Shown: positions 1 to 64,000 of the stretch, in pieces
How the letters are laid out: each line of letters starts with the position of its first letter
How positions within the stretch are numbered: the first letter of the stretch is position 1
Source: Actomonas aquatica
GTDB lineage: Bacteria > Verrucomicrobiota > Verrucomicrobiia > Opitutales > Opitutaceae
Reading direction: 5' to 3'
DNA: 64,000 nucleotides
Assembly (NCBI RefSeq): GCF_019679435.2
Contig: NZ_CP139781.1
Coordinates: 5,762,001-5,826,000 of the forward strand
The notes under the pieces: model-generated
What the model saw: only the letters and a program-made list of their open reading frames with translations
The model's database searches: none
Told to the model about the DNA's origin: nothing
Made by a program: the position numbers and the translations under genes

Positions 1-170
1 TCGAGGCGCTCGAGGTTGAGGTGGATCTCGGCGCTGGCGTGCCAAGCGGCAAAGGACTGGGGGGCGGCGGAGGTGGCCTCGTTGATTTTGGCCATGGCTG
101 CATCGTGGTCGCCCATGGTGTAGTCGAAGGTGGCGTCTTCGATGAGGGTTTGGAGGGCGTCTTCGGTCAT
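1..170 (-). CDS. TPR-repeat protein, N-terminal part only
   Basis: An open frame begins with ATG at 168-170 on the minus strand and runs off the left edge, so only about 56 residues are visible. They start MTEDALQTLIEDATFDYTMG and continue with a helix-turn-helix pattern (G-D-H-D-A-A, A-P-Q-S-F-A-A-W) typical of a tetratricopeptide repeat. TPR proteins act as scaffolds for protein contacts; the partner cannot be inferred. No signal peptide is seen, so a cytoplasmic place is likely. The rest of the protein lies outside the window. Confidence 0.6.
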   Translation of the reverse strand, partial: MTEDALQTLIEDATFDYTMGDHDAAMAKINEATSAAPQSFAAWHASAEIHLNLERL

Positions 171-199
171 AGGCGCAGTGAAGGCGAACGGGCGGAAGT

Positions 200-240
200 G
201 GAAAGAAAAAGAAAAGACCGGCTCAACGAAGAGCCGGTCT
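200..240 (-). terminator. Intrinsic terminator of the YceI-like gene
   Basis: A perfect 10-bp stem, AGACCGGCTC (215-224) pairing with GAGCCGGTCT (231-240) around a 6-nt loop, lies 30 nt past the stop of the YceI-like gene. On the minus strand it is followed by a T-rich run that complements the GAAAGAAAAAGAAA stretch. That is the layout of a Rho-independent terminator for leftward transcripts. Confidence 0.8.
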
Positions 241-270
241 GGAAAACCGATGGGAGGATGCTTTGGGCGA

Positions 271-891
271 TCAGGCGTCGGGCGCGCTGCCGACCATGGC
301 GATGCTGAGGTCGATTTGGTCGGCGACCTTGTCCTCGTTCTGGCCGGGACGGATGCCGTAGTCGGAGCGGCTGATGGAGAATTCGCCGCGCACGACGAGC
401 AGGTCGCCGCCGATCTCGGGCTTGTTGATGCGCTTGCCGAAGGCGTCGGCGAGGTAGGTGAGTTTGACCGGCACAGAGATGTCCTTGGTCACGCCCTTGA
501 GGGTGAAGGAACCGTGGGCGGTGGCGGTGGTGGTGGTGCCGGCGGTGGAGACGTCGGAGAGGCTCTCGATGGCGAAGGTGATCTCAGGATGACCGGCGGC
601 ATCGATCCAGCCCTCGCTGAGGAGGTGGTCACGCATGGTGTCGTTGGTGACCTTGAGCGACGGAGTGGCGACGACGATGGTGCCGGTGGTGGCGGCCGGA
701 TTGGCCGGGTCGAAGGACACGGTGCCGGAGATGCCGTTGGCGGTGCCGGCGATGGGCTCGAGCAGCGAGTCCAGATGGAAGGAAATCGCGTTCACGCCCT
801 TCGGGTCCTTGAAGTCATAGGACGCCGGAGCGGCCATCGCAGCACCGGCGATGGACAGGGAGAGGAGGAAGGCAAGGATGGTCTTTTTCAT
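271..891 (-). CDS. YceI-family lipocalin-like periplasmic protein
   Basis: A 206-residue protein. The ATG at 889-891 gives a clean signal peptide, MKKTILAFLLSLSIAGAAMA, with cleavage expected after residue 20. The mature part reads as the YceI beta-barrel: S-Y-D-F-K-D-P-K-G near the start, an I-S-F-H-L-D-S segment, G-T-V-S-F-D-P, F-A-I-E-S-L, G-S-F-T-L-K-G-V-T-K and a closing F-S-I-S-R-S-D-Y-G-I. YceI proteins bind isoprenoid-type lipids in the periplasm. A small membrane protein lies 38 nt upstream on the same strand, so the two are probably co-transcribed. This pairing recalls YceI with a membrane electron-transfer partner, but no haem ligands are evident in the neighbour. The family call is firm and the role is not. 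Confidence 0.85.
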   Translation of the reverse strand: MKKTILAFLLSLSIAGAAMAAPASYDFKDPKGVNAISFHLDSLLEPIAGTANGISGTVSFDPANPAATTGTIVVATPSLKVTNDTMRDHLLSEGWIDAAGHPEITFAIESLSDVSTAGTTTTATAHGSFTLKGVTKDISVPVKLTYLADAFGKRINKPEIGGDLLVVRGEFSISRSDYGIRPGQNEDKVADQIDLSIAMVGSAPDA

Positions 892-929
892 GTTGGTTTG
901 GGAAAGGGAAATGAGGGAGCCGCCGAGCA

Positions 930-1199
930 TCAGACCGCGGCGGTCGGTCGGCGCTTGACGAAGAGCGACACGCCGAAGAGCACGACACCAAGAGCGACGC
1001 CGCCGACCAGGTATTCCATGCCGGGCACAAAACGATCTTCGTAGGTCGTGTATTCGAGGCCGGTGATTTCGTCGATTTGGGTGACGGGCACCTGGTCCAT
1101 GCTCCAGCCGGAGTGGGCCCCGGCGTTCACCCACCAAATGACGGTGGCGACGACGAGCAGGAGGGAGAGGAGGCGGAGAGGAAGGCGCAGGGCTGCCAT
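930..1199 (-). CDS. Small two-helix membrane protein
   Basis: 89 residues starting at ATG 1199. Residues about 4-24 form one hydrophobic helix (LRLPLRLLSLLLVVATVIWW). A second runs from about 63 to 80, ending in F-V-K-R-R. Between them is a roughly 35-residue polar loop containing Y-T-T-Y-E-D-R-F-V-P-G. I recognise no family. It sits directly upstream of the YceI-like gene in the same direction with 38 nt between, so it is most likely the first gene of a two-gene operon and may work with that protein at the membrane. Confidence 0.65.
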   Translation of the reverse strand: MAALRLPLRLLSLLLVVATVIWWVNAGAHSGWSMDQVPVTQIDEITGLEYTTYEDRFVPGMEYLVGGVALGVVLFGVSLFVKRRPTAAV

Positions 1200-1272
1200 G
1201 CGCCGTAGCGAGGGCGTTCCGCGTTGAAAGGCAAATGGCCCGGAACGAAATTTCAGGGCGTGGCCAGCTCGC

Positions 1273-2166
1273 TCATCGGTGCTGATGGCGGCGGCGACTG
1301 TAGGCGAATGCCAGCCCCACGAGGCCGGAGAGCAGGGCGAAATTGGTGGGCTCGGGCACCGCGCTGAGCGAGTTGGCGGAAATGTAAGCCGCGATATCGG
1401 TGGCGTAGTTTCCGACGTAGGAAAAACCGCTGGCCTGGTAGGTGGTGGTCGAGGTTGCTACGCTGCCGGTCCACCAATTGATGCCCGTCAGGTAAAGGGT
1501 GTCGCCGGACGTGAGAAACAGGGGGGCACCTGAATCGCCGGGTTCCAACAAGGCCTCGTAGGTCAAACCGCCGGGGGTGTTATAGAGCGAAACCAAGGCG
1601 TGATCCGTGGTGCCGGCGACCTCGTTGTTGGAAATCCAGGACTCGAGATAGTTTTCGCCGACGGCGAGATCCTGGGTCGTCGACCACGTGGTGTCGGAGT
1701 GGCCCGTGATCTTGGCCCGGCGACCGGCGATACTGGAGGAGGCAAATTCGGCGAAACTGGAGATGGTCTCCGTTTGATAGTCGTAGCTCGTGTAAGTCGA
1801 CGTGAGGGGAGTCGCGAGCAGGCCGATCCAGAGGTCGGAAGAGCCGAGGCGTTGGCCGCCGGTCACCGTGACCGTGGTGCTGGCTCCGGCGGGGTCGTTG
1901 CTGTTGTAGAAGGTGACCGAGGAGCCCACTTCCGGGTGGTAGTGGTTGGCGCTGAGAAAAACGTCCAGCGCCACCAGGGTCGCCCATTGGCCGGCGCTGC
2001 TGCGGCCGACGCCGGACCAGTCAAAGGCGCTGCCGATGAAGTCCGGGTCGTTGGCGAAGCGGTCATTGGTCTCGGTCGAAAAATCGACGATGACGACCGC
2101 GTGGACGGCGTGCGCGAACAGCAGCGAGGCGAAGGGCGCTAACAGAGCTCGGGCGATGCCAGTCAT
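1273..2166 (-). CDS. PEP-CTERM-anchored trypsin-like serine protease
   Basis: 297 residues with a signal peptide (about 1-23). The middle has the spacing of a chymotrypsin-fold protease: W-A-T-L-V-A-L-D-V-F-L-S-A-N-H with His75 where trypsins have the AAHC histidine, Ser-Ser-Asp111-Leu-Trp for the catalytic Asp, and E-P-G-D-S-G-A-P with Ser212. The C-terminus is a PEP-CTERM sorting signal: VPEP at 270-273, a hydrophobic stretch, then an R-R-R-H tail, which predicts processing by an exosortase and display at the cell surface or in the matrix. The gene has no close co-directional partner; the next gene (3448 to 2228) ends 61 nt upstream. The triad assignment is by motif only. The protein could be a catalytically weak relative. 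Confidence 0.75.
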   Translation of the reverse strand: MTGIARALLAPFASLLFAHAVHAVVIVDFSTETNDRFANDPDFIGSAFDWSGVGRSSAGQWATLVALDVFLSANHYHPEVGSSVTFYNSNDPAGASTTVTVTGGQRLGSSDLWIGLLATPLTSTYTSYDYQTETISSFAEFASSSIAGRRAKITGHSDTTWSTTQDLAVGENYLESWISNNEVAGTTDHALVSLYNTPGGLTYEALLEPGDSGAPLFLTSGDTLYLTGINWWTGSVATSTTTYQASGFSYVGNYATDIAAYISANSLSAVPEPTNFALLSGLVGLAFAYSRRRHQHR

Positions 2167-2227
2167 TGGCGCGAACGTAGGTGTCGTGCGCGACTTGGCA
2201 ATACGCCCGAGCTGGGTCGAGGCGGTC

Positions 2228-3448
2228 TTATTCAGCCGGCTTGCGCAGGCGGAACATCATGACGTCGTGCGATTCGACGACGCGGGAGTAGTTCTCATCG
2301 GACATTCCGACGACTTCTTTGGTCCACACGTCGTAGAGTTCCTTGGGCTCGCCGAGCATGTAGAAACGATGGAAGGGGATGGTGAGTTCGCGGGCTTCGT
2401 CGGCGGTATTGAGCGCGCAGACGGCCCATTCGCCGTCGCTGAGTTCTTTGAGGAAGATCTCGATGCCGGCGGCGTCTTCGTCGAGGGCCTTAAAGCCCTG
2501 CTTGCCGAGGGGATCCTGGTTGATGGCAATGACGTCGGGATCGGTCATGATGGCGGTGATCTCATCGCTCATGTGGCGCACGTCGTTGCCGGCCATGAGG
2601 GGGGCGGCGATCATGCACCAAAGGCTGAAGTGGGCGCGGGACTCGGCGACGGTGAGGCCGTCGTTGCCGACTTCCATCATGTCGGGGTCGTTCCAGTGGC
2701 CGGGGCCGGCGTATTTGGCGATGCCGTTGGGGCCCCACTCCTTCACCAGTTCGGATTGGAGATCGAGGATGCGTTTCCAGCCCATTTCCCACATCTTGTA
2801 GCCGTCCCAGGAGTCGTAGATGTCGCCGGTGGTGCGCCAGAGGTGACCAACGTCCTCGGCCCATTCCCAAGGTTTGGCGGTGCCCCATTCGCAGATGGAG
2901 AACACGATCGGCCGGCCGGCGGTGTAGAGGGCGTCACGCATGGTGGTGTAGGCCTCGCGGGCGTCGCGGGTCTCGGTGTAGCACCAGTCGTATTTCAGGT
3001 AGTCGATGCCCCAGGAAGCCCAGAGACGGGCGTCCTGATATTCGTGGCCTTGGGAGCCCGGGTAGCCGGCGCAGGTTTTGGAGCCGGCGCAGGAATAGAT
3101 GCCGAGTTTGAAGCCGCGCTCGTGCACGTAGTCGGCGAGGGCCTTCATGCCGGAGGGGAATTTCTCCGGGTCGGCGACGAGGCTGCCGTTTTCGTCGCGT
3201 TCGCGCAGGGACCAGGTGTCGTCGAGCACGATGTATTCGTAGCCGGCGTCACGCATGCCGTTGGCGACCATGGCGTCGGCGACACCTTTCACGAGGTCTT
3301 CGTTGATGTTGCTGGCGAAGGTGTTCCAGCTGTTCCAGCCCATGGGCGGAGTCTGGGCGAGGTCTTCAAACTTCTGGGCCGAGAGCGGGCTGGCGAGCAG
3401 CGCGGCGCCGAGGGCCAGGGCGGACAAGGGGTTGAGGCGATTCATCAT
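2228..3448 (-). CDS. GH27 family alpha-galactosidase, secreted
   Basis: About 406 residues if started at the first of two adjacent ATGs (3448 and 3445); either gives a signal peptide ending near ASPLSAQ. Family GH27 signatures run in order: T-P-P-M-G-W-N-S-W-N (33-42), Y-I-V-L-D-D-T-W, D-Y-L-K-Y-D-W-C-Y with nucleophile Asp154, W-R-T-T-G-D-I with the likely acid/base Asp209, and G-H-W-N-D-P-D-M-M. It removes terminal alpha-linked galactose (or arabinopyranose) from oligosaccharides in the periplasm or outside. It is divergent from a cytoplasmic GH1 enzyme, with about 170 nt of shared control region, which suggests a small glycan-degradation locus. The open frame continues 35 codons upstream, but that part looks non-coding. 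Confidence 0.92.
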   Translation of the reverse strand: MMNRLNPLSALALGAALLASPLSAQKFEDLAQTPPMGWNSWNTFASNINEDLVKGVADAMVANGMRDAGYEYIVLDDTWSLRERDENGSLVADPEKFPSGMKALADYVHERGFKLGIYSCAGSKTCAGYPGSQGHEYQDARLWASWGIDYLKYDWCYTETRDAREAYTTMRDALYTAGRPIVFSICEWGTAKPWEWAEDVGHLWRTTGDIYDSWDGYKMWEMGWKRILDLQSELVKEWGPNGIAKYAGPGHWNDPDMMEVGNDGLTVAESRAHFSLWCMIAAPLMAGNDVRHMSDEITAIMTDPDVIAINQDPLGKQGFKALDEDAAGIEIFLKELSDGEWAVCALNTADEARELTIPFHRFYMLGEPKELYDVWTKEVVGMSDENYSRVVESHDVMMFRLRKPAE

Positions 3449-3603
3449 TAAACAGGATTTTTGGGTGAAGAGGGGAGGGAGGAACAGGGGCGTTTTAAAC
3501 CGGGTTTGTGGAAGGGGTTGCGAGGAGGAGAACGGGGTTTTCCGCGGAAGCAAAGTGCATCCTAGCGAACGCGGCGCTTTACGGCATTGAGAAATATTAT
3601 CTT

Positions 3604-3618
3604 GGTTAGCGTTTTACC
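3604..3618. promoter_or_regulatory. Possible LacI-type operator before the GH1 gene
   Basis: GGTTAGCGTTTTACC just ahead of the ATG at 3622 is an imperfect palindrome (GGT...ACC arms) with a central CG, like many LacI-family operators. It would overlap the ribosome-binding region, a sensible place for repression. A LacI-type regulator is encoded at 28547-29662, but nothing links it to this site. Weak evidence only. Confidence 0.25.
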
Positions 3619-3621
3619 GGT

Positions 3622-4983
3622 ATGAGTTTTCCATCTGAATTTACCTGGGGGGCTGCCGCGGCGGCCTATCAAATCGAAGGAGCTTGGAACGTGGATGGCC
3701 GCGGTCCGTCGGTGTGGGACACCTTTTCGCAGACTGCGGGCAAGGTGTTTGAGAACCACAACGGCAACGTGGCCTGCGATCACTACCATCGCTGGCGCGA
3801 GGACATCGGGCTGATGAAGCAGCTCGGCATCAAGGCCTACCGCCTGTCCCTGTCCTGGTCGCGCATCCTGCCGCAGGGCACGGGCGAGGTGAACGAGGCG
3901 GGCCTCAAGTTCTACGACGACCTCATCAACGGCCTGCTCGAGGCCGGCATCCAGCCGTGGGTGACCCTCTTCCACTGGGACCTGCCACAGGCGCTGCAGG
4001 ACCAGGGCGGTTTCACCAATCCGGCGATTGCCGACTGGTTTGGTGACTACGCGACGATCGTGGCCAAGCGCCTCGGCGATCGGGTGAACCACTGGATGAC
4101 GATCAACGAGCCGCCGGTGATCCTGGGTCTCGGTTATCAGGACGGTGTCTTCGCCCCCGGTCTGAAACTCTCCTACGCCGAGTGTTTGGCGGCTGCGCAC
4201 AACCTGTTGCGCGCCCACGGCAAGGGCGTGCAGGCCCTGCGCGCAAACTGCGTGGGACCGCAGCAAATCTCCATCGCGCACACCTCACGGGAACCGATCC
4301 CGGCGAGTGACTCGCCGGCCGATATCGAGGCGGCCCGCGCCCGCTATTTTGGCTGCGTTGCCGAGAACATGTGGAACCTCGCCTGGTGGGCGGATCCGAT
4401 CGTGTTGGGTCGTTATCCGGAGGATGGTCTGGAGCGCTTCAAGGAGCACCTGCCGACGATCACCGACGCCGACATGAAGCTCATCTCCGAGCCGATCGAC
4501 TACCTCGCCTACAACTGCTACTCGGGCTACAAAGTGAAGGCCGGGGCGGACGGCGTGGCCGAGGTCATCACCGATGGTCACGGCATCGGCAACCCGCGCG
4601 GCACGCTGCCGTGGCTGAGCATCGCGCCGGAGGCGATCTACTGGGCGGCCCGCTGGCAGACCGAGCGTTACAAGCTGCCGCTGGTCTTCTCGGAAAACGG
4701 CTTCTGCAACACCGACTTTGTGCATCGCGACGGCAAGGTGCACGACAGCCAGCGCATCGAGTTCATGCACCACTACCTTACGGCCATCGGTAAGGCGATC
4801 GACGACGGCGCCGATGTGCAGGGCTACTTCTACTGGTCGATCATGGACAACTTCGAGTGGGCCGAAGGTTACAAGGACCGTTTCGGCATCGTGCACGTCG
4901 ATTACCAGACGCAGGTGCGCACCCCGAAGGACTCGTTCTACTGGTATCGCGATCTCATCGCGCGGGGCGGTCAGCTCGACTGA
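3622..4983 (+). CDS. GH1 family beta-glucosidase
   Basis: 453 residues, a normal length for GH1. The N-terminal F-T-W-G-A-A-A-A-A-Y-Q-I-E-G-A signature is complete. The acid/base lies in T-I-N-E-P (Glu163) and the nucleophile in F-S-E-N-G (Glu358); Asn162 and the C-terminal D-N-F-E-W-A-E-G-Y substrate motif are present. There is no signal peptide, so it acts in the cytoplasm on imported cellobiose-type or related beta-glucosides. The ATG at 3622 sits directly before the conserved start of the family. A strong terminator follows, so it appears to be a single-gene transcript, divergent from the GH27 gene. Beta-galactosidase or other GH1 specificities cannot be excluded. Confidence 0.93.
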   Translation: MSFPSEFTWGAAAAAYQIEGAWNVDGRGPSVWDTFSQTAGKVFENHNGNVACDHYHRWREDIGLMKQLGIKAYRLSLSWSRILPQGTGEVNEAGLKFYDDLINGLLEAGIQPWVTLFHWDLPQALQDQGGFTNPAIADWFGDYATIVAKRLGDRVNHWMTINEPPVILGLGYQDGVFAPGLKLSYAECLAAAHNLLRAHGKGVQALRANCVGPQQISIAHTSREPIPASDSPADIEAARARYFGCVAENMWNLAWWADPIVLGRYPEDGLERFKEHLPTITDADMKLISEPIDYLAYNCYSGYKVKAGADGVAEVITDGHGIGNPRGTLPWLSIAPEAIYWAARWQTERYKLPLVFSENGFCNTDFVHRDGKVHDSQRIEFMHHYLTAIGKAIDDGADVQGYFYWSIMDNFEWAEGYKDRFGIVHVDYQTQVRTPKDSFYWYRDLIARGGQLD

Positions 4984-5013
4984 GCGACTGAACCGGTTGA
5001 GATATTTTGTATG

Positions 5014-5047
5014 GCGGGTGGCACGTTGTTGCCGCCCGCTTTTTTTT
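5014..5047 (+). terminator. Terminator after the GH1 gene
   Basis: GCGGGTGGCA and TGCCGCCCGC form a near-perfect stem (5014-5039) followed directly by eight T residues. The T-run overlaps the stop codon of the oppositely oriented kinase gene, so the two transcription units converge without a gap. Confidence 0.85.
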
Positions 5048-7904
5048 ACCCGCCGAGCACGGTTTTCAGCATCTTGCTGAGTTCGGCGATGCGGTAGGGT
5101 TTGGTGAGGTAACCGCAGAAACCCATTTCGAGGAACTGGCGGGCCATCTCGTCGTTGTCGTAGCCGCTGGAGACGATGGCCCGCACATCGGGGTCGATTT
5201 CCTTGAGCTTCTTGAAGGTCTCTTCGCCGCCCATGCCGCCCACGATGGTGAGGTCGAGCAGGACGACGTCATAGGGGCGGTTGACCGCGTGGTAGCGGCG
5301 GTAGAGGGCGAGGGCGTCTTCGCCGCGGTGGGCGAGGTCGACCTTGTAGTCGAGGCCCTCGAGCATCGTTTTGCTGATGTCGCAGAGCTGTTTCTCGTCG
5401 TCCATGAAGAGCACGCGGCCGGTGCCGTAGCGGAGGCTGGCGGCTTTGCGCACGCCGGTTTCGAGCGACTTGGTGGTGACGGGGAGAAAACTGGTGAAGC
5501 TGGTGCCGACACCGACGGTGGAGTCGACACCGAGCTGGCCGCCGTGTTTGCGGATAATGGACAACACGGTGGCGAGGCCGAGGCCGGTGCCAGTCTTTTT
5601 GGTGGTGAAGAACGGCTCGAAGATGCGGTCGATTTTGTCCTCGGGAATGCCGGCGCCGTTGTCCTGCACCTCGATCTGCACGTAGTCGCCGCCGGCGAGC
5701 GGAGGCACGCGGCCCTCGGCGAGGGTGACGGTGCGGCAGCGGATCCAGATGGTGCCCTGGGACGGGTCGGCCATGGCCTGCATGGCGTTGATGATGAGGT
5801 TTTGGTAGACCTGAATGATCTGGCCGCGGTCGACCTCGATGGGGCCGGCGCGTTCGTCGAGTTCGACATGGATCGTGACCGGGCTCCCGGCGGCGGCGAC
5901 GCGCACGGCGTCGCGCAGAACGTCGGCCGGGCGGGTGACGGTGTAGGTGCCGCCGGGGTTGCCCTTGGCAAAGGAGAGCAGCTGACGCGTGAGGGTCTTG
6001 GCCGTCATGCACGCCGTCTCGGCGTCGCTGAGTTTGTCGTAGTCGCGGTTGTCCTTGGCGATGGAGATGGCGCCGAGGATGGTGGACAGCAGGTTGTTAA
6101 AATCGTGGGCGATGCCGCCGGCGAGTTGGCCGAGCGAGTCGAAGCGGTTGGCGCGGATGAGCTCCTCGGGCGTGAGCGACATCTCGTTGGGGTCGCGGAA
6201 GACGAGGGCGAGGCCACCGATGCGGTCGTCGGGGCCGCGGAGTTGTCGCACCGTCCAGGCGACGGCGCGGGGGGGCTGACCTTCGGACTCCAGCAAGTGC
6301 TCGGTGTGGAGACGAGGGGCGCCATCGGCTTCCAGGGCGAGCTCGATGGAGTCAGTCGCGGGCTGACGGTCGGATGCGTTGAGCAGGCGGAATTCCTCGG
6401 CGAGCGGATGCTCGCGCACGGCGGCGGTCGGCCGACCGAGGAAGCGCTCGGCCCGCGTATTCATGAAGGTAATACCCCCGTGGGCATCGGTGAGGATGAC
6501 GGCCTCGTGCAGGGCGTTGAGCACGCCGGGCAGTTTTTCCTGCTCGGCGGGCGTCGGGACGGGCAGCGCGAAGGGGACGGCGGAATATCCGGCCCGGGGC
6601 GGAGGCTGTGCGTGGGGTGAGGAGGCGGGCAGCACACAGCCGACCACGCGGAGCAGTTCACCGCGGCGACTTACCCGGCGCTGCAGTCCGAGCGCGACCG
6701 GAATGTCGACGCGATCGGAACGGCGCAGGGTGGCGGGGCCATTGCCCCACGGAGCGTCGCCGCCGAAGTGGGCCAGATAGTGGGTGAGGTCGCCTTCGCA
6801 GTCGGTCAGGTGTTGGGTGAAAACGCCGATGTCGGGGTGCTCCACCGGGTCGCCGATGAGGGCGCGCCAGGCGGGCGAAGTCCAGGCGCGGCCTTCGGCA
6901 AAATCGAGGTCGAAGACGGCGAGCTCACCGTCGCCGCAGAGGGCGTCGAGGCGGTCTTCGGCGATGACGCCGAGTTCTTCGACCTCCTTGCGTTCGGAGA
7001 TGTCGAGGTGGAAGCCGACCACGCGTTGGAGTTCGCCATCGGCGGCGAAGATCTGGACGCCGACGCAGTTGATCCACACCCAGTGGCCGCGGCGGTGTTT
7101 CATGCGAAACTCGACGGAGAAGCTGCGACGATCGGAGCGGGTGTGGCGACCCACCTGGTCGGGGGCGGCGGCGGAGTCGTCGGGGTGGATGAGCTTCAGC
7201 CAGGTGTCGTAGGTGTTGGCGAGATCGGCGTCGGCGTAGCCCAGCAGGCGTTTCCAGGCGGGCGAGTAGTGGGTTTCGTCGGCCGCAAAATTGAGGTCAA
7301 AAAAGCCGGCGGCGTCGCTCTGGACGAGTTGAGGCCAGGCAGTCGGGGCGTCGGTGGATGCGCTCGGCGCGGTGGTGGCTGCGGTCGGTGACGGCGTGTT
7401 GGGGGCCGCCGCGGGCGCGGGCGAGGCAGCCGGTTCACGGGGAGGGATCGCGAGTCGGGCGAGCCAAGCGATGTCGGTGCCGTCGGCTTCCTCGAGCTCC
7501 ACCCGCACCTCGGTGGGTGATTCGTCGGGTTCGTGGCGCAGGCACAGCGGCACCCGTTGTTCGGTGGCGGTGGCGGAGAGCACCTCCCATTGGGTGTCCA
7601 GCAGTTCGGGGTCGTCCGAAACGACTTCGAAGGCAAAGAGCGTGACAAAAGGTTGGCCGATCTGGGCGCTGAGTGGACCGGGGCAAAAGGCCTCGGCGGC
7701 GAGGTTGGCGCCGAGAATGTGACCGCGGGCGTTGAGCAAGAAGGTTGCACTGAGCCCCGGGCGTCGAAGGGCCGGGGGGCGGGAGTGCGGATCGATCGGA
7801 CTGGAAGAAGGCGAGCTCAAGGTCGGTCGGGATCGCTTCGAGCCGGGGGAGGTGGACCTAGCAAGAAGGTAGGGGAGACTTACTAGGTCCGTTCGGAGCG
7901 ACAA
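5046..7904 (-). CDS. PAS-domain hybrid histidine kinase with C-terminal receiver
   Basis: About 952 residues. No transmembrane segment is obvious, so it is a soluble sensor. PAS-like regions lie at about 50-155, 190-310 (followed by D-I-S-E-R-K), 320-425 and 460-575. HisKA follows with L-A-G-G-I-A-H-D-F-N-N (His600). The HATPase_c domain shows Q-N-L-I-I-N-A-M-Q-A-M (N box), D-N-G-A-G-I-P and G-T-G-L-G-L. It ends in a receiver with acidic pair D835-D836 and phosphoacceptor Asp884 in V-V-L-L-D-L-T, plus T-K-P-Y. The start is uncertain: the frame opens with TTG at 7904 and has no early ATG. It lies 26 nt after hemH on the same strand, so the two may be co-transcribed. A paralogous kinase lies beyond hemH. 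Confidence 0.88.
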   Translation of the reverse strand: MSLRTDLVSLPYLLARSTSPGSKRSRPTLSSPSSSPIDPHSRPPALRRPGLSATFLLNARGHILGANLAAEAFCPGPLSAQIGQPFVTLFAFEVVSDDPELLDTQWEVLSATATEQRVPLCLRHEPDESPTEVRVELEEADGTDIAWLARLAIPPREPAASPAPAAAPNTPSPTAATTAPSASTDAPTAWPQLVQSDAAGFFDLNFAADETHYSPAWKRLLGYADADLANTYDTWLKLIHPDDSAAAPDQVGRHTRSDRRSFSVEFRMKHRRGHWVWINCVGVQIFAADGELQRVVGFHLDISERKEVEELGVIAEDRLDALCGDGELAVFDLDFAEGRAWTSPAWRALIGDPVEHPDIGVFTQHLTDCEGDLTHYLAHFGGDAPWGNGPATLRRSDRVDIPVALGLQRRVSRRGELLRVVGCVLPASSPHAQPPPRAGYSAVPFALPVPTPAEQEKLPGVLNALHEAVILTDAHGGITFMNTRAERFLGRPTAAVREHPLAEEFRLLNASDRQPATDSIELALEADGAPRLHTEHLLESEGQPPRAVAWTVRQLRGPDDRIGGLALVFRDPNEMSLTPEELIRANRFDSLGQLAGGIAHDFNNLLSTILGAISIAKDNRDYDKLSDAETACMTAKTLTRQLLSFAKGNPGGTYTVTRPADVLRDAVRVAAAGSPVTIHVELDERAGPIEVDRGQIIQVYQNLIINAMQAMADPSQGTIWIRCRTVTLAEGRVPPLAGGDYVQIEVQDNGAGIPEDKIDRIFEPFFTTKKTGTGLGLATVLSIIRKHGGQLGVDSTVGVGTSFTSFLPVTTKSLETGVRKAASLRYGTGRVLFMDDEKQLCDISKTMLEGLDYKVDLAHRGEDALALYRRYHAVNRPYDVVLLDLTIVGGMGGEETFKKLKEIDPDVRAIVSSGYDNDEMARQFLEMGFCGYLTKPYRIAELSKMLKTVLGG

Positions 7905-7930
7905 TCATCGAATGATTGCCGCGCAAGCCC

Positions 7931-9013
7931 CTAAGCTTGGTGGGTGGCGGCGCTGGAAAGGATGTGCGTGGCCGTGGGGCTTTCGCCCTCGAGCCAGCGG
8001 TGCACCCGGCCGGCCAGAAACTCGATGTAGGGGGCCTGGTCGTTGAGGCAGGGCACGTGGCGGAAGGATTCGCCGCCGGCGGCTTTGAACTCTTCGGCCC
8101 CTTCGCCGGCGATTTCCTCGAGCGTCTCGAGGCAATCGGCCACGAAGGCCGGGGTCATGACCACCATGCGCTTCTTGCCGTCGTGGGCGAAGCGTTCGAG
8201 TTCCTTATCGGTATAGGGGGTGAGCCAGGGTTCACCGACGAGGCGGGACTGGAAGGAGACGGACCACTTGTCGGCGGGCAGGCCGGCGCGTTTGACGAAG
8301 GCGTCGGTGGTCTTGAGCACCTGGGCCTTGTAGCACATGGCGTGGGCGGCGCTGCAGGTGGAGCAGCAGTCTTTCACGAGGGTGCAATGGGCCTTGGAGG
8401 CGTCGCCCTTGCGCAGGTGGCGCACGGGGATGCCGTGGTAGGAAAAGAGGATGTGGTCGTAGGGCTCCTCGAGGTAGGGAGCGGAGACGCGGTAGAGCGC
8501 TTCGATGTAGTCGGCGTCCTCGTAGAACGGCTGCACCGACTCGATTTTCATCGTCGGCGCGAGACGGGCGGCTTCCTCGTAGACCTTCACCACGACAGTT
8601 TCCCAGGAGGACATCGCGTAGTGGGGGTATTGGGGGAAGAGCAGCACCTCCTCGATGCCATCGGTGGCCATTTGCTCGATCACGCTGGCGATCGAGGGCT
8701 GGCGGTAGCGCATGGCGAGGTAGACGGGTAGGTCGGGGCCGAGGGCGGTGGCGAGTTTGGCGGCGACGGCTTGGGAAGTGAGGACGAGCGGGGAGCCGTT
8801 TTCGGTCCAAATTTCCTCGTAAGCCTTGGCGGATTTGGGCGCGCGGAAGCGACAAATGATCTGATTGACGAGAAAGCGGCGGGCGGGGCCCCAGGCCGGT
8901 TTGTCGATCACGCGCTCGTCGCCGAGGAATTCCTGCAGATAGGTGCGGACATCCGGCACGGCGGTGGAATCGGGCGAACCCAGGTTAACGAGGAGGACGG
9001 CGCGTTTTGGCAT
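7931..9013 (-). CDS. hemH: Ferrochelatase with an internal cysteine cluster
   Basis: 360 residues from the ATG at 9013, where MPKRAVLLVNLGSPDS begins the family. It inserts Fe2+ into protoporphyrin IX (or coproporphyrin III), the last haem step. Key features are S-Y-H-G-I-P with catalytic His193, F-Q-S-R-L-V-G-E-P-W-L-T-P-Y-T and C-L-E-T-L-E-E-I. Between them, where E. coli HemH has a short region with one Cys, this protein carries Cys210, 216, 217, 220 and 227. A subgroup of bacterial ferrochelatases is known to hold a [2Fe-2S] cluster in an internal Cys-rich insert at this place, so a cluster is likely. Two hybrid kinases flank the gene. The frame is open upstream to 9340, but that stretch lacks protein character. 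Confidence 0.93.
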   Translation of the reverse strand: MPKRAVLLVNLGSPDSTAVPDVRTYLQEFLGDERVIDKPAWGPARRFLVNQIICRFRAPKSAKAYEEIWTENGSPLVLTSQAVAAKLATALGPDLPVYLAMRYRQPSIASVIEQMATDGIEEVLLFPQYPHYAMSSWETVVVKVYEEAARLAPTMKIESVQPFYEDADYIEALYRVSAPYLEEPYDHILFSYHGIPVRHLRKGDASKAHCTLVKDCCSTCSAAHAMCYKAQVLKTTDAFVKRAGLPADKWSVSFQSRLVGEPWLTPYTDKELERFAHDGKKRMVVMTPAFVADCLETLEEIAGEGAEEFKAAGGESFRHVPCLNDQAPYIEFLAGRVHRWLEGESPTATHILSSAATHQA

Positions 9014-9161
9014 GTGGCGCCATTCATCGAAGCGGGGGGAAGGGTTGTCAACTGGAGGGCGGGCTTTCCCGGCGCGGGGGAAGGTGACGGCGGGCGGGGC
9101 AGTGCGTAAATCCCCGGATGGACTTGGACGGCGGGGTGCCTTTACTCGCCGGTTGCTCGTC

Positions 9162-12100
9162 GTGGATTTGCCACTGCTGTTTATTCCCCAACTTCCTTTT
9201 TCGCTCGGCGTGGTGTCTTGGCCGAGCGCGTTGCTGTTGAATGGCGCGGGTTGGGGGCTGCTGGGGGGCGTGTTGGTGGTGGCGGCGTTTGTCCTGGGGT
9301 TCTGGTGGCGCGGAAGGCGGGGGACCTCGGATCCGAGCAAAGCCAGCCAAGCCGATCAGGCGGGGCGGGAACGGGGGCAGGCGGATTTGCAATCGGTGCT
9401 CTCGAATCTCGATGTCTTGGTCTGGGAGGCGGAGGTTTTGGTCGAAGGGGAGTCCCTGCGATGGGACTTCCGGATCAAAGAGACGCGGATGACTCAGCGC
9501 CTCTTTGCCGAGGGCTGGCAGGAGCGGCGGATCAGCCTATGGCGGCATCTGCAGGTGCCGGAGATGGCGGAGATGGACCGGCGCTCGCGCGGGGCGATTT
9601 TGGAAGGCCTGCCGGGTTACCAGCAGGAGTTTCGGGTCCCGGAGGGCGACGGGTTTCGTTGGGTGCGTGAGACGGTGGCGATCGAACAGCGGGCGGCCGA
9701 TCGATACTGGCTGGTGGGGTTTGCGGTCGATATCACCGACCAGCGGTTGGCGGAGGAGGAGTTTCGCCACAGTGAACGCAGCCTGACGGAGATCTTGAAA
9801 GGGGCGGACTGTCTGCTCTGGCGTTCGCAGGTGGAGCGAGGGGCGGATGGGGTTTTGCAATGGCTCCATTTTCGTATCCCCCGGTCGGGATTGTATCCAC
9901 GGCTCTTCGGTGATCGGCCGGCCACCATGGGCGGGAAACTCTGGAGTTTGGTGGAGGTGCCCGACCTGGAGGCGATGAACCGGCGCTCGCGGGATGCCTT
10001 GGAGAATGGGGCGCCGGAGTATGAGCAGACCTTTAGCGTGCGAAATCGGGCCGGGGAGTCCTTCTGGCTGCAGGAAAAGGTTTCGATCTATCCCATCGGC
10101 GCCAATCAGTGGCACTTGGTGGGCATCGTCACCGATGTGACCCAGCGACGTAAGGCGGAGCTGGCGGTGCGACGGTCGGAGGGGCGCTACCGCTCTCTGT
10201 TTGAGCACGTGCCGGTTTCGATCGTGGAGGCGGATTTTACGGCGGTGGGTGAGTGGCTGGAGCGGCTGCGGGGGGAAGGAGTGACGGACCTGCGCGCGTA
10301 TTTGCAGCGTCACCCACGGGAGATTTCGCGCGGGGCGATGCGGGTGCAGATTCTCGCGGCCAATGTGGCGGCCCGGCGCACGATTGGGGCCGAGAGCACC
10401 CGGCAGATCCGGTGGCGTCGGCGGGTGTTGGAGACGCCGTCCTCGATGGAGGCGGTGTTGGAGGCGTTCGTCGCGCTCTGGGAGGGGCGCAACTTCATCG
10501 AACGGGTGGTGGAGCTGAGGAGTCTGCACGGGCGTCACATCACCACGACGATGCGGTGGTGGGTGGCCCATGGAGAGCAGGGCTACGACCTCTCGCAGGT
10601 CATCATGATCTATGTGGATGTGACCGAATTGAAGCGGGTGCAGGGCGACTTGGCCGCGCAACGCGAGCAGTTGAGCGTCACCTTGCGTTCGATGAAGGAG
10701 GGGGTCGTCACCACGGACACGATCGGGCGGGTGCAGTTCATCAACCCGGCCGCGCAGGAGCTGATCGGGGTGAGTGAAGCCAATGCCATCGGGCAACCGC
10801 TGCTGCGGGCCTGCGGTTTTAAATCGGCCGAAAGTGGCGAGCCGCTCTCACTTGAGCTGGAGCGGGTCGCGGCGGGCGACGCGGTGCTCAATCTGCCAGC
10901 CAATACGGTGATCGAAAAGTCGCCGGGCGACCTGCGCTTGATCGAGGGCGAGCTGGCGCCGGTGCACGACCGCGAGTCGCGGGTCACGGGCGTGGTGCTG
11001 GTGTTTCGCGACATCACCGACCGCGATCGGCTGGAGAAAGAAATGGTGCGGGCCACTCGGCTCGAAGGCGTCGGGGTGCTGGCCGGCGGCATTGCTCATG
11101 ATTTTAACAATATCCTCACCGCGGTCATCGGCAACCTGTCGATCGCCGCGATCGACACCGAAGAGCACACCGACGTCGGCAGTGCGGTGCGGGATGCGCG
11201 ACGAGCGGCCCTCAAAGCCAAGGACCTCACCCAGCAGCTGCTCACCTTTGCCAAGGGCGGGGAGCCGATTCGAGCGGCGGTGCAGTTGCCGGAGGTCATC
11301 CGCGATATGGCGGGATTTGCGCTGCATGGAGCCAACGTGCGGGCGGAGTTCGATTTTGCCGAAGACCTATGGCTGGCCAATGTCGACAAGGGGCAAATCG
11401 GGCGCGTGGTGCAGAACCTGGTGATCAACGCGGTCCAGGCCATGCCGGGGGGCGGCCGGGTGACTTTGCAGGCGCGCAACGAGGTGCTGGCGTATTGCCC
11501 GGGGCGGCGACTGCAGCCGGGCAAGTATGTGCGTATCGACATTAGTGATACCGGTGGCGGCATCCGGCCGGAGCACCTGGCTCGGGTGTTTGATCCCTAT
11601 TTCTCGACGAAGGAATCGGGAAGCGGGCTCGGCCTGTCGGCGGCCTATTCCATCGTGGCCAAGCACCAGGGTGTGATCGAAGTGGCCTCCACGCTGGGCG
11701 AAGGCACGACCTTTACCATCTGGTTGCCGGTGGCGGTGACGAACGAAACGGCGCCGGAAGAAGTCGCCGTGGAACTCGAAGCCCCGTTGCGTGGGCGGGT
11801 GCTCTTCATGGATGACGAGGAACCGATCCGCGAAATGATCGTGACGCTGCTCCGGCGCCTGGGCATGGAGGTCCAGACCACGGCCGACGGCGAGGAGCTG
11901 GTGGAGGTCTACCGGCGGGAATTTGAGCGCGGCACGCCGCCGGACCTGGTGTTGACGGATCTCACCGTGCCGGGTGGCATGGGCGGGCAGCAGGCGATGG
12001 AGATCTTGTTGACTATCAATCCGGCCGTGCGCGCGGTGGTTTCGAGCGGTTATTCCAGTGACCCGATTCTGGCGAATTTCCGCGACTACGGTTTCTGCGG

Positions 12101-12182
12101 CATGGTCGCCAAACCTTACGAGCTGCCCGAGTTGCGTCGCGTCCTGCAGGAGGCGCTGTCGACGGAACCGGACTCGTCCTAG
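9162..12182 (+). CDS. Membrane-bound PAS hybrid histidine kinase with C-terminal receiver
   Basis: About 1006 residues if started at GTG 9162; GTG 9210 is an alternative and no ATG fits, so the start is uncertain. One N-terminal membrane helix (G-W-G-L-L-G-G-V-L-V-V-A-A-F-V-L-G-F-W-W) ends in R-G-R-R. Two similar PAS units follow, each built on an L-x-W-x-F-R-I...R-L-F pattern and closed by V-D-I-T-D or V-T-D-V-T, then further PAS domains. HisKA has His646 in G-I-A-H-D-F-N-N. HATPase_c shows D-T-G-G-G-I and G-S-G-L-G-L. The receiver has phosphoacceptor Asp933 in V-L-T-D-L-T-V-P and a K-P-Y lysine. It is a close relative of the kinase at 5046-7904, and hemH lies between them. Its stop overlaps that of the next, convergent gene. 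Confidence 0.87.
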   Translation: MDLPLLFIPQLPFSLGVVSWPSALLLNGAGWGLLGGVLVVAAFVLGFWWRGRRGTSDPSKASQADQAGRERGQADLQSVLSNLDVLVWEAEVLVEGESLRWDFRIKETRMTQRLFAEGWQERRISLWRHLQVPEMAEMDRRSRGAILEGLPGYQQEFRVPEGDGFRWVRETVAIEQRAADRYWLVGFAVDITDQRLAEEEFRHSERSLTEILKGADCLLWRSQVERGADGVLQWLHFRIPRSGLYPRLFGDRPATMGGKLWSLVEVPDLEAMNRRSRDALENGAPEYEQTFSVRNRAGESFWLQEKVSIYPIGANQWHLVGIVTDVTQRRKAELAVRRSEGRYRSLFEHVPVSIVEADFTAVGEWLERLRGEGVTDLRAYLQRHPREISRGAMRVQILAANVAARRTIGAESTRQIRWRRRVLETPSSMEAVLEAFVALWEGRNFIERVVELRSLHGRHITTTMRWWVAHGEQGYDLSQVIMIYVDVTELKRVQGDLAAQREQLSVTLRSMKEGVVTTDTIGRVQFINPAAQELIGVSEANAIGQPLLRACGFKSAESGEPLSLELERVAAGDAVLNLPANTVIEKSPGDLRLIEGELAPVHDRESRVTGVVLVFRDITDRDRLEKEMVRATRLEGVGVLAGGIAHDFNNILTAVIGNLSIAAIDTEEHTDVGSAVRDARRAALKAKDLTQQLLTFAKGGEPIRAAVQLPEVIRDMAGFALHGANVRAEFDFAEDLWLANVDKGQIGRVVQNLVINAVQAMPGGGRVTLQARNEVLAYCPGRRLQPGKYVRIDISDTGGGIRPEHLARVFDPYFSTKESGSGLGLSAAYSIVAKHQGVIEVASTLGEGTTFTIWLPVAVTNETAPEEVAVELEAPLRGRVLFMDDEEPIREMIVTLLRRLGMEVQTTADGEELVEVYRREFERGTPPDLVLTDLTVPGGMGGQQAMEILLTINPAVRAVVSSGYSSDPILANFRDYGFCGMVAKPYELPELRRVLQEALSTEPDSS

Positions 12183-12490
12183 GCCGCGCAGGCGCGGATG
12201 CGGGCGATGAGCGTCCCGACGTTCTCGGGGGCGATACGGTCGGTCAGCACGGTGCCGGGATATCGCAATTCGGTGTCGAGGTGCACGCCGGGCTCGGAGC
12301 CGGGGCGCACGATGTCCTCGATGAAATCCATGCCACCGCGCGGTTTGATCCAGGCGTAGAAGAGGTCGGCATCGCCCGATTCGAGCACGACATCGAGCCG
12401 GAGGAAGGTGTGACAGTAGAGGGTGAGGTCCCGAAACGACGCAAACCAGGTCGGCGGGCACGTCAGTTGATCGCGAATGATCAGAGTCAT
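12179..12490 (-). CDS. Small protein of unknown function
   Basis: 103 residues from the ATG at 12490 (MTLIIRDQLTCPPTWFASFR). It is rich in aromatic and charged residues, with no signal peptide or membrane helix and no motif I recognise. The stop TAG shares the CTAG sequence with the stop of the converging kinase gene, a 4-bp overlap. A longer frame extends through gpmI on the opposite strand, but that extension is a shadow of gpmI. A real gene is likely because its codon use and compact tail-to-tail packing match its neighbours; the function is unknown. Confidence 0.6.
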   Translation of the reverse strand: MTLIIRDQLTCPPTWFASFRDLTLYCHTFLRLDVVLESGDADLFYAWIKPRGGMDFIEDIVRPGSEPGVHLDTELRYPGTVLTDRIAPENVGTLIARIRACAA

Positions 12491-12602
12491 GTCGGAGCTG
12501 TGGCCTAGCAGATCGTTTGCCAAAAAACCGGGATGAGAGGCCAGCGGGTGAGCACGATTGGGTTTTGACGATCGCCCGGCGAGCGGGCCTGCTGGAGGTC
12601 GA

Positions 12603-14201
12603 ATGTCCAACGCCATGACTGAAGAAAAACGCACGCCTGTCCTGCTCGTGATCCGCGATGGTTGGGGAAAGAACCCCGATCCCGCCGCCAAAGCTTCCAA
12701 TGCCGTGGAACTCGCCGCCACTCCGTGTGACGACGCGCTGCAGGCCGGCAGCCCGAAGACCGCCATCAGGGCCTCGGGTCTCGACGTCGGTCTGCCCGAC
12801 GGCGTGATGGGCAACAGCGAGGTGGGCCACGAAAACATCGGCGCCGGTCGCATCGTCGACCAGGAGCTGGTGCGCCTCAACAAGCTGTTCTCCGAGGGCA
12901 AACTCGCCGGCAACGCCGTCTGGGGCGGCATCAAAGAGCGCGTCGCCGCCGGCGGTCGCCTCCACCTCATGGGCATCGTGTCCGACGCGGGCGTGCACGG
13001 CATGCTCGACCACCTTTACGGCATCCTCGAACAGGCCAAGACCGATGGCATCAAAGAGGTGTTCATCCACGCCTTCACCGATGGCCGCGACACGCCCCCG
13101 ACCAGCGGTCTGGGTTACGTGACGGCCGTTGATGCCAAGTGCGCCGAGATCGGCGTGGGCAAGATCGCCAGCGTTTGCGGTCGCTTTTGGAGCATGGACC
13201 GCGACAACCGCTGGGAGCGCGTTTCGAAGGCCTACGACCTGCTCACCGGCCGCGCCGCCGTGGCCACCGCCAAGACCGCGCAGGAAGCCGTGCAGCAGTA
13301 TTACGATGCGCCGCTCAGCCCGAGCCAGACCGGTGACGAATTTGTCGCGCCGACCGCCATCGTGGACGCCTCCGGCGAGCCGCTGGCGACCTTCCAAAAC
13401 GGCGATGCCGTGCTCTTCTACAACTACCGCGGCGACCGTCCGCGCGAGATCACCAAGGCCTTCGTGTTCGATGACTTTGATGGCTTCGATCGCGGCGAGA
13501 AGCTCGACCTCTACTACGCCACCATGACGGAGTATGAGAAGGGTCTGCCGGTGCACATCGTTTCGCCGAAGCCCGAGAAGTTGAAAAACATCCTCGGTGA
13601 GGTCGTGGCCAATGCGGGCATCAACCAGTTCCGCTGTGCCGAGACCGAGAAGAACCCGCACGTCACCTTCTTCTTCAACAACTACCGCAGCGATCCCTTC
13701 CCCGGTGAAGATCGCGCCTGCCCGTCCAGCCCCAAGGTGCCGACCTACGACATGCAGCCGGAAATGTCTTCGGTGGAAGTCACCGCCAAAGCGAAGGAAG
13801 CCATCCTCTCCGGCAAATACGGCCTGGTGGTGGTCAACTTCGCCAACCCCGACATGGTCGGCCACACCGGCAATCTCGACGCCGTGATCAAGGCGGTCGA
13901 GGCGACCGACAAGGGCGTGGGCATTTTGCTCGAAGCCCTCAAGTCCGTCGGCGGCAAGGCGGTCGTCACCGCCGACCACGGCAACTGCGAACAGATGTGG
14001 AACCCGGAGACCAAGGGCCCGCATACCGCGCACACGCTCAACCTCGTGGAACTCTTCGTCGTCGGCGAAGGCCTCACCAAGGATGGCACCCAGATGCGGG
14101 ACGGCGGTCGCCTCGCCGACATCGCGCCGACCGTGCTCGACCTCATGGGCCTGCCGAAGCCGGTGGAGATGACCGGCGAAAGCCTCATCGCCTCGCGGTA
14201 A
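12603..14201 (+). CDS. gpmI: 2,3-bisphosphoglycerate-independent phosphoglycerate mutase
   Basis: 532 residues, the usual iPGM length. It interconverts 3- and 2-phosphoglycerate in glycolysis using two Mn2+ ions. The first metal motif is R-D-G-W-G (Asp19) and the phosphoserine nucleophile lies in M-G-N-S-E-V-G-H (Ser72). Downstream are G-R-D-T-P-P, G-D-R-P-R-E-I, a metal-binding N-F-A-N-P-D-M-V-G-H-T-G and V-T-A-D-H-G-N. A GGAGG lies 4 nt before ATG 12603, which decides that start over the ATG at 12615. It is monocistronic, with a clear terminator after the stop. Confidence 0.96.
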   Translation: MSNAMTEEKRTPVLLVIRDGWGKNPDPAAKASNAVELAATPCDDALQAGSPKTAIRASGLDVGLPDGVMGNSEVGHENIGAGRIVDQELVRLNKLFSEGKLAGNAVWGGIKERVAAGGRLHLMGIVSDAGVHGMLDHLYGILEQAKTDGIKEVFIHAFTDGRDTPPTSGLGYVTAVDAKCAEIGVGKIASVCGRFWSMDRDNRWERVSKAYDLLTGRAAVATAKTAQEAVQQYYDAPLSPSQTGDEFVAPTAIVDASGEPLATFQNGDAVLFYNYRGDRPREITKAFVFDDFDGFDRGEKLDLYYATMTEYEKGLPVHIVSPKPEKLKNILGEVVANAGINQFRCAETEKNPHVTFFFNNYRSDPFPGEDRACPSSPKVPTYDMQPEMSSVEVTAKAKEAILSGKYGLVVVNFANPDMVGHTGNLDAVIKAVEATDKGVGILLEALKSVGGKAVVTADHGNCEQMWNPETKGPHTAHTLNLVELFVVGEGLTKDGTQMRDGGRLADIAPTVLDLMGLPKPVEMTGESLIASR

Positions 14202-14235
14202 GGTTCGCGGCGGTTTACACCTCTATTCATTTACA

Positions 14236-14266
14236 CCGCGCCTCGGAATCCGGGGCGCGGTTTTTT
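14236..14266 (+). terminator. Terminator after gpmI
   Basis: Stem CCGCGCC/GGCGCGG (14236-14260) followed by six T residues, 34 nt past the gpmI stop. It may also damp the converging GH13 transcript. Confidence 0.8.
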
Positions 14267-14284
14267 GTGCCAGTAGGCGACGGT

Positions 14285-16159
14285 TCAGTGAATCTCCAGC
14301 ACCACCGCGCTGCGGGCGGGGACGACGACGGATTCGCTCAGGTCCTGGGTGGTGCCGGTGAGCACATCGGTGCCGTGGCTGCCCGGCGGCAGGATTTCGG
14401 CGAAGCGGGCGGTCGGGAGCACCGCCGGCTCGGGGCGTTTGTTGAGCACGACCATCACGGTGCTCTCGTCGGTGTAACGAAAATAACAATACGTGCCATC
14501 GTCGGGCACGAAGTGACGCAGCGCGCCGTCGTGGATGGCGGTGGCGGTGCGGCGCCAGTGCAGGAGACGGCGGGTGAAAGCCTGGGCATCACGTTGGTCC
14601 GTGGTGAGCCCGTCGCCGGTGAAGGCGTTGACGGGATCGCCGGCCCAGCCGCCGGGGAAGTCGGTGCGAATCACGCCGTGGTCGCCCGGGTGGTCGCGGT
14701 TGTGCATGAGGATCTCGGTGCCGTAGTAGAGCTGCGGGATGCCGCGCATGGTGAGGTTAAACACGAGACCGAGTTTAAAGAGCGCGAGGTCCTCGCCGAC
14801 CTGGGTGTAGAAGCGGTCCATGTCGTGGTTGTCGGGGAAGATGACGAGGTCCTGCGGGGCCGGGTAGAGGAAGTCGTGGGCGACCGCTTCGTAGAGCCGG
14901 ATGAAACCGGCGTTCCACGTTTCCTCCGGCGCGGTGAGGGCGAGGCGCAGGGCGTCGTTGAGCGGGAAATCCATCATGCTCGGCATGGGCGAAGTGTAAG
15001 CGTCGGCGTTGACCTTGCCGCGTTGCCAGTAAGCGACGAGGGCGGGGGAGAGGGTCCACTCCTCGCCGACGAGATTGAGCTGCGGATATTCGGTCAGGAT
15101 GGCGGACGCCCAGCGCGCCATGAAGTGTTTATCTGGATACGGATAGGTGTCGACGCGCACGCCGGAGAGGCCGGCTTCCTCAATCCACCAGATCGCGTTT
15201 TGAATGAGGTAGTCGGCCATCAGCGGATGGCGCTGATTTAGGTCAGGCATGTCGGCGACGAACCAACCGTCGTTGAAACGCTGGCGATCAATCTGAGCCG
15301 CGTGCGGATCCTGATTGGTGGTGCGCGCGTGGTTGGTGGGCTCGAAGCGACCCGCAAAATTGATCCACTCCGCATCAGGTGGATCCTGCACAAACCAATG
15401 CTGCAGACCGCAGTGGTTGGGCACCATGTCCATGATGACGCCGAGGCCGCGCTCGCGGGCGGCGGCGACGAGGTGGAGATAGTCGTCGTGGTTGCCGTAA
15501 CGCGGATCGATGCGGTAAAAGTCGGTCATGGCGTAGCCGTGGTAGGACCAACGCGGCATGTCGTTTTCGCGCACGGGGTTTAACCATAGCTGGGTCACGC
15601 CGAGGTCGGCGAGGTAGTCGAGGTGTTGGGTAATGCCGGCGAGGTCACCGCCGTGGCGGCCGTAGGCTTCGGCGCGGTTGAGGCCCTCGCGTAGGTCGGC
15701 GATTTCGTCGTTGGACGGGTCGCCGTTGGCGAAGCGATCGGGCGTGATGAGGTAAATCACGTCGCTGGCGTTAAACCCCTCGCGGTCGGCGGAGCCGGGG
15801 ACGCGGGGTTTGAGCTCGTAGGAGAAGACTGAATACGTGACGTCGGGTGCGGTGAGGTGCAGCTCCAAGGAGCCGGGCGCGGCTTCCGGCGCGATCTGCA
15901 GGTAGACGAAGAGGTAACGCGGATTGGCCACGCGCTCCACGCGGTCGATGTGAACACCCGGGTAGTCGGTGAGGGAGACGGTGCAGTCGTGCAGGTTTTC
16001 GCCGTAGAGCAGCAGTTGCAGTTCGGACTGTTGCATGCCGGCCCACCAGTGGGCGGGTTCGAGGCGCTCGAGTTCCGGTTTGGCGGACAGGGGCGTCAGC
16101 AGCAGCGAGGCGATTAACGCGGCGCTGAGGAGCGGGCGAGGCAAGCGGGGGCGGGGCAT
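14285..16159 (-). CDS. Secreted GH13 alpha-glucan hydrolase (cyclomaltodextrinase/neopullulanase type)
   Basis: 624 residues with a signal peptide (about 1-26, ending T-P-L-S-A-K). Residues about 30-115 form the N-terminal beta-sandwich typical of cyclomaltodextrinase/SusA-like enzymes (W-W-A-G-M, L-L-L-Y-G-E-N-L). The catalytic barrel follows with V-I-Y-L-I-T-P-D-R-F-A-N-G-D, D-M-V-P-N-H, G-V-R-V-D-T (nucleophile Asp337), L-V-G-E-E-W (acid Glu366) and F-P-D-N-H-D (Asp446). A C-terminal beta domain ends the protein. It would cut cyclodextrins, pullulan or maltodextrins in the periplasm. A minus-strand terminator separates it from the acyltransferase upstream, so it probably has its own promoter. 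Exact substrate is not readable from sequence. Confidence 0.9.
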   Translation of the reverse strand: MPRPRLPRPLLSAALIASLLLTPLSAKPELERLEPAHWWAGMQQSELQLLLYGENLHDCTVSLTDYPGVHIDRVERVANPRYLFVYLQIAPEAAPGSLELHLTAPDVTYSVFSYELKPRVPGSADREGFNASDVIYLITPDRFANGDPSNDEIADLREGLNRAEAYGRHGGDLAGITQHLDYLADLGVTQLWLNPVRENDMPRWSYHGYAMTDFYRIDPRYGNHDDYLHLVAAARERGLGVIMDMVPNHCGLQHWFVQDPPDAEWINFAGRFEPTNHARTTNQDPHAAQIDRQRFNDGWFVADMPDLNQRHPLMADYLIQNAIWWIEEAGLSGVRVDTYPYPDKHFMARWASAILTEYPQLNLVGEEWTLSPALVAYWQRGKVNADAYTSPMPSMMDFPLNDALRLALTAPEETWNAGFIRLYEAVAHDFLYPAPQDLVIFPDNHDMDRFYTQVGEDLALFKLGLVFNLTMRGIPQLYYGTEILMHNRDHPGDHGVIRTDFPGGWAGDPVNAFTGDGLTTDQRDAQAFTRRLLHWRRTATAIHDGALRHFVPDDGTYCYFRYTDESTVMVVLNKRPEPAVLPTARFAEILPPGSHGTDVLTGTTQDLSESVVVPARSAVVLEIH

Positions 16160-16171
16160 GCCTGCATTCTC

Positions 16172-16205
16172 AAACGAAGAACCCGACCGGCAAGGGCCGG
16201 CCGGG
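16172..16205 (-). terminator. Minus-strand terminator after the acyltransferase gene
   Basis: CCCGACCGGC (16182-16191) pairs with GCCGGCCGGG (16196-16205) with one G-T pair and a 4-nt loop. On the minus strand it is followed by a T-rich TTCTTCGTTTG. It ends the 16236-17486 transcript. Confidence 0.6.
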
Positions 16206-16235
16206 CGTTAAAACCGGGGCTTGCCCGGAGAAAAC

Positions 16236-17486
16236 TTAGGTGCGGGTCGCTTCGGCCACGACCGACGGAGCGGCCGCGGTTGCGGACCGGCGGAAGAGGG
16301 CGCGGTCTTTGCGGCGTCCGTTGAGGATGCGGCCGATGAAGGTGGAGCGAACGAAGAGCTCGTAGGTGAGCAGCGCGATGCCGATGGTGGCGAGGGAGAT
16401 GGCGCTGAGTTTGAGCGACCAGTGCCAGGACCATTCGGCGACCACCACCTGCAGCCAGAGCACAATCGGCAGGTGGATGAGATACATCCAGTAGGACGAA
16501 TCGGCCACGTAGCGCACGGTGGCGGACGGGCGGCGGATGAGTTTTTGAAACACACCGAGGGTGAGCAGCACGAGCGACCACATCACGACGGCGTAGCTCA
16601 GCACGAAGCCGGAGCGAGCGAGTTGGAAGTGCGGGTGGCCGGTATCGCCTTGAATTTCGGACAACCACAGGGCGGCGAGACCGCTGACGACGACCAACAC
16701 CCAGCGCAGGGCGGACAGTGCCACGACCTGGTCAAGCAGGTGGGTGTTGCGGCGGAGCATCCAGCCGAAGGTGAAGAAGCCCCCGTAGATGAGCAGCGCG
16801 GGCAGGTGCGGGTCGAGCGAGCGGTCCGGCGTGTCCATGCCCCAGCCTTGCATGAACCAGAGCGCGCCGGCGGTGGGAAGGACGAGCAGGTAGATCGACC
16901 ACGGGGCGCGGGCGATGCGACCGAGGGTGGCGTCGGCGGCACGGAGGAGTCCGCGGTAGACCGGACCCGTCAGGCGCAGCGCGGCGCGCACGCAGAGCAG
17001 CAGGGCGGTGCAGAGGATGAGGTAGTAGAGGAACCAGAGGTGCGAACCCATGAGCAGGCCTTCCGGCAGGGTGGAGAGTGTGGCGTAACCGTCGCGGATG
17101 CCGCCCCAGAAGCTCCATTCCCCGCGCATGCTTTGGCCGCCCATGATCCAGCCGGACACGAGGAGCGGCTTGAGGATGAACCAGCCCACCACGAAGGGCA
17201 CGACGATGCGCAGCCAGCGGTTGGCGAGGAAGCCGGCGCCGCCCTGGCGGTGGAACGACAGGTGGCTGAAGTAGCCAGCGATGAGGAAGAACAACGCCAT
17301 GCGGAAGGAGTGGCTCAACAGCATGAACGGGCCGATGACGGCGCTGGTGGACACGTCCATCACCGCCCAGCCGATGTAGATCGGCAGGAAGGAGAGGGCG
17401 GCGTGAAAGACCACACCCAACAACAAGGCGTAGGCGCGCACGGCATCGAGGTAGTCGAGGCGGGCAGGGGAGGCGGACGGGTTCAT
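16236..17486 (-). CDS. Acyltransferase family 3 membrane protein (OpgC/MdoC-like)
   Basis: 416 residues with about ten hydrophobic helices. The start R-L-D-Y-L-D-A-V-R-A-Y-A-L-L-L-G-V-V-F-H-A carries the family signature, in which the Arg and His are the conserved catalytic positions. Further hints are S-F-R-M-A-L-F-F-L-I-A-G-Y-F and a final basic tail. These proteins O-acylate (acetyl, succinyl) glucans, lipopolysaccharide or other cell-envelope sugars. It follows a secreted CIA30-like protein by 72 nt on the same strand, so the pair is probably an operon. The length and the L-D-Y-L-D start resemble OpgC, which succinylates periplasmic glucans, but the substrate is unproven. Confidence 0.85.
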   Translation of the reverse strand: MNPSASPARLDYLDAVRAYALLLGVVFHAALSFLPIYIGWAVMDVSTSAVIGPFMLLSHSFRMALFFLIAGYFSHLSFHRQGGAGFLANRWLRIVVPFVVGWFILKPLLVSGWIMGGQSMRGEWSFWGGIRDGYATLSTLPEGLLMGSHLWFLYYLILCTALLLCVRAALRLTGPVYRGLLRAADATLGRIARAPWSIYLLVLPTAGALWFMQGWGMDTPDRSLDPHLPALLIYGGFFTFGWMLRRNTHLLDQVVALSALRWVLVVVSGLAALWLSEIQGDTGHPHFQLARSGFVLSYAVVMWSLVLLTLGVFQKLIRRPSATVRYVADSSYWMYLIHLPIVLWLQVVVAEWSWHWSLKLSAISLATIGIALLTYELFVRSTFIGRILNGRRKDRALFRRSATAAAPSVVAEATRT

Positions 17487-17558
17487 GAGGGTTCCTCGGT
17501 TGGGGGTGGCGGAGGTGGAGGGGGCGGGACGGTTGGGGCGCTGCGAATCGGCGGCGGA

Positions 17559-18161
17559 TCAATAGAAACCGATCTCGTCGATGGCGTAGGCGAAGTCGCC
17601 CGGTTGCACGCCGGCGACGACGAGGCTGATGCTGTTGATGGTCGCCGGGTTGAGTTTGGTCTGCTCGGACCAGGCGCGCTTCATGGAGGCGAAGGGGATC
17701 TTGATCTCGTGGAAGTCGCCGTCGGCGGCGCGGGTGATGGGAGCGGCGTGGTAGTCGAAGTTGACGACCTCGGTGCTGTTGGCGGAGACGGCGAGGTTGC
17801 CGCTGGTGAGCTTCACGCGCATCACGATGCCCTCGAAGTGGCTGAGATCGGCGGCCTCGTTGGGCGCGGCCATGGGGAGCACGAGGCTCACGAAGCCGGG
17901 CTGGCCGCGGGCGGGTTTGATCTCGCCGGTGGCGGTGAGCACGCCGTCCTTCACGTTGTGCGTGAGGTGGGATTTGCCGCCGACGGTGGCGTCGTCGATC
18001 ACGATGCGCGGCGCGCCGATCGAGCTCAGATCGCTTTGCGCGAAGTCATCGAGTTTGGCCGGGAATTGGCCGAGGGCGACGGTGGCCGAAGCGAGCGCGC
18101 CGAGGGCGAGCGCGAGGCGAGAAACGCGGCGGAAGAGGGAAGGGGAGGAGGAGGCTTTCAT
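17559..18161 (-). CDS. Secreted CIA30-like domain protein
   Basis: 200 residues from ATG 18161, with an AGGA ribosome site 6 nt before. A signal peptide ends near A-T-V-A-L-G-Q. The mature part reads like the CIA30/galactose-binding-like jelly roll: L-D-D-F at its start, V-I-D-D-A-T-V-G-G-K-S, F-E-G-I-V-M-R-V-K, the paired H-E-I-K-I-P-F-A-S-M-K-R and a closing Y-A-I-D-E-I-G-F-Y. CIA30-like domains bind carbohydrate or act as assembly factors. It lies just upstream of the acyltransferase and may present its substrate, which is an inference from position only. Confidence 0.75.
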   Translation of the reverse strand: MKASSSPSLFRRVSRLALALGALASATVALGQFPAKLDDFAQSDLSSIGAPRIVIDDATVGGKSHLTHNVKDGVLTATGEIKPARGQPGFVSLVLPMAAPNEAADLSHFEGIVMRVKLTSGNLAVSANSTEVVNFDYHAAPITRAADGDFHEIKIPFASMKRAWSEQTKLNPATINSISLVVAGVQPGDFAYAIDEIGFY

Positions 18162-18365
18162 AATGTTCCTGCGGTTGAAGGGGGTTGTTGGTTTACACAT
18201 AGGAGTGCCTCCGCGGCGGGGTGAGGTGACAGAGTTTCGACATTTTTTTGGCGGCAGCCCCGGCGCTCGCCGGGTGGCGGGGCAAAATGCGCCCCCGATT
18301 ATTGAATTGCCCCGCTGGCGCGCGGTGAGCTTACGTCAGCCCCTTTCGTCCCCGATTTTCCGACT

Positions 18366-20159
18366 ATGAAGCGCACCCACCACTGTGCCCAGCTCACCTC
18401 CGCCGACCTCGACAGCGAAGTCTCGCTCATCGGCTGGGTGGACACCATCCGCGACCAAGGCGGCATCATCTTCGTCGACCTGCGCGACCGCAAAGGCATC
18501 ACGCAGATCAAGCTCGAGCCGCATGATAATGCGCAGCTGGCCGGGCAGATGAAGCACCTCAAGGACGAGTCGGTGGTCGAGATCCACGGCAAGGTCTCCC
18601 GCCGCCCAGAGGGCACGCAAAACGACAATCTGCCCACCGGTCAGGTGGAGGTCGTCGCCTCGGAACTGGTGATTCACAACGTCTCCGAGACCCCGCCGTT
18701 CCCGCTCGACGACGCTGGCGGCGACAAGGTCAACGAGGACCTGCGTCTCACCTACCGTTACCTCGACCTGCGCCGTCCGCGGATGCGCAAGAACCTGCTC
18801 ACCCGTCACAAGGTGACCAAGGCGATCCGCGATTATTTCGACAGCCAGGAGTTCATCGAGGTCGAAACCCCGTCTCTCTTTAAGAGCACCCCGGAAGGTG
18901 CCCGTGAGTATCTCGTGCCGTCGCGCATCCACCCGGGCGAGTTCTACGCCCTGTCCCAGTCGCCCCAGCAGTATAAGCAGATCCTGATGGTGGCCGGCGT
19001 GGAGCGTTACTTCCAGATTGCCCGCTGTTTCCGCGACGAGGATCTGCGCGCCGACCGCCAGATGGAGTTCACCCAGGTGGACGTCGAGGCGTCGTTTGTG
19101 ACCCGCGAGGACATTTATGAGCTCTTCGAGGGCATGGTGCGCAAAGTTTGGAAAGAAGCGGCCAACTACGATCTCGAAGGCCCGATCCAGCGCATGTCCT
19201 TCCAGGACGCGATGAACCGCTTCGGCATCGACAAGCCCGACCTGCGTTTCGACATGGAACTGGTCGATTTCTCCGAGATCTTCTGCGAGTCGTCCTTCAA
19301 GGTCTTCTCCGGCACGGTGAAGAGCGGCGGCGTGATCAAAGCGATCAACGCCAAGGGCCTCGCCGACGTCACCCAGGGCGAACTCAAGAGCCTCGAAGAC
19401 ACCGCCAAATCGCTCGGCGCTAAGGGCCTGGCCTTCATCAAGATCGAAGGCGGCGAATGGAAGTCGCCCATCGTGAAGTTCTTCACCGACGAGGAGAAGG
19501 CGGCGCTCACCGAGCAGCTCAATATCGAGGACGGTGACATTGTCTTTTTCGCCGCCGCGGAGTGGGAGCGCGCCTGCACGATCCTCGGCCGCATCCGCCT
19601 CGACAGCGCCCAGCTGCTGGTCAAACGCGGCAAACTCACCATTCGCCACGACGATTGGAAGTTCCTCTGGGTCATCGATTTTCCGCTCATGTCCTACGAC
19701 GAGGAGCAGGGCCGTTTCGTCGCGACGCATCACCCCTTCACCTCGCCGGTGCCGGAGGATGTGGCGCTGCTCGACAGCGACCCCAAGGCCGTTCGCGGCC
19801 AGCACTACGACCTCGTGCTCAACGGCATGGAGTTGGGTGGCGGCTCGATCCGTATTCATCAGCCGGCGCTGCAGGAAAAGGTCTTCAAGGACGTGCTCAA
19901 GATTCCGGAGGACGTCGTGGAGAGTCGCTTCGGCTACATGCTCAAGGCCTTCAAATTCGGCGCGCCCCCGCACGGCGGTATCGCCTTTGGTCTCGACCGC
20001 GTGTGCGCGCTGCTCAGCGGCACGACCAGCATCCGCGACGTGATTGCCTTCCCGAAGACCCAGCGTGGTCAGGACCTCATGGCGCAGAGCCCGACCCCGG
20101 TCACCGCCCGCCAGCTCAAGGAGCTGCACATCCAGACGGTGGTGCCGGAGACGGAGTAA
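18366..20159 (+). CDS. aspS: Aspartyl-tRNA synthetase
   Basis: 597 residues, the bacterial AspRS length. An N-terminal OB-fold anticodon domain (L-I-G-W-V-D-T-I-R-D-Q-G-G-I-I-F-V-D-L-R-D-R) is followed by the class II core: V-E-T-P-S-L-F-K-S-T-P-E-G-A-R-E-Y motif 1 region, R-C-F-R-D-E-D-L-R-A-D-R-Q motif 2 and G-G-I-A-F-G-L-D-R motif 3 with its ATP-binding Arg. The inserted bacterial GAD domain lies between motifs 2 and 3. Without a nearby GatCAB clue I cannot say whether it also charges tRNA-Asn. Monocistronic, with a terminator 32 nt past the stop. Confidence 0.97.
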   Translation: MKRTHHCAQLTSADLDSEVSLIGWVDTIRDQGGIIFVDLRDRKGITQIKLEPHDNAQLAGQMKHLKDESVVEIHGKVSRRPEGTQNDNLPTGQVEVVASELVIHNVSETPPFPLDDAGGDKVNEDLRLTYRYLDLRRPRMRKNLLTRHKVTKAIRDYFDSQEFIEVETPSLFKSTPEGAREYLVPSRIHPGEFYALSQSPQQYKQILMVAGVERYFQIARCFRDEDLRADRQMEFTQVDVEASFVTREDIYELFEGMVRKVWKEAANYDLEGPIQRMSFQDAMNRFGIDKPDLRFDMELVDFSEIFCESSFKVFSGTVKSGGVIKAINAKGLADVTQGELKSLEDTAKSLGAKGLAFIKIEGGEWKSPIVKFFTDEEKAALTEQLNIEDGDIVFFAAAEWERACTILGRIRLDSAQLLVKRGKLTIRHDDWKFLWVIDFPLMSYDEEQGRFVATHHPFTSPVPEDVALLDSDPKAVRGQHYDLVLNGMELGGGSIRIHQPALQEKVFKDVLKIPEDVVESRFGYMLKAFKFGAPPHGGIAFGLDRVCALLSGTTSIRDVIAFPKTQRGQDLMAQSPTPVTARQLKELHIQTVVPETE

Positions 20160-20190
20160 ATCCGCGCATATTTCAGATCGTTTTAAGGGA

Positions 20191-20224
20191 AACCGGAGTC
20201 CTGCGGGGCTCCGGTTTTTTTTGG
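20191..20224 (+). terminator. Terminator after aspS
   Basis: AACCGGAG (20191-20198) pairs with CTCCGGTT (20209-20216) and runs into a ten-T tract. The remaining 140 nt up to the sigma-54 site hold nothing else I recognise. Confidence 0.85.
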
Positions 20225-20370
20225 GCAATTTACCCAACCCGGAGAGGCAGAGGGAGGGCCTGATACAGGGGCATCTACACCTGGCAGAGGGCCCTGTTGC
20301 GACCCCGTAAGTTATTTGCAAAAGGTCGGTAAAAACTGATCCATGAAAAATTTTCAGAATCGGGAACCGT

Positions 20371-20386
20371 TGGCATACCCCGTGCT
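20371..20386 (+). promoter_or_regulatory. Probable sigma-54 promoter of amtB-glnK
   Basis: TGGCATACCCCGTGCT has the invariant GG and GC exactly 10 nt apart (GG 20372-20373, GC 20384-20385) and matches nine of twelve specified bases of the TGGCACG-N4-TTGCW consensus. It lies 78 nt ahead of the amtB start, with transcription expected near 20397. Control of amtB-glnK by RpoN and NtrC is established in many bacteria. No clear NtrC palindrome was found upstream. Confidence 0.65.
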
Positions 20387-20463
20387 TTTTTCGACGTCCG
20401 GTAACGCCCCCGGGCGCTGCCTCAGCAACGTCTACAACCACTACACGATACCCAAATAAAACT

Positions 20464-21822
20464 ATGAAGCTACGGTCCCAGCAAATGACCAGCTGGCTGA
20501 AGATGGCAGGCATCTTCGCTGTGCTGGCCGCGCTCACGCCCCTCTTCGGCCAAGACGAGCCGCCGCCTTACGAGTCCTACGACGCTTTCGTCGAGTCCGG
20601 CGGTTTCGCTCTCTTCACCGTTAACAATCTCTGGCTCCTGATCTCGGCTGCCTTGGTGTTCATCATGCACCTGGGCTTCTCTTGCGTGGAGACCGGCCTC
20701 ACCCAGTCGAAGAACACGGTCAACATTCTGTTCAAGAACCTGTTCATCGTCTCCATCGGTATCCTCGGTTATGCCTTCTGGGGCTTCAACTCCATGTATC
20801 CGGGTGACTTCAATGGCTTCTTCGCCACGGGCTCTTGGTTCGGCGTCGATAATGAAGACGTCACCATGATGACCGATGCTTACGCTGCCTACACCTGGTG
20901 GACGGACTTCATCTTCCAGGCCATGTTCGCCGCGACCGCCGCGACCATCGTCTCCGGTGCCGTCGCCGAGCGCGTGAAGCTCTCCGGCTTCATGATCTAC
21001 GCGACCCTGCTCGTGACCTTCTTCTACCCGATCACCGGTTCCTGGCAGTGGGGCGGTGGCTGGCTCTCCGAGCGCGGCTTCTACGACTTTGCTGGTTCCT
21101 CCCTCGTGCACGCCTTCGGTGGTTTCGCCGCCCTCGCTGCAGTGCTCGTGCTCGGTCCCCGCAACGGCAAGTATCTCGCCGGTGGCAAAGTGAAGCCGAT
21201 CCTCGGTCACTCCATGCCGCTCGCCGCCATCGGTGTGTTCATGCTGTGGCTCGGTTGGTATGGCTTTAACGGCGGTTCGGTGCTCAGCGCTGATCCTCGT
21301 GGCGTCTCCTACGTCTTCGTGACCACCACCCTCGCTGCGGCCATGGGTGCGGTGTCCGCCATGATGGTGAGCTGGGGCCTGCTCAAGAAGCCTGACCTCT
21401 CCATGGGCCTCAACGGTGTGCTCGCCGGTCTCGTGGGTATCACCGCGGGTGCTGACTCCGTCTCCATGAGCGGTTCCATCTGGATCGGCCTCATCGCCGG
21501 TGCCCTCGTGGTCTTTGCCATCATCTTCTTCGACAAGATCAAGATCGACGATCCGGTTGGTGCCATCTCCGTGCACGGTGTGTGCGGTATCTGGGGCACC
21601 ATCGCCGTGGCCCTCTTCTCGGACGCCGCTCCGTTCGGCATCCAGCTGATCGGCACGCTGTCGGTCTCGGCCTTCGCCTTCGTGGTCTCCCTCATCCTCG
21701 CCATCCTTGTTAAGGTCACCATCGGTATCCGCGTCAGCGCGGACGAAGAATCCGAGGGTCTCGACATCGGTGAGCACGGTGCGGAAGCTTACCCGGACTT
21801 CACCCCCGCCCACAAAGGCTGA
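20464..21822 (+). CDS. amtB: Ammonium transporter AmtB
   Basis: 452 residues: a cleavable N-terminal signal (ending near A-A-L-T-P-L-F-G-Q), then eleven membrane helices. The family signature F-S-C-V-E-T-G-L-T-Q-S-K-N is present. The twin histidines of the conduction pore lie in S-S-L-V-H-A-F-G-G and G-A-I-S-V-H-G-V-C-G-I-W-G. The phenylalanine gate and D-F-A-G-S motif are conserved. It imports ammonium under nitrogen limitation. A P-II gene follows 90 nt downstream, the classical amtB-glnK pair, in which GlnK plugs the channel when nitrogen is plentiful. Confidence 0.96.
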   Translation: MKLRSQQMTSWLKMAGIFAVLAALTPLFGQDEPPPYESYDAFVESGGFALFTVNNLWLLISAALVFIMHLGFSCVETGLTQSKNTVNILFKNLFIVSIGILGYAFWGFNSMYPGDFNGFFATGSWFGVDNEDVTMMTDAYAAYTWWTDFIFQAMFAATAATIVSGAVAERVKLSGFMIYATLLVTFFYPITGSWQWGGGWLSERGFYDFAGSSLVHAFGGFAALAAVLVLGPRNGKYLAGGKVKPILGHSMPLAAIGVFMLWLGWYGFNGGSVLSADPRGVSYVFVTTTLAAAMGAVSAMMVSWGLLKKPDLSMGLNGVLAGLVGITAGADSVSMSGSIWIGLIAGALVVFAIIFFDKIKIDDPVGAISVHGVCGIWGTIAVALFSDAAPFGIQLIGTLSVSAFAFVVSLILAILVKVTIGIRVSADEESEGLDIGEHGAEAYPDFTPAHKG

Positions 21823-21825
21823 TGA

Positions 21826-22251
<426 letters not shown>

Positions 22252-22297
22252 GCGCTCGTTACGCGTTAGTTTAGCCTAGCCCCCTCAATTATTGCAG

Positions 22298-22330
22298 CGG
22301 CCGCCTCTCTCCCGAGGCGGCCGTTTTTTT
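22298..22330 (+). terminator. Terminator after glnK
   Basis: Perfect 10-bp stem CGGCCGCCTC (22298-22307) with GAGGCGGCCG (22314-22323) and seven T residues. Note that the stem core resembles the palindrome of the REP array that begins just downstream. Confidence 0.88.
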
Positions 22331-22380
22331 GTGGGGGGCAGAGGGAGGAAAGGAGCGGAAGGCGAAGCGCGGCGGCGGCG

Positions 22381-22692
22381 GTTGCGGAGAGGCAACGTGG
22401 AACGGCGGAGAGGCAGCGGAGAGCGGCCGAGACGGCCGCTGCTACACTAGGACGGGGGATGTAGACGCTGGCGTGTCGCCCGCGTGCGGTGGAGAGGTGC
22501 GGCGGAGAGGGCAGGGGAGAGCGGCCGAGACGGCCGCTGCTACACCCGGACGGGGATGTAGCCGCGGGCGTGTCGCCCGCGTTCGGTGGAGTGGTGCGGC
22601 GGAGAGGGCAGGGGAGAGCGGCCGAGACGGCCGCTGCTACACCCGGACGGGGATGTAGCCGCGGGCGTGTCGCCCGCGTTCGGTGGAGTGGT
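22381..22692. repeat. REP array 1: three units, about 97-bp period
   Basis: Three direct copies of a two-palindrome unit lie between the glnK terminator and the RAYT gene. The first palindrome, AGCGGCCGAGACGGCCGCT, occurs at 22422-22440, 22520-22538 and 22617-22635. Each is followed by CTGCTACAC and about 20 nt later by a second palindrome, CGCGGGCGTGTCGCCCGCG, intact in units 2 and 3 and partly decayed in unit 1. The rest of the unit is purine-rich. The layout is that of a BIME/REP cluster. Confidence 0.88.
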
Positions 22693-22698
22693 GATCGC

Positions 22699-23199
22699 CT
22701 AGTGGTGCGATAGTGGCACGATTTCACCCGCGTAGGGCCAATCTTCGGCGTTGAGACACAGGTGTGCTCGCACCGGATTTTGCCAAACATAGGTCCACTT
22801 GGTTTGGTAGGATTCGTCACTTCTCAGTAAGTGATCGAAGAAGCTTTGCTGCCAAAGCGGCAGTCGGCCGCCGGCTTTGACCCACGTGCGGCTTAAGTGC
22901 CGCTTAAGACTTCCCACCCAACTTGAAAGAGAAGCGGCGGCGGGGGAGAGGCTCACGAAAAGATGAATGTGATCGGGCATGATGACGTAGCGTCCGACGG
23001 CGACTCCGTGCTGGTCCTGGGCTCGTGTGGAGAACGCTCTAAACGCGGTATGAATCGCGGGTGTGGCGAGGGCGTTTTTCCGCCGAATCGTGCAGAACGT
23101 CACGAAGTAGATCGGAGCCTCGTTCGCGAAAGGGACGATGCGAGGAGGTCGTCGGGGATAGGCGTCCGGGGTGGTGCCCATTAGCAAAGGCTCTCGCAT
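22699..23199 (-). CDS. REP-associated tyrosine transposase (RAYT)
   Basis: 166 residues (ATG 23199; ATG 23181 gives a 160-residue alternative). It shows the Y1 transposase fold of the IS200/RAYT group: Y-F-V-T-F-C-T near the N-terminus, the HUH metal pair in M-P-D-H-I-H-L-F (His77, His79), S-S-W-V-G-S-L-K-R-H, W-Q-Q-S-F-F-D-H-L-L-R and the probable catalytic Tyr131 in S-D-E-S-Y, then Y-V-W-Q-N-P-V-R-A. RAYTs are single-copy, domesticated relatives of IS200 that cut REP palindromes. Copies of one repeat family flank it on both sides, as expected for a RAYT and its REPs. Confidence 0.88.
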   Translation of the reverse strand: MREPLLMGTTPDAYPRRPPRIVPFANEAPIYFVTFCTIRRKNALATPAIHTAFRAFSTRAQDQHGVAVGRYVIMPDHIHLFVSLSPAAASLSSWVGSLKRHLSRTWVKAGGRLPLWQQSFFDHLLRSDESYQTKWTYVWQNPVRAHLCLNAEDWPYAGEIVPLSHH

Positions 23200-23220
23200 T
23201 GCAGGTTATGTGCAAGAGGG

Positions 23221-23664
23221 GAGTGAGGGCGGAGAGGCAGCGGGAAGCGGCCGAGGCGGCCGCTGCTACACTAGGACGGGGGATGTCGCCGCGGGCGTGT
23301 CGCCCGCGTGCGACGGAGTGGTGCGGCGAGATGGGAGTGGCAGGTGACGGAGAGGCAGCGGAGAGCGGCCGAGACGGCCGCTGCTACACTCGGACGGGGA
23401 TGTAGCCGCGGGCGTGTCGCCCGCGTGCGGTGGAGTGGTGCGGCGGGGTGGGAGCGGCAGGAGGCGGAGCGGCAACGGAGAGCGGCCGAGACGGCCGCTG
23501 CTACACCCGGACGGGGGATGTAGCCGCGGGCGTGTCGCCCGCGTGCGGTGGAGTGGTGCGGCGGAGCGGGCGGGGGAAGCAGGCGGAGAGGCAACGGAGA
23601 GCGGCCGAGACGGCCGCTGCTACACTTGGACGGAGATGTAGCCGCGGGCGTGTCGCCCGCGTTC
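23221..23664. repeat. REP array 2: four units, about 118-bp period
   Basis: Four more units of the same family, same orientation as array 1, on the other side of the RAYT gene. The AGCGGCC...GGCCGCT palindrome is at 23246-23264, 23364-23382, 23481-23499 and 23600-23618, each followed by the CGCGGGCG-TGT-CGCCCGCG palindrome. Spacers are about 20 bp longer than in array 1, owing to an extra purine-rich segment. The rest of the 23200-23718 gap holds no gene. These are not CRISPRs: the spacers are near-identical. Confidence 0.88.
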
Positions 23665-23718
23665 GGGTAGCCGAGGGCGGACGGGGGCGTCGGCGCTCCC
23701 TGGTGGTTGCTTTCCGGC

Positions 23719-26700
23719 TTAGTTTTCCGGGAGGAGGTAGACTTCCACCAGGACGATGCCGGTTTGGTTGGTGGGGGCGGTGACGCGGGCGGTGTAAGCT
23801 CCCGGCGGCAAGGTCGTCACGAGGGCGGCGTCGGCGCTGCTGTTTTGGAGCGGAAACGCCCCCACGGTTTCGGCCGCCGCGCGGACTTGTTCGAGTCCGC
23901 GCCAATCTTCGTTGCCGGTCTCCGCGGTCTGGCCGACGAGCAGGGTGAGTTGCGGGTCGTTGAGGGTCGTTGCCGGGTTGAGGAACTGATCGAGGCCCGG
24001 ACCCACGGCGCGGATGAGCACGGTGCGGGGGGAGTTGCCAGCGAGCACGAAACCCAGGGTCACGTCGCCATTGGCGGCGAGGGCCGTGCGGGCGGAGAGA
24101 TTGGTGAGGCGGGTGCGCAGCTCGGCTATGTCGGCGTCGTAGATTTCCACCAGACCGATGCCCGGCGCCGTATCGTCGGTGCGGGGAAGGAGCTGGGCGG
24201 TGTAGGCCTCGGAGCCAAAGGAGGTGCGCACCACGCTGTCGGCGCTGCCATCGGGCAGCGGAAAAGCGCCCAGGTCGCGGCCGTCGCCGGTGGTGCTTGT
24301 CCAGCCACTGTTGGAGACGAGGGCGGCGGAGGTGTCGGCGGTGCGATACACTTCGAGGGTGGTTTCGCTCACGGTGCCGGTGACGCCGAAGTCGGCGAGC
24401 GTGGGGCCGATGCCGCGGACGACAAGGGGTTTTCCGACCGGTCCGGAGAGCACGAAGCCGGCGGTGAGCACGCCGGTGCCGCGGGTGGTGCGGTTGCGGA
24501 CCGAGAGGTTCACCAAACGTCCCGGATCGACCGGATCGGTGGCGACGGTGCGGCCGATGATTTCGAGGGTGGCGCGGCCGAGGTGGCGTTGGCCGTGGCG
24601 GTATTGGGGCCACGGATACTCGGGGCCGGCGGCGGGCTCGATGCCGTCGAGATCGAAGGCGTAGACCTTGCCGTCGCCGTTGCCGATGTAAATGCGGCCG
24701 TCGGCGAGGGCGGGGGAACTGCGGAACCAGTTGCCGGCCGACCAGGAGCGCAGCAGGTTGCCGTCGCGATCGAAGCGGAAGAGTTTGTTGGCGTAGCTGC
24801 CGACGATGATGGAGCCGTCGGCGGCGATGGCCGGCGAGCTGGCGCGGGCCTGGGCTTCGATGGAGGCCCGCCAGACTTGGGTGCCGTCGGTTTGATCGAG
24901 GGCGTAGAGGAAGGCGCCGTAACTGGCGAAGTAGGCCCGGCCCTCGCCGAGGGCGATGGAGGAGGAAACGTTTTCACCGGCTTCGGGCGTGCGGAAAACC
25001 CAGCGCAGGCTGCCGGTGGAGGTAAGCGAGAAAACGGTGCCTTGGAGCGTGGATACGTAAATGTTGCCAGCGCCGTCGATGGCCGGGGAGGTGTAGATGC
25101 CGCTGTCGTCGTCGGCGCCCTCGGCGTTCTGCGGGAGGTAGCGCCAACGCAGGGTGCCGCTGGGGTTGAGGCAATGCAGGGCGCCGTCGTTGGCGGGCAG
25201 CAGGATGGCGCCATCGGCGGCGATGGCGGGACCACCGTAGCTGCCTTCACCATCGGTCGCACCGGAGTAGGACCACAGGCTGGTGCCGTCGGGGGAGAAG
25301 GCGCGCAGGACGCCGTCGTCGCGTTTGAAGTAAGCGGTGCCATCGGCGGCGACAGCGGGGGCGGCGGTGAACGGAGCATCGTCCTGCCCGATGCTCCAGC
25401 GGGTAGAGCCGTCGGGATTTAGGCCGTAGAGGTAACCTAGGCGGGTGCCGAACAGGATGGTGCCGTCGGGGGCGAGAGCAGCGGCAGCGGAGTCGGAGTA
25501 GCCCTCGGTGGCTACGCGCCAGAGCTGGGTTCCGTCGGGTCGAATCGCATAAAAATGTGCGTCGGAGCTACTCACGTAGATGATGCCGTCGGGCCCGACG
25601 GTGGGCACGTTGGTGATGGTGGGGCGTCGGGCGTCGGGATCGTCGTCGTCGAAGGCACCGGTGGCGAACTGCCAAAGAGCGTCGGTGAGGGAGAGGGTGA
25701 TCTCGCCGTCGTCGGAGCCATTGTAGGTGTCGATGGCGATGAAGTAGGTGGTATCCTCGACGGCGGTCCATTGCACGAGGGCGTTGACGTTGGCCCCGCT
25801 GGGGCCGGTGTCGTCGGCCGCGCCGAGACGCGTGAGGTTGGTGACGGTGGAGCCGGTGAAGACGCCGAGCATGGGATCGGTGGACTCGGAGTAGGCGCTG
25901 GCTTGGAAAACCCCGTCGTGCGGGGCGGTCCATTTATACCAGAGGGTTTGGCCGGCGGCGCCGCTGGCGATGGTGGGTTCGCCAAACTCTCGGGTGGCGC
26001 TGGCGTTGGTGGTGGTGATGAGCGGGGCGTCGCCGGTGAGTTCCTGGGCGGAGGCAAAGGCGTCGTTGGCGGCGGCGCTGGCGAGGTTGAGGATCACGAG
26101 GCCGGCGCTGAAGCTGTCGCTCGCGATGTAGTAGGTGGTGCCGAGGGTGGCGGTGAAGGAAACGCGGGAGGTGAGGAAGCCGGGCGCTTCGTTGTCGTTT
26201 TGGGCGATCTGAGTGAGGGCGTTGAGGCTGGTGCCGGTGTAGACCGCGAGGGCGGTGTCGCCGTCGGAGCCGCGCGTATCCACTTGCACAATACCGGAGG
26301 AGGGGGCGGTCCAGGCCCACCAGAGGGAGTTGCGCAGGCGGCCGGCGTGGGAGGGCTCACCGGCCTGAGCGGTGGCACCGACGCTGTTGTTGCGCACGGT
26401 GATGATTTCGCCCTGCAGCACGGCGGCATCGGCGAAGTCGTCGTTGAAAGGACGGGTGTCGCTGGTGGTGAGGGCGTTGAAAACGTTGAGGCGGCCGCCG
26501 GACTGGGCTTCGCCGGTGAAGGCGACGCGACGATCGACGCCACGGAGGAGACGGTTGATGGTGGCGCGGTAACCATCTTGTGGATACTGCGCGCGGAGCA
26601 GAGCGACGGCGCCGGCGACCATGGGGGAGGACATGGAGGTGCCGCTGGCGACGCGCGTGTCGGTGTCGGAGTCGACACCGAGGGACATGATCTCGGAACC

Positions 26701-27837
26701 GGGGGCGAAGAGATCGACGAGACCGGAGCCGGTGTTGGAGGTCGTCGAAACGTCGTCGAGGCGGGTGGAGTTGCCGACGGTGAGGATGTTGTCGAGAGGG
26801 TAGTTGGCCGGGTAGGCGGCGCTGATATCGAGGTCGAGACCGTCGTTGCCGGCGGAGGTCACGAAGATGATGCCGGCGTTGCGGGCGGCGCGGATGGCCT
26901 CGCGCTCACCTTGGGAAAAGCCGCCGGAGCCGTAGGAGGCGTTGATGACGTGGGCGCCATGGCGGACGGCGTAGTTGATGCACTCGATGGCATCGGCGTC
27001 GGATCCGTTGCCTTCGGTGCCGCCGAGGAAACGCAGGGGCATGATCTGCACGCGCCAGGCGACGCCGGTGCCGCCGACGCCGTTGTTGGCGGCGGCGCCG
27101 ATGATGCCGGCGACGTGGGTGCCGTGGCCCTCACCGTCGTCGTCCGTGGGATTGCCGGTGCCGTCGCGGGCGTCGATGCCATGCACGTCGTCGACGTAGC
27201 CATTGCGGTCGTCGTCACGACCGTTGCCGGCGATTTCGGCGGAGTTGGTCCAGAGGTTGGGCGCGATGTCCTGGTGGGTAAGGCGGATGCCGTCGTCGAC
27301 GACGGCGACGATGATGTTGGACGCGTCGTTGCGCAGGTCCCAGGCCTCGGTGGAGTCGATGTCGGCATCGGCGGTGCCACCGGATTGGCCGGTGTTGCGG
27401 TGGTGCCATTGGGAGCCATCGGCGAAGGTCGGGTCGGTGGGGACGAGGGCGCGCTCGCGGATGTGGTTGTAGTCGACGAATTGGTAGCGGCCGGTGGCGA
27501 GGAGTTGGGTGCGGGCCTGGGCGGGCGACATGCCGTCGGGCAGGCGCAGCACGCGCAGTCCGTTCATGAGCGGATAAACGCGATCGAGCTCGAAACCGGC
27601 GGCGGTCTCGGCGGCGGCGTAGGTCGCCTCGGCGGTCTCGTCGTAGGTGTCGCGAAGGGAGGGCTGCGGCAGGGCGATGACCTTTTGGTTGGTGAACCCC
27701 TGGGAGATTTCCTCGGCGGTGAAGCCGGTGGTGCGCATGCGTTCGCTGTCGGGCGCGGCGAAGAGCCAGGTGGCAGAGGCGAGGAGGATGGTGAGGAGGG
27801 TAAGACGGGCGCGGGGGCGGACGCGGGAAGGGCACAT
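23719..27837 (-). CDS. Secreted subtilisin-like (S8) protease with beta-propeller and Opitutaceae C-terminal modules
   Basis: About 1372 residues from ATG 27837, with a signal peptide (M-C-P-S-R... ending W-L-F-A-A). After a pro-region of about 125 residues comes the S8 domain with catalytic Asp181 (V-V-D-D-G), His238 (G-H-G-T-H-V-A-G) and Ser401 (S-G-T-S-M-S-S-P). Next are two pre-peptidase-like beta domains (about 480-770) containing N-D-D-F-A and N-D-A-F-A starts and L-W-Y-K-W-T-A-P. A PQQ-type beta-propeller follows, with repeated Y-A/F-x-L-D/N-P-D-G-T-x-x-W blades (about 790-1090). Residues 1107-1372 are two copies of a 130-residue module also found in the protein at 59326-62706. It is exported, probably for extracellular protein degradation. 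It is unusual in joining a protease to a propeller. Confidence 0.88.
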   Translation of the reverse strand: MCPSRVRPRARLTLLTILLASATWLFAAPDSERMRTTGFTAEEISQGFTNQKVIALPQPSLRDTYDETAEATYAAAETAAGFELDRVYPLMNGLRVLRLPDGMSPAQARTQLLATGRYQFVDYNHIRERALVPTDPTFADGSQWHHRNTGQSGGTADADIDSTEAWDLRNDASNIIVAVVDDGIRLTHQDIAPNLWTNSAEIAGNGRDDDRNGYVDDVHGIDARDGTGNPTDDDGEGHGTHVAGIIGAAANNGVGGTGVAWRVQIMPLRFLGGTEGNGSDADAIECINYAVRHGAHVINASYGSGGFSQGEREAIRAARNAGIIFVTSAGNDGLDLDISAAYPANYPLDNILTVGNSTRLDDVSTTSNTGSGLVDLFAPGSEIMSLGVDSDTDTRVASGTSMSSPMVAGAVALLRAQYPQDGYRATINRLLRGVDRRVAFTGEAQSGGRLNVFNALTTSDTRPFNDDFADAAVLQGEIITVRNNSVGATAQAGEPSHAGRLRNSLWWAWTAPSSGIVQVDTRGSDGDTALAVYTGTSLNALTQIAQNDNEAPGFLTSRVSFTATLGTTYYIASDSFSAGLVILNLASAAANDAFASAQELTGDAPLITTTNASATREFGEPTIASGAAGQTLWYKWTAPHDGVFQASAYSESTDPMLGVFTGSTVTNLTRLGAADDTGPSGANVNALVQWTAVEDTTYFIAIDTYNGSDDGEITLSLTDALWQFATGAFDDDDPDARRPTITNVPTVGPDGIIYVSSSDAHFYAIRPDGTQLWRVATEGYSDSAAAALAPDGTILFGTRLGYLYGLNPDGSTRWSIGQDDAPFTAAPAVAADGTAYFKRDDGVLRAFSPDGTSLWSYSGATDGEGSYGGPAIAADGAILLPANDGALHCLNPSGTLRWRYLPQNAEGADDDSGIYTSPAIDGAGNIYVSTLQGTVFSLTSTGSLRWVFRTPEAGENVSSSIALGEGRAYFASYGAFLYALDQTDGTQVWRASIEAQARASSPAIAADGSIIVGSYANKLFRFDRDGNLLRSWSAGNWFRSSPALADGRIYIGNGDGKVYAFDLDGIEPAAGPEYPWPQYRHGQRHLGRATLEIIGRTVATDPVDPGRLVNLSVRNRTTRGTGVLTAGFVLSGPVGKPLVVRGIGPTLADFGVTGTVSETTLEVYRTADTSAALVSNSGWTSTTGDGRDLGAFPLPDGSADSVVRTSFGSEAYTAQLLPRTDDTAPGIGLVEIYDADIAELRTRLTNLSARTALAANGDVTLGFVLAGNSPRTVLIRAVGPGLDQFLNPATTLNDPQLTLLVGQTAETGNEDWRGLEQVRAAAETVGAFPLQNSSADAALVTTLPPGAYTARVTAPTNQTGIVLVEVYLLPEN

Positions 27838-27940
27838 GGTGGAAGACAGACCGGTGTGGCGGACGGGTGTTTCGGGAAAATGGTGGAGGCGGGAGAGGGC
27901 AGGCACTGCTGCCACTTGCTCACGCTCGAGCCACGAAGGC

Positions 27941-28444
27941 TCAGGTGAGTTGATTAAGGAAGTGGCGGAGGTTGCGCTGGTGGGCGGTGATGCCGAGGTC
28001 CTCGGAGGTGTCGAGCAAGGTGGTGAGGGCGAGTTGGAGCGCTTCGGTATGGCGGCCTTGGTCGTGGCGGAGCAGGGCGAGGTAGGCGTCGAATTCGGCC
28101 TGGTCGGGGAACTGGGCCTGGCCCGACTCGAGGGTGGCCGCGGCGGCGGCGGTCTGGCCGAGGTTGCGCTGGCAAATGGCGAGAGCGATGAGGGCGTTGC
28201 TCTGCTCGTTGGGAGACAGGCCGAGGGCGATGGCGCGCTCGAAGTGCGGCAGGGCCTGCTCGTCGCGGCCCATGGAATCGAGGGTCCAGGCGATCTGAAA
28301 GGAGATCTCAGCGACGTTGGGATAGGTGGTGTCGAGCTGCTTGAGCTGGGTCAGCAGGGCGCTGGTTTGGCCGCCGTGACGGGCGCTGACAATGGTATCG
28401 AGCGGCTGGCGCCACGCGGGAGTTTCCGAAGCATCTTCTGCCAT
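27941..28444 (-). CDS. TPR-repeat protein
   Basis: 167 residues from ATG 28444 (MAEDASETPAWRQPLDTIVS). The body is all-helical, with TPR units such as V-A-E-I-S-F-Q-I-A-W-T-L-D-S-M-G-R-D-E-Q-A-L-P-H-F and A-L-I-A-L-A-I-C-Q-R-N-L-G-Q. It resembles the short TPR_5-type single-domain proteins of about 120-170 residues. It is cytoplasmic and likely a protein-interaction scaffold. It lies between the LacI-type regulator and the large protease on the same strand, with about 100 nt on each side, so an operon is possible but not clear. Confidence 0.75.
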   Translation of the reverse strand: MAEDASETPAWRQPLDTIVSARHGGQTSALLTQLKQLDTTYPNVAEISFQIAWTLDSMGRDEQALPHFERAIALGLSPNEQSNALIALAICQRNLGQTAAAAATLESGQAQFPDQAEFDAYLALLRHDQGRHTEALQLALTTLLDTSEDLGITAHQRNLRHFLNQLT

Positions 28445-28546
28445 GGCAGGAAAGGAAAACGGGCCATGGCAGGAGGCAAGAGTGCGGCGCGGCGGCGGGC
28501 GCAGGATGTGGCGACTTGGCCACGACACTTAGGCGACGCGGCGATT

Positions 28547-29662
28547 TTAGTCGAAGGCGCTGGGGAGCAGCTCAGGGAACTTGCCGAGGTTGCAGAGCAG
28601 GGTGTCGGCTTCTTTGGCGGCGTCACTCTCCGGATCGCAGGCCGGGGCGGTGGCACCGTCGACCCAGCGGCCGTCGATGATGACGGTGCGGGGCTTTTCG
28701 GGCAGGCCTCGCTCGTGGCGGAGGAGTTGACCGGCGACCATGTCGACGCAGGCGGCGCCGATGCTTTCGGGGTCCTGATAAACACCGGCCATGGTGCCAT
28801 CGTCCGCCGGGATGTCCAAGTTGACGTAGGCGACATCGCGGGGAATGCGCATGCCGGCGCCGGCCAACCATTCCGGGATGCGGCGGTCGACACTGAGGAT
28901 GGCGTCGGGCTTGGTCTCGCGAACCCAGCGGATGAAGAGGGTTTCGTCGAGCTCGGGCGGCCGGTGGAGGAGCTCCTCCTGAAACTCGCCGACCTCGTGC
29001 ATTTGCCAGAGGTAACCGGCGCCCCAGAGGCCGTTGACGCGGCGGTCAAAGTTGCCGGAGAGGGCGAAGCCGATGCGTTTGAAACCGGCGCCGCGCAGGC
29101 GGGTCACGCCGACGCGGACCGAGGCGGTGTGGTTGTCGGTCACGCGATGGAGGCGGGGAGAGGTGACGGAGAAGCCCACGGTGGCGGCGGCGAAGTGTTT
29201 CCACGCCAGTTCGAGCGGGCCGGGGGCGGCCATGGGGGCGATGATGAGGCCGTTGATGCCGCGGTTGTAGAGGATGTCGCTGAGGCGGGAGACGTTGCCG
29301 CGGGCGTCACCGAGCCAGAAGTGCTCGAGCTTGTAGCCAGCGCGGGCGGCGCGGGCGTCGGCGCCGTCGTGGACGCGGGAAAAGAAGTGGATGTTGCGCC
29401 AGCCCTCGCGCTCGGGGAAGGTGGTGACCCAGGCGAGGGTGACGCGATCGGCGGGCGGCTGGCCGGCGCGAATGGCGCTCATGGCCTCGGCGAGGAGCGG
29501 GTTGGGTTTCCAACCGAGCCGTTTGGCGATGGCCTCGATCCGCTCGCGGGTGGCGATGGGAATGCGGGGATGATGGCGGAGCGCCATGGAGACGGCGGCG
29601 CGGGAAACGCCGGCTTCTTCAGCTATTCGGGCAAGGGAAGGGGTATCGGATCGACGGCGCAT
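28547..29662 (-). CDS. LacI-family transcriptional regulator
   Basis: 371 residues. The N-terminal helix-turn-helix (S-L-A-R-I-A-E-E-A-G-V-S-R-A-A-V-S-M-A-L) and hinge (R-E-R-I-E-A-I-A-K-R-L-G-W-K-P-N-P) are textbook LacI. The C-terminal periplasmic-binding-like domain senses a sugar or related effector. The A-V-S-M-A-L-R-H motif and P-L-L-A-E-A-M-S hinge form a variant I associate with Verrucomicrobiota and Planctomycetes regulators. A palindrome 23 nt upstream of the ATG is a candidate site for autoregulation. Targets are unknown; no transporter is adjacent. Confidence 0.92.
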   Translation of the reverse strand: MRRRSDTPSLARIAEEAGVSRAAVSMALRHHPRIPIATRERIEAIAKRLGWKPNPLLAEAMSAIRAGQPPADRVTLAWVTTFPEREGWRNIHFFSRVHDGADARAARAGYKLEHFWLGDARGNVSRLSDILYNRGINGLIIAPMAAPGPLELAWKHFAAATVGFSVTSPRLHRVTDNHTASVRVGVTRLRGAGFKRIGFALSGNFDRRVNGLWGAGYLWQMHEVGEFQEELLHRPPELDETLFIRWVRETKPDAILSVDRRIPEWLAGAGMRIPRDVAYVNLDIPADDGTMAGVYQDPESIGAACVDMVAGQLLRHERGLPEKPRTVIIDGRWVDGATAPACDPESDAAKEADTLLCNLGKFPELLPSAFD

Positions 29663-29685
29663 GATGGGGGTAAACGCGACTGGTC

Positions 29686-29702
29686 AACGTTTCATAGACG
29701 TT
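29686..29702. promoter_or_regulatory. Candidate LacI-type autoregulatory operator
   Basis: AACGT and ACGTT half-sites, 7 nt apart (29686-29702), form an inverted repeat between the regulator start (29662) and the divergent Dabb gene. LacI-family proteins bind such palindromes. The rest of the 306-nt gap (29663-29968) shows no other gene or hairpin with a T-run. Confidence 0.4.
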
Positions 29703-29968
29703 AAACAAGGGCTGGCCATGACGAATCTGGGCGATTGATCGCTAAATCAAAAAATAGTTGAGCGAGCTGCTGGGGCGACCTCGGGAACAGGGGGCGAAAC
29801 GGTTAACGCGGCGGCGGAAGGCGCCGACGATTTGCGCTCCGAACTTTCCTTTGGCGCGAAGCTGGCAATGGTAGCGCGTTCCCGGTGACAGACGCCGGGA
29901 CCGGGGCGGTGAGTCCGGCCCGTTTTCCCCTTCGCAGTTCACCTCAACGACAACCCAGTCATTCCATT

Positions 29969-30364
29969 ATGAAGAAACTTCTCTCCACCCTGTGCTCGGT
30001 CCTCGCTCTTGGTCTGGCGGCCACCTCTCTCTCTGCCGCCCATCATGAAGGAGGACACGACACCGAGATGGCGCCCTCCTCAGTGATCCACGTGGTCACG
30101 GTTTCCTGGAAGGAAGATGCATCGGAAGCGCAGATCAAAGCCGCTCTCGACGGCGTGCACGCGCTGGCCAAGTCCTATGACGGCATCACCCGCGTTTGGA
30201 CCAAGTGCATCAAGGCTCAGGGCAACCGCGAGTATGCCTTCGTGATGGAGTTCAAGAGTGAGCAGGCCCTCGCCGACTACGCCGGCAGCGACGCCCAAAA
30301 GGAGTGGTATAAGACCTACTACCCAGCGCGCGCGGGCAGCACGACGTTCGACATCACGAACTGA
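29969..30364 (+). CDS. Secreted Dabb (stress-responsive A/B barrel) domain protein
   Basis: 131 residues from ATG 29969 with a signal peptide (MKKLLSTLCSVLALGLAATS, then L-S-A-A). A short His-rich spacer H-H-E-G-G-H-D is followed by one Dabb domain: V-I-H-V-V-T-V-S-W-K-E-D-A, a helical A-L-D-G-V-H-A-L segment, and Y-A-F-V-M-E-F-K-S-E-Q-A-L-A-D-Y-A. These ferredoxin-like dimeric barrels occur in stress-induced proteins and some monooxygenases. Export is unusual for the fold. The enzymatic role is unknown. A strong terminator follows. Confidence 0.85.
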   Translation: MKKLLSTLCSVLALGLAATSLSAAHHEGGHDTEMAPSSVIHVVTVSWKEDASEAQIKAALDGVHALAKSYDGITRVWTKCIKAQGNREYAFVMEFKSEQALADYAGSDAQKEWYKTYYPARAGSTTFDITN

Positions 30365-30434
30365 GTTTCGAGCGAGCAGCTGTCAGCGTTCAGCCGTCAG
30401 CTTTCGGCAGACAGGAGAGCGCTTCGATTTAGCA

Positions 30435-30466
30435 AAAAGGCCGGTCCGCGCGGACCGGCCTTTTTT
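30435..30466. terminator. Bidirectional terminator hairpin, copy 1
   Basis: AAGGCCGGTCCG pairs with CGGACCGGCCTT, flanked by A-run and T-run, so it can stop transcription both ways. The 32-nt sequence is repeated exactly at 31138-31169, on the other side of the toxin-antitoxin pair. Confidence 0.85.
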
Positions 30467-30541
30467 GTGGGAGCGGCGAGCCGTTTAGCTTCCGATTCGT
30501 GGGCTTGCTTGGCGCTTTTGAAGAGCATTGTGTATTGCGTC

Positions 30542-30763
30542 ATGAAGACCGCTGAAATTCCTCGCTTTCAGGAACTGAGTGACCTCGAGCGGTTGGCGCT
30601 GGCAGATGAGATTCTGGGCACGCTCCGCGAGCCGGAATCGTTGCCTTCCCCGGCGTGGCACGGTGCTGAGCTGGCTCGTCGTTGGCAGGATTTTGAGTCA
30701 GGCGGGAGCTCTCCCATGACGCGGCAGCAGTTTTGGGCGGAGGTTGAGCGACTAAAGAAATGA
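30542..30763 (+). CDS. Antitoxin of a ParE/RelE-type module (addiction module component)
   Basis: 73 residues from ATG 30542. It matches the short helical addiction-module family (Unstab_antitox type): F-Q-E-L-S-D-L-E-R-L-A-L-A-D-E-I-L at the N-terminus, P-A-W-H-G-A-E-L-A-R-R in the middle and a closing W-A-E-V-E-R-L-K-K. These proteins neutralise a co-encoded ParE/RelE-type toxin. The stop overlaps the toxin start (ATGA), the classical arrangement. The antitoxin looks intact although its toxin is interrupted. Confidence 0.85.
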   Translation: MKTAEIPRFQELSDLERLALADEILGTLREPESLPSPAWHGAELARRWQDFESGGSSPMTRQQFWAEVERLKK

Positions 30764-31071
30764 GCCGGACGGTCGGCTACCTGCCAGAAGTCCGTGAAGA
30801 CTTCGTGGCGGCTTTTGCGTATTACGAGGCGCTGTCGGAGGGTTTGGGTGAGCGATTTGAAGCGGCCTTCAAGTCAGCTGAAGCGGAAGTAGCGGAGGGG
30901 ATGGTCACCCATCATCGACACTTCGGTCATTACCATCGCGTGGTGCTGCGCCACTTTCCCTAACGCCTCTATTACCGTTTGCACGGGGATCGGGTGATCT
31001 TGGTGGGCCTGTTTCATGTGCGCCGCGATTCCGCGACGGTCGGTCACGCACTGGGCCGCAGGGAAATCTGA
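30760..31071 (+). pseudogene. ParE/RelE-type toxin interrupted by one in-frame stop
   Basis: The frame from ATG 30760 encodes V-R-E-D-F-V-A-A-F-A-Y-Y-E-A-L-S, a typical ParE start, up to V-V-L-R-H-F-P, then TAA at 30961-30963. Reading on in the same frame gives R-L-Y-Y-R-L-H-G-D-R-V-I-L-V-G-L-F-H-V-R-R-D, the expected C-terminal half, and stops at TGA 31069-31071. The position of the TAA is normally an aromatic residue (F or Y), so one base change from TAC or TAT explains it. The full protein would be 103 residues. Either a recent inactivating mutation or a sequencing error. Confidence 0.85.
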
Positions 31072-31137
31072 GGTCGGGACGGCGCGTGGGGCCACGCTTT
31101 CGCCGGGGCTCAAGCGCAGCTACGTTTTGTTTGAAAC

Positions 31138-31169
31138 AAAAGGCCGGTCCGCGCGGACCGGCCTTTTTT
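31138..31169. terminator. Bidirectional terminator hairpin, copy 2
   Basis: Same 32 nt as 30435-30466, including the A- and T-runs. It ends the leftward thrS transcript 24 nt past its stop and would also end the rightward toxin transcript. Confidence 0.85.
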
Positions 31170-31192
31170 CGTGGGAGTTGGGTGAGCCCGGC

Positions 31193-33103
<1,911 letters not shown>

Positions 33104-33215
33104 GGCGATATTGGGTTGTGGACCGGCCTACGGTTGTCGGTCCGATGGAATGGAAACGGTTGGTTAACCACGGATGGCCATGGGGAGGCACGCTCTTTTT
33201 TGCGAATGGGCGGGC

Positions 33216-33505
33216 CCGAGGGGCAGGGCGACGCCGCCCGGAGGTCGGCGTCCACCGTGTGGTGGTTTGCTGGGAAGGTGGACCGTGGCCTCCGGACGCG
33301 GTCGCGGTGGGACGGGGCGGTTGGAACGGAGACGGCTCCGAGGGGCAGGGCGACGCCGCCCGGAGGTCGGCGTCCACCGTGGGTGGCTTGCTGGGAAGGT
33401 GGACCGTGGCCTCCGGACGCGGTCGCGGTGGGACGGGGCGGTTGGAACGGGGACGGCTCCGAGGGGCAGGGCGACGCCGCCCGGAGGTCGGCGTCCACCG
33501 TGGGT
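33216..33505. repeat. Tandem palindromic repeat, family B: 2.3 units of 121-122 bp
   Basis: The segment GAGGGGCAGGGCGACGCC recurs at about 33218, 33340 and 33461. Each copy begins a unit with the hairpin GACGCCG...CGGCGTC (9-nt loop), then a CCACCGTGG palindrome, and later a TCCGGACGCGGTCGCGG segment. The last unit ends a few nt before the stop of the KamA-like gene. Unrelated in sequence to the RAYT-flanking family. A solo relative sits at 54438-54475. It fills the 407-nt gap upstream of thrS. Confidence 0.85.
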
Positions 33506-33510
33506 GGCTT

Positions 33511-34923
33511 TTACTCGGTTGAGCCGATGAGGCCTTCGGGGTCTTGGAAAACGCGGTCCTGGTAGTCGTTGATCCAGAGGGCCTGCGGGTTGCGGCGGGC
33601 GATGGCGATCTGGCCGCGCTGGGCGGCGGCACCGGGGTTGCGGTGCCATTTGAAGACGACGTAGCCGTCATCCGGTTCGCCGCTGACGCCACACACTTCC
33701 ACTTTGCCCTGCTCGGTGGACATGACGAAGCGGGCGTGCGCTTCGACGCCGGAGAGGTGGCGTTGGGAGTCGGTGAAGAGTTGCCAGCATTCCTCGACCG
33801 GCACGGCGAAGGCTTTGTGGCCTTCGATCTGGCGGCATTGAAAGTAGTAGTGGTTGCCGATGCCGTGGGCGTAGAGCTCCTGCTGGAGGATCTTGAGCAC
33901 GTGGGCGTCGTTGTTCACGTCGCGGATGATGGGAGTCTGGTTTTCCAGCGAGATGAAGTGGCGGCGGCGGGTGAGCTGCTCGACGGCGTTTTCGACGGGG
34001 GCGAGCCACATGAAGCGGTGGTCGTTCTCGGCCGTGACGTAGGCGCCCTCATCGTCGCGGATGAGAAACTCGTCGGGATGGGTGAAGTGCACGGCGAAGA
34101 CGAGGCGCACATTGGGGTAGGCCTCATTGAAGGCGTCGAGCATGCCGAAGAAGTCGTCGTCGAAGCGGTGGGGGAAGAAGGCGAGTTCCTTGGTGCCGAT
34201 GCGGATGGTGGAGATGCCGGCTTCGGCGAGTTCGATGAGCCAGGCGGCGAGCTTGGTGTTGCTCAACACCATGGGGTCGCCGCCGGAGAGGAGCACTTCG
34301 CGGAGGGTCGGTCGGCCGGTCTCGGGGTGGAAACCGTGGTTGGCGGCGGCCGCCTCGTTGTGCGCATCGATGTAGTCGCGCACGGCGGCGAGCTGGGCCA
34401 GAGGTTTGCCGGATTTGCCGGTGAAGAGGTCGAGGCGGTAGCAGTAGCGACAGTGGGCGCTGCAGGTCTTCACAACGTAGAGCAGGGCCATCTCGTATTT
34501 GTGCAGGATGCCGGCGGCCGGGCTGTAGGAGAGCTGGTTGGACGGATCGACCTCGCCGGAGAGGTCCTTGACCTCTTCGCCCCGGGCGGTGACCAGGTTG
34601 CGCAGCGGCGCGGAGGGCGGCATGTCGGAATCGCCCGTGACCAACGCGTTGTAGTGGTCGCTGATCTTCACCTTCATGCGATCTTCGATGCCGAGCTCGA
34701 TGAGCTTGCGGGCCTCGGAGGTGGAGTAGAGGTGAGCGGAGGACGCATCGACCTTGCCCTCGGCGTAGCGCTTGAGGCCGCTGACCCCACCGCGGTCGTA
34801 TCGCGGCGACGCCACCTTAACCAGGAAGTCCTGCTTGCGTTGCTCTTCGGTCGGATGCTCAGAATCGGGCGAAAACGGAGGCGCGGAGTTGGCGGGCGTG
34901 CGGTTGGGTTGGTTTGGCTGCAT
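33511..34923 (-). CDS. KamA-family radical SAM protein
   Basis: 470 residues. The radical SAM cluster motif is C-S-A-H-C-R-Y-C (Cys154, 158, 161), followed by V-L-L-S-G-G-D-P-M-V-L-S, as in lysine 2,3-aminomutase. The aminomutase PLP lysine sits in a Gly-rich G-G-G-K-type motif; here the matching C-terminal stretch reads E-P-D-D-G-Y-V-V-F-K-W-H, with no such motif. It may therefore use PLP differently or catalyse another radical reaction. The N-terminal 130 residues contain a D-H-Y-N-A-L segment typical of KamA proteins. Its substrate is unknown. Neighbours are tRNA synthetases, which would fit EF-P or tRNA modification but prove nothing. Confidence 0.85.
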   Translation of the reverse strand: MQPNQPNRTPANSAPPFSPDSEHPTEEQRKQDFLVKVASPRYDRGGVSGLKRYAEGKVDASSAHLYSTSEARKLIELGIEDRMKVKISDHYNALVTGDSDMPPSAPLRNLVTARGEEVKDLSGEVDPSNQLSYSPAAGILHKYEMALLYVVKTCSAHCRYCYRLDLFTGKSGKPLAQLAAVRDYIDAHNEAAAANHGFHPETGRPTLREVLLSGGDPMVLSNTKLAAWLIELAEAGISTIRIGTKELAFFPHRFDDDFFGMLDAFNEAYPNVRLVFAVHFTHPDEFLIRDDEGAYVTAENDHRFMWLAPVENAVEQLTRRRHFISLENQTPIIRDVNNDAHVLKILQQELYAHGIGNHYYFQCRQIEGHKAFAVPVEECWQLFTDSQRHLSGVEAHARFVMSTEQGKVEVCGVSGEPDDGYVVFKWHRNPGAAAQRGQIAIARRNPQALWINDYQDRVFQDPEGLIGSTE

Positions 34924-35458
34924 GGATGTTCCTTCGTTTTGCGATCCCTTGGGGCGCGGATCGGTGGGTTGTCTGGCGGAGGGCCGGAACGGCAGGCGCG
35001 GGTGCGACGAGCAACATCGCGAGAGGTGGGGGGTTTTGCGCCTTTGCCATCATGACGCGCAGAACGCGACCATGGGGCCCCGAATGAAATAGGGTCCTAA
35101 GTGGCGGACGCGAAGCCCGACTTGTCAACAGGCGGTCGGGCTCAATTCGGAAACAACCCAGTGACAGCGAGATGCGCGGCTGCAGAAATGGCCCTCATGG
35201 AACCGTAGAACCGGACGGCAAGTCCCTCGGTCTAGCTCACATAGGCGATTTCGCGTTCGGCTCGGCGCAGGGGATTGGCTCGGATTTTGATGGCGAGCGT
35301 CGAGGACTCACGCCGCCGACCGACTTGCGGTTGGGGCACAACGCGCTGATTCACGGCGATCTGGCCGTTGGAGGTGGGGGACACGAGACCAGCGCGGCCG
35401 CGGGTCACGCCGAAATCCTCAACCCAAAATCGGGGTAGGATTGAAAGTCCGGGGCTGC
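34924..35458. other. Gene-free gap between the KamA-like gene and cysS
   Basis: 535 nt without a convincing gene. A hairpin AGCCCGA/TCGGGCT lies at 35116-35140 without a T-run. On the minus strand an open frame without a start codon runs from the cysS end to TAG at 35232-35234 and ends L-A-I-K-I-R-A-N-P-L-R-R-A-E-R, which looks protein-like. It may be a gene remnant. No tRNA or known RNA was recognised. Confidence 0.4.
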
Positions 35459-36853
35459 CTATTTCGCCGGCTCGAGGTCGTAGCCGTCTTTGCGGTCTTT
35501 CATGGTCCAGCCGGCGGCGGCGATTTCGCCGCGGAGGGCGTCGGCGGCGGGCCAGTCCTTGGCCTGCTTGGCGGCCCAGCGTTTTTCGGCGAGGGCAGTG
35601 ATCTCGGCCGGGATCTCGACAGTAGGCGTCTCGGGGGCGGTGAGATCGAAGCCGAAGGCGAAGATCACGCGATCGAAGGTGGCGGCGTCGACGCCGCGCG
35701 GGCCGGCATTGACGATGCGGAACAGCGCACCGAGCGCACCGGGGGTGTTGAGATTGTCGTGCAGGGCGGCGAAGACCGGATCAAACACCGCGGGGTCGCC
35801 GGTCTGCTCGCCGAGCAGGCCGCGGAAGTTGCGCAGGGTGGTGAGGGCCTTGTCGGCCGCGCCGAGGGAGGCGAGGGTGAAGTTGAGCTGCTTGTGCGGG
35901 TGACCGGCGAGCAGGGTGTAGCGCAGGGCGGCGGCGGAGTGGCCCATCTCCTTGAGCTGGTCGAGCGTGTAGAGGTTGCCGAGCGATTTGCTCATCTTGG
36001 CGCCGTCAACGAGCAGGTGCTTGCTGTGATACCAGAGGCGGGCGAAGGGCACGCCGTTGCAGCACTCGCTCTGCGCAATCTCGTTTTCGTGGTGCGGGAA
36101 GAGCAGGTCCTCGCCGCCGGTGTGCAGGTCGATGGTCTCGCCGAGGTGTTTTTTGGCCATGGCGCTGCACTCGATGTGCCAGCCGGGGCGACCGGCGGAG
36201 GCGCCGGCGGGGCCGTCCCATTTCACGTCACCTTCGTCGGCCTTCCAGGCCTTCCAGAGAGCGAAGTCGGTGCCGTCTTCCTTTTCGTCGGCGTCGACCG
36301 AGGTGGTGTCCTTGGCCCCGGTGTTGCCGGCGGCCGCGGCGGCGCCGGATTTGAGTTCACGTTCCTTGACGCGGGAGAGGGCGCCGTATCCATCAAATGA
36401 GGACACCTTGAAGTAGACCGAACCGTCGGCGGCTCGGTAGGCGTGGCCCTTTTCCATGAGGACCTCGATCATGTTGACCTGCTCTTTAATGTGAGTGGTG
36501 GCGGCTGGCTCGACGTGGGGGCGCAGGCAGTTGAGGGCGTCGCAGTCGGCGTGAAACTTGTCGGTCCAGCGTTGGGTGACGGTGGAAAGGGGCACGCCCT
36601 CCTCGCGGGCGCGGCGGATGGTCTTGTCGTCGACGTCGGTGAGATTGCGCACGTGCTTCACTTTGTCGGCGCCGAACTGGTCCTCGAGCAGGCGGCGGAG
36701 GAGGTCATTGACCACGAAGGTGCGGAAGTTGCCGATGTGAGCTTCGGCGTAGACGGTGGGGCCGCAGTTGTAGAAACGGAAGACGCCGTCATCGTGCGCC
36801 GGAGCGACGGGCTGGAGGGAGCGGGACAGGGAATCGTGGAGCTGCAGAGCCAT
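35459..36853 (-). CDS. cysS: Cysteinyl-tRNA synthetase
   Basis: 464 residues, the usual bacterial length. Class I motifs: H-I-G-N (39-42) for HIGH, and K-M-S-K-S (286-290). Zinc ligands appear as Cys30 in F-Y-N-C-G-P, Cys229 in W-H-I-E-C-S and His254 in F-P-H-H-E-N-E. A low-complexity Ala/Asp-rich insertion (about 168-195) is inside the catalytic domain. ATG 36853 lies directly before the family's normal start. An AACCACGAAGG tract is found 18 nt upstream. Confidence 0.97.
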
Positions 36854-36870
36854 GGGAATGGATTAGGAGA

Positions 36871-36900
36871 AACCACGAAGGACACCAAACACACGAAAAA
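36871..36900. repeat. AACCACGAA-type degenerate tract upstream of cysS
   Basis: AACCACGAAG, GACACCAAAC and ACACGAAAAA follow each other with a 10-nt step. Similar AACCAC-led tracts lie upstream of thrS (33164-33180), the acidic-tailed gene (48610-48630) and lipA (57129-57160), always on the 5' side of a minus-strand gene. Confidence 0.4.
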
Positions 36901-36970
36901 TCAAAGCCGGGCCCGACATGGAGGCGGAGGCAAAATGAACAAATGCCGCCGTGGTAGCGTCTGAGGGCGT

Positions 36971-37996
36971 GTGCGTTTTCTGTTTATCCTGAGTGTCTTG
37001 GCGGCCGTGGGCTTGGTGGCGAAGGAGCCGATTTACCCGGAGATGGAGGATTTTTCGGCGGGGGCGGCGGTGGTGGCGCTGGCGGAGCGGGAAGGGCTGC
37101 CCCTGACAGGCGTGACCGTGGCGGGAGCCGGCCGTGAGCGTCCGGAGGCGGGTGACCGCGCGGTGGTGCTCATCTCCATGCGCGATGACGACGAGGTCGA
37201 GCAGTGGCTGGCGGAGTTTCGGTTGGCGGAGCTCAACGCGGAGGAAGCCGCGCAAGTGGCGTCGGCGGATGTCGAGCCGTTGAGCATCTACACCTCGACC
37301 GGTTCGCATTACACGTTTGAGCGGGATTTGGTGGCGGTGGAGGTGACGGTGTGGGGGCCGTTGGATCAGGATGAGGGGCGGATCGAACGGGCGTTGGCCA
37401 AGGTGACGCGGGAGCAGGCGCGGTTCCTAGTGAATGCGGAGTTTCTGCAGGTGGGGTTGGACCGGGCGGCGGGGACGATTCTGCGACTGCGCGATGATAC
37501 GGGGCGGGTGGGAATCAGCATGCGCAACACGCCGTTTCCGGAGGAAGAAGCACGCGCCACCCGGGCGGAGTTGGAGGAGCGGGGCGTGCGCGAGGAGGAT
37601 GTGCGTTCGGTGGTGGGCTCGTTGCCTGCGCTGGTGGAGTTTTTTGGGATCGCGGCACAGACCCCGGGGTTGAAAGGCATTCTGTTCGAGGTCGTCGACG
37701 TGCCGTGGTGGGCGCTGGTGAAGGGGCTGGGATCGGTGAACGCCAACATCAACCTGGATGGTAACCGGCTGCGGCGGGTGCCGGAGACCGCGGCGTCATT
37801 TGTGGTGCCGTTTGCGGTGGAGCTGAACGGTGTGGCGGCGCTGACGGTCGAGCTGGTGGCGCAACCACCGAAGGCGCCGGCCTCGGTTTTGGCCGGGGTG
37901 ACGGCGGTGTATGCGGGGCGGCCCAAGGGCGGGGGCAAGCGCGTGTCGATTCAGTTGCTGGCGGCGACGGTCTCGGACGCGTCCGCGGAGAAATGA
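36971..37996 (+). CDS. Exported protein of unknown function, paralogue A
   Basis: 341 residues from GTG 36971 with a GAGG 4 nt before it. A short signal peptide (M-R-F-L-F-I-L-S-V-L-A-A-V-G-L-V-A) precedes a mixed alpha/beta body. Landmarks are Y-T-S-T-G-S-H-Y-T-F-E (about 108-118), L-P-A-L-V-E-F-F-G (about 219-227) and V-V-D-V-P-W-W-A-L-V-K (about 239-249). All three recur in the protein at 39068-40180, a clear paralogue. hemB lies between them with 38 and 22 nt gaps, so all three form one operon. No known domain recognised; the role in or near haem synthesis is a guess from position. Confidence 0.75.
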   Translation: MRFLFILSVLAAVGLVAKEPIYPEMEDFSAGAAVVALAEREGLPLTGVTVAGAGRERPEAGDRAVVLISMRDDDEVEQWLAEFRLAELNAEEAAQVASADVEPLSIYTSTGSHYTFERDLVAVEVTVWGPLDQDEGRIERALAKVTREQARFLVNAEFLQVGLDRAAGTILRLRDDTGRVGISMRNTPFPEEEARATRAELEERGVREEDVRSVVGSLPALVEFFGIAAQTPGLKGILFEVVDVPWWALVKGLGSVNANINLDGNRLRRVPETAASFVVPFAVELNGVAALTVELVAQPPKAPASVLAGVTAVYAGRPKGGGKRVSIQLLAATVSDASAEK

Positions 37997-38034
37997 GGTG
38001 GCGCTGGCGGGCGCGGCGGGTGTAAACCGCGAGC

Positions 38035-39045
38035 ATGTCTTCCGAAGCTATGCTTGATCTGGTTGAACGTCCTCGCCGCCTGCGCCGCACGGCGGGTTTG
38101 CGCGCCATGGTGCGCGAGACGCATCTGCGCCCCGAGGATTTCATCGCGCCGCTGTTTGTGGTGGATGGCAAACCGGCGCCGGAGGAGATCGCGTCGATGC
38201 CGGGCGTGTTTCGCCTGAACATCAAAGACCTCGTCAAAGAGTGCCGGGCGCTGAGCAAGCTCGGGGTGCGCGCGGTCGCGCTGTTTCCCAAGATGGACAG
38301 CAAGCTGAAGGACGCCGAAGGCACGGCGGCGCTCGATGAGGACGGCCTCATCCTGCGGGCGGTGCGCGCGGTGAAGCAGGCGCTGCCGGAACTCGCGGTG
38401 GTGACCGATGTGGCGCTCGATCCTTACACTTCGCACGGCCACGACGGCGTGCTGACCGACATTGCTGATGACGTGGACAACGATCGCACGGTGGCGATTC
38501 TTTCCGAGATGGCGGTGCTGCAGGCCGAGGCGGGCGTCGATATCGTGGCGCCGTCGGACATGATGGATGGCCGCATCGGTGCGATCCGCGAGGCGCTCGA
38601 CGCGCACGACTTTGCCGACACCGCGATCATGGCTTACTCGGCGAAATTTAACTCGGCCTATTATGGTCCTTTCCGTGATGCGGTGGGCAGTGCGAAGGCG
38701 GCTGGCACCAATACGCTGAGCAAGGCGACCTACCAGCTCGACCCGGCCAACCGACGCATGGCGATCAACGAGGCGGCGCTCGACGAAGAAGAGGGGGCGG
38801 ACTTCATCATGGTGAAGCCAGCGGGCGCTTATCTGGACATCATCCGCGAGCTGCGTGATGCGACGACCAAGCCGGTGGCGGCGTATCAGGTGTCGGGCGA
38901 ATATTCCCAGATTCACGCGGCGGCGAAGCTGGGCTGGCTGGATCTCGAAAAGATCAGGCACGAGTCGTTGCTCGCGATCAAGCGAGCGGGGGCCGACCTG
39001 ATCCTGACCTACTTTGCCAAGGACATGGCGAAGCTGCTCAAGTAA
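38035..39045 (+). CDS. hemB: Delta-aminolevulinic acid dehydratase (porphobilinogen synthase)
   Basis: 336 residues. It joins two aminolevulinate molecules to porphobilinogen. The Schiff-base lysines are Lys204 (Y-S-A-K-F-N-S-A-Y-Y-G-P-F-R) and Lys261 (I-M-V-K-P-A-G-A-Y). The metal-site loop reads D-V-A-L-D-P-Y-T-S-H-G-H-D-G (125-138) without the three Cys of zinc enzymes, so this is the Mg-dependent or zinc-independent type. It is the middle gene of a three-gene operon between two paralogous exported proteins. hemH lies elsewhere in the window. Confidence 0.97.
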   Translation: MSSEAMLDLVERPRRLRRTAGLRAMVRETHLRPEDFIAPLFVVDGKPAPEEIASMPGVFRLNIKDLVKECRALSKLGVRAVALFPKMDSKLKDAEGTAALDEDGLILRAVRAVKQALPELAVVTDVALDPYTSHGHDGVLTDIADDVDNDRTVAILSEMAVLQAEAGVDIVAPSDMMDGRIGAIREALDAHDFADTAIMAYSAKFNSAYYGPFRDAVGSAKAAGTNTLSKATYQLDPANRRMAINEAALDEEEGADFIMVKPAGAYLDIIRELRDATTKPVAAYQVSGEYSQIHAAAKLGWLDLEKIRHESLLAIKRAGADLILTYFAKDMAKLLK

Positions 39046-39067
39046 CCGGTCCGAGCGACGCACCGCC

Positions 39068-40180
39068 ATGTTGCTCCGCCGCCGACGTTCCCATCACTCC
39101 ATGGGGCGTCGGAGACGGCTGGTGGCGGGGCTGATGGCGCTGAATGCGGCAACTGTCGCGTGGGCGGCGGATGCGCCTGAACCGCAGTTGGGCGAGAGTC
39201 TGGGACTGCGGCCGGTGGCGCCGCTGGTCGCGGTGGCACGTGAGGAAGGCATGGCGCTGAATGGTGCGGTCTTTCGGACGGTGCTGACAGCATCAGATCA
39301 CGAGGCGGAAGTCGCCGTGAAAGGCAGTTGCACTCTGGTGGTGGAGACGCGCGGCAAACGGCGGTTGGCGCAGTGGCTGGTGGAAGTGGCGGCACTGGAT
39401 GAAGACGGTGAAGGCTTCGAGTCTTCGACGGATCAGGAGGCGCGGTTGTTCACTTCGACGGGCCGCGAGCACACCTTTGCCATGACCAAACAGCCGGTGC
39501 GGTTGACGGCGTTTGGGCCGGTGCCGCTGGCGGAGCGAAAGCTGGCGAAACTTACGCGCGACGACATCCCTCGCGCGACGGTCGAGCGGGCGGTCACGGC
39601 GGATTTCCTGCGACTCGGTTTTGCCGGGTTCACGCGCGGCTGGATAGGCATGCTGGAGCGAGGAGTGGAGACGGCGCCCGGGTTGGGCCTGCGCTTGCGC
39701 GAACCGTATCCGGAAAAGGTCACGCAAGCGGTGGCAAAGATCGCGGCGGAGGCGGGTTGGACGGAGGTCGATGACCGGGCCTACGCGGCGACGCTGCCTG
39801 CACTGCTGGAGTTTGTGGGCGTGATCATGAAAACGCCGGCGATGGCGGAGATCCTGGCGGAGGTGGTGGACGTGCCGTGGTGGTCGGTGGTGAAGCGCGG
39901 GGGCAAGCTGCCGCCGATCAACATCCGTTACCGGTTTGAGCGTATCCGCAGAGTGGCGACACAGACGGCGTCGGCGGACGCCCGTCAGCCGCAGGACGTC
40001 TATGTGCTGCCGGTCGTCTTGTTGTTGGACGGCAAGCCGGCGTTGGAGGTCGACCTGTTTGTGCGGCGCCCGGTGGGAGGCCTCGCGCTGGTGGCGGGGG
40101 TGATCGGGCTGGAGGCGCGCGATCCGCGTGACGCGCAGAGCCGCGTGTTGATGCGGGTGATCGGTGTGAGCGACGACTGA
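39068..40180 (+). CDS. Exported protein of unknown function, paralogue B
   Basis: 370 residues from ATG 39068, 22 nt after hemB. The N-terminus is Arg-rich, then has a hydrophobic stretch ending A-T-V-A-W-A-A-D, a probable signal peptide. It shares with the protein at 36971-37996 the F-T-S-T-G-R-E-H-T-F block, T-L-P-A-L-L-E-F-V-G, V-V-D-V-P-W-W-S-V-V-K and a final L-x-G-K-P-A-L-E-V-D-L segment. No known family. A strong terminator follows, closing the operon. Confidence 0.75.
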   Translation: MLLRRRRSHHSMGRRRRLVAGLMALNAATVAWAADAPEPQLGESLGLRPVAPLVAVAREEGMALNGAVFRTVLTASDHEAEVAVKGSCTLVVETRGKRRLAQWLVEVAALDEDGEGFESSTDQEARLFTSTGREHTFAMTKQPVRLTAFGPVPLAERKLAKLTRDDIPRATVERAVTADFLRLGFAGFTRGWIGMLERGVETAPGLGLRLREPYPEKVTQAVAKIAAEAGWTEVDDRAYAATLPALLEFVGVIMKTPAMAEILAEVVDVPWWSVVKRGGKLPPINIRYRFERIRRVATQTASADARQPQDVYVLPVVLLLDGKPALEVDLFVRRPVGGLALVAGVIGLEARDPRDAQSRVLMRVIGVSDD

Positions 40181-40215
40181 GGGCGGACGGCACTGGTCCG
40201 CTGCCTGACCGCCCT

Positions 40216-40251
40216 TGCCGATGCCGGCGGGGTGACCGGCATCGGCAGTTT
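40216..40251 (+). terminator. Terminator of the hemB operon
   Basis: Perfect 12-bp stem TGCCGATGCCGG (40216-40227) with CCGGCATCGGCA (40236-40247), then GTTT. 35 nt past the last gene. Confidence 0.75.
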
Positions 40252-40268
40252 GGGGCTGGGGGGGGGAG

Positions 40269-40718
40269 TCAGCCGGGGTATTCTGCGCCGAGCATGCGCT
40301 CCATGTTGTGGAGGGCGGCGCCTTGGGCAGAGATGATCCAGTTGACGAGGTTGCCGATCGAAACGACGCCGACGACGCGGTCGACTTCGATGACCGGGAG
40401 GTGGCGCACGCGGTGCTCCGTCATCAGGTGCATGCAACGATCCACCGTGTCGAACGGGGCGACGGTGGTGAGGTTGGTGCTCATGATCTCTTCAACGCTG
40501 GTCTCCTTGGACTGTTTGCCCACGAGGATGACTTTGCGGGTGTAGTCACGTTCGGAGAGCATGCCGACGAGGCGGTCGTGATCCATTACCAATACAGCGC
40601 CGATGTTCTTTGCAGCCATCAGCGCGATCGCATCATAGACCGTGGCGTCCGGGGTAACGCTCCAGATTGCGGTTCCTTTCTGGGCGAGGACGGCACGGAC
40701 AGTATCGAGGACTTCCAT
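40269..40718 (-). CDS. CBS-domain pair protein
   Basis: 149 residues from ATG 40718. Two CBS motifs form one Bateman module: V-Y-D-A-I-A-L-M-A-A-K-N-I-G-A-V-L-V with L-V-G-M-L-S-E-R-D-Y, and C-M-H-L-M-T-E-H-R-V-R-H-L-P-V-I with V-V-G-V-V-S-I-G-N-L-V. Such stand-alone proteins bind adenine nucleotides and sense energy state. It follows the propeller sensor kinase by 55 nt on the same strand, so co-transcription is likely. No effector domain is attached. Confidence 0.9.
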   Translation of the reverse strand: MEVLDTVRAVLAQKGTAIWSVTPDATVYDAIALMAAKNIGAVLVMDHDRLVGMLSERDYTRKVILVGKQSKETSVEEIMSTNLTTVAPFDTVDRCMHLMTEHRVRHLPVIEVDRVVGVVSIGNLVNWIISAQGAALHNMERMLGAEYPG

Positions 40719-40773
40719 GGTGCCGGCGAGCTTGGCGGGCGGGCGACGCCGGGTCAACCGGGCAGGTGCGCGC

Positions 40774-43700
40774 TCAAAAAGGCGGCAGGGTGTCGTCGGC
40801 GGGGCGGCGGGTGGGCAGACGCAGCGTGAAAGTGGCCCCCTGTTCGGGAGCGCCGGTGGCGGTGATGGTGCCGCCATGGCGGGTGACGATGCGGTGCACG
40901 TTGGTGAGGCCGATCCCGGTGCCTTTGAAGCGGCGGTTGTCGTGCGCGCGCTGGAAGGGCTCGAAGAGGTGGACCTGCGCAGGATCAAAACCGGCGCCGT
41001 TGTCGCTGATCACAAAGGTCGCGAAGGATCGGTCGGGCTGGAGGGGGGCGGTGATGCGGATGATGGCCTGATCGCGCTCGCCGGTGAATTTGAGCGCGTT
41101 GTTCAGCAGGTTGGTGAACACCTGTTGGAGCAGGGTGGGGTCGCCCGCGACGGTGGGGACGGTGGTGGGCAGCTCCCAACACACCTGGCGGTCGGGGGCG
41201 TCGTGCATGAGGCGGTCACGGATGGCGACGATGATGGGCAGCAGGTCGACGTGTTGCCAGTGGATCGCGGCCTTCTGCACGGTGGCGAAATCGAGGAAAC
41301 TCTGCACGAGCTCGATGAGGCGCTGGCTTTCGTTGACGATGAAGGCGGTCATCTTGTCGCGTTCGGATCCCGGCTCGGGCGGGTAGAGGGAACGCAGGAG
41401 CTTGGCGAAGTTGCCGATGTTGCCGATGGGCGAACGCAGGTCGTGGGCGACGGAGTAGGCGAAGGCTTCGAGGTCGCGGTTGGCTTCACGCAGCTCCTCG
41501 GTGCGTTGGTGGACGCGTTGTTCGAGATCGGCGTTGAGTTGTCTGATCTCGTGCTGAGAGGCCTCGAGTTCGTGGGACTTTTGCTCCGTGGCGGTGATCT
41601 GTTGTTCGAGACGCAGGTTGCTGCGCTTGAGGGCCTCGGTGCGCAGGGTGACGAGACGGTCGAGCTCGGCGTTGCGTTGGCGGGTGACGGTGGTCGAAAC
41701 CCAACCGGCGAACCAGATGGCCCCGATGCCCAACAGGGCGAAACCGATCATGGCCCAGAGTCGGGTATACCACGGCTGCGGCACCATGAAAGTGAGTGCG
41801 GCCCGCTCGCCGATGCCGTCCGCGCCGACCGGCCGCACGATGAGTTGGTAATCACCGGGCGGGATGCCGCCGAGCGGCAGCATGCCGGTGGCATCGGCTT
41901 GGCGCCACTGGTGGTCGAGCCCATCGATGCGGTATTCGAACCCCACGGCGTGGCGCGGCTGGCCGCCGGTGGCCATGACTTGAACGACGAGGCTGTCGGC
42001 GCCAGCGCGAAGCGGGCTCGTGTCATCGAACGGTGGATACAGCGTGGTGGTGCCGCCGAGTTGCACGCGGGCGATGAGGGCGTGGAGCGGCTGGCGTTGC
42101 GGGATGGGGATGGCGGGATCGTAACGCGCAAGCTTTTGTGGTTCGTGCAGCCACACCACGCCGTCGCGCTGGCCATAGATGTGGAGCGGGAGCAGACCGG
42201 CCGGCAGCGGTTCATCCAAGCTGGCCCATTGGCCGTCCTGCGACTCGAGCACCTGCAGGCGTCCCTCATGGGTGAGCCAGAGGCGACCGGTTGAATCGAG
42301 GGTGGGGCGACCGAGCACGTCACGCATCTGGGGGATGCGGTTGAGGAGAGCTTCGTCGAGCCGCAGCTGTCCGCTGAGCGGGTCGCGGGCGAAGATCTGC
42401 CACGGCACGTTTACGCGCACCTGATCGTCGAGCAGAAAGAGGTTGGGCCAACGGTTGCCAAGGGCACCACCCGGGCCGTGCATCTCGATGGTTGGGCGCG
42501 GCAGGGTCGGCGTCACCCGGGCAACCTTGCCGGTGCCGAGTTCCACCCAGAAGGCGCCGGCGTCGTCGCTGATGGCGCCGTAGGCGTGGCCGAAGCCGGG
42601 GCTGGGGAATCGTTCCACGGAGAGTGCGCCGGCCGCATCCTGGAGCACCCAGCCGACTTCATCGTGGGCGACGTAGAGCCAGCGGCCGGGAGCGGTGGGG
42701 TTTGCCTGTATCAGCGGACTGGAGACGTCGCTGAGTTTGGCCCAGCGGTCGGCCAGGGTGCGGCGGAAAAGGCCGTCGCGGGAGGCGGCCAGCAATTGGT
42801 CGCCGATCGCGAAGAGTTGGTTGGCGTAGCCGGGCGGGGAGTCCACCTCGAAGCGCCGGATGCGATTGTCTTCATCGTAGATGCCGCGCTGGATGCGCCC
42901 GTCGGAGAGCAGCCAGAGCCGACCGTCGAATCGGAACGGCATGGCGTAGGCGAGGCCGGTGTCGACGAAGGCTTCGAAGTGCGAGATGCGGGAGGGGAAA
43001 TCGATGCGAGCGATACCGTCGTTGAGCAGCGCCCAGAGCGCGCCGTCGGTGCCTCGCACGAGCTTGGTGACGCGCGCGAGGCGGTGGTCGTTGCTGCGAT
43101 CGAGCACTTGCACGATGGTGCCGTCGGCGCGGAAAAAGATGATGCCGAGGTTGTGGGAAGCGGCGGCGTAGAGGTCCTGGCCGAGGGCGCAGAGGGCGTT
43201 GATGGAGTAGGCGCGGGCGAGCAGGCCGCGGGTGGCAAACGGAGTGAAGGCCTGGCCGTCCCAGACGCGCAGGCCGCGCCCGGTGGTGCCGACCAAGGTG
43301 CGGTCAGGGCCCAGCGGAGCGGCAGAGGTGATGGTGGCATCGGCGTAGTCGTCGCCGGCGAGATGCACGGGATGAAGTTGCTCACCGTCGTAGCGGTAGA
43401 GCGCGCCGTTGGAGCTGTCGCTGAGGTGGACGACTCCGTTGAGGGAGAAGGCGGCGCGGGGGGCATTGGCGACGCCGATGACGCGCGGGGTGGCGCCGGG
43501 TTGCCAGGCGAAGATCGGACCGGCGCCCCACCACCAGAACCATTTGCCCTCGGCCTCGCGCACGTGCGTGAGCTGCGGATCGCCGTAGCGCTCGTGCTCG
43601 ACGATGGTCTCGACGGGTTCGAGGCGCCACGTGGCGTCGGACCCAAATTCGAGGCGGGCGAAGGCGTTGGAGCGGCCGGCGTAGATGGTGCCATCGGTGG

Positions 43701-44037
43701 CGACGGCGACGTTTTCCAAATTGATGTGCGGTTGGTCGGCGGCGCGTTCGAGCTGCATCCAGCGGACCCCATCGCCGATGGCGAGTTCGTCCTGGGCCAT
43801 GACGAGCAGGCGACCGTCGGGCAGGACGTGCAGGTCGACGGCGGGTTTGGTCATGCCCACACTCTCGGGGCCGAAGATTTCGAAATTGGGCGCGCCGGAT
43901 TCAACGACTCCCGTGGGCGTTCCGGCCAAGGTGTATTCGGCCGGCTGGGACCACGCCGTCAGCGCGCGCAGGCCCAATGCGGCACCAAGGGCGGCCAAGC
44001 GTAGGCGCGGGGAAAAAACGCTGCGGGAAATAGCCAC
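40774..44037 (-). CDS. Sensor histidine kinase with periplasmic propeller and Y_Y_Y domain
   Basis: About 1087 residues from GTG 44037, which gives a signal-like N-terminus (L-R-L-A-A-L-G-A-A-L-G-L-R-A-L). A TTG at 44169 would be longer. Roughly 600 residues of propeller-like repeats (D-G-x-L-W-x-L, G-L-R-V-W-D-G) are followed by a Y_Y_Y beta domain (F-E-Y-R-I-D-G-L-D-H-Q-W), a membrane helix (A-M-I-G-F-A-L-L-G-I-G-A-I-W-F), a coiled coil, HisKA with His865 in V-A-H-D-L-R-S-P, and HATPase_c (N-N-A-L-K-F, D-N-G-A-G-F, G-T-G-I-G-L). Unlike hybrid systems of this type it ends after the kinase, so its response regulator is elsewhere. It is divergent from a sugar dehydrogenase operon. Confidence 0.88.
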   Translation of the reverse strand: MAISRSVFSPRLRLAALGAALGLRALTAWSQPAEYTLAGTPTGVVESGAPNFEIFGPESVGMTKPAVDLHVLPDGRLLVMAQDELAIGDGVRWMQLERAADQPHINLENVAVATDGTIYAGRSNAFARLEFGSDATWRLEPVETIVEHERYGDPQLTHVREAEGKWFWWWGAGPIFAWQPGATPRVIGVANAPRAAFSLNGVVHLSDSSNGALYRYDGEQLHPVHLAGDDYADATITSAAPLGPDRTLVGTTGRGLRVWDGQAFTPFATRGLLARAYSINALCALGQDLYAAASHNLGIIFFRADGTIVQVLDRSNDHRLARVTKLVRGTDGALWALLNDGIARIDFPSRISHFEAFVDTGLAYAMPFRFDGRLWLLSDGRIQRGIYDEDNRIRRFEVDSPPGYANQLFAIGDQLLAASRDGLFRRTLADRWAKLSDVSSPLIQANPTAPGRWLYVAHDEVGWVLQDAAGALSVERFPSPGFGHAYGAISDDAGAFWVELGTGKVARVTPTLPRPTIEMHGPGGALGNRWPNLFLLDDQVRVNVPWQIFARDPLSGQLRLDEALLNRIPQMRDVLGRPTLDSTGRLWLTHEGRLQVLESQDGQWASLDEPLPAGLLPLHIYGQRDGVVWLHEPQKLARYDPAIPIPQRQPLHALIARVQLGGTTTLYPPFDDTSPLRAGADSLVVQVMATGGQPRHAVGFEYRIDGLDHQWRQADATGMLPLGGIPPGDYQLIVRPVGADGIGERAALTFMVPQPWYTRLWAMIGFALLGIGAIWFAGWVSTTVTRQRNAELDRLVTLRTEALKRSNLRLEQQITATEQKSHELEASQHEIRQLNADLEQRVHQRTEELREANRDLEAFAYSVAHDLRSPIGNIGNFAKLLRSLYPPEPGSERDKMTAFIVNESQRLIELVQSFLDFATVQKAAIHWQHVDLLPIIVAIRDRLMHDAPDRQVCWELPTTVPTVAGDPTLLQQVFTNLLNNALKFTGERDQAIIRITAPLQPDRSFATFVISDNGAGFDPAQVHLFEPFQRAHDNRRFKGTGIGLTNVHRIVTRHGGTITATGAPEQGATFTLRLPTRRPADDTLPPF

Positions 44038-44238
44038 GAGTCGAGAGAGTGGATCGGAGATGACGGAACCGAATTCGGTCGGTTTCCGCAATGGTGGATG
44101 ACGGTCGATTGCAATAAGTGGCGAAGAGCGTGGTGGTGCCGAAGCAGACGCAGCGAGGTTCAACGTCAACTCCCGGACCGTTCGGCCGTTTTAGCGCGGC
44201 GGTTGCGCGAGGGGGGAGTGCGACTATTTTGGCCGACC

Positions 44239-45507
44239 ATGAATCGTCTTGTTGCCTCCCTTCTTACGTTTTCGGTGACGTCCCTGCTCGCGGGTTCCGC
44301 GGCATTGGCGGAGCTCAAACCCAGTCCGAACAATGGCGACATCACGTTGCCGCCGGGATTCCACGCGGTGGTGGTGGCCGATGGCGTGGATGGCGTGCGG
44401 GGCATGGCGGTGGCGCCCAACGGCGACATCTACGGGCGACTGCGCGGCGGCGGCATTGAGGCGCTGCGTGACACCGATGGTGATGGCGTGGCGGATATGC
44501 GGGAGCGCATCGACACGGGCAATGGTGGCAGCGGCATCGCGGTGCACGGCGGGTATTTGTATTACTCTTCCAATGACGCGGTTTATCGCATGGCCCGGGC
44601 GGAGGGCGAGTTGGTGCCGAGTGGTCAACCCGAGCTCGTGGTGAGCGGCTTGCCGGACAAGCGCCAACATGCGGCGAAGATGTTCACCTTTGATGAGGAC
44701 GGCATGCTCTACGTGGAGGTGGGTTCGCCGTCGAACGCCTTGGGCGATCCGGACCGGGCGCGTGGGGCGCGAGGGCTGAGTGAGGCGCGCGTGCAGGCCT
44801 TCCTGAGCGAGCACGGCGGCATCTGGAAATTTGATCCGAGCCAGGCACCGCAGACGCAGGCCGATGGCGTGCATTGGTCGACCGGTCATCGTCATGTGCT
44901 GTCGTTGGTGTGGCATCCGGTGGCCGACCAATTGTTCATGGCGCAGAACGGCCGCGATGTGCTCGATGTGGTGCGTCCCGATATTTTCAACGCAGCCTAC
45001 AACGCGGAGCACGTGGCCGAGGAATTTCACGCGGTGCCGCAGGGCGCGAACTTTGGCTGGCCCTACACCTACTACAGCCCGATTGAGCACAAGCGGCTGA
45101 TGTCGCCGGAGTATGGTGGCGACGGCCAAAAGGGACCGGCGGCGGGCACCTATCCGGACCCGGTCATCGCGTTCCCGGCGCACTGGGCGCCGATGCAGAT
45201 GGCGTATTACGGCGCGGAGCAGTTCCCGGCTAAATACCGTGGTGGCATTTTCCTCGCGTTCCACGGATCCTGGAATCGTCCGGTGCAGAAGGGCTACAAC
45301 GTGTGCTTCATCCCGTTTGACGACGACGGCAAGCCGACCGGCGAGTGGTCGATCTTTGCCGATGATTTTATGGGCAAGGACGAGATTCGCAGTCCGCGTG
45401 ACGCCAAGTATCGCCCCATGGGGTTGGCGGTGGGACCGGACGGATCGCTCTACATCGGCTCCGACCAGGGTGATCGCGTCTGGCGCGTTTTCTACACCGG
45501 CGAATGA
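44239..45507 (+). CDS. PQQ-dependent soluble sugar dehydrogenase (SGDH-like)
   Basis: 422 residues from ATG 44239 with a signal peptide ending S-A-A-L-A-E-L. It has the six-bladed propeller of the glucose/sorbosone dehydrogenase family: G-F-H-A-V-V-V-A-D-G, V-R-G-M-A-V-A-P-N-G-D-I-Y, G-H-R-H-V-L-S-L-V-W-H-P, G-A-N-F-G-W-P-Y and F-H-G-S-W-N-R. It likely oxidises an aldose or related sugar in the periplasm with PQQ. Its stop overlaps the start of a cytochrome c gene by 4 nt, which provides an obvious electron acceptor. No PQQ-synthesis genes are in the window. Confidence 0.85.
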   Translation: MNRLVASLLTFSVTSLLAGSAALAELKPSPNNGDITLPPGFHAVVVADGVDGVRGMAVAPNGDIYGRLRGGGIEALRDTDGDGVADMRERIDTGNGGSGIAVHGGYLYYSSNDAVYRMARAEGELVPSGQPELVVSGLPDKRQHAAKMFTFDEDGMLYVEVGSPSNALGDPDRARGARGLSEARVQAFLSEHGGIWKFDPSQAPQTQADGVHWSTGHRHVLSLVWHPVADQLFMAQNGRDVLDVVRPDIFNAAYNAEHVAEEFHAVPQGANFGWPYTYYSPIEHKRLMSPEYGGDGQKGPAAGTYPDPVIAFPAHWAPMQMAYYGAEQFPAKYRGGIFLAFHGSWNRPVQKGYNVCFIPFDDDGKPTGEWSIFADDFMGKDEIRSPRDAKYRPMGLAVGPDGSLYIGSDQGDRVWRVFYTGE

Positions 45508-45938
45508 GCACAGGGCGCGGATGGAGCTACGCCGTGATGGCGCTGGGCCTCGGCATCATGGGCGTAGGCTGGTTGTTGCAACCCCGGTCCAGCACTGACG
45601 AGGCCGAGTCGCCTGCGGTCGTGGCAGCGCCCGAACCCGCGGAACCCATCGCGCCGCCGCCGGATGGCGAGGCCCTTTATGCAGCCAACTGCGCCAGCTG
45701 TCACATGGCGGATGGCGGCGGCGTGCCGAATTTTCAGCCGGGGATTCTCGATGGTCCGATCGTGGCGGCGGGCGTAGAGCGGGTGGCGGAGGTGATCCGC
45801 GCTGGCTCGGCGGTGCTGCGCGATCGGGATAATCCGATGGGCTGGGAAATGCCGCCTTTTGGGTTTTTCACCGATGCCGAAGTGCAGGCGCTGGCGACGT
45901 ATGTGCACGAAGCCTTTGGGCCGAAGGCGGAGGAGTAG
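45504..45938 (+). CDS. Membrane-anchored cytochrome c
   Basis: 144 residues. An N-terminal helix (Y-A-V-M-A-L-G-L-G-I-M-G-V-G-W-L-L) acts as anchor or signal, then an Ala/Pro-rich linker and one haem c site C-A-S-C-H (Cys63, Cys66, His67). The distal ligand is probably the Met in N-P-M-G-W-E-M-P-P. It should pass electrons from the dehydrogenase encoded just before (ATGA overlap) to the respiratory chain. Confidence 0.9.
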   Translation: MSTGRGWSYAVMALGLGIMGVGWLLQPRSSTDEAESPAVVAAPEPAEPIAPPPDGEALYAANCASCHMADGGGVPNFQPGILDGPIVAAGVERVAEVIRAGSAVLRDRDNPMGWEMPPFGFFTDAEVQALATYVHEAFGPKAEE

Positions 45939-45941
45939 ACA

Positions 45942-47036
45942 ATGGCGGCGCAGAGACCCAGGATCGGACTGCTCATCGTGAGCGTGGGGTTGTTGGCGGT
46001 CGTGGGGTGGTGGGCGCGCGGGGCGATGCACCGCAGTGCGCTGCGGGCGGTAGTGCCGTCGGTGCCGGTTGAAATCGAGGCAGGCTCTCCGCTCGAGGAA
46101 GCGTTGGCGGCAGCGAGCGGCGAGGTGGAGGCGGGGGACGTCGCCGGGCTAAGCGCGCTGGGGCGCGTGTATCAAGTAAATGGATATGGCGACGAGGCCC
46201 GCGATGTTTGGGCGGGATTGGCGGAGCTCGATGCAGCGCAAACGGGGGCCGGGGAACGCCGGGATTGGCTCACGGCACACGTAGCCGAGGCGGGCGGCGC
46301 GGAGGATCCGTGGTTGGCGGAAGATTTGGCGGAGGCCTTCGACGCGATGCGGCTGGTGTCGGTGGCCGAAGCGGTGAGTGGGGGCGGGGACGATAAGCTG
46401 GCGATGCAGGTTTTGGAGCGGGCGCACATGTTGGTGCCCGATAATGGCACGATCGTCTGGCAGCAGGCGCGGTTGTGGGAGCGCTTGCGCGATCAGGTGA
46501 AAGCCAAGGCGGCGTATGAGCGGGCGGTCGCGTTGGACCCCACGTTGGCCGAGGCTTGGGTGCGCTTGGCGACGCTGCAGCGGGCGGTGGGCGAGAGCTC
46601 GGAGGCTTGGCGATCTGTGCAGGCGGGTTTGGCGGCGAGTCCGGATGCGGTGCCGCTGTTGCTGGCGCGGGGGCGCGCGTATCAGGAGCGAGGCCGCGTG
46701 GAGGACGCGTTGGCGGATTTTGCGCGGGTGGCCGAGTTGTGGCCGGATCGCGCGGTGGGCGTCTTGGAGGCGGCGCAGGTGCTGCTCGCGGTTGATCGCG
46801 CGGACGAAGGCACGGCGATGTTGGAGCGCTCGTTGGAGATCGAGCCGGAGAATCCGGCCGCGCTCGTGCTGCTCACTTTGCAAGCGATCCTGGCCGGCAA
46901 GCGGCTGGATGCGGATGCGTGGTTTGACCGCGTGTGGGCGCAGCCGACGGTGGCTCCGGCGGACCGGGCCCGGCTCGCCGCGGCTTACGAGGAAGTCTTT
47001 GCCCAACCGGCACCGCGACCGGACGGCGGGCGCTGA
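45942..47036 (+). CDS. TPR-repeat protein with N-terminal membrane anchor
   Basis: 364 residues, 3 nt after the cytochrome c gene. An N-terminal helix (I-G-L-L-I-V-S-V-G-L-L-A-V-V-G-W-W-A) is followed by at least five TPR-like units (L-G-R-V-Y-Q-V-N-G-Y, A-Y-E-R-A-V-A-L-D-P-T-L-A-E-A-W, M-L-E-R-S-L-E-I-E-P-E-N-P). It sits in the periplasm or at the membrane and may scaffold the dehydrogenase-cytochrome pair or cytochrome maturation; it resembles CcmH-type TPR parts. Its stop abuts the stop of the convergent polysaccharide-export gene. Confidence 0.8.
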   Translation: MAAQRPRIGLLIVSVGLLAVVGWWARGAMHRSALRAVVPSVPVEIEAGSPLEEALAAASGEVEAGDVAGLSALGRVYQVNGYGDEARDVWAGLAELDAAQTGAGERRDWLTAHVAEAGGAEDPWLAEDLAEAFDAMRLVSVAEAVSGGGDDKLAMQVLERAHMLVPDNGTIVWQQARLWERLRDQVKAKAAYERAVALDPTLAEAWVRLATLQRAVGESSEAWRSVQAGLAASPDAVPLLLARGRAYQERGRVEDALADFARVAELWPDRAVGVLEAAQVLLAVDRADEGTAMLERSLEIEPENPAALVLLTLQAILAGKRLDADAWFDRVWAQPTVAPADRARLAAAYEEVFAQPAPRPDGGR

Positions 47037-47651
47037 TCAGAAGGCCGAGCGATCCACCTGAATGGAATCGCCGGGAAAGAGGCGCGGGTCTTCCGCGGGG
47101 CTGCGGCGGGCGAGGCGAGCGTCGAGCGAGTAGGACGATTGGTCGCGCACGACGTTTACCGCGGTCTCCTTGGCGTAGAGAGTGAAACCGCCGGCGGCTT
47201 GGATGGCCTTGGTCATGGTGAGGTCGGGCGTCCAAACGATACGGCCGGGGCGTTGCACTTCGCCGCCGACGTAGACGAAACGTTCGGTGACGGTGACGGA
47301 CACATCGATGGCGCGGTAGAAGTCGCGATTGATGTAGTCGGCACGGATGCGCACGGAAAGATCGGCGGCGGTGAGGCCGGCGGCGGAGACCCCGCCGATG
47401 TAGGGCAGGGAGATGAGACCCTGCTCGTCGATCTGCACGTTGTGCATGCTGGGATCGGGAATGCCTTGCAGGGAGATGCCGAGGCTATCACCGGCACGGA
47501 GGACAGCGGCGCTGGCGGGCTCGGGGAGGCGAGGATTGCCGGGGCCGGAGCTGGTGGCTCCGCCAGTCGTTTCGCAGCCAACAAAGGTCAACGCGCCGAG
47601 CGCAAGCAAGAGGGTGGTGACAAGACGAAGACCGCGCGGCCGGGAAAGCAT
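47037..47651 (-). CDS. Polysaccharide export lipoprotein (Wza/GumB-like)
   Basis: 204 residues. A lipoprotein signal with L-T-F-V-G-C, modified Cys26, then a Poly_export domain (L-R-A-G-D-S-L-G-I-S-L-Q-G-I-P-D, G-L-I-S-L-P-Y-I-G-G-V-S-A-A-G-L-T) and one SLBB-type beta-grasp unit (V-Y-V-G-G-E-V-Q-R-P-G-R-I, K-A-I-Q-A-A-G-G-F). It is shorter than Wza (about 380) and has a single SLBB unit. It would form part of an outer-membrane polysaccharide channel. No glycosyltransferase or tyrosine kinase gene is next to it. Confidence 0.87.
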   Translation of the reverse strand: MLSRPRGLRLVTTLLLALGALTFVGCETTGGATSSGPGNPRLPEPASAAVLRAGDSLGISLQGIPDPSMHNVQIDEQGLISLPYIGGVSAAGLTAADLSVRIRADYINRDFYRAIDVSVTVTERFVYVGGEVQRPGRIVWTPDLTMTKAIQAAGGFTLYAKETAVNVVRDQSSYSLDARLARRSPAEDPRLFPGDSIQVDRSAF

Positions 47652-47689
47652 GCCGGAAGTTCAGCGACGACCCGGGGAGACGAAAGCAA

Positions 47690-47719
47690 AAAGCGCGACC
47701 CGGGATCGGGTCGCGCTTT
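47690..47719 (-). terminator. Terminator after the acidic-tailed protein gene
   Basis: Perfect 12-bp stem AAAGCGCGACCC with GGGTCGCGCTTT, 6-nt loop. It lies in the gap before the polysaccharide-export gene, and on the minus strand TTTGCTTTCGTC follows. Confidence 0.75.
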
Positions 47720-47755
47720 GAAAGTGTGGTTGAGTAAGAGGTGTTCGAGCGGTGA

Positions 47756-48556
47756 TCAGCGACGACGAGAACCGCGGCGCGGCTTCTCTTCCTCTTCGTC
47801 TTCTTCGTCACCGTCGTCGTCTTCATCGTCGTCGGAGTCGGAATCGGAGTCCTCGTCGTCCTCCTCGTCTTCGTCGCCTTCTTCGTCTTCGTCCTCGTCA
47901 TCCCACTTGAGGGAGGCGTCGCCCTTGAGCGCGTTCTCGTCCTCTTCGTCGATGTCGGGGAGATCGGCGTCGTCGATGTCTTCTTCATCGGTGTCACCTT
48001 CGCCGTCTTCCTCGTCGGTTTCGTAACCGGCGGGAACGTAATCGAGGATGGCGATGAGTTCTTCGAAGGTGTGGACGGCCTTGCCCTCGATGAAGGAGGC
48101 GTTCTGGTCCTCGCGGATGTCGTCCTCCATCTCATCGACGGTGAGCTTGGACTCGAAGTCGAAGGCGTCGTTGAGCATCTTGACCCGGCAGCGGGTGAGA
48201 TGGTCGAGCAGATCGGCATAGGGACCGTTCTCGTCGTCGACGATGTCGGGCAGGGCGAAGAGTTTCTCGTCGGCTTCGAAGAGGGAGTCCTTCACGCGCT
48301 TGAGGCGCACGCGGCCTTCGCCGGCTTCCTTTTCGATGCGGAAGGGGATGAAGGCGAGGTCGAGGATGTCCTGGTCGAACCCGTAGTCACGCAGCGGGTC
48401 CACGAGCTCCACGAGGTAGTCGACTTGGCGCGGGTCAACGATGCTGAGACCATCGACGTCCCAACGGACGGGATCGCTCACTTCGTCGACCCACCAGTTG
48501 TGGTCTTCTCCAAGGCGAACGATGCACCAATCGAGTGTGGAAGAGGATTTTGCCAT
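47756..48556 (-). CDS. Protein with long acidic low-complexity tail
   Basis: 266 residues. Residues 1-175 look folded (D-W-C-I-V-R-L-G-E-D-H-N-W-W-V-D-E-V, F-E-E-L-I-A-I-L-D-Y-V-P-A-G-Y). From about 176 to 256 the chain is almost only Asp, Glu, Ser and Gly, ending in a basic cap K-P-R-R-G-S-R-R-R. I do not recognise the folded part. Acidic tails of this kind can mimic nucleic acid or hold basic proteins. The gene is single, with a strong terminator. The low-complexity DNA (GTC/TCG runs) is genuine coding sequence in frame. Confidence 0.75.
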   Translation of the reverse strand: MAKSSSTLDWCIVRLGEDHNWWVDEVSDPVRWDVDGLSIVDPRQVDYLVELVDPLRDYGFDQDILDLAFIPFRIEKEAGEGRVRLKRVKDSLFEADEKLFALPDIVDDENGPYADLLDHLTRCRVKMLNDAFDFESKLTVDEMEDDIREDQNASFIEGKAVHTFEELIAILDYVPAGYETDEEDGEGDTDEEDIDDADLPDIDEEDENALKGDASLKWDDEDEDEEGDEDEEDDEDSDSDSDDDEDDDGDEEDEEEEKPRRGSRRR

Positions 48557-48786
48557 GTTACGGGTGTGCTAGGTTGGTCGGAGGAAAAAGGGTGTGCTTT
48601 GCGCGAGTCAAACCACGAAAAGCACTTTCGGGTGACTTTTCTGAAGAAGCTTTTCGGCCGCTTGGACCGTGAATGAAGTCAGGAGTTCGTAGGGCCTCGG
48701 TTTGGCGCGAAGCTGTGAGAGGGGATTTCGCTTTGGTGCGGGGGCAATCTTGCGTTTTGCGGGACGCCCCGCAGTGTCCGGCGGCG

Positions 48787-49839
48787 ATGGATTTTCTCTA
48801 TGAGAAGGTGTTACGCCCGATGTTGTTCCAGCTCGATTCCGAGCGGGCACATGAGGTGGGGGCCAATGCGATGACGGTGCTGGGCTGGATGAAGCCGGTG
48901 TGCCGTCTGATGGAAGCCTGGAACCGGCTGCCAGCGGACCGCTACCGACCGGTGGAGGCATTTGGTTTAAAGTTCCCCAATGCGATCGGGCTGGCGGCGG
49001 GCTTTGACAAGAACGCCACGGCGTGGCCGGCGGCAGCGGCGATGGGCTTTGGGCACGTGGAGATCGGCACGGTGACGGCGTTGGCGCAGCCGGGAAACCC
49101 GCAGCCGCGCATGTTCCGCTATCCGAAGGAAGAGGCGGTGATCAACCGAATGGGTTTTAACAACGAAGGTGCGGATCGCGTCGCTCGGCGCTTGGCCAAA
49201 CAGCCGGGGGTGGGGCAGCGGCGCATCCCGCTAGGCGTGAACTTGGGCAAATCAAAGGCGGCTCCGCTCGACAAGGCGGTCGACGATTACCTGCGCAGTT
49301 TCAGCAAACTGGCCGACTACGCGGATTATTTGGTGCTCAACGTCTCCAGTCCCAACACGCCGGACCTGCGCAAGCTGCAGGACGAGTCGCGGCTGCGGGA
49401 GTTGCTGGGGGAGGTGAGCGCGGCCAACCGGGCGCGGGAGGCGGCGCGGCGTCCGCTGTTGCTGAAGATCGCGCCGGATCTCAGCTGGGGCCAAATCGAC
49501 CGGGTGTTGGCGGTGATCGAGGAATTTGGTTTCGACGGTATCATCGCCACCAATACGACGCTGGCCCGGCCGGGGTTTTTCGCCTCGGTCGAGGAGACCG
49601 GCGGTTTGAGTGGGGCGCCGCTGAATGTGCGTTCCACCCAGATCATCAACTACATCTCCCGGGCAACCCACGGGAAGCTGCCGATCATCGGCGTGGGTGG
49701 CATCACCGACGGAGCCACCGCGGGCGAGAAGCTCGATGCCGGGGCGACGCTGGTGCAGGTCTACAGCGGCATGATCTACCGCGGCCCGTTTTTCGCGGCG
49801 GCGCTGGCGAAGGGTTTGGCGGAGCGGCAGAGGCGGTAG
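48787..49839 (+). CDS. pyrD: Dihydroorotate dehydrogenase (quinone), class 2
   Basis: 350 residues from ATG 48787. The class 2 pattern is complete: N-terminal helical extension for quinone access (residues 1-50), A-A-G-F-D-K-N-A, E-I-G-T-V-T, N-R-M-G-F-N-N, L-N-V-S-S-P-N-T-P-D-L-R with the catalytic Ser at 187, and I-G-V-G-G-I near the FMN phosphate. It oxidises dihydroorotate to orotate at the membrane. Monocistronic. The preceding gap (48557-48786) holds an AACCACGAAAAGCAC tract. Confidence 0.96.
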   Translation: MDFLYEKVLRPMLFQLDSERAHEVGANAMTVLGWMKPVCRLMEAWNRLPADRYRPVEAFGLKFPNAIGLAAGFDKNATAWPAAAAMGFGHVEIGTVTALAQPGNPQPRMFRYPKEEAVINRMGFNNEGADRVARRLAKQPGVGQRRIPLGVNLGKSKAAPLDKAVDDYLRSFSKLADYADYLVLNVSSPNTPDLRKLQDESRLRELLGEVSAANRAREAARRPLLLKIAPDLSWGQIDRVLAVIEEFGFDGIIATNTTLARPGFFASVEETGGLSGAPLNVRSTQIINYISRATHGKLPIIGVGGITDGATAGEKLDAGATLVQVYSGMIYRGPFFAAALAKGLAERQRR

Positions 49840-50191
49840 TTGCAAGGCATTGGACAGGGGGCGCGGTGGAAAGGAATCTGCCGCGCGTTTCACCCCGGCA
49901 TTAGCGCAAGTGGTCCCGGCTGGCTTCCAATATTAGATTAAATTGTTCTGTGTCGTCCTCGCATCAAGGTTGGTTCACGCAAACAACCACGCGCTGCTTT
50001 CGAGTTTGGGACGAGGCAGCGCGTGACTGTTTTTAGGGGGGAGGACATTGCGGAAAGCGGGGCGGGGGGGTGTCGTGGGGAGCACTGAATGTGGCGCATG
50101 CTTGCGGAACAAGGGGCGCAGGGTTCAGTCAGACGCTGGGGTTACCCCTCGTTCCACCCTCACGCCCCTCCTGCTGCTTTCGCCTCACCCC
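49840..50191 (+). terminator. Gap after pyrD with a terminator-like hairpin
   Basis: CACGCGCTGC (49989-49998) pairs with GCAGCGCGTG (50016-50025), a 10-bp stem with a long loop, and is followed by ACTGTTTTT. Apart from this hairpin, the 352-nt gap shows nothing I can name. Confidence 0.6.
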
Positions 50192-51049
50192 ATGATGCTT
50201 ACCCCTCTTTCGTTTCTGGCGACGTTCCGGCGTATTTGGTGCCTCGGTCTGCTTGGTGTGTTCGCCTCCGCGGCAACGTCCGCGCTTCATGCCGATATCG
50301 AGGATATGGCGGTGGTCGGGGTGACCGACATGACCGAGGAGGGACGCAAGCGGCCGCAGGTGACGCCGGAAAATCCGGTTTATTATCAGGCGGTCACGGC
50401 GGGTTACACCGACTTCGGACGGCCCATGGCGGGCGAACGGGAGCCGGATCATGATCGTTTTCTGCAAGTCATTCTGCGGGCGTTGAAGAAACAGGGATAC
50501 CTGCCGGCGCACGGGGACCAGCATCCCACGATCGTGCTCGGGTTTTCGTGGGGCAGTGTGCGAGGCGACCTCGGCGGGGCATTGGCGGCGCTGGGCGGCG
50601 ACAAGCTCGACCTCATGGATGTGGTGAAACAACCGGTGGGTTTGGACCCGAAGCAATGGCTACGCGGGCTGCGCAGCGAGAAGGCCGATCGGGTGCTGGA
50701 GATGGCCAAGAACGATTTGTTTATGATGAACATCGTGGCCTACGACCGCGAGGCGTTGATCCGCGGACGCAAGGTGCCGCTGTGGCATACCCGCATCTCC
50801 AGTCCGGCCCGTGGCGTCTGGGCGGCCGATGCACTGCCGCGCATCGTCGAAGTGGGCGCGCCGATCATCGGCCGCGAAACCAAGACCCCGGAGCTCACGA
50901 CGGTGCGGGAGGCGTTTGGCAAGGAGGGATCGATCGAGATCGGCGAACTCACGGTGGTGGACGAGGAGTTTGATCTGAACGAAATCCAGCTGCTCGACAT
51001 GACCAAGGACGACGGCTCGAGCGAATCGGGCGCGGCGGGCGGTAAGTAA
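50192..51049 (+). CDS. Exported protein of unknown function
   Basis: 285 residues from ATG 50192. A signal peptide ends near S-A-A-T-S-A-L-H-A. The mature protein has V-T-P-E-N-P-V-Y-Y-Q-A-V-T-A-G-Y, R-F-L-Q-V-I-L-R-A-L-K-K-Q-G-Y-L-P-A and P-T-I-V-L-G-F-S-W-G-S-V-R, a pattern seen in outer-membrane-associated proteins that pair a short repeat with an alpha/beta body, and ends in a Gly/Ser tail. I recognise no family. No operon partner; the convergent next gene ends 22 nt away. Confidence 0.7.
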   Translation: MMLTPLSFLATFRRIWCLGLLGVFASAATSALHADIEDMAVVGVTDMTEEGRKRPQVTPENPVYYQAVTAGYTDFGRPMAGEREPDHDRFLQVILRALKKQGYLPAHGDQHPTIVLGFSWGSVRGDLGGALAALGGDKLDLMDVVKQPVGLDPKQWLRGLRSEKADRVLEMAKNDLFMMNIVAYDREALIRGRKVPLWHTRISSPARGVWAADALPRIVEVGAPIIGRETKTPELTTVREAFGKEGSIEIGELTVVDEEFDLNEIQLLDMTKDDGSSESGAAGGK

Positions 51050-51071
51050 GCGGCGGCGATCAGGCAGGGGA

Positions 51072-51398
51072 TCAGGACTTGGTCCGCCACTGGCGAAAAC
51101 GCTCCGCCCAGCGGCGGAGCAGGAGCTCGGTTTTATCGAGCAGGATGGCCACCCAGATGGATTCGCCGGCGATGAGGAAGGCGGCGAGGGCGTAGAACAC
51201 GACGGCGGGGCCGGGTAGCACCATGAGCGGAATCGCGATGAGAATGCAGAGCACGGCAGCCGCGAGCAGCAGGACGCGACCGATTTGGGAGGCGCCCTGT
51301 TTGCGCTCGCGGGCACGGCGACGGTAACGCTCGCGAAAGCGTCGACCGGGCGTGCCGGCCCGAAAGGTCTGCCAATGCTGGTGGAGGCGGCGGCGCAT
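51072..51398 (-). CDS. PGPGW-type small membrane protein
   Basis: 108 residues. A very basic N-terminus of about 36 residues (R-R-R-A-R-E-R-K) precedes two close hydrophobic helices (V-L-L-L-A-A-A-V-L-C-I-L-I-A-I-P and V-V-F-Y-A-L-A-A-F-L-I-A-G) joined by L-M-V-L-P-G-P-A. The P-G-P turn between helices is the mark of the PGPGW transmembrane family. Function unknown. It lies between the exported unknown and the AMP-nucleosidase-like gene. Confidence 0.7.
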   Translation of the reverse strand: MRRRLHQHWQTFRAGTPGRRFRERYRRRARERKQGASQIGRVLLLAAAVLCILIAIPLMVLPGPAVVFYALAAFLIAGESIWVAILLDKTELLLRRWAERFRQWRTKS

Positions 51399-51455
51399 GA
51401 ATGCCCCCTCCGAGGGGCGGGAGTCGGTTGAGGAGCGCGGACGTCCTCCGCCGAC

Positions 51456-52304
51456 TCAGAATTTCAGGTGCTTGAGGGTGAGGCCCTGGTTGATGAGCTG
51501 GTTGAGCGAGGCGATGCCGATCTTGAGGTGATCGGTGACGTAGGCGTCGTCGACCTCCGCATCGCTCTCGGCGGTTTTTACGCCTTCGGGAATCATCGGT
51601 TGGTCGCTGACGAGGAGAAGCACCCCGGTGGTGATCTCGTTGAAAAAGCCGGTCATGAAGATGGTGGCCGTCTCCATGTCGATGGCGATGGCGCGGATCT
51701 TCTTCAGGTAGCTCTTGAACTTGGCGTCATGTTCCCAGACGCGGCGATTCATGGTGTAGACCGTGCCGGTCCAATAATCGCGGGCAAAGTCGCGGATGGT
51801 GGTCGAGATCGCCTTCTGCAGGGCGAAGGAGGGCAGGGCGGGCACCTCGGGCGGGAAGTAGTCGTCGCTCGTGCCTTCGCCGCGGATGGCGGCGATGGGC
51901 AGGATGAGGTCGCCGATCTCGGCGCGGTGTTTGAGTCCGCCGCATTTGCCGAGGAAAAGCACGGCTTTGGGCGAGATGGCGGTGAGCAGGTCCATCACGG
52001 TAGCGGCGGTGGCGCTGCCCATGCCGAAGTTGATGATGGTGATGCGGCCGGCAGTCGCAGACGTCATGGCCTTGTCCTTGCCGCGAATGGGCACGCGGTG
52101 CCAGCGGGCAAAGAGTTTCACGTAGCGATGGAAATTGGTGAGCAGGATGTGGTCGCCAAACTCTTCGAGCGGCACGCCGGTGTAGCGGGGCAGCCAGTTT
52201 TTGACGATCTGCTTGCGGGTTTTGAGGCCTTTCGCGGTGGGTGAATTCACGGGCGAAGAGGAGCGGGGAGCGGAGGCAGCGGCAGACGTAACGGGCTTGG
52301 GCAT
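51456..52304 (-). CDS. amn: AMP nucleosidase-like protein
   Basis: 282 residues. It is the phosphorylase/nucleosidase fold: I-T-I-I-N-F-G-M-G-S-A-T-A-A-T-V-M-D, V-L-F-L-G-K-C-G-G-L, G-D-L-I-L-P-I-A-A-I-R-G-E-G-T-S, a late I-A-I-D-M-E-T-A-T motif and S-D-Q-P. It corresponds to the catalytic half of AMP nucleosidase, which cuts AMP to adenine and ribose 5-phosphate; the roughly 200-residue N-terminal regulatory half of the E. coli enzyme is missing. The short Ser/Ala-rich leader (1-25) looks disordered. Other nucleosidase specificities are possible. Confidence 0.85.
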   Translation of the reverse strand: MPKPVTSAAASAPRSSSPVNSPTAKGLKTRKQIVKNWLPRYTGVPLEEFGDHILLTNFHRYVKLFARWHRVPIRGKDKAMTSATAGRITIINFGMGSATAATVMDLLTAISPKAVLFLGKCGGLKHRAEIGDLILPIAAIRGEGTSDDYFPPEVPALPSFALQKAISTTIRDFARDYWTGTVYTMNRRVWEHDAKFKSYLKKIRAIAIDMETATIFMTGFFNEITTGVLLLVSDQPMIPEGVKTAESDAEVDDAYVTDHLKIGIASLNQLINQGLTLKHLKF

Positions 52305-52480
52305 AATTTGCCGCGAAAGCTAAACAGAGGCGGACATTTGTCGATGCCTCTTGCCGGGGAAGCTGCGCGGAAAAACAGGGCGGTAGGAATTGCCGGGTGC
52401 GGGGAGAAATTTCAGTGAGAGACGATCGTGTGATTAGTGGAGATTTCTTAAGTAGCTGATGGGAGATGGGTTAAAACTAT

Positions 52481-52496
52481 TGGCACGTAGGTTGCA
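52481..52496 (+). promoter_or_regulatory. Perfect-consensus sigma-54 promoter
   Basis: TGGCACGTAGGTTGCA matches TGGCACG-N4-TTGCW at every specified position, with GG (52482-52483) and GC (52494-52495) 10 nt apart. Transcription should begin near 52507, only about 6 nt ahead of ATG 52513. That rules out the ATG at 52459, which lies upstream of the promoter. It would drive the helical-protein and actin-like genes together. No enhancer palindrome was identified in the 176 nt upstream. Confidence 0.85.
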
Positions 52497-52512
52497 TAAG
52501 CTTTGGGCACCT

Positions 52513-53007
52513 ATGATCCACTCGCCTGTTTCGACCCCGGTTCCCGTTGCTTCGGCTGATGCGCTTTGGCGTGAAATCAGTGAAGCGGCGCACGAGAGCT
52601 GCCTGGCCAAGTGCACCGGGCGGCACCGGGACGCTCGGCAGTTGATGGAGCATACGCTGCCGCTGGTGATTCGCGAATGGTCGCAGGTTTGTGGCCTGCC
52701 GATGGCCGAGCGCAAGGAACGCCTGCGCAAACTCTTCGCCCAAGTGCAGGAGCGGGTGGCCTCTGCGGTCATCAGCCGCCGCCTGGCCGAGGAAGGCCTG
52801 CCGCCGGAAGAGCGCCGCAACCGCGCGCTGGGTCGCCCGATGCAGCTAAGCCGTCGCATCCCGATTCATGACGTCGCCGGGATGATCGATGCGCTCAACG
52901 AGATGGAGCAGCGCTGGAACCCCGCCGCGGCTCGCCCCCAGCCCGCAGTGCTCACGGCGCCGACCCGTTCCCAATCCCTTTCCAACCGCGCTTTGGTCAC
53001 CGCCTGA
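52513..53007 (+). CDS. Small helical protein co-transcribed with the actin-like gene
   Basis: 164 residues from ATG 52513, chosen because the sigma-54 promoter ends 16 nt before it. An N-terminal Pro/Ser/Val linker leads into long amphipathic helices (A-D-A-L-W-R-E-I-S-E-A-A-H-E-S-C, R-E-W-S-Q-V-C-G-L-P-M-A-E-R-K-E-R-L-R-K-L-F-A-Q-V-Q-E-R). A loose Pro/Ala/Ser tail closes it. No family recognised. 68 nt separate it from the actin-like gene. A filament adaptor or regulator is the natural guess, but only from position. Confidence 0.7.
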   Translation: MIHSPVSTPVPVASADALWREISEAAHESCLAKCTGRHRDARQLMEHTLPLVIREWSQVCGLPMAERKERLRKLFAQVQERVASAVISRRLAEEGLPPEERRNRALGRPMQLSRRIPIHDVAGMIDALNEMEQRWNPAAARPQPAVLTAPTRSQSLSNRALVTA

Positions 53008-53075
53008 GCCGTAGTGAAAAATCAGATACCAACCAACTCAACCAACCAAAAACCACGTTATCGAAAGTCAGATCA

Positions 53076-54206
53076 ATGAGCACCAAAACCACCAACTCCT
53101 CCAAGGCCAAGGTCCTTACCGCCGACCAGTCCCTCACCCAGAACGCCCCCCTCCTCGTCGGCTTCGACTGGGGCACCAACATGTCCCGCATCTACGGCGC
53201 GCCGCTCGGTTCCAAGACCGCGACGGTCGATGAGAGCATCCCGACCGTGGTCGGCTACGCCAAGGACGAAGTCCTCGCCGGCGTGATCCCCGGTGACGAG
53301 AAAGTCCTCTTTGGCGCCATGGCCAACAAGCACAAGTTGCACCTCAACCTGGTCCGTCCGCTCGAAGGTGGCGTGATTCAGGACACCAAGGCCGCCCGCC
53401 TTTTTGCCCAGCACATCAAGTCCAAGCTCGGCGAGGATGCGTCCGAAGTGCGCGCCGTCATCGGCATGCCGGCCAGCTCCGATCTCGAGGCGCGCGAAAA
53501 CGCCCGCGAGGCCGTGCACGGGGTGTTCAATAAGGTGCTCTTCGTGCCGGAGCCTTTCCTCGCCGCCCTCGGTTACCGCGAGGAAGACAAGCTGCAGGAC
53601 ATCGATTATCAGGATCCCGTCCTCAACTCCCTTTACGTCGATATCGGTGCCGGTTCGGCCGACGTCTGCCTCGTGCAGGGCCACTATCCGACCACCGAGG
53701 ATCAGCTCACCACCAAGGTGGCGGGCGACACGGTCGACCGCATCATCCTCGACAAGATTCTCGCCGCTTACCCGGATTGTGGTCTCACCCTGCCGCGCGT
53801 GCGCACCATCAAGGAAAAGCACTCCTGGGTGCTCAGCGAAGACGCCGCCACGCCGGCCATCGCGACCATCATGGTGGGCGGCAAGCCCCGTAAGATCGAC
53901 GTCACCACGCAGGTCGGCGAAGGTTGCCAGGCGTTGCTCGAAGAGGTCTTCAACATGACCAAGGAGCTCATCGCCCGTGCCGATCCCGACAGCGTCGAGG
54001 AGCTGCTGCAGAACGTCATCGTCACCGGTGGTGGCAGCCTCATCAAGGGCTTCGGCGTCGCGCTGCAGACCAAGCTGCTCGAGGAAGGTTTTGAAAACCC
54101 GCGCGTGCATGTGCTCGGCGACAACTACAAGGACTTCGTGGCCAAGGGCGCGCTCAAGACGGCGTCCCGTGCTCGCGAAGACCAGTGGCAGTCGCTGCTC
54201 GACTGA
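53076..54206 (+). CDS. MamK-like bacterial actin
   Basis: 376 residues. Actin-fold motifs: phosphate-1 G-F-D-W-G-T-N (29-35; Trp where MreB has Leu), phosphate-2 Y-V-D-I-G-A-G-S-A-D (187-196) and adenosine motif V-I-V-T-G-G-G-S-L-I-K-G (314-325). Over the whole length it resembles MamK more than MreB, ParM or FtsA: R-P-L-E-G-G-V-I, A-V-I-G-M-P-A, T-E-D-Q-L-T-T-K-V-A-G, I-K-E-K-H-S-W-V, V-G-G-K-P-R-K-I-D-V-T and L-L-Q-N-V-I-V. A 25-residue disordered N-terminus precedes the fold. It should polymerise with ATP. A terminator follows. No magnetosome genes are in the window. Confidence 0.8.
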   Translation: MSTKTTNSSKAKVLTADQSLTQNAPLLVGFDWGTNMSRIYGAPLGSKTATVDESIPTVVGYAKDEVLAGVIPGDEKVLFGAMANKHKLHLNLVRPLEGGVIQDTKAARLFAQHIKSKLGEDASEVRAVIGMPASSDLEARENAREAVHGVFNKVLFVPEPFLAALGYREEDKLQDIDYQDPVLNSLYVDIGAGSADVCLVQGHYPTTEDQLTTKVAGDTVDRIILDKILAAYPDCGLTLPRVRTIKEKHSWVLSEDAATPAIATIMVGGKPRKIDVTTQVGEGCQALLEEVFNMTKELIARADPDSVEELLQNVIVTGGGSLIKGFGVALQTKLLEEGFENPRVHVLGDNYKDFVAKGALKTASRAREDQWQSLLD

Positions 54207-54362
54207 GCGCCACGTGTCGTATGTCGCGCGATCGATTTGAATTTTAGTTTAGCGATGGGCACGCAGCGGGAAGTCGCTGCCACGATGGAACGGACTGCGT
54301 GCCCCTTAATTTGGAGTTTCCCGGCGGTGGTTGCCGTCGGGATGATCTGACTCCGTTGGTAT

Positions 54363-54393
54363 CAGCCCTCGGCTTTCGAGCCGAGGGCTGTTT
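54363..54393 (+). terminator. Terminator of the actin-like operon
   Basis: Perfect 12-bp stem CAGCCCTCGGCT (54363-54374) and AGCCGAGGGCTG (54379-54390) closed by a TTCG tetraloop, then TTT. Confidence 0.88.
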
Positions 54394-54437
54394 GCCGTCT
54401 GGGGGCGGGGGACGGGGCGGATGGGCGTCGGGCTGAC

Positions 54438-54475
54438 GCACTGGAACGACGCCGCCGGGGACGTCGGCGTCCACC
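54438..54475. repeat. Solo copy related to repeat family B
   Basis: GACGCCG (54448-54454) and CGGCGTC (54465-54471) form the same hairpin as family B at 33216-33505, followed by CACC. It lies 10 nt past the stop of the PhoD-like gene. Confidence 0.6.
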
Positions 54476-54484
54476 TGGGTTGCG

Positions 54485-55873
54485 TTAATTGCCGGACGGC
54501 AGCTGCAGGTCGCTGAGTTTGATGACCTGCTCGAAGCGCGTGTCGCCTTGTTTGTCGATGCAGGTGACGAGTAGCTCGCGTCGCTTGCCTTCGCCGCGCA
54601 CGTCGATGCGCACGAAGTTTTGGTCGCCCACCAGCGTGCCGGGGATCACGTAAGGGTCTTCGGCTTTGCTGCTGGTTTCGACCGGCCAAGAGCCGCTGCT
54701 CAGCGGCGACGAGGTGATGTCGTAAACCATGCGACCGTCGGAGAGTTTGCGGTGATACATGGCGCTGTGGTGCACGTCGCCGGTGAGAAAGATCACGCCC
54801 TCGATCTGGTTCTCGACGATGAAGTCGAGCAGCTCTTCACGCTCGCGGCGGTAGAGCTCGTGGGGCTCGCCGCGGGGCTCGGTTTGGAGCATCTGATTGC
54901 CGGTGGCGATGAAGAGGAATTTGAAGTGCTTCAGCTCCTTGGCGGAGAGGAGAGATTGTTTGAGCCACTCCAGTTGCGGGCGACCCCATTGGGTTTTCTC
55001 GGGGTGTTTGTCCTGATCGAGACCGGCGGCGTCGCGATGGTAGTGATTGTCCATCAGGAAAAACGCGGCGTCGCCCCAGTAGAACTTGCTGTAGACGCCC
55101 GGGTTGTTGGCTTCGCCGTAGGTGTGGTTGCCCCAATAGGCTTTGAAGATGTCGAGTGCGACGTCCTTGTATTCGTAGGACCAGTTGGAGTCGTTGGGAC
55201 CGTAGTCGTGATCGTCCCAGGTGGCGTAGTGGTGCATCGTGCCGAGCAGCTTCTGCATCTCGGGAATGGCGCGGTCGTGCATGGGGCGATACCAGAGGCC
55301 GCTCACGGAATCGTAGTCGGGTTCGCGCCAATACCAGTTGTCGCCGGTCCAGACCATAAACTCGGCGTCGCTCTCGCCCATGAGTTCGAAGGTGCGGGTG
55401 GTCTTGCCGTAGCCTTCGCCGGGGCGGTCGAACTCGGGTTCGTTGATGTAGGCGCAGGAGCCGAAGAGGAAACTGAAGTCGGGGGGCGAGGTGCGCCATT
55501 CCCAGAGCTCCTGCGTGGAGAACGTCGGCGTGGCGGCGAGGGCCTGTTCCTGACCGTCGATGGTGATCGCGTAGCGATAGGTGCCGCCCATCTTGAGCAG
55601 ACCGGGACGGAAGTGGTGGATCTGGCCGCCAGCCGGATGGACGGGCACGTCGGTGTGGGTGATCGTGTGTTTTTCGTCCGGCTGATTCACCAGCCAATAG
55701 GTGAGGGTGACCTCCTCGGCGTCCTTGGTTTCGAGCCAGAGGAAAACCTCGCGGTGCGCGCGGTAGCCCAGCATGGGACCGGACACGATCTCACCGGCGA
55801 CAAGAGCGGAGGCGAGGGAGAGGAAGAGGAGAGCGGGAGCGACGACAGCGCGGAGGCGCGAAGGCAGGTGCAT
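54485..55873 (-). CDS. PhoD-like alkaline phosphatase/phosphodiesterase, secreted
   Basis: 462 residues from ATG 55873 with a signal peptide (ending A-S-A-L-V-A-G). The N-terminal third is a beta domain. The metallophosphatase core follows: F-G-S-C-A-Y, V-W-T-G-D-N-W-Y-W-R, T-W-D-D-H-D-Y-G-P-N-D, D-N-H-Y-H-R-D and L-T-G-D-V-H-H-S-A-M. The Cys, Asp and His ligands for the Fe3+/Ca2+ centre of PhoD enzymes are in place. It releases phosphate from phosphomonoesters or diesters outside the cell. It has no obvious Pho box upstream; a repeat array occupies that space. Confidence 0.88.
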   Translation of the reverse strand: MHLPSRLRAVVAPALLFLSLASALVAGEIVSGPMLGYRAHREVFLWLETKDAEEVTLTYWLVNQPDEKHTITHTDVPVHPAGGQIHHFRPGLLKMGGTYRYAITIDGQEQALAATPTFSTQELWEWRTSPPDFSFLFGSCAYINEPEFDRPGEGYGKTTRTFELMGESDAEFMVWTGDNWYWREPDYDSVSGLWYRPMHDRAIPEMQKLLGTMHHYATWDDHDYGPNDSNWSYEYKDVALDIFKAYWGNHTYGEANNPGVYSKFYWGDAAFFLMDNHYHRDAAGLDQDKHPEKTQWGRPQLEWLKQSLLSAKELKHFKFLFIATGNQMLQTEPRGEPHELYRREREELLDFIVENQIEGVIFLTGDVHHSAMYHRKLSDGRMVYDITSSPLSSGSWPVETSSKAEDPYVIPGTLVGDQNFVRIDVRGEGKRRELLVTCIDKQGDTRFEQVIKLSDLQLPSGN

Positions 55874-55960
55874 GGCGGCGGACGCTGGGGGGGCGCGCTC
55901 CAAAAAGCAAAACCGGAGCCGCCGGTGGGCGTGACAATTTGGAGCCGCGCGGGGGGGCAT

Positions 55961-56180
55961 GCCGAGGCTGGAAGCCTCGGCCACGGGGGGCGGGTGTGGC
56001 CGCGGCATCTTGCCGCGGTGTTGGCTGACCGGGCGGTGGAGTGGCCGGGTGGTGAGCGCCGAGGCTGGAAGCCTCGGCCACGATGGACTTGTGTGGCCGC
56101 GGCATCTTGCCGCGGTGTAGGCTGACCGGGCGGTGGAGTGCCCGTGTGGTGGACGCCGAGGCTGGAAGCCTCGGCCACGG
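55961..56180. repeat. Tandem palindromic repeat, family C: 2.2 units of 97 bp
   Basis: The palindrome GCCGAGGC-TGGAA-GCCTCGGC occurs at 55961-55981, 56058-56078 and 56155-56175, exactly 97 bp apart. Between copies lies a second palindrome, CCGCGGCA-TCT-TGCCGCGG, and a GCTGACCGGGCGGTGGAGTG segment. The last copy ends 18 nt from the lipA stop. It fills the 320-nt gap between the PhoD-like gene and lipA and is unrelated in sequence to families A and B. Confidence 0.87.
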
Positions 56181-56193
56181 GGGACTGCGGGGC

Positions 56194-57108
56194 TCAGCGA
56201 GCGCTTGCGCCGGCGAGGGCGTTGGCGTTGTTGAGGTGCTCGGTTCCGGTGTATTTCTCGGACTGCTCGTCGGCGTGGTAGGAGGAGCGCACCATGGCGC
56301 CACTTTCAACGACGCCGAAGCCGAGCTTCAGGCCGTAGTCCTTCCAGTGGGCAAATTCGTCGGGGTGCACCCAGCGGTCGATCTTCCAGTGACGCGGCGT
56401 GGGCTGGAGGTATTGGCCGATGGTCAAGATGTCGATCTGGTCATCGACGAGGTCCTGCATGGTCTTTTCGATCTCCTCCTTGCGTTCACCGAGGCCGAGC
56501 ATGATGCCGGTCTTGGTGGTGAAGCCGCGGGATTTGGCGTGGCGCAGCGTCGAGCGGGAGCGATCGTAACGGGCCTGCACGCGCACGGGCTTTTGCAGGC
56601 GTTCCACGGTCTCGACGTTGTGGTTGTAAATGTCGGGGGCGGCGTCGAGCACGGTGTCGACCTGGTCCATGCGGCCCTTGAAGTCGGGCACGAGCACCTC
56701 GATGGCGGTCTGCGGATTGCGATGGCGGATCGCGCGGATGGTGGCGGCCCAGATGCCGGCGCCGCCGTCAGCGAGTTCGTCGCGGGCGACGGAAGTGACG
56801 ACGCAGTGCTTCAGGTTCATCTTGGCCACGGCATCGGCGACGCGGGCGGGCTCGGCGATGTCGTATTCGGTCGGGCGGCCGGTCTGGATCGCACAGAAGT
56901 TGCACGAGCGGGTGCAGATGTTGCCCAGGATCATCACGGTGGCGGTGCCGCGGGACCAGCATTCGCCCAGATTGGGGCACTGGGCGCTTTGGCAGACGGT
57001 GTGCAAATCGTGAGCATCCACGAGCTTACGCACGGCAGAGTAACCGGGGCCGGAAGGCAGTTTGGCGCGGAGCCAGGCGGGTTTGCGCGAAGTGTCAGTC
57101 AGATCCAT
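56194..57108 (-). CDS. lipA: Lipoyl synthase
   Basis: 304 residues. It inserts two sulfurs into octanoyl groups bound to lipoyl domains. The auxiliary cluster cysteines C-Q-S-A-Q-C-P-N-L-G-E-C (Cys39, 44, 50) and the radical SAM C-T-R-S-C-N-F-C (Cys65, 69, 72) are intact, as is the R-S-S-Y-H-A motif near the C-terminus that supplies the serine ligand. lipB lies upstream on the same strand with 94 nt between. An AACCACAGATGAACACAG tract is in that gap. Confidence 0.97.
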   Translation of the reverse strand: MDLTDTSRKPAWLRAKLPSGPGYSAVRKLVDAHDLHTVCQSAQCPNLGECWSRGTATVMILGNICTRSCNFCAIQTGRPTEYDIAEPARVADAVAKMNLKHCVVTSVARDELADGGAGIWAATIRAIRHRNPQTAIEVLVPDFKGRMDQVDTVLDAAPDIYNHNVETVERLQKPVRVQARYDRSRSTLRHAKSRGFTTKTGIMLGLGERKEEIEKTMQDLVDDQIDILTIGQYLQPTPRHWKIDRWVHPDEFAHWKDYGLKLGFGVVESGAMVRSSYHADEQSEKYTGTEHLNNANALAGASAR

Positions 57109-57128
57109 GAGACGAAAAGCGGAGAGTT

Positions 57129-57160
57129 AACCACAGATGAACACAGATAAACACGGATAT
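57129..57160. repeat. AACCACAGAT-type degenerate tract upstream of lipA
   Basis: AACCACAGAT, GAACACAGAT and AAACACGGAT follow with an exact 10-nt step. The same AACCAC-led class is seen near thrS, cysS and the acidic-tailed gene. Confidence 0.45.
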
Positions 57161-57202
57161 TTGTCAGGTATGAGCCGCGCTTTTCTGCGGTGTCATCTGA
57201 TT

Positions 57203-57889
57203 TCATTGAGCGGTGGTGGAGCCGATAAATTGCGGCCAGAGGGCATTAAACTCGGCGAAAAGCACCTCGCGCACCTCGGCCATGGACGGTGCGGTGGGCA
57301 GCTCCTGGGCGAGGGAGGTGACGGTGCCTTCGGTGGGCGCGATGCCGCAGGGCACGATGCCGGAAAAGTGATTGAGGTCGGGCGCGACGTTGAGGGCGAA
57401 GCCGTGGTAGGCGACCCAGCGGCGCACAGCGACGCCGATGGCGGCGATCTTGCGGGTGCCCACCCAGATACCGGTGAGGCCGTTGCGGCGGGTGGCGGCG
57501 AGGCCGAGGGTGCCAACGGCGCGAATCATGACCTCCTCCAGGAAACGCAGGTAGGCGTGCAGGTCTTTGACGGCGGACAGGTCGACGATCGGGTAACCGA
57601 CCACCTGGCCGGGACCGTGATAGGTGATGTCGCCGCCGCGGTTGGTCGGAACGATGGTGATGCCCTGGCGTTCGAGTTGGGCGGGATCCCAGAGCACGTG
57701 AGCGTCGGCGCCGGTGCGCAGGCCGATGGTGTAGACCGGATCGTGTTCGGTGAAGACGAGCGTGTCGGGGATGCGCCCCTCGATGCGATCGGCCACGAGT
57801 TGTTTCTGGCGCTCGGTGGCTTCCGGGTAGGCAGTGCGGCCCCAGTCGATGGATTGCAAAGGAAGCGGTGTGGTCGCGGCGTGGCTCAC
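57203..57889 (-). CDS. lipB: Octanoyl-[acyl-carrier-protein]:protein octanoyltransferase
   Basis: 228 residues from GTG 57889; a TTG at 57925 would be 12 residues longer, and no ATG is available. It moves octanoate from ACP to lipoyl domains, the step before LipA. The R-G-G-D-I-T-Y-H-G-P-G-Q-V-V-G-Y-P signature is present, with catalytic Cys181 in G-I-V-P-C-G-I and Lys147 in T-R-K-I-A-A-I-G-V. It forms the lipoate pair with lipA just downstream. Confidence 0.95.
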   Translation of the reverse strand: MSHAATTPLPLQSIDWGRTAYPEATERQKQLVADRIEGRIPDTLVFTEHDPVYTIGLRTGADAHVLWDPAQLERQGITIVPTNRGGDITYHGPGQVVGYPIVDLSAVKDLHAYLRFLEEVMIRAVGTLGLAATRRNGLTGIWVGTRKIAAIGVAVRRWVAYHGFALNVAPDLNHFSGIVPCGIAPTEGTVTSLAQELPTAPSMAEVREVLFAEFNALWPQFIGSTTAQ

Positions 57890-57960
57890 AGCAGCGCAAG
57901 GTGGAAGGCGCGCGGCGGATAGCAACCTTGCGACGATCTTGGCGGTCCCGGCCAGCCAGT

Positions 57961-57991
57961 CACAAGTGTCACGTATTACGTGACACTTGTG
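57961..57991. promoter_or_regulatory. 31-bp perfect palindrome upstream of lipB
   Basis: Arms CACAAGTGTCACGTA and TACGTGACACTTGTG (15 nt each) around one central T are exact reverse complements. It lies 72 nt upstream of the lipB start and 36 nt past the stop of the MgtC-like gene. No T-run follows on either strand, so a terminator is unlikely. A dimeric-protein binding site is the better guess; the factor is unknown. Confidence 0.6.
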
Positions 57992-58027
57992 GGTAAGTTG
58001 CTGGAAGGGAGGGGGATGAGGGGTGGC

Positions 58028-59284
58028 TCAGAAGAGGAAGATCGCGGCGGCGCCGATGGCGGCGGTGCTGCCGAGCACGAGGGCGACGGGCAGGCGGAGG
58101 GCGCGGGCGCCGAGCGAGGCGGCGAGACCGGCTTTGAGCACGGAATTGGCGACGGCGCCCATCACGACGGCCTTGGCGGCGAGGTCGAGGACCACGGAGC
58201 CGTTGCGCTGGGTTTCGGCCATGGAGAGCGCGATGGCATCCATGTCGGTGAGCCCCGACACGAAGCTGAGCGGCAGCAGGCTGTCCTGCATGTCGAGCTG
58301 GGTGGCGGCTTTGACCAGAAACGCGAAGATGGCGTAGAGCAGGGCGAACTTGATGGAGGTTTTGAGGCTCAGCGGATTGCTGACCGCGGGCGAATCGACC
58401 GGGCCTTGGTCTCGTTTGCGGGGGCTGAGCAAATACCAGCCGGCGAAGAGCAACGCGGGCACGGTCATCGCCGCCAGCGGCAACGCGGAGGCGAGGGCGA
58501 GCTCGGGGTTGAGCACGGCAATCACCGCGACCACGCGCGGCACCATGACGGTGCAGGCGGTGCTGATGGCGAAGGCGTAATCGACCGAGAGGGCGGGTTC
58601 TTCTTTGCTGCGGCGGCTGAAGGCGAGGGTGGTGGCGGTGCTGGAGGCGAGGCCGCCGAGCAGGCTGGTGATGACGATGCCGGACTTGGTGCCGAGCACG
58701 CGCATGGCGACGTAACCCACAAAACCGACGCCGGAGATGAGCACCACCATGAGCCAGGTGGAGTAGGGGTTGAACCCGTCGAACGGGCCCATGGCACGGT
58801 TGGGCACGAGCGGCAGAATGACGCCGGTGATGGCGGCAAATTGGAGGGCGGCGCGGACGTCTTCGCTGGTGAAGTTGCGGGTCCAGGCGTGGATCGGTTT
58901 TTTGGCGCCGAGCATCACCATGGTGAGGGCGGTGACGAGGACGGCGGCTTGGGTCATGCCCCAGGCGACGAGGGTGCCGGAGAGCAGCGTCAGCAAGGAG
59001 GCGGCAAAGCTGGTGCCGCCGCCGTGGCCCTCCTCGATGCTTTTCCAACGCGCGAGGATTTGGTGGGCGGACACTACGACGATGATCACGGGCAGCACCC
59101 AGGAGCCTTGCGTCGAGCCGTAGCCGCCGAGATAGCCCAGCATGCCCCACAGCGCGTGGGTGCGCACGCCGCCGAAGTCGACCGCGTCCTTCTGTTGTTT
59201 CTCCTGATCGCTCCACTGGCGGATCAGCCCGATGAGCGCCCCGAGGGCGGCACTGGCAGCAATGGCGGCGAGGGTGGGGGGCAT
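58028..59284 (-). CDS. MgtC/SapB-DUF4010 membrane protein
   Basis: 418 residues, about twelve hydrophobic helices. The N-terminal third reads as MgtC/SapB (G-A-L-I-G-L-I-R-Q-W, G-G-V-R-T-H-A-L-W-G-M-L-G). The rest matches the DUF4010 half (G-F-V-G-Y-V-A-M-R, L-G-G-L-A-S-S-T-A-T-T-L-A-F-S-R-R-S, L-S-F-V-S-G-L-T-D-M-D-A-I). MgtC proteins adjust membrane potential and growth under low Mg2+ or phosphate in other bacteria; the role of the longer form is not settled. Single gene upstream of the 31-bp palindrome. Confidence 0.88.
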   Translation of the reverse strand: MPPTLAAIAASAALGALIGLIRQWSDQEKQQKDAVDFGGVRTHALWGMLGYLGGYGSTQGSWVLPVIIVVVSAHQILARWKSIEEGHGGGTSFAASLLTLLSGTLVAWGMTQAAVLVTALTMVMLGAKKPIHAWTRNFTSEDVRAALQFAAITGVILPLVPNRAMGPFDGFNPYSTWLMVVLISGVGFVGYVAMRVLGTKSGIVITSLLGGLASSTATTLAFSRRSKEEPALSVDYAFAISTACTVMVPRVVAVIAVLNPELALASALPLAAMTVPALLFAGWYLLSPRKRDQGPVDSPAVSNPLSLKTSIKFALLYAIFAFLVKAATQLDMQDSLLPLSFVSGLTDMDAIALSMAETQRNGSVVLDLAAKAVVMGAVANSVLKAGLAASLGARALRLPVALVLGSTAAIGAAAIFLF

Positions 59285-59325
59285 AGGCTCATATCAAACG
59301 CGCTTAGGCCCGAAGACAACCGTGT

Positions 59326-62300
59326 TCAGTTTGTCGATACGGATCCCGGTTCCAGTAGGTAGATTTCCAATAGCGCCTCGGCGGGGGTGGTGCCGGCGGC
59401 AGGTTTGACCTGCGCCGTGTAGGCCCCTGGCGGGAGTTTGAGGAGAACCGCCGCATCACGAGAATGGAGGGGCAAGGCAAAGGCTCCGACCTGTTCCCCA
59501 GCGGAATATAGCTCATTCGAGTCGGACCAGTCATTGTTTTGGATGACCTCAAAATTTCTGCTGCGATGGATCGTGAGGACGGGATCCTCGAGCGGAGCGT
59601 CGATCCCGAATTGGGTCAGAGTTGGGCCCACCGCACGGATTAGCACATGGGCGGGGCCTTTACCTTGTAGGACAAAACCACCGATGAGGGCGTTGTGACC
59701 GGTTCCAGCGTAACCGCGTAGGGAGACGTTGCCGAGCAGGCGAGCCGCCGTGTCGTTCGGATCAAATATCTCCAGCAGTCCGAGGCCTCGACTTTGAGCG
59801 GAGGCACGCGCTGTGACCGTGAACGATGAGGGGGGGAGCGTCGGGTTGAGGGCGATGCCGTAGGTGAATGGATCGTCTTGAGAATCTCCGCTGACGGGGA
59901 ATGCGCCCACGCTGGCAGCCAAGACGGCGATGTCGGGATCGGTGAGGGGATAGGATTCGAACGGTTCGGCCATTTCGCCCGTTTGGTGGAGGTCCAAATC
60001 CGGGGGGCCCATGAGCTCAAGAGCGTGGGTCGTGGGCAAATAGGGACGAAGCCCCTCACCGATGGAACGTATAAGCAGCTCCTGAGGCGTGCCGCCGCGC
60101 AGCACAAAGCCCGCGACTTGCGGGTCTGTATCCGAAACCTGACTACGGCCCGAAAAATTCGTCAAACGGGTGGTGTTGGGCTGCACCGAGAGCTGCGCGA
60201 CTTGGGTCTCGTGAATGGTCGGAGTTGCTCCGTTGGCAGGATAGGAAATGACGGCGTGGTAGGCTCCGGCATCGGAGGGTGAGGCAGAGGCAAACTCCAA
60301 GTGGGGGTCCGTGGCCCCGGCGACGGGAATCCCGTCTTTGAGCCATTGGATGGATGCATTCTCAAGAGTGCTGAGGCCCAACGTGAACGACGCTGGTTCT
60401 CCCGCGACGACGGTCCGTTCCGTAGGGGGCACGACCAGACTGGACGTTGTCGCGCGCGTGAACCGCGCGAGGGTGCCGTATTCGGTCGGAAAAGTGGGGG
60501 CGAACAGGGGTAGATCAAACACACTATTGTTGTCACGGGGCACAGCCCAGAGCGCCTGCAGGGAGGAAAGGGTGGCATTGCCGAGATAGGTGGGCTGGAG
60601 CGTGGGCGTCAGCAGGGGTTCCGGCCAGCCGGTGGAATTCAGTAATTCTGCGCCACTTTGATAACGTTGCTCGCTGAGCGGCTTGAGGTCGTAGAAGGGA
60701 CGGTCGAGTGGCGGGGCAAACGTTGGGTCTAGGCTGCCGTTGGCATGGAACCGCAGCGCGACTTCCGTGCGGGTGAGGTCGTTGCGGAAGCGACCGATCA
60801 GCAGAATGTCGCCGGCGGGATCGAGGATCACCTGGTTGGCCAGAAAATGGTCGGGCAACTGGATCGTGAAGGATGCATCCAGCTCACCAGAGGAATTCAG
60901 GTGAAATACAAGGCCAGTTTGGTCTTCGGTCTGCGCGAGGTATCGAGCGGCGATGAGCAGAGAGCCGTCGTCGAGTTCGACCCCTTCGTCGATGATGCCT
61001 TGACTGGAAACACTCGGCAGGTCGATGAAGTCGGCGGAATCGGCGCTGCCCGGGTGACTACCGGGGACGGAAAAGGTGGTAGGCAAGCGGCGGGCCTCGG
61101 AACCGTCGCGGTTGAGCCAGAGCAGATGAGTAACCGAAGTGCCGGTGCTCCAGTCGTGCCATGCGACGAGCCATTCCCCGGAATTACCTTCGCACAGCCA
61201 TGTGAGGGCATCCGGATCGACTTCCGGGGGAAGCTGCTCAAGCGGCTCCACGTCACCGGCGGCCGTGAGTTTTACAATCCGCTCGCTCCGTGGTTGGCCG
61301 ACGTTTGCGGGAGGCACCCGTTGCAGGGCGATCTGACCGCCGTCGCGCAGGGCCAGCAGTGGGTAAACGCGCGGTGGGGCGTAATGCGAATCGAGTGAAC
61401 CGTCGGCGAGAAAGCGCGCGACACCGTCACGTGTGTGTCCGTTGATGTGAGTGAAATTTCCGGTGATGGTTACGGCACCGGTGGAGTCGGCGGCGGAGAG
61501 GGTTTGGACGCTACCGGCGACTCGCCGAGCAGGATGCAGATCAATCAGTTGCAGGTTCGTATCGGAGCGTATCGCCCACGACCAAGTGCCCGAGCTGACC
61601 GCCCCTTCATCGAAAAAGCCGCGAAGCAGCATCGATCCATCGCTCGCGACCGCGAGAATGGAGGCGCTCTCCGGCTCGCTGAACGGTGACGGCCAGATCG
61701 ATGACATCTGCAAGTCGGCTTCGATTGTGATGGTTTTGACCGTTTGAGTCGTTCCTTGAGCTAGGGATTGGATCGTTAGAGCGAAACGACGGTTGGGCAG
61801 GGGGTGAAGGTGGGTGAGAAGGATATCGAACCCCGGGAAATCTTCACGGAAGTCGTGTTCGAATACCTGTTTCCCCAGGAGGTTGAAGGCCCGCAATGAG
61901 TGGCGAGTGAGGGTGATCACCCGGTCTCCGTCGATCAGCAGTTGCTGCGCGTCGAGGCCCGGGGCGCGCCATTCAAAATCAGGGTCTATGCTGCCGTCGT
62001 TCAGAAGACGTTGCAGAACATCTACGCGGTCAGAGCCGTAGCCTTGCTGCAGCCAGATTACGACCCGACCCGTTGCGTCGGGCGGCAGCAGACGAACTAC
62101 GCGAAGGTCTGGATCCAGCGGCGGAGCATAGATCGGGTCGAGGAGTCCGTTGGCGTAAAATCGCGCGATTTGGTTGCGCGAATACCCGTCGATTTCGAAT
62201 GCGTCCAAGGAGCGGATCACGAGTGATTGGTCACGCAGCACGACGGCTTGGGCGACAAACTCCTCCAGTTCGATCGGGGCGACCGCGGGATCAATGCTAC

Positions 62301-62706
62301 CGTCCTCACGCAATTTGGTGAGTCGCTCCCAGGTGGGGATAGGCTGCGCGAAGTCGATGCCCGAGTAGTGGCGTCGCCATTGCACCCAAGCGCCTCCGTC
62401 GGCCGTATGCGCCAACACGACCGGATACGTCGTGCGATCGGCGTCAGGCAGCGAAGGGTCCAGTTCACCGTTGGGGGTGAGCCGAGCCAGACCGGAATAC
62501 CGGGCACCATTGATATGCGTGAAGGGGCGATCCGTGCTGTGGAGCCAGAAACGACCGGCGTTGTCGGCTGATGCCGACAACGAGTGTGGCGTTTCCTCGA
62601 CGATCTCAGGGGCGAAGGTGGGGTCTTTCTCCCAGACTTGGGCTGACGCCGCTGCGGCGATCATCCCGAATCCGGCGAGGGACAGGCGGGGCAGGTGCAA
62701 ATTCAT
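59326..62706 (-). CDS. Secreted delta-60-repeat propeller protein with Ig and Opitutaceae C-terminal modules
   Basis: 1126 residues from ATG 62706; signal peptide ends A-A-A-A-S-A-Q. About 700 residues carry the delta-60 repeat, each marked by a G-S-L-D-P-x-F/Y-A-P-P-like turn (for example L-T-P-N-G-E-L-D-P-S, F-H-A-N-G-S-L-D-P-T-F). An Ig-like domain (about 753-846) contains A-S-I-Q-W-L-K-D-G-I-P. Residues 847-1126 are two copies of the same module that ends the protease at 23719-27837 (F-V-L-x-G, L-I-R-A-V-G-P-T-L-T-Q-F-G, G-A-Y-T-A-Q-V, L-L-E-I-Y). It is probably a surface or matrix adhesin or glycan binder. Function unknown. Confidence 0.85.
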   Translation of the reverse strand: MNLHLPRLSLAGFGMIAAAASAQVWEKDPTFAPEIVEETPHSLSASADNAGRFWLHSTDRPFTHINGARYSGLARLTPNGELDPSLPDADRTTYPVVLAHTADGGAWVQWRRHYSGIDFAQPIPTWERLTKLREDGSIDPAVAPIELEEFVAQAVVLRDQSLVIRSLDAFEIDGYSRNQIARFYANGLLDPIYAPPLDPDLRVVRLLPPDATGRVVIWLQQGYGSDRVDVLQRLLNDGSIDPDFEWRAPGLDAQQLLIDGDRVITLTRHSLRAFNLLGKQVFEHDFREDFPGFDILLTHLHPLPNRRFALTIQSLAQGTTQTVKTITIEADLQMSSIWPSPFSEPESASILAVASDGSMLLRGFFDEGAVSSGTWSWAIRSDTNLQLIDLHPARRVAGSVQTLSAADSTGAVTITGNFTHINGHTRDGVARFLADGSLDSHYAPPRVYPLLALRDGGQIALQRVPPANVGQPRSERIVKLTAAGDVEPLEQLPPEVDPDALTWLCEGNSGEWLVAWHDWSTGTSVTHLLWLNRDGSEARRLPTTFSVPGSHPGSADSADFIDLPSVSSQGIIDEGVELDDGSLLIAARYLAQTEDQTGLVFHLNSSGELDASFTIQLPDHFLANQVILDPAGDILLIGRFRNDLTRTEVALRFHANGSLDPTFAPPLDRPFYDLKPLSEQRYQSGAELLNSTGWPEPLLTPTLQPTYLGNATLSSLQALWAVPRDNNSVFDLPLFAPTFPTEYGTLARFTRATTSSLVVPPTERTVVAGEPASFTLGLSTLENASIQWLKDGIPVAGATDPHLEFASASPSDAGAYHAVISYPANGATPTIHETQVAQLSVQPNTTRLTNFSGRSQVSDTDPQVAGFVLRGGTPQELLIRSIGEGLRPYLPTTHALELMGPPDLDLHQTGEMAEPFESYPLTDPDIAVLAASVGAFPVSGDSQDDPFTYGIALNPTLPPSSFTVTARASAQSRGLGLLEIFDPNDTAARLLGNVSLRGYAGTGHNALIGGFVLQGKGPAHVLIRAVGPTLTQFGIDAPLEDPVLTIHRSRNFEVIQNNDWSDSNELYSAGEQVGAFALPLHSRDAAVLLKLPPGAYTAQVKPAAGTTPAEALLEIYLLEPGSVSTN

Positions 62707-62847
62707 CGGGAGGGGTGGGTTGCCGGCCAGCGCCTGAGTCATGGATATTCGGCTGGCGGGGCGCAAACCCTGTTTGGCGGGGGGCCGGAGACGCGGCTGC
62801 CTTTGGGTTTGCCCTCGCAGGCGCGACTTTCCACGGTGGCCGATTCC

Positions 62848-64000
62848 ATGAGCGAGAAGACACCGGTAGATAATAGCCACGACCAACATGCCGTGCGGCG
62901 GCAGAAGCTGGCCGAATTGCGCGCAATGGGCGACGACCCGTTTCGCAGCAACGTGACGCCCACTCACTTTTCGACCGACGCCAAAGCGCTCTACGTCGAG
63001 GGCGAGGACGAGACCGTCGAGGTCACCGTGGCCGGCCGCCTCATCACCTTCCGCGTGCAGGGCGGCAGCTCGTTCGTGAAGATCCAGGATCAGGCGGGCA
63101 TCATCCAGCTCTACTTCCGCAAGGACGTGCTCGGCGAGGAACGTTACCTCGTCTTCAAGAAGCAGTGCGACCTGGGCGACTACATCGGCGTGACCGGCAA
63201 GCTCTTCAAGACGAAGACCGGTGAGATCACCGTGCGCGTCGAGTCCTTCACCGTCGTGTCAAAGGCGCTCCGCCCGTTGCCCGAGAAGTGGCACGGCCTG
63301 TCCGACGCCGAGAAGGTTTATCGTCAGCGTTACCTCGACATGGTGGTCAACCAAGAGTCGCGCGAACGCCTCATCACACGCTCGAAGATCGTGTCGCAGA
63401 TCCGCCGCTTTTTGGAGGAGCGCAGCTTCCTCGAGGTCGAGACCCCGGTCCTGCAATCGGTGGCCGGTGGCGCGGCGGCGCGTCCGTTTGAGACTCACCA
63501 CAATGCGCTCGGCGTCGACTTCGTGCTGCGCATCTCGCTCGAGCTTTATCTGAAGCGCCTGCTCGTGGGCGGCATCGATCGCGTCTTCGAGATCGGCCGC
63601 AACTTCCGCAACGAGGGCATCTCCCCGCGCCACAATCCCGAGTTCACCATGCTCGAGGTGTATCAGGCCTACAGTGACTACCGCGGCATGATGACGCTGG
63701 TGAAGGACATGCTGCAGTCGATCTGCCGCGAGGTATTGGGCACGACCCGCATCAAGCACGCCGCCAGCGGCGAGGAGATCGAGTTTGACGGCGAGTGGCG
63801 TGAAGTCACCTACAAGGATTTGCTGCGCGAAGCCACCGGTGAACCGGGCTGGTTTGAACTCTCCAAGGAGGAGAAGATCACCAAGGCCGAAGCGCTGGGA
63901 TGCAAGGTCAACCCCGCGTGGGAAGACTACGAGGTCACCAACGAGATCTTCTCCAAGAAGATCGAGCCGACCCTCATTCAGCCGACTTTCGTCACCCACC
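62848..64000 (+). CDS. lysS: Lysyl-tRNA synthetase (class II), N-terminal part
   Basis: 384 residues are visible from ATG 62848; the gene runs off the right edge (class II LysRS is about 500 residues). The OB-fold anticodon domain (V-A-G-R-L-I-T-F-R-V-Q-G-G-S-S-F-V-K-I-Q-D) is followed by motif 1 (F-L-E-V-E-T-P-V-L-Q), A-R-P-F-E-T-H-H-N and motif 2 (F-E-I-G-R-N-F-R-N-E-G-I-S). It is divergent from the delta-60 exoprotein. The only other start upstream in frame is remote, and ATG 62848 begins a plausible M-S-E-K-T-P leader. Confidence 0.95.
   Translation, partial: MSEKTPVDNSHDQHAVRRQKLAELRAMGDDPFRSNVTPTHFSTDAKALYVEGEDETVEVTVAGRLITFRVQGGSSFVKIQDQAGIIQLYFRKDVLGEERYLVFKKQCDLGDYIGVTGKLFKTKTGEITVRVESFTVVSKALRPLPEKWHGLSDAEKVYRQRYLDMVVNQESRERLITRSKIVSQIRRFLEERSFLEVETPVLQSVAGGAAARPFETHHNALGVDFVLRISLELYLKRLLVGGIDRVFEIGRNFRNEGISPRHNPEFTMLEVYQAYSDYRGMMTLVKDMLQSICREVLGTTRIKHAASGEEIEFDGEWREVTYKDLLREATGEPGWFELSKEEKITKAEALGCKVNPAWEDYEVTNEIFSKKIEPTLIQPTFVTH

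Follow-up and report, generated by a model that had tools for sequence, protein, structure and literature searches.

A small helical protein accompanies the bacterial actin BeeR in gene order, loss and decay in Actomonas aquatica and its relatives

We analyzed a 64,000-nucleotide stretch of the Actomonas aquatica genome (the window), in which an actin gene and a small upstream gene lie between two genes encoded on the opposite strand. The features of this locus, with the evidence for each, are as follows:

51456-52304, minus strand: AMP nucleosidase, a neighbour
52481-52496, plus strand: sigma-54-like -24/-12 element TGGCACG-TAGG-TTGCA, an exact consensus match just before the partner gene
52513-53007, plus strand: partner protein, 164 aa (open reading frame; homologues upstream of BeeR)
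52540-52806, plus strand: approximate N-terminal three-helix domain of the partner (alignment to the AlphaFold2 model of a homologue, L029)
52870-52896, plus strand: C-terminal motif DVAGMIDAL of the partner, a proposed BeeR-binding helix (conservation in the partner alignment)
53076-54206, plus strand: BeeR actin, 376 aa (open reading frame, actin ATPase motifs, NCBIfam, PDB match, tree)
54363-54390, no strand assigned: 12-bp perfect inverted repeat downstream of BeeR (repeat search)
54485-56008, minus strand: PhoD-like phosphatase, a neighbour

Because both neighbours are on the opposite strand, the co-directional unit consists of two genes, the partner and BeeR. The preliminary description of this DNA had given the actin a small helical protein, a phosphatase and AMP metabolism as neighbours in a non-magnetosome setting. 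All are indeed present, and the immediate neighbours identified are not magnetosome genes, but the phosphatase and the AMP nucleosidase are not part of the unit; the gene for the small helical protein precedes the actin gene in the same direction, 68 bp away. An alternative partner start at 52459 would give 182 aa, and that at 52513 is preferred since many relatives begin 27-38 nt past the sigma-54-like element. The inverted repeat at 54363-54390 lies between BeeR and PhoD, which converge, and may be a terminator; a terminator scan did not flag it. Repeats in 54200-54500 are limited to direct ones that are imperfect and two-copy, and to three short inverted pairs.

A sequence search placed the actin fold of the window protein far above chance, its top solved relative being the BeeR filament of Opitutus terrae (PDB 8r2n, E 9.9e-102). 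The protein scored 551.8 bits against the NCBIfam equivalog for BeeR (NF053558, cut-off 530) and is thereby a member, as against 208.7 bits for the MamK model (NF040964, cut-off 400) and 56.2 bits for the MreB model (cut-off 293), both below their cut-offs. No ParM model was among its family matches. In a quick tree of 69 rows, from which ParM was absent, the window actin fell within the BeeR rows in an eight-row set (support 100), 14 MreB rows formed a separate side of a branch (support 100), and the sole MamK row, whose branch is very long, joined the BeeR rows at an unresolved basal fork. Both a MamK and an MreB reading are thus ruled out by the models, the tree and the structure search; a separate MreB-like gene is encoded in the genome.

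These results bear on the earlier description of the protein as MamK-like and not MreB, which had rested on four motif blocks. All four are present (TEDQLTTKVAG, IKEKHSWV, GKPRKIDVT and LLQNVIV), similar blocks occur in the aligned MamK chain (PEDQVTLTKAG, VKEQFSFV, GKPVRADVT and VLQNIVF), and blocks related to them are common to BeeR proteins. The protein is nearer to MamK than to MreB, as had been proposed, but it is not MamK itself, and by models and tree it is BeeR. MamK (PDB 5LJW) is its closest characterised actin after BeeR, with sequence blocks in common; the window actin, however, is below the MamK cut-off and well inside the BeeR rows, whereas MamK lies outside on its long branch. 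The further suggestion that the actin was undescribed does not survive, because the equivalog, the 8r2n match and the tree place it in another known clade. By its sequence, then, the window actin is a BeeR family member and thus known in kind.

A 2025 paper describes BeeR as a three-stranded tube unlike the other bacterial actins described, states that its function is unknown, and reports ATP-driven polymerisation for the O. terrae homologue (PMC11929497). Among the matches listed in a literature search whose scope lay outside preprints and most subscription journals, there was no other paper on BeeR. The O. terrae protein (UniProt B1ZZL4, PDB 8R2N; PMC11929497) belongs to the same family as the window actin, with ATP-site motifs present, and one of our loci (L007) encodes a protein identical to 8r2n over all 386 residues. 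Window BeeR is ~44-46% identical to O. terrae BeeR, and its ATP-binding and hydrolysis residues are conserved in a 14-row BeeR alignment. The positions that are invariant or nearly so in these 14 proteins (G29, D31, G33, T34, E159, D189, G191, G193, D196 and G318-S321) are what we take to be the nucleotide-site columns. In window BeeR no more than 25 residues stand ahead of the family match; the disordered N-terminal extension of BeeR is given as 30-50 residues (PMC11929497).

The residues that join the strands of the published tube are a different matter. Window BeeR matches two of the 12 published cross-strand residues (Glu141 and Leu375) and the L007 protein ten; a three-stranded tube can therefore not be assumed for window BeeR. 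Most of these residues vary in our 14-row alignment, and most are said to be conserved among BeeR orthologs (PMC11929497). The L007 protein has His and Gln at the numbers of the published cross-strand residues Arg252 and Asn380, perhaps through a numbering slip in the paper.

We then mined genome samples for BeeR. It was found in 17 of the 387 genomes of a phylum-wide sample, at 493 bits or more and always in the window's order, the non-BeeR matches (E 1e-20 or better) reaching at most 91.3 bits among the matches listed. Many other BeeR loci, at 422-526 bits, fall below the cut-off of 530, yet no other actin in the phylum sample comes near them (at most 91.3). An order sample of 132 genomes, some of them shared with the phylum sample, contained BeeR in 19. 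Within the family, 16 of the 36 genomes listed in the phylum sample encode BeeR, and a genome of the window's own genus (G372) does not. This distribution suggests that BeeR is patchy even within one genus and restricted to one order in these samples, in contrast with the BeeR paper, which states that it is highly conserved across the phylum (PMC11929497). A few BeeR loci carry the titles of other groups, which we took as labels of metagenome-assembled genomes (MAGs). One MAG, BP4.bin29, has two BeeR genes (L049 and L055), one with a partner upstream and the other in a partner-less clade. An unannotated phage record from human faeces (MT835608.1, 22344-23309, minus strand) encodes a distant actin-like protein, 25.7% identical over 93% of the BeeR query.

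To examine the pairing of the two genes, we scanned BeeR loci in named genomes (the best 80 of 104) with a profile built from 15 partners. At 68 of the 80 loci a co-directional partner homologue immediately precedes BeeR, and three of the 12 misses (L085, L087 and L100) have no more than 66 bp of upstream sequence each. When these loci and the window were clustered by BeeR identity, the pairing was retained in 46 of the 54 clusters formed at 85% and in 17 of the 23 formed at 70%. Among the first 15 pairs read, the two genes overlap by 4 bp at one extreme and are 89 bp apart at the other. At L007, the locus of the solved sequence, a 153-aa partner (L007 2703-3164, minus strand) lies 47 bp upstream of BeeR; the main text of the BeeR paper makes no mention of an upstream gene or of neighbouring genes (PMC11929497). 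As the pairing seeds and a 61-partner alignment included some genomes that were later searched, a cross-clade profile served as a check: one from 11 window-clade partners recovered these and 47 of 58 others, and nothing else, among 3870 open reading frames. A Pelagicoccus-clade profile recovered 41 of 62 other partners, with only one of 28 in the Opitutus clade. On these profile matches, homology of the partner across clades is real.

Besides the partner and antisense shadow reading frames, no gene recurred near BeeR in more than five of 23 clusters (best 80 of 104 loci plus the window), and the BeeR unit is thus one of two genes. The partner is not universal, since six BeeR loci (L050, L052, L056, L060, L074 and L080) lie in genomes, of unstated completeness, in which none was detectable; likewise, the genome of L087, where BeeR is at a contig edge, and G012 gave no partner match. 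Loci L049, L050, L052, L056 and L060 form a BeeR clade without an upstream partner, and several of its N-termini resemble MRTTYVPPLTAETAKD.

The partner was also followed across whole genomes. In the 387-genome sample it was matched in 18: all 17 BeeR genomes, in each of which its coordinates place it beside BeeR, and one other (G409). Several intact partners in this search were listed with one internal stop, which in G126 is the gene's own end. In G409 the partner carries four in-frame stops and adjoins a BeeR remnant in which only the first 57 residues are detectable, between flanks resembling those of its intact relative G325. The 132-genome order sample contained both genes in 17 genomes, BeeR alone in two (G012, and G131 with BeeR at a contig edge) and the partner alone in four. 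Absences of the partner are provisional in both samples, as for many genomes (up to 26 in the order sample and 9 in the phylum sample) first-look candidates were scored only in part. The four partner-only genomes comprise G070 (a weak match), G086 (where the contig ends inside the partner), G118 and G130. Fisher values, with kinship ignored, were 9e-29, 2e-9 and 9e-16. The BeeR remnant in G409 (C2; L162 2744-2914), with its partner pseudogene, is a natural knock-out useful for dating joint decay.

Loss and relocation gave a similar picture. In G372, which has neither BeeR nor partner, 49 bp separate PhoD from the AMP nucleosidase, and the flanking genes are close to those of the window (AMP nucleosidase 88%, PhoD 80% and LipA 91% identical). 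Clean loss of both genes from G372 is the likeliest history, because three other loci (L026, L027 and L029) keep the operon adjoining the AMP nucleosidase, as in the window. In two genomes the partner lies apart from BeeR, with its C-terminal motif kept in one (G011) and degenerate, outside our pattern, in the other (G015). In G118 and G130, which count as one event since they share a genus, the partner is present with no BeeR match and the motif is absent. The open N-domain frames in these two genomes (G118:C1:23743-24084 and G130:C17:94333-94659; L134 and L133) lie by a gene whose product, judged by eye, resembles a CoaBC-type flavoprotein. The partner thus follows BeeR through linkage, relocation, loss and decay, and the conserved gene pairing looked for in relatives is found.

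No family was found for the window partner in Pfam, NCBIfam or PADLOC. Pfam searches over 42 members gave scattered weak matches only (best E 4e-4, in one member), and the best PDB sequence match had an E of 0.94. Structure matches of the N-domain were uninformative, with a best Foldseek E of 2.6 and a best VIA-align Z of 7.5, in the range typical of common helical arrangements. Judged against Pfam, NCBIfam, PADLOC and PDB, outside which further families may exist, the sequence suggests that the partner is a new, previously undescribed component of the BeeR system. The AlphaFold2 model of the L029 partner alone (pLDDT 87.2, pTM 0.61) has helices at 12-36, 40-62 and 66-102 (pLDDT 82-98 in blocks of ten), followed by a linker of lower confidence and, at 125-149, a C-terminal helix. 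We aligned 61 and 42 hand-chosen members, leaving out near-duplicates and broken frames. Cys30 of the 164-aa form is nearly invariant in the N-domain of the 61-row alignment; the most conserved positions (L029 numbering) are W21, R29, C32, W58, L73 and F77 in the first three helices and I/V125, I/L129 and D/E130 in the motif.

An actin and a small protein, encoded by two genes and lost together, would also fit a DNA-segregation cassette of the ParMRC kind, in which BeeR pushes partner-bound DNA. In ParMRC, however, the adaptor ParR has a ribbon-helix-helix fold, whereas the partner model is all-helical and lacks the corresponding strand. Nor were centromere-like repeats met beside the operon, a search of the upstream interval 52290-52530 having found no direct or inverted repeats. 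Window BeeR is located on the genome's single 6.1-Mb contig, plasmid and phage records gave distant actins only (21.8-27.1% identity in the 14 of 18 matches listed), and a search of IMG/VR for a BeeR-like actin had no match. PADLOC and the plasmid and phage records lent no support to a defence, phage or plasmid setting for the pair, and we regard a segregation cassette as scarcely plausible.

In the partner's C-terminal motif, residue D126 is nearly invariant in 61 rows, and 65 of 69 partners carry the pattern [ILVMF]xx[MILVFY][ILMV][DEN]x[MLIVA] within their final 75 residues (shuffles: mean 3.8, maximum 13), a count that measures conservation only, since the pattern was drawn up on the same 69 sequences. 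The four partners without it, all kept in the count, are two near-misses (L059 and L032), one that is masked with a broken frame (L089), and L053, probably read in the wrong frame at its end. The motif probably forms a short helix, set off from the N-domain by a linker that varies.

At some loci the partner and BeeR share one frame with a single stop between them, and we modelled such a read-through fusion from L029 with AlphaFold2 (stop read as Ser, 546 aa, 94-row alignment), obtaining a pLDDT of 88.7 and a pTM of 0.74. The fusion model lends no docking support to the motif, because the confidence of the C-terminal helix (91, 89 and 81) equals that without BeeR (91, 87 and 82); the mixed alignment used 94 of 112 prepared rows, in which the motif columns are empty for many partner-only rows and aligned in 21 read-through rows. 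A pTM of 0.74, as against ~0.65 estimated for BeeR alone, gives a hint of some placement of the partner against BeeR in the model.

FtsA binds the FtsZ tail, and the C-terminus of ParR binds ParM. These systems parallel the BeeR pair in the way they work only, with an actin-fold protein and a short C-terminal stretch of its partner. The tail motif of FtsZ is D[IV]PxFLR-like, and the FtsZ of the window genome ends LDVPTYLRKGIKINL, loosely like the DIPGMLDAL forms of the partner. FtsZ and the partner also share a layout of globular domain, variable linker and tail peptide, but the partner is not a tubulin. On this likeness the motif could mimic the FtsZ tail and bind FtsA or another reader, the partner making no contact with BeeR, which would be a co-expressed division or envelope factor. 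FtsZ, however, was found in 13 of 14 control genomes without BeeR as well as in the window genome, and is thus independent of BeeR, whereas the partners of two BeeR-less genomes lack the motif, and one partner has decayed. In addition, the hydrophobic pair is followed by an acidic residue in the partner and by a basic one in the FtsZ of the window genome, and we hold such mimicry to be very improbable.

Our preferred reading, which we consider fairly probable, is that the pair forms a stand-alone two-gene BeeR actin-adaptor module in which the C-terminal motif of the partner holds BeeR. The second gene would supply the BeeR actin, polymerising with ATP, and the first an adaptor acting together with it; the partner's C-terminal motif would bind the BeeR filament or its subunits, and its N-terminal three-helix domain a separate target. 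The filament could then be positioned, nucleated or loaded via the tethered adaptor, with the cargo and the direction of recruitment left as suppositions. The earlier proposal that the helical protein serves as an adaptor gains from the conserved pairing, on which the protein appears to act as an adaptor or other partner. A partner that regulates assembly would fit the gene order, the strict co-occurrence and the tracking of the motif with BeeR equally well; its C-terminal helix would bind the monomer or a filament end and nucleate, cap or sever, and its N-domain would only multimerise. Small helical bundles like the modelled N-domain may be able to oligomerise. Yet in G118 and G130, which have neither BeeR nor the motif, the N-domain frame stays open, which suggests a role of its own for that domain, and we think regulation of assembly unlikely.

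The actin-adaptor module may be under conditional control in part of the group. The element at 52481-52496 is presumably a sigma-54 promoter element, as it matches the consensus exactly, and RpoN is encoded in the genome. Exact sigma-54-like sites number five in the 6.1-Mb genome against one for a control pattern, and six against two with a looser pattern. We assigned our own weights to the element (maximum 24.5) and scored the upstream regions of 69 partner loci (from the best 80 of 104 plus the window): 22 reached at least 21, against none of 69 on the reverse strand, and 21 of these 22 lie at -51 to -67 nt from the start of the partner domain. Lower scores fill the control (at least 20, 30 versus 3; at least 18, 49 versus 20; 69 loci). 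In 22 hand-chosen rows, the TGGC-N9-GC core stands 27-38 nt before the partner ATG in 17, further away in three and was not seen in two, and the 27-38 nt spacing implies a very short leader. Beyond the window's clade only a few others carry the elements, which are missing from most other loci. To judge from these sequences, transcription of the pair in the window's clade and some others appears to be driven by a sigma-54 promoter, with a very short leader or none. The other four exact sites lie by ABC permease or efflux genes and others (by eye), with no clear functional lead; three of the five fall within 26 kb (G000:C1:802028, 812042 and 827897; L147 and L148), amid many MacB-like ABC permeases (by eye).

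A fuller version of the actin-adaptor reading is put forward tentatively, as a possibility: a previously undescribed adaptor would grip the BeeR tube by a short linear motif and use its helical domain for cargo, and in part of the group the pair would be a near-leaderless operon under sigma-54 control. If this is true, the pair in part of the group would be a signal-switched actin machine, not a housekeeping filament. The sigma-54-like promoter suggests conditions in which to study BeeR, and the partner, inherited and lost with BeeR and found also beside the solved O. terrae BeeR, provides a direct handle on BeeR function.
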